The notes beneath the pieces were generated by a model. It saw only the letters and a program-made list of their open reading frames with translations. It had not been told where the DNA came from and searched no databases. Of a stretch of 11,079 nucleotides of DNA, positions 1-11,079 are shown piece after piece. Both the position numbers and the translations under genes were made by a program. Source of the stretch: Rubrivivax sp. (lineage in GTDB: Bacteria > Pseudomonadota > Gammaproteobacteria > Burkholderiales > Burkholderiaceae_C); contig JADZCL010000111.1 in assembly GCA_020851615.1 (NCBI GenBank), forward strand, positions 1 to 11,079. The letters run 5' to 3'. The first letter of the stretch is position 1; every line of letters starts with the position of its first letter.

Positions 1-751
<751 letters not shown>

Positions 752-766
752 GGCTCACCTCGGGGC
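752..766 (-). promoter_or_regulatory. metH ribosome-binding site that can be masked by riboswitch P1 strand
   Basis: The Shine-Dalgarno GAGGTG (761-756) sits inside CCCCGAGG (765-758). The 7 nt CCCCGAG (765-759) are perfectly complementary to the 3' strand of riboswitch P1, CTCGGGG (822-816). The P1 5' strand (858-853) carries the same CCCGAG word. The two copies therefore compete for one partner: SAH-stabilised P1 frees the ribosome-binding site, while loss of P1 lets it be paired. The pairing is seen directly; the regulatory outcome is inferred. Confidence 0.7.
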
Positions 767-773
767 AGGAGGC

Positions 774-858
774 GAGCGCCGTTGCGGGGCCGTGCGGCGC
801 GCGGCCGGCGCGGTGCCCCGAGCCTGGCGGTCGGGCAACCGTCGCAACGCTCCTCGGG
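774..858 (-). promoter_or_regulatory. SAH (S-adenosylhomocysteine) riboswitch in the metH leader
   Basis: The transcribed strand carries the signature of the SAH riboswitch family: CCCGAGGAGCGTTGCGACGG (858-839), then CCAGGCTCGGGG (827-816), then GCAACGGCGCTC (785-774). P1 forms from CCCGAG (858-853) and CTCGGG (822-817). The second long-range helix forms from GAGCG (852-848) and CGCTC (778-774). A small P2 hairpin can form between CGGT and ACCG. The family is known to bind S-adenosylhomocysteine and to switch ON genes that recycle it (ahcY, metF, metH). That fits the metH gene starting 22 nt downstream. The element lies entirely between the OmpA-type gene and metH. The identification rests on remembered consensus and visible pairing; no covariance search was run. 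Confidence 0.92.
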
Positions 859-867
859 ACGCGGCGA

Positions 868-873
868 ATTCTA
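868..873 (-). promoter_or_regulatory. Candidate -10 box for the riboswitch-metH transcript
   Basis: TAGAAT (873-868) matches five of six bases of the sigma-70 -10 consensus. It would place the start of transcription near 861, immediately before the riboswitch begins at 858. No convincing -35 box is visible at 16-18 bp spacing, since that region is the end of the OmpA-type gene. The placement relative to the riboswitch is the main support. Confidence 0.4.
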
Positions 874-888
874 GCCAGGGCCCCTGCG

Positions 889-2082
889 TCAGCTGCAGGA
901 CTGCACCTTGAATTCCACACGCCGGTCGAGTGCATCACGCATGTCGTCGGTGCCGGTGCCGACGATGGTCTCGTCCCAGCCATGCCCCTCGGTGCGCACG
1001 CGCTGGGCGCGCGCCAGTGCCGGCGCCTCGTGCACCAGGCGCTCGCGCACCGCTTGCGCCCGCCGCAGCGACAGGGCGCGGTTGTACTGCTCGCTGCCGG
1101 TCTTGCTGGTGTGGCCGACCACGGTCACGCACATTGCCGAGGCCTGCGCCGCGCGCGCGATCTGGCGCAGCCACATCGCGTAGGTGTCGACCTCGCCGAG
1201 GAAATCGGTCGAGCCGGGGCGAAAGAGGATCTTCACCGCCAGGTTGCTCGTGGCCAGGCCCAGCGCCGCGATCTTGCCGAAGGCCTCCTCGGCCTCCGCG
1301 GTGCGGCCCAGCTTGACGTTGGCCATGTACAGGCCGTTGAAGGTGCGCAGTTGCTGGCCGTCCTCGCGCTGCGCCGCCGTGCTCATCAGCTTGTAGGCCT
1401 CGTCCCAGCGCTCCTGGTTGTAGGCCTCCTGCGCCTGCGCCAGCAGCGCCGCGGTCGGGATCTGCTCGAGGTAGAGCGCATCGGCACGCTGGCCCACGGG
1501 CTTCTCGGTGGTCTCGATGTAGCCCTGCACCGCGCGGTCACGCACCAGCGACGGGCTCTCGGCGTAGAAGCGCGTGGGCTCGAGGTTGAGCTGCGCGTCG
1601 TTCACCGGAGCCACACCGCGCGCCAGCACCAGGCCGCTGCTGCGATCCGAGAGCGCCAGCGTCAGCCGGTATTGACCCGCACGCCCGTCCTGCGCCGTCA
1701 GCGTGCCGTTGAGCAGCCAGGCCGCACTTCGCGTGCCGGCCTCGTCGAAGGGCAGCAGGCGCAACCGGGGCAGCACCTTGGGCACCGCCGCGGCCAGCGC
1801 CTGCGCGGCGCGCTCGGTGGCCTTGGTCTGCTGGCCGCTGCGGCCATCGAGCAGCGGGTCGACGATGGCCGTGCGGTCGACACCCGTCTGCGCCCCGAGC
1901 TGGCGCGCGATGTCCAGCAACGCCCCGTTGACCGCACCCTCGAGCGTGGCATCCACCGGTGGCGGGGGCGGCGGCGGGGGGGGTGGCTTGGCGCAGCCGC
2001 TCAGGGCTGCAGGCAGCAGCAACAGTGCTGCCCGTCGCCGTATCAGGCTCAGGCCGAGATCGCGTCCGTTGGCATGACTCAA
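889..2082 (-). CDS. OmpA-family peptidoglycan-associated lipoprotein
   Basis: Predicted outer-membrane lipoprotein that anchors to peptidoglycan through a C-terminal OmpA-like domain. The N-terminus has a basic stretch (LIRRR), a hydrophobic segment and a lipobox ALSGC, followed by AKP and a run of ten prolines. A middle region of about 230 residues of unknown role includes a possible tetratricopeptide-like helix pair (AYNQERWDEAYKL, LGRTAEAEEAFGKIAALG). The OmpA domain covers roughly the last 110 residues, with VVGHTSKTGSEQYNRALSLR and a closing RRVEFKV. The start is uncertain: GTG 2109, ATG 2106 and TTG 2082 are all in frame. I favour TTG (2082-2080) because GGAGG (2092-2088) lies 5 nt upstream and the resulting signal peptide is 29 residues. 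The gene is transcribed away from the nucleotidase gene and ends 30 bp before the metH riboswitch. Its specific function is not recognised. Confidence 0.85.
   Translation of the reverse strand: MSHANGRDLGLSLIRRRAALLLLPAALSGCAKPPPPPPPPPPVDATLEGAVNGALLDIARQLGAQTGVDRTAIVDPLLDGRSGQQTKATERAAQALAAAVPKVLPRLRLLPFDEAGTRSAAWLLNGTLTAQDGRAGQYRLTLALSDRSSGLVLARGVAPVNDAQLNLEPTRFYAESPSLVRDRAVQGYIETTEKPVGQRADALYLEQIPTAALLAQAQEAYNQERWDEAYKLMSTAAQREDGQQLRTFNGLYMANVKLGRTAEAEEAFGKIAALGLATSNLAVKILFRPGSTDFLGEVDTYAMWLRQIARAAQASAMCVTVVGHTSKTGSEQYNRALSLRRAQAVRERLVHEAPALARAQRVRTEGHGWDETIVGTGTDDMRDALDRRVEFKVQSCS
1976..1983 (-). repeat. Homopolymeric C8 tract (coding strand) inside polyproline codons
   Basis: Eight consecutive G on the plus strand, C on the coding strand, fall in the proline-rich linker just after the lipobox of the OmpA-type lipoprotein, within a wholly C/G stretch from about 1962. 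A slipped-strand change of one base would shift the frame near the start of the protein. The tract itself is seen; a phase-variable role is only a possibility. Confidence 0.5.
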
Positions 2083-2318
2083 ACTGTCCTCCGCGCGGAG
2101 CACCATCACCGATGGCGGGCCCTGATTCTGCCCACACGCCCGCTCTTCGGACAGCCCACCTGCGCAACACGAGACCCGCGCGTCGAAGGCGCACGGGCTG
2201 CGCCAGACCGCTTGCTATGCTCAAGACGCGGCAGCTGCGGTCCTTGCCCCGTACCGAGCGGCCTGTCTCGCCAATGCCCGCCCTTGCCTGCCCTTCACAC
2301 GACCGACCAGCGACAGCG
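2083..2318. other. Divergent intergenic region between OmpA-type and nucleotidase genes
   Basis: This 236-bp gap must hold both promoters. On the plus strand TGCTATGCT (2213-2221) looks like an extended -10 box (TATGCT at 2216-2221) for the nucleotidase gene, but no -35 box is clear. On the minus strand a 12-bp palindrome CTCCGCGCGGAG (2089-2100) overlaps the ribosome-binding site assigned to the TTG start of the OmpA-type gene. It could fold into a small 4-bp hairpin. No recognisable regulator site was found. Confidence 0.3.
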
Positions 2319-3989
2319 ATGACGCGCCGCGCGCGCCCCCTGTGGCCTGCCCTGCTGCTCGCACTGGCCTGCCTCACCGGCTGCGCCATGCCGCAGGCGA
2401 CGGCTGTCACGGTCAAGGTGCTGGCCATCAACGACTTCCACGGCAGCCTGCGCACGCCGCCGGGCAGCCTGCGCATCCCGGACCCGGCCGACGCGAGCCG
2501 CACGCTCACCGTGCGCGCCGGCGGGGCCGACCATCTGGCCACGCTGATTGCCGAGTTGCAGGCGAAGAACCCGCTGCACGTCTTCGTGGCGGCGGGCGAT
2601 CTGGTGGGGGCGTCCCCGCTGCTCTCGGCCCTGTTCCACGATGAGCCGACGATCGAGTCGCTCTCCCGCATGGGGCTGCGCGTCAGCGCCGTCGGCAACC
2701 ACGAGTTCGACCGCGGCAGCGCCGAGTTGCTGCGCCTGCAGCGGGGTGGCTGCGCCGCCGACGGCTGCCGCGGGCCCCAGGCCTTTGGCGGCGCCGGTTT
2801 CCAGTACCTGGCCGCGGGCACACGCGACACGCGCAGCGGCCAGCCGCTGCTGCCGGCCACGCATGTCGAGCGCTTTGCCGGCGTTGCGGTGGCCTTCATC
2901 GGCCTGACCCTGAAGAGCACCCCCAGCATGGTCGCGGCCCGCGGCGTGCGCGGTCTGGCCTTTAGTGACGAGGCGCAGACGATCAACGCGGAGGTCGCCC
3001 GCCTGCGCGCACAAGGCGTTGCGGCCTTTGTCGTGCTGCTGCATCAGGGCGGCTTCCCCGCCGAGGGACCGCGGGTCGAGCCCGACGGCTGCACCGACGT
3101 CGACGGCCCCATCATCAAGCTCGTGCCGCGGCTGGACCAGGCCGTCGCAGTCGTGGTCACCGGCCACACGCACCGCGCCTACAACTGCCGCATCGATGGC
3201 CGGCTGGTCACCAGTGCGGGCAGCCATGGCCGGCTGCTGACGGAGATCGACCTGGAGCTCGACCCCGCACGGGGCCGCGTCGTGCAGGCGCAGGCCCGCA
3301 ACCACGTCGTCGATGCCTCGCGCTACGCCAGGGACCCGGCGCAGTCGGCGCTGATCGAGGCCTACGAGCGCCTGGCGCAACCCTTGGCGCAACGGCGCGT
3401 GGCGCGGCTGGCGGGCGCCCTGTCGCGCGAGGCCAACGCCGCCGGCGAGTCCCCGCTCGGGCAGGTGATCGCCGACGCGCAGCTCGAGGCCACGCGCAGC
3501 GCCGGGGCCCAGGTGGCGTTCATGAACCCGGGCGGCATTCGCGCCTCACTGCCGCGTCCGGCCGACGGCTGGCTGAGCTTTGAGGAGCTGTTCGCCGCCC
3601 AGCCCTTCGGCAACGCGTTGGTGACCATGACCCTGAGCGGCGCCCAGATCATCGAGTTGCTCGAGCAGCAGTGGCACGGCCAGCCGCTGGCCGCGGGCCG
3701 TGTGCTGCAGGTCAGCAGCGGCTTCACCTACACCTGGGACGCCAGCCGCCCGCGCGGGCAGCGCGTGCTGGCCGGCAGCCTGCGCCTGCATGGCAGCGCC
3801 ATCGCCGACGACAGCCGGGTGCGCGTCACCGTCAACAGCTTCATGGCCGATGGCGGCGACCATTTCCGCGCCCTGCGCCAGGGCAGCGAGCGCCACACCG
3901 GCATGCAGGACATCGAGGCGCTGGAGGCTTATCTCGCGGCGCGGCCCAACCCGCTGCCGCTGCTGCCGCGGATCACGCGCCTGCACTGA
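2319..3989 (+). CDS. 5'-nucleotidase / UshA-type metallophosphoesterase lipoprotein
   Basis: Two-domain 5'-nucleotidase family enzyme that hydrolyses nucleotides or related phosphate esters outside the cytoplasm using two metal ions; the exact substrate cannot be read. The 556 residues begin with a lipoprotein signal peptide ending in LTGC (Cys22), so it is probably membrane-anchored rather than freely periplasmic. Metallophosphoesterase motifs are in order: NDFHG (Asp39, His41), GD (93-94), GNHEFD (126-131), a lone metal-ligand His242 in LLHQGG, and GHTH (282-285). The C-terminal nucleotide-binding domain shows NPGGIR (from 403), PFGN, and NSFMADGGDHF (506-516), the last including the Phe expected to stack on the base. 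Length matches UshA (about 550). Start ATG 2319 was chosen because it gives a 21-residue signal peptide. It lacks a good ribosome-binding site, and ATG 2274 is an in-frame alternative. Convergent with the DUF2249 operon. Confidence 0.92.
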   Translation: MTRRARPLWPALLLALACLTGCAMPQATAVTVKVLAINDFHGSLRTPPGSLRIPDPADASRTLTVRAGGADHLATLIAELQAKNPLHVFVAAGDLVGASPLLSALFHDEPTIESLSRMGLRVSAVGNHEFDRGSAELLRLQRGGCAADGCRGPQAFGGAGFQYLAAGTRDTRSGQPLLPATHVERFAGVAVAFIGLTLKSTPSMVAARGVRGLAFSDEAQTINAEVARLRAQGVAAFVVLLHQGGFPAEGPRVEPDGCTDVDGPIIKLVPRLDQAVAVVVTGHTHRAYNCRIDGRLVTSAGSHGRLLTEIDLELDPARGRVVQAQARNHVVDASRYARDPAQSALIEAYERLAQPLAQRRVARLAGALSREANAAGESPLGQVIADAQLEATRSAGAQVAFMNPGGIRASLPRPADGWLSFEELFAAQPFGNALVTMTLSGAQIIELLEQQWHGQPLAAGRVLQVSSGFTYTWDASRPRGQRVLAGSLRLHGSAIADDSRVRVTVNSFMADGGDHFRALRQGSERHTGMQDIEALEAYLAARPNPLPLLPRITRLH

Positions 3990-4020
3990 ACGGGGCCGCG
4001 TGCACGGCGCGCGCGCGGCT

Positions 4021-4251
4021 TCAAGTCTTGCCGATCTTCACGCGCCAGACGGCCGGGCCGGACTCCAGGTAGTCCCAGCTGAACCGGCCGCTGTGTTCGG
4101 CATCGAACTGGTAGTACAGCGGCTTGGGGTCGTGGTCGTTGATGAGCACGAAGCTCTGGCCGGGTGACAGCGCGCGCCACTTGCCGAAGATGGTGCTGTG
4201 GCGTTGCATCGGAACCAGTTGCCGGACGTCAAGGTTTTCAGCGTCGCTCAT
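4021..4251 (-). CDS. Single-domain DUF2249 protein
   Basis: This 76-residue cytoplasmic protein of the DUF2249 family opens with LDVRQL and carries the family core VLINDHDPKPLYYQFDAEH followed by WDYLESGPAVWRVKI. The family has a TusA/SirA-like layout, but no cysteine is present, so persulfide transfer of the TusA type looks unlikely. Similar proteins are often encoded beside denitrification or nitric-oxide-stress genes; that is recalled, and the biochemical role is not known to me. It is the last gene of the operon. Its start ATG (4251-4249) overlaps the end of the upstream small gene by 14 bp, with AAGGAG 7 nt before the ATG. A related tandem-domain protein is encoded two genes earlier. Confidence 0.85.
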   Translation of the reverse strand: MSDAENLDVRQLVPMQRHSTIFGKWRALSPGQSFVLINDHDPKPLYYQFDAEHSGRFSWDYLESGPAVWRVKIGKT

Positions 4252-4483
4252 CGGGTTGCTCCTTTACGGGCGTGGGGGGAAGGGTTTGCCGCCGGCGCGG
4301 GTTGGTGAGGTTGTGCATGGCACCGTTCAGGCGCTCGGCTTCACGCGGGTGCTCGTCGCGCAGCAACAACCAACCCTGCGCCGCCAGGCGGCACGCGCCG
4401 TCGATGTCGCCGGCGTCACCGATGCGCAGCAGGGCCTGCACGAAGAAGCGGTTGAGCGCAGACAGGGTGTCGGGGGCTTCCAT
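4238..4483 (-). CDS. Small conserved-looking protein of unknown function (81 aa)
   Basis: I do not recognise this protein. It has 81 residues, no signal peptide and no membrane segment. A mostly helical N-terminal 55 residues (LNRFFVQALLRIGDAGDIDGACRLAAQGWLLLRDEHPREAERLNGAMHNL) is followed by a short basic, proline-rich tail. There are single Cys and His residues but no metal-binding motif. The gene starts 6 bp after the stop of the DUF59 gene and overlaps the following DUF2249 gene by 14 bp, which strongly suggests co-translation within the operon. A weak ribosome-binding site (GGGGTGA) precedes the ATG. The overlap pattern and coherent helical sequence argue that it is real. Confidence 0.75.
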   Translation of the reverse strand: MEAPDTLSALNRFFVQALLRIGDAGDIDGACRLAAQGWLLLRDEHPREAERLNGAMHNLTNPRRRQTLPPTPVKEQPDERR

Positions 4484-4489
4484 CGCCGC

Positions 4490-4798
4490 TCACCCCTGCA
4501 CGCCGAAGTGTTGCTTGGCCTGCGGGCTCATCGCGTGCGGGCCCCAGGCGGGCTCCCAGACCAGGTCGATGTCGACGCGGCCGATGCCGGCCACGTCAAG
4601 CAGGCGCTGCTCGACACCGCCCTGGATCACGTCCGAGGCCGGGCAGCCGGGTGTCGTCAGCGTCATGGTGACCTTGGCCGTGCTGCCGTCGATGTCGACG
4701 CCGTAGACCAGGCCGAGGTCGACGATGTTGTAGCCGAGCTCGGGGTCGAAGACGTCCTTCAACGCCTCGAGCAGATCGTCCCGGGGTGCGCTGCTCAT
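4490..4798 (-). CDS. DUF59 / MIP18-family iron-sulfur cluster assembly factor (SufT/PaaD-like)
   Basis: This 102-residue cytoplasmic protein of the MIP18/DUF59 family takes part in maturation of iron-sulfur proteins. Family hallmarks are visible: DPELGYNIVDLGLVY (residues 18-32), TMTLTTPGCP with the conserved Cys52, and VWEPAWGP near the end. Length is typical of stand-alone members. The start ATG (4798-4796) overlaps the TGA of the upstream tandem DUF2249 gene in an ATGA arrangement, so translation is probably coupled. It resembles SufT and PaaD but is not next to suf or paa genes here. Within an operon that appears to respond to nitric oxide, a role in repairing or loading Fe-S centres damaged by NO is plausible, but inferred. 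Confidence 0.9.
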   Translation of the reverse strand: MSSAPRDDLLEALKDVFDPELGYNIVDLGLVYGVDIDGSTAKVTMTLTTPGCPASDVIQGGVEQRLLDVAGIGRVDIDLVWEPAWGPHAMSPQAKQHFGVQG

Positions 4799-5322
4799 AC
4801 CGGGTCCTTCGGCCGTGCGGCACGGCGAATCTGCACGTGGTAGTCGCTCGCGCTGCGCTTGTCGACGCGATAGGGGTGGCCGCGCTCATCGAGCTCCGGA
4901 TACAGCAGCAAGGGCTCGCGGTCGTAGCGGGCCGCCAGCACCTGGCCGACCTCGAGTTCCTCCAGCGCCTCGAAGGTGAGCACGAGCGGCTCCGGCGGCG
5001 GCAGGGTGCGCAGGTCGACGCTGCGGCTTGGCGCTGGCCAGGCCGTGGTGTCGCCGGCCGCGGGTGCGGCAGCGGCGGCGCCGGCCACGGGCACGCCCGG
5101 GGTGAGGATGATCTCCCACGCGCCGCCGTCGATCTGCTTCTCCTGGTGCGTGAAGCCGCGGCGCTCCATCACGGCGTATAGCGGCACTGGGTTGAACGGC
5201 GACAGCAGCCGCAGCGCCTGCCCTTCGTCCAGCGCGGCTGTCGCCTGCATGATCTGCTCGAGAGGCTCGCCGCCGGCCTGCAGGATGGGTCGCACGTCCA
5301 GCGTGCGCGGTGAAATGTTCAT
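4795..5322 (-). CDS. Tandem DUF2249-domain protein
   Basis: This 175-residue cytoplasmic protein contains two DUF2249-type domains. The first (about residues 8-70) has LDVRPILQAGGEPLEQIM, GQALRLLSPFNPVPLYAVMERRGF and AWEIIL. An Ala/Pro-rich linker (about 74-98) leads to the second (about 103-172), with VDLRTLPPPEPL, GQVLAARYDREPLLLYPELDERG and YHVQIRR. No cysteine occurs at the position where TusA proteins carry the catalytic one; the first domain reads GGEPL there. The start ATG (5322-5320) has AAGGAG 7 nt upstream and overlaps the stop of the membrane-protein gene as ATGA. The same kind of overlap links its stop to the DUF59 gene. The function of the family is not established to my knowledge. 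The tight coupling implies a shared pathway with the membrane protein. Confidence 0.88.
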   Translation of the reverse strand: MNISPRTLDVRPILQAGGEPLEQIMQATAALDEGQALRLLSPFNPVPLYAVMERRGFTHQEKQIDGGAWEIILTPGVPVAGAAAAAPAAGDTTAWPAPSRSVDLRTLPPPEPLVLTFEALEELEVGQVLAARYDREPLLLYPELDERGHPYRVDKRSASDYHVQIRRAARPKDPV

Positions 5323-6695
5323 GACGTGCTCCTTGGGGCTGCTGGGGATCGATCGAGTGCGCCCGCCACGCCTGGTGCGCCGGGCATCCGCAGCGGCTTG
5401 AGCTGGAGATTGGGATCGGGGTGGCGGGATCGCCAGAGCTCGCCGCCGATCAGCAGCGTGGCCACGAGTTGCAGACCGACCGCGGCCCGCAACCAGGCCT
5501 CCAGCCCCAGCACCAGGCAGCCGCTGGCGAGCACGACGGCGCCGAAGTACAGGGCGAACCACGGCCTTGCCCGGCGCTCGTCCACCAGATCCTGCACACG
5601 CAGCACCGGCCCCTTGCCGAGGCGGGCACCGAACTTCTCCAGCCATGTCAGGAAGGGAACGATCTTGTAGAGCTGGCTCAGGCCCAGGCCTGTCAGTCCG
5701 CCAAAGACGAGCAGGTAGACGACCGCCACGGCGATGTGATCGAGCACGCCCAATGCCGCCGCCAGCAGGCCACCCACAACGGCCAGTGCGAACAAGGCCA
5801 GCGCCACCCCGGCCGTGATGCTGTTGAGTTCCAGATGCCGCCGCGCGCGTGTTCGGAAGAAGCGCACGATGTCGTACAGGTAGCACGCCACGCCCAGCGT
5901 GACCAGGCCGGCCGCCAGCGCCAGCCCGGCAAGCGCGCTTGCCCCGGCGAAGACGCGGACGGTCTCGACCCCGATCAGCAGCACGAGCCCGCCGACGGTG
6001 AGGACCAGCGCAGCCCGCGTCGTGCGGCGCGGCTCGTCCGGGGCCAGCATGAACATCGTCAACAGGCGGTAGCTCACCCCCATCACGGTCAGCGTGAACC
6101 AGCCGCCCAGGCCCGCAGCCAGGTGCAGGCCCAGTCCCGCGGCGGTCAGCCGGCCCAGAAAGGCCGGGGTTCGGGGCAGCGCGAAGTGCAGCGCAAAGCC
6201 AAGGCCGATCAAGCCCGTCAACAGCAGGAAGCCCAGGCTCCAGACGACGAAGACCGCCGCCATCGGCAGGGGCCGTGCCCGCCACAGCGTGATCCAGAGG
6301 TTGGCGGCACCGAGTGCGAAGCCGATCAGCACCAGCGCTCCGCCCAGCGGCAGCCAGGCGAGCGCGAGTGCCGCGGCACCGCCCAGCGCCAGGAAGCCCA
6401 GCAGCATCGCGCCAAGCCCCGCCACGATCGCAACCATCGCCACGAGCGGCAGCTGCTGGCTGTGCAGTCGGGTGTTGGTGATGACGGGCGCAAATTGATA
6501 GAGCGCACCCAGCATCAACAGGCTCAGCCAGCCGATGGTGACAAGGTGCACGGCAATGAGCGTCGCCGGCGCAAAGACACCCGCCTGCAGATCCGCAACG
6601 CCCAGCAACAACAGCAGCTGCGCCAGCAGCAGGGCCGCCAGGGCGAGTCCGAAGTGCGCCATCGTCCAGCGCGAGACACCGGCTCGGACCATCAT
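5319..6695 (-). CDS. 12-TM heme-copper-oxidase subunit I-like membrane protein (NO/denitrification-type cluster)
   Basis: This 458-residue integral membrane protein has about twelve hydrophobic helices. A repeated pattern occurs in helices 2, 6 and 10: His50-Leu with Gly-Trp (55-56) and GALYQFAP, His191-Leu with Gly-Gly-Trp (197-199) and GVSYRLLTM, and His320 with GLSQLYKIVPF. The W-to-G and W-to-Y spacing is identical in the first two copies. One His in each of helices 2, 6 and 10 mirrors the ligand-bearing helices of heme-copper oxidases and NO reductases. The His-His pair of helix 7 and the HxH of helix 10 are missing, so normal oxidase catalysis is unlikely. Start ATG 6695 has GGAG 8 nt upstream; a TTG at 6713 would lie inside the operator. 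First gene of the five-gene operon. The family placement is by pattern; a heme-binding or NO-related role is inferred. Confidence 0.8.
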   Translation of the reverse strand: MMVRAGVSRWTMAHFGLALAALLLAQLLLLLGVADLQAGVFAPATLIAVHLVTIGWLSLLMLGALYQFAPVITNTRLHSQQLPLVAMVAIVAGLGAMLLGFLALGGAAALALAWLPLGGALVLIGFALGAANLWITLWRARPLPMAAVFVVWSLGFLLLTGLIGLGFALHFALPRTPAFLGRLTAAGLGLHLAAGLGGWFTLTVMGVSYRLLTMFMLAPDEPRRTTRAALVLTVGGLVLLIGVETVRVFAGASALAGLALAAGLVTLGVACYLYDIVRFFRTRARRHLELNSITAGVALALFALAVVGGLLAAALGVLDHIAVAVVYLLVFGGLTGLGLSQLYKIVPFLTWLEKFGARLGKGPVLRVQDLVDERRARPWFALYFGAVVLASGCLVLGLEAWLRAAVGLQLVATLLIGGELWRSRHPDPNLQLKPLRMPGAPGVAGALDRSPAAPRSTS

Positions 6696-6711
6696 CGGGA
6701 GGTCTCCATTC

Positions 6712-6736
6712 AAACAGGCATTTGCAATGCCTGTTT
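6712..6736. promoter_or_regulatory. Perfect 10-5-10 palindrome, NsrR-like operator of the DUF2249 operon
   Basis: The arms AAACAGGCAT (6712-6721) and ATGCCTGTTT (6727-6736) are perfect inverted repeats around TTGCA. Aligned on the central G (6724), the left half AACAGGCATTT agrees with 9 of 11 bases of the remembered NsrR half-site AAGATGCATTT, and the right half with 8 of 11. It does not fit the FNR/Dnr pattern TTGAT-N4-ATCAA. The palindrome lies 16 bp upstream of the first gene of the operon and overlaps its presumed -10 box, the layout expected for a repressor. The regulator could also be another Rrf2-family protein. Confidence 0.7.
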
Positions 6737-6762
6737 AAAGTCTACCTCGATCCGGGACGCAA
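6734..6762 (-). promoter_or_regulatory. Candidate sigma-70 promoter of the DUF2249 operon
   Basis: Reading the minus strand, TTGCGT (6762-6757) and TTTAAA (6739-6734) are separated by exactly 17 bp and match the -35 and -10 consensus at 3 and 4 of 6 bases. Three bases of the -10 box fall within the palindromic operator, so a bound repressor would block it. Another possible -10 word is TAGACT, a few bases upstream. Confidence 0.4.
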
Positions 6763-6776
6763 CGCGAGCCCCGCGC

Positions 6777-7529
6777 TCAGCGCCCTTCGAAGCGCGGCGT
6801 GCGCTTCTGGGCGAACGCGGCAAGACCCTCCTGCAGATCCGCCGACCCGAGGCAAGCCGCAAAGTCGCGCGCCAGCGCCTGCCCATCGAGCCGCCCGCTG
6901 GCGATGCGGTCCAGGTGGCGTTTCATGCCTTGCACCGCCAGGGGCGCCAGCGCGCACACCTGCGCCGCCACGGCCGCGGCACACGCGTCGAGTTCAGCCG
7001 CCGGCACGAGGTGCGTGAGGAAGCCGATGGCCTTCATCTCGGCGGCATCGATGCGCTCGGCGGTGAGGAAGAGGCGCTTGGCCGCATCCACACCCAGCCG
7101 GGTGACGTAGCGCTCCAGCCCGCTGCGGTAGAAGTGCAGGCCCAGACGCGCCGCCGGCATGGCCAGCGCGGTCGCCGGGGAACCGATGCGAAAGTCACAG
7201 GCCAGCGCCAGATCGGTCGCCCCGCCGTAGACCCCACCCTGCAACACCACGATCGTCACCGGCCGCGCGGCGTGCACGCGCTCGACCACGGCCTCGAAGG
7301 CGGCCACGTGCGCGGCGTCCACCTGGCCGACGTCGAAGCCGCTGCAGAAGTGGCGCCCCTGCGCACGCAGGAGCAGCACGCGCACGGCGGGGTCGGCGTC
7401 GACCGCGGCCAGGTGCGCCGCCAGCGCATGCAGGTCCTGCGGCTCCAGGCGGTTGGCCTGCAGCGGACGCTGCAGCGCAAGGGTCGCCACGGTGCCGGCG
7501 ACGGCAAGGGTGGGGGTGTGCGTGGGCAT
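6777..7529 (-). CDS. Crotonase-fold protein (enoyl-CoA hydratase/isomerase family), atypical active site
   Basis: A 250-residue member of the enoyl-CoA hydratase/isomerase superfamily, expected to act on an acyl-CoA in the cytoplasm. The first oxyanion-hole motif GRHFCSGFDV (58-67) and the second region LQGGVYGGATDLALACDFRIG (96-116) are clear. The sequence ALAMPAARLGLHFYRSGLERYVTRLG follows. At the positions of the two catalytic glutamates of rat enoyl-CoA hydratase it has Asp106 (usual GGGxELA is GGATDLA) and Ala126 (usual PExxLG is PAARLG). Ordinary hydratase activity is therefore doubtful, and the reaction is unknown. Full length for the family. The start ATG (7529-7527) has no visible ribosome-binding site, and a hairpin directly precedes it. 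It is on the same strand as the DUF2249 operon but separated by that operon's own promoter and operator. Confidence 0.88.
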   Translation of the reverse strand: MPTHTPTLAVAGTVATLALQRPLQANRLEPQDLHALAAHLAAVDADPAVRVLLLRAQGRHFCSGFDVGQVDAAHVAAFEAVVERVHAARPVTIVVLQGGVYGGATDLALACDFRIGSPATALAMPAARLGLHFYRSGLERYVTRLGVDAAKRLFLTAERIDAAEMKAIGFLTHLVPAAELDACAAAVAAQVCALAPLAVQGMKRHLDRIASGRLDGQALARDFAACLGSADLQEGLAAFAQKRTPRFEGR

Positions 7530-7530
7530 G

Positions 7531-7550
7531 GCGGGCCCAGTATCGCCCGC
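7531..7550 (-). repeat. Inverted repeat one base upstream of the crotonase-family start codon
   Basis: GCGGGC (7550-7545) and GCCCGC (7536-7531) can form a 6-bp all-GC stem with an 8-nt loop, ending one base before the ATG at 7529. No Shine-Dalgarno sequence is visible in this leader. The hairpin could dampen initiation, or the message could start very close to the ATG. Confidence 0.4.
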
Positions 7551-7619
7551 GCGACTTCGGGCCGCCCCGCAAACGTCAGAGGAACTCGGGTTCGTCGTGA
7601 TGCAAGAGATTCTGCAATG

Positions 7620-7635
7620 TATACCGTTCGATATA
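7620..7635. promoter_or_regulatory. Imperfect palindrome in the crotonase/chemoreceptor divergent region
   Basis: TATACCGT and TCGATATA are an inverted repeat with 6 of 8 matching pairs, of the ATACCG-CGGTAT style often bound by TetR-family repressors. It sits in an AT-rich patch (7600-7650) in an otherwise GC-rich 212-bp divergent gap. The overlapping TATGAT (7634-7639) is a good -10 box for the chemoreceptor gene on the plus strand, without a clear -35. No regulator gene is in the window. Assignment to TetR is a guess. Confidence 0.25.
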
Positions 7636-7741
7636 TGATGATTCACAAGTAGCGGCTGTGATGCGTCGTGCCGGCACGGTCTGCCCGGCCATCTGCTCGA
7701 CAGAGGCCGCCTGGCTCGACCGCCCCGACAAGGAGACACGC

Positions 7742-9682
7742 GTGCAGCAATTCATCGCCAATCTGCCCCTGCGGCGGAAGTTCCTGCTGTTGGCCGTCAT
7801 CGCCGCGTTCATGCTGGCCTTGCCGACCAGCCTGATCCTGCTCGACAGCCTGGACGAGGTGGCACAGGCGCGCGCCCAGCTCGGCGGCCTGCCGCCGGCG
7901 CGGGCGGCAGCGCAATGGATACACGTGACGCAGCAGCATCGCGGCCTGTCGGCGGTCGAACTCGGCGGCGACGGCAAGGCGACGGGCACCCGGCGTGCAG
8001 CGCGAGCCGAGACCGACCGCATCGTCACACGTATGACAGAAGCCGTTGCCGCATTGGGTGACAGCGCGCTGAACGCGGCGGCCGGCCAGCTCAAGCAGGA
8101 CTGGCAGGCGCTGGCCGATGCCGTGGAGAACCACACGGTGGATGCCGCGCAGAGCCTGGAACGCCATACCAGCCTGATCAGCCGGCAGCTGCAGCTGTTG
8201 AAGGACATCACCCACACCTCGACGCTCGTGCTGGCGCCGGACCCGGCAACCTACTTCCTGCAGGCCGCGGTCCTGGGGGAACTGCCTCGGCTGACCGAGC
8301 TCTTCAGCCAGGCTCGCGGGCTGGGCGTGGGGCTGCTGTCGCAGGGCCGCGCCAGCGCCGAGGACCGGGTGCGCATTGCGCAGCTCGGCGTCGGTGTGTC
8401 GGCCATTCTCGGCGACGCACGCCAGGATCTGGAGCTCGCGATGCAGGACGACGCCGGCGCCCGTGCGCGTATCGGTCCGGCCATCGAGGCGGCCGCCCAG
8501 GCCGCACGCGAGGGCCAGCAGGTCGTCGACGAGCACATCGTGCGCGCCCAGACGCTGGCCTTCGCGCCCGCGCAGTACTACGAGATCGTCACGCAGGCGA
8601 TCGAAGGCCAGTTCAAGCTCGTCGAGGCGGCCAGCGAAACCCTGGCGCTCAACCTCGAGCGCGATCTCGCACGCGCCCGCAGCCGCATGTTCACCGTCCT
8701 TGCCGCCTGTGGCGCGCTGGCGCTGCTGGCGCTGTGGGTGATGTGGACCATCAGCCGCAGCACTACGGCGTCGATGGCGCAGGCCCTGCGCATGGCGCAG
8801 GCCGTGGCCGGCGGCGACCTGACGGTGGGTGTGCAGGCCGCCAGCCGCGACGAGGTCGGCGACCTGCTGCGCGCGCTGGCGCACATGAAGCAAGGCCTGG
8901 TCGACGTCGTCGGCAGCGTGCGCGGCAACGCCGAGTCCGTGGCGATGGCGAGCACCCAGATCGCGCAGGGCAATCACGACCTCAGCCAGCGCACCGAGGA
9001 GCAGGCCAGCGCGCTCGAGGAAACCGCCGCGTCGATGGAGCAGCTCGGGGCAACCGTCAAGCACAACGCCGACAACGCGCGTCAGGCCAATCAACTCGCC
9101 CAGGGCGCATCGACGATCGCCGCGGCCGGCGGCGCCGTCGTGGCGCAGGTCGTGGGCACGATGAAAGGCATCAACGAAAGCAGCCGCCGCATTGCCGACA
9201 TCATCGGCGTCATCGACGGCATAGCCTTCCAGACCAACATCCTCGCCCTCAACGCCGCCGTCGAGGCCGCGCGTGCAGGCGAGCAGGGACGCGGCTTTGC
9301 GGTCGTCGCCGGCGAGGTGCGCAGCCTGGCGCAGCGCAGTTCCGACGCGGCCAAGGAGATCTCGACGCTGATCACCGCCAGCGTCACCCAGGTCGAGCAG
9401 GGCTCGAGCCTGGTCGACCAGGCGGGCACGACGATGGAGCAGGTGGTGTCGGCGATCGGCCGCGTGACCGACATCATGGGCGAGATCAGCCATGCCAGCG
9501 TCGAGCAGAGCGCGGGCGTGAGCCAGGTCGTCACCGCGGTCGGCGAGATGGATCGCGCCACGCAGCAGAACGCGGCGCTGGTGGAGGAGAGTGCCGCCGC
9601 CGCCGAGAGCCTGCGTCTGCAGGCACAGCAGCTCGTCGACGCGGTCGCCGTCTTCAAGCTCACCACCGTGGCGTCGCATTGA
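7742..9682 (+). CDS. Methyl-accepting chemotaxis protein
   Basis: A 646-residue transmembrane chemoreceptor that signals to CheA/CheW. Transmembrane helix 1 is about residues 14-34. A periplasmic sensing region of about 280 residues follows, with TQQHRGLS (63-70), reminiscent of NIT-type helical sensors. Transmembrane helix 2 is about 316-338, then a HAMP domain to about 391 and a cytoplasmic coiled-coil hairpin. The hairpin tip is the strongly conserved [22 protein letters not shown] (493-514). Methylation helices such as [22 protein letters not shown] flank it. The protein ends in [10 protein letters not shown] with no CheR-tethering NWETF-type pentapeptide. The GTG start (7742-7744) was chosen over an ATG at 7658 because AAGGAG (7730-7735) is 6 nt upstream and the membrane helix follows directly. 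The PAS sensor gene begins 13 bp after its stop. The ligand is unknown. Confidence 0.95.
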
Positions 9683-9695
9683 GCCTGCCCATGCG

Positions 9696-11079
9696 ATGAA
9701 CGGTGTGCCGCCTCGCCCCACGCCGCTGCGGCTGGTGCTGTCGCAGGCCTGCAGCGGCCGGCGCCTGCGCGCGCTTGCGGCGGTCACGCTCACGCTCACG
9801 CTCACGCTGGCACTGGCGCTGCCGCTGGTGCTCGGGGCCGGCGCCATGGCGCCGGCTCGGTGGGCTCTGGCGGCCGCACTCGCCACGCTCGTGCTGCTGC
9901 TGGCCTGCCGCGTGCTGCGCCGGCGCGGCACCGTCGTCTTCGAATCGACCCGGCCACAGTCGGTCGAGTCGGTCGTGCGCGAAGGCACACGCAACTACCG
10001 CCGCGTGCGCCTGACGCTCTACGGCGTGCTGGCTGCGCTGTGCTGCAATTTCTTCCTCCAGAACTGGCTGGCGCGCCAGACTGAAGAGAGCCGGCGCCTC
10101 GAGAATGACGCCATCGAACTGGCAGCGACACAGCGCTGGCTCAGCCAGCGCATCGCACGGCTGGCCCAAGCGCCCACGCGGGCCAACGGCGCTTCTGCGC
10201 GCGAACTGCTGGCCACCCTGGCGCAGTCCGACATGCAGGCCCAACGGCTGCGCGAGCTCCTGCGCGCGCAGGACCTGCTGGAGAACCCGGCGCACGCCGA
10301 GGTCAGGCTGGCGTGGCAGGACTGGTCGGCCAGTCGTGCAGACATGGCAGCGGCGGTCCGCACACTGGCCGCGGCCGTCGCGCAGGCCGGGCCTCTTGCT
10401 GGCGGAGTCGACGAGGGCATCGGGAGCGCCGTGGGCACGCACGCCGACGTGGCGCTCTCCCACGTCCAGGCCCTGCTGGATGCCATGCACGCCACGGCCG
10501 CACGCAGTCATGCCGCGCGCGTGCGGCAGATGCAGCTGTGGGGCGTCCTGAACATCGCGCTGTTGTCGCTGCTGGCCCTGGTGGCCGTGGAGCCGGCGGT
10601 GCGCTCGATCCGGCGCCAGTACCGGCGCCTGGCCACGCAGGCCGTCGAACTGCAGCGCCTGGCGCTGGTGGCCGAGCGCACGACCAACGCGGTGCTGTTG
10701 ATCGACGAGCAGCGCTGTGTCGCCTGGGCCAACCAGGCCTTCACCCGCATCACCGGCATTGCGCCGGCCGACGCGGTGGGCCGCGACGCGCTGAGCGTGC
10801 TGCAGCCCGCCGACGGGGACATCGACGCCACGGCCCACCTGCAGCGCTCGCTGCACAGCGCACCCGGCGGCGGCCGCCTGCAGATCCGCCACCGTGCCGC
10901 GGACGGACTCGAGGTCTGGCTGGACATCGACATCCAGCCGCTGCACGACGACGAAGGCGCCACGCGCGGGCACGTGGTGGTGTCGGTCGACATCACCCCG
11001 TTCAAGCAGGTGCAGGCCGACCTGCGCATCGCAGCCATTGCCTTCGACTCGCTGGGGGGCATCGCCATCACCGATGCAA
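9696..11079 (+). CDS. Membrane PAS-domain sensor protein, 3' end outside window
   Basis: An open reading frame of 461 codons that continues past the window. Predicted helices are at about 26-48, 54-74 and 105-124. A long helical, probably periplasmic region (125-280) contains QRWLSQRIARLA (146-157), resembling the QRMLSQRIAK motif of PilJ/NarX-type sensor modules. A fourth helix is at about 281-300. A PAS domain follows (about 328-445, with VLLIDEQRCVAWANQAFTRITG and a PAC-like VVVSVDITPFKQVQADL). A second PAS begins at about 446 (IAAIAFDSLGGIAITDA). That last wording is typical of Burkholderiales proteins ending in GGDEF and EAL domains, so a c-di-GMP enzyme is my first guess; a histidine kinase is possible. 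The start ATG 9696 lacks a strong ribosome-binding site and probably relies on coupling with the chemoreceptor gene just upstream. Confidence 0.85.
   Translation, partial: MNGVPPRPTPLRLVLSQACSGRRLRALAAVTLTLTLTLALALPLVLGAGAMAPARWALAAALATLVLLLACRVLRRRGTVVFESTRPQSVESVVREGTRNYRRVRLTLYGVLAALCCNFFLQNWLARQTEESRRLENDAIELAATQRWLSQRIARLAQAPTRANGASARELLATLAQSDMQAQRLRELLRAQDLLENPAHAEVRLAWQDWSASRADMAAAVRTLAAAVAQAGPLAGGVDEGIGSAVGTHADVALSHVQALLDAMHATAARSHAARVRQMQLWGVLNIALLSLLALVAVEPAVRSIRRQYRRLATQAVELQRLALVAERTTNAVLLIDEQRCVAWANQAFTRITGIAPADAVGRDALSVLQPADGDIDATAHLQRSLHSAPGGGRLQIRHRAADGLEVWLDIDIQPLHDDEGATRGHVVVSVDITPFKQVQADLRIAAIAFDSLGGIAITDA
9785..9808 (+). repeat. Four tandem copies of the hexamer CACGCT
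   Basis: Four exact, contiguous CACGCT units lie in the first predicted transmembrane helix of the PAS sensor gene, where they encode alternating Thr-Leu. Gain or loss of a unit would lengthen or shorten the helix by two residues without a frameshift. Confidence 0.7.
9837..9856. repeat. Perfect 20-bp palindrome within the PAS sensor gene
   Basis: GCCGGCGCCA is followed at once by its exact reverse complement. It lies within the codons for the loop between the first two membrane helices (Ala-Gly-Ala-Met-Ala-Pro-Ala). It could form a stable GC-rich hairpin in the mRNA or a protein-binding site; nothing else supports a function. Confidence 0.5.

What the first reader, a model, noticed from the sequence alone, without database searches (positions are those of the whole stretch)
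4021..6695. Five-gene overlapping operon: oxidase-like membrane protein, two DUF2249 proteins, DUF59 factor and an unknown 81-aa protein
Three of the four junctions overlap and the fourth is only 6 bp. This implies stoichiometric, coupled synthesis of an atypical heme-copper-oxidase-like membrane protein with soluble partners of unknown function and an Fe-S assembly factor. With an NsrR-like operator in front, this points to an NO- or nitrosative-stress system, for example sensing or scavenging NO at the membrane and repairing Fe-S centres. I know of no described mechanism for this set.
Basis: partly seen in the sequence, partly recalled or inferred. Interest (0 to 1): 0.75.

Follow-up and report, generated by a model that had tools for sequence, protein, structure and literature searches.

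The report
NO-linked heme-oxidase-like five-gene operon
A conserved but unstudied set of five overlapping bacterial genes, built around a membrane protein that looks like a respiratory oxidase stripped of its catalytic metal site, tends to occur in denitrifying bacteria and to carry nitric-oxide-type switches, so it is probably a helper system for coping with that gas.

The parts
5319..6695 (-). 12-TM heme-copper-oxidase-like protein (HCOH type), 458 aa, invariant His: H50 and H191 only
4795..5322 (-). double-domain DUF2249 protein, 175 aa; second domain TusA-like with PPEP in place of CPEP
4490..4798 (-). DUF59 / FeS_assembly_P protein, 102 aa, GCP cysteine invariant in 14 of 14
4238..4483 (-). 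orphan 81-aa protein (P81), predicted three-helix bundle, invariant C31 and H57 in 45 of 45
4021..4251 (-). single-domain DUF2249 protein, 76 aa, invariant H18 and H40 (10 of 10)
6712..6736 (.). perfect 11-3-11 palindrome in the promoter region, NsrR-type variant operator (14/18)

Best explanation
The operon encodes an NO-responsive accessory module of denitrifiers. NO relieves an NsrR-type repressor (an NnrR-type activator in some rhizobial-type versions), and the five proteins are made together. The membrane protein is a catalytically silent heme-copper-oxidase homologue. It is predicted to hold one heme b between H50 (helix 2) and H191 (helix 6), near the periplasmic side. It binds NO or exchanges electrons there and presents a conserved, basic cytoplasmic face to the soluble partners. 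The DUF2249 proteins (TusA-like fold, no sulfur-transfer cysteine in the TusA-like domain), the DUF59 protein (Fe-S assembly family, cysteine kept) and the helical 81-aa protein form the cytoplasmic part, which most likely repairs or re-matures Fe-S or heme proteins damaged by NO. Shown: gene set, co-conservation, predicted fold, residue pattern, operator motifs, genomic association. Inferred: regulation itself, heme binding and its position, the physical complex, and the repair function.
For: Five-gene order in 12 of 16 loci with tight junctions. NsrR-type site of 14/18 or more in 12 of 16 loci, one of them 18/18 (L066), against 0 of 97 control promoters (p 4e-13). An NsrR-like gene divergent from the operon in L017. 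The own genome has an NsrR-like gene with a CX7CX5C motif and a 16/18 site in front, followed by a hemerythrin and a DUF2249 gene. Rhizobial copies lie in nor-hemN / nnrS-nirK or nos islands. NirS or NirK in 13 of 15 carriers against 66 of 196; within the family all 8 genomes with any HCOH match (4 close, 4 distant) have one, against 62 of 192 (p 2e-4). 12-helix HCO fold with only H50 and H191 as invariant His in 72 sequences, and still in 76 including four distant ones. PPEP for CPEP. DUF59 Cys in 14 of 14. A distant HCOH subfamily is preceded by a DUF2249-type gene in 8 of 8 loci.
Against: I found no expression, binding or spectroscopic data for this set. The predicted heme is near the periplasmic face while the partners are placed in the cytoplasm, so direct electron transfer to them is not obvious. 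No nor/nir/nos gene was recognised in the flanks of the five-gene loci. L012 (9/18), L017, L067 and L068 (13/18 each) lack a good NsrR site, and the window's site differs from the canonical one before the same genome's nsrR-like gene. G205 showed neither NirS nor NirK over cut-off, and G201 only a NirK-like match below cut-off. None of the NsrR-like hits (14 of 15 carriers at E 1e-20 or better, G203 none) passes the NF008240 cut-off. The register of H191 rests on a profile match of prob 0.8, and unit 1 also aligns weakly (prob 5.1) with NorB helix 2, which would put H50 at another pore.
Confidence: 0.4

Rival explanations
1. Maturation factor: the module inserts or delivers a cofactor (heme, Fe-S or Cu) for denitrification enzymes such as NOR, NirS/NirK or NosZ, rather than repairing NO damage.
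For: Position beside norCBQD-hemN, nirK-nirV or nosRZDFYL-apbE in rhizobial islands; DUF59 is an Fe-S assembly family; [quoted passage not shown]
Against: Associated with different enzymes in different genomes: NirS in 10 of 15 carriers, NirK over cut-off in 3 others, the nos island in L024. Of 58 NirS genomes in the family sample only 3 (G000, G094, G107) carry the close version.
Confidence: 0.25
2. Sensor module: the membrane protein detects NO or another N-oxide at its heme and signals through the DUF2249 proteins to gene expression, as proposed for DrpA/DrpB of Thermus.
For: DrpA/DrpB contain DUF2249 and absence of both makes dnr and nar expression nitrate-independent (PMC6282519, abstract and passages); only two invariant His and no catalytic site; positively charged cytoplasmic loops.
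Against: No DNA-binding, kinase or output domain among the five proteins by Pfam; DUF59 has no obvious place in a sensor; NsrR/NnrR-type regulators already supply NO control.
Confidence: 0.22
3. The TusA-like DUF2249 proteins and DUF59 form a sulfur-relay or Fe-S assembly line that is only coincidentally encoded with the membrane protein.
For: Second DUF2249 domain matches TusA structures at E 4e-4 and Pfam TusA above cut-off (34.5 against 28.6 bits).
Against: The TusA active Cys position is Pro in 13 of 13 aligned proteins; a DUF2249-type gene is also paired with distant HCOH genes, with no DUF59 match beside them.
Confidence: 0.08
4. The membrane protein is itself a terminal oxidase or NO reductase.
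Against: Only two invariant histidines where that class has six (recalled); Pfam COX1 18 bits against a cut-off of 34.8; no COX2/NorC-type partner in the operon.
Confidence: 0.05

Closest known systems
HCOH proteins (HCO Homology families of Pei et al. 2014; content recalled, paper not held)
   Same: 12 TM in three 4-helix units, two conserved histidines, one heme proposed (recalled); link to DUF2249 as stated in PMC11218638
   Different: Here a defined five-gene operon with DUF59 and P81, NsrR-type operators and a deduced pore for the heme; whether Pei et al. describe any of this could not be checked
COG4309 genes of the NsrR/NnrR regulons (Rodionov 2005, PMC1274295; COG4309 = DUF2249 recalled)
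   Same: Same domain family, same regulators predicted, denitrification context
   Different: There often co-transcribed with norB in betaproteobacteria; here with an HCOH gene, DUF59 and P81
NnrS
   Different: No Pfam NnrS hit and no meaningful profile similarity (prob 1.0); NnrS is a separate neighbour in rhizobial islands
cNOR NorB / cbb3 CcoN
   Different: Most of the heme and CuB/FeB His ligand set absent
DrpA/DrpB of Thermus thermophilus (PMC6282519)
   Same: DUF2249-containing proteins; the double deletion grows poorly with nitrate
   Different: No HCOH, DUF59 or P81 partners mentioned in the passages read; DrpA is periplasmic
TusA
   Same: Sequence similarity of the second DUF2249 domain
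   Different: Catalytic Cys replaced by Pro

Membership tests
Heme-copper oxidase / NO reductase catalytic subunit | 12-TM fold | tested here: met
   AF2 model and PDB comparison
Heme-copper oxidase / NO reductase catalytic subunit | Six conserved His for low-spin heme, high-spin heme and CuB/FeB (recalled) | tested here: not met
   Only H50 and H191 at 95% or more in 72 sequences
Heme-copper oxidase / NO reductase catalytic subunit | Pfam COX1 gathering score | tested here: not met
   18 bits, cut-off 34.8
HCOH three-unit family (Pei 2014) | 12 TM, three homologous units, two conserved His (definition recalled) | tested here: met
   unit 1 vs 2 prob 60.8, E 8e-5; unit 1 vs 3 prob 53, E 1.4e-4; unit 2 vs 3 not significant
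HCOH three-unit family (Pei 2014) | Binds heme | not testable with these tools
   Needs purified protein
NnrS | Match to the NnrS Pfam model | tested here: not met
   No NnrS hit at E up to 1; hhalign prob 1.0 against 4 NnrS sequences
DUF2249 (PF10006) | Score over gathering cut-off | tested here: met
   114.9 and 102.5 bits against 29.5
TusA sulfurtransferase | Pfam TusA gathering score | tested here: met
   34.5 against 28.6 bits for the double DUF2249 protein
TusA sulfurtransferase | Catalytic Cys in the CPxP motif | tested here: not met
   PPEP, first two P invariant in 13 of 13
DUF59 / FeS_assembly_P | Pfam score and conserved Cys | tested here: met
   74 bits against 23.5; Cys in 14 of 14
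SufT / PaaD equivalogs | NCBIfam equivalog cut-offs | tested here: not met
   All below cut-off; best TIGR02945 100.3 of 143.4 bits
NsrR regulon | Operator in front of the operon | tested here: met
   12 of 16 loci at 14/18 or more, 0 of 97 controls; window itself exactly 14/18
NsrR regulon | NsrR in the same genome | tested here: inconclusive
   Rrf2-family gene on C220, 111.5 bits against NF008240 cut-off 182, CX7CX5C motif
NsrR regulon | NO-dependent derepression | not testable with these tools
   Needs experiment

The most novel reading that the evidence does not exclude
A previously undescribed NO-inducible membrane complex in which a heme-copper-oxidase scaffold has lost its catalytic site and holds its single bis-histidine heme in the third pore, between the first and second four-helix units, a pore that canonical oxidases and NO reductases leave empty (recalled). 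The complex couples periplasmic NO to a cytoplasmic DUF2249-DUF59-P81 machine that repairs nitrosylated Fe-S or heme proteins. Basis for the pore: H50 lies 5 residues before the conserved Gly, like the second His of NorB's HGH, and H191 lies 7 before, like the first; symmetry puts the two facing each other across the unit 1/unit 2 interface.
Probability: 0.25. Interest if true: 0.8.

Novelty: new variant of a known kind. Interest (0 to 1): 0.52.

Why it matters
DUF2249 proteins are found with denitrification genes in bacteria and archaea and are still described as of unknown function; the non-catalytic heme-copper-oxidase homologues are, as far as I know, equally unexplained. This operon ties the two together with an Fe-S assembly-family factor and a new small family, behind a likely NO-regulated promoter. 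A relative sits in a genetically tractable denitrifier, Sinorhizobium meliloti 1021 (pSymA 688273-689589), so the question of what these proteins do for NO handling becomes directly testable. If the heme-pore deduction holds, it also shows a heme site of the oxidase fold not used by the enzymes I know.

Tried and rejected

Counts and drops: duplicates removed before counting were L003=L013=L063, L004=L015, L002=L021, L064=L019 (a 200-base middle stretch shared). G204 was dropped from the NirS count because L013 equals L003 (G070). L023 and L026 are the same species. The raw NirS tally is 11 of 16 at E 1e-3; I count the 10 with E 1e-140 or better and leave out G211 (1.5e-7). For carriers I counted only NirK over the curated cut-off, for the control group any NirK at E 1e-40 or better (17, of which 10 over cut-off); this favours the control. 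Of 110 plasmid records with a relative I opened 4, and the pSymA 1021 record carried no annotation there. The control group is the window's family, while some carriers belong to other families; within the family alone the close version gives 4 of 4 against 66 of 196, p 0.014. The 97 control promoters come from ten loci in which genes were called by my own simple script. The motif test used 11 of 13, before L066-L068 were added; one search repeats it with 12 of 16.
Full report
What is there. The window is a complete 11,079-base contig (C111) of a 2.56-Mb, 76%-complete genome in 435 contigs. On the minus strand five genes run from 6695 down to 4021 with junctions of -4, -4, +6 and -14 bp. Pfam assigns DUF2249 to the second and fifth proteins and FeS_assembly_P (DUF59) to the third; the fourth has no family; the first matches COX1 only below threshold.

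The set is conserved. Searches gave 16 non-redundant loci with a close HCOH protein of the window's type. The named ones are mostly titled as Burkholderiales-type genomes; they include gamma proteobacterium HdN1 (L018) and a MAG titled Rhodobacteraceae (L017). Twelve have all five genes in the same order: the window, L009, L011, L012, L013, L014, L015, L016, L017, L021, L067 and L068. L010 ends with its contig after four genes, L019 lacks P81, and L018 and L066 show only the first three. L015 and L016 are close relatives. In the rhizobial type (L020, L022, L024, L025, L026/L023) HCOH, double DUF2249 and DUF59 are together in all five, the single DUF2249 gene is upstream in three, and P81 was not detected. 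P81 was found in exactly the 4 of 200 family genomes that carry the close HCOH protein (p 1.5e-8); the large protein collection gave 43 homologues besides the window's own. A more distant HCOH subfamily (24-30% identical to the window protein for the four aligned) is directly preceded by a DUF2249-type gene, recognised with my own profile, in 8 of 8 loci; by ORF limits seven overlap and one (L008) leaves 16 bp. So an HCOH-DUF2249 partnership seems older than this operon.

The soluble partners. The double DUF2249 protein's second domain resembles TusA (over the Pfam cut-off), but where TusA has CPEP it has PPEP, with the first two prolines invariant in 13 of 13, so it should not be a TusA-type sulfur carrier. 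DUF59 keeps its GCP cysteine in 14 of 14. The single DUF2249 protein keeps H18 and H40 in 10 of 10, and P81 keeps C31 and H57 in 45 of 45. P81 is predicted as a three-helix bundle (helices within residues 4-60). To the eye P0002-P0005 show no hydrophobic N-terminal stretch, so I place them in the cytoplasm; no signal-peptide program was run.

Regulation. Scored against the consensus of Rodionov et al. 2005 (PMC1274295, sections 9 and 12 and other passages read; I added the flanking AA/TT), the 200 bp before the operon hold a match of 14/18 or better in 12 of 16 non-redundant loci: window 14, L002 16, L003 14, L004 17, L009 17, L010 14, L011 14, L014 15, L016 17, L018 17, L019 15, L066 18. The misses are L012 9, L017 13, L067 13 and L068 13. 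Of 97 promoter regions of other genes in ten of these loci none exceeds 13 (p 4e-13). The five rhizobial-type loci reach 9-11, and two of five show NnrR-like boxes of 11/14 or better, in line with the NnrR regulation of alphaproteobacterial denitrification genes described in PMC1274295. In L017 an NsrR-like gene (133.9 bits, below the 182 cut-off) is divergent from the operon. NsrR-like genes were found in 14 of 15 carriers, none over the cut-off; since PMC1274295 reports NsrR in all betaproteobacteria it examined, this adds little. In the window's genome the NsrR-like gene lies on C220 with a 16/18 site in front and a hemerythrin and a DUF2249 gene behind; its CX7CX5C cysteines match the spacing I recall for Bacillus NsrR. 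The window's own site differs symmetrically from the canonical one and is unique in 200 genomes, so NsrR control of this very copy is plausible but not secure.

Genomic association. Rhizobial copies are embedded in norE-CBQD-hemN ... nnrS-nirK-nirV islands (Shinella L025, S. meliloti L026; the hemN and nnrS-nirK parts in Ensifer L022), follow nosRZDFYL-apbE (Aminobacter L024), or lie beside Crp/Fnr, pseudoazurin and NnrS (L020). Among 15 non-redundant carrier genomes 10 have NirS and 3 others a NirK over cut-off. In 200 family genomes NirS occurs in 58 and NirK (E 1e-40 or better) in 17, union 70, of which 4 are close carriers. The comparison 13/15 against 66/196 gives p 7e-5, and 4/4 against 66/196 within the family p 0.014; counting the four family genomes with a distant HCOH match as well, 8/8 against 62/192, p 2e-4. 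Against this: in the flanks of the five-gene loci no nor/nir/nos gene was recognised with the references used, and only 3 of 58 NirS genomes of the family sample have the close version, so it is an optional accessory.

Interpretation. I commit to an NO-responsive accessory module in which a non-catalytic heme protein of the oxidase fold works with a cytoplasmic DUF2249/DUF59/P81 group, most likely to restore NO-damaged Fe-S or heme proteins. The association with NO metabolism I hold at about 0.85, the repair mechanism at about 0.4. Maturation of denitrification enzymes and DrpA/DrpB-like sensing (PMC6282519, abstract and passages) are serious rivals.

Known and new. A COG4309 gene (DUF2249 by recall) in the NsrR regulon, often with norB, was predicted in PMC1274295. 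DUF2249 linked to the heme-copper oxidase superfamily is credited to Pei et al. 2014 in PMC11218638 (passages read; the Pei paper itself was not readable, and its content is recalled). DUF2249 genes are induced during denitrification in Haloferax mediterranei (PMC11218638, passages). I found no description of the five-gene operon, of P81, or of the heme position in the searches listed under Tried and rejected. I therefore rate it a new variant of a known kind.

Noticed in passing
window 7661-9682 (+): Methyl-accepting chemotaxis protein with a NIT (nitrate/nitrite sensing) domain, E 4.3e-12, about 1 kb upstream of the operon.
   Followed up: partly
window 6777-7529 (-): Enoyl-CoA hydratase gene co-directional with and just upstream of the operon; the palindrome lies in the gap between them.
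   Followed up: no
window 889-2106 (-), 2319-3989 (+), 9696-11078 (+), 2-751 (-): OmpA-family protein, 5'-nucleotidase-type metallophosphatase, PAS-domain protein (runs off the contig) and pterin-binding enzyme.
   Followed up: no
L054 4483-5861 (own genome, C220): nsrR-like gene, hemerythrin and single DUF2249 in a row, with a 16/18 NsrR-type site in front at 5873.
   Followed up: partly
L055 3670-4416 (C95); L009 8937-9683; L012 9053-9811; L021 5542-6324: About 250-aa DUF2249 protein (three domains by Pfam in L055, L009 and L012; L021 by phmmer only), divergent from the HCOH operon in L009, L012 and L021; function unknown.
   Followed up: partly
L025 13389-13670 and L026 14674-14955: Rhizobial single-DUF2249 proteins end in a cysteine-rich tail (CxCCCGSDH) that the eight five-gene-type proteins aligned lack.
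   Followed up: no
L017 6447-9034: COX1/COX2 pair plus a TlpA-like gene beside the NsrR-like gene, resembling (from recall) a norSY-senC NO reductase arrangement.
   Followed up: partly
L037 1123-3815: NorB-like protein with a cytochrome c gene (two matched stretches) upstream in a carrier genome, about 32% identical to rhizobial NorB.
   Followed up: no
L005-L008, L069-L072: Distant HCOH subfamily preceded directly by a DUF2249-type gene in 8 of 8 loci.
   Followed up: partly
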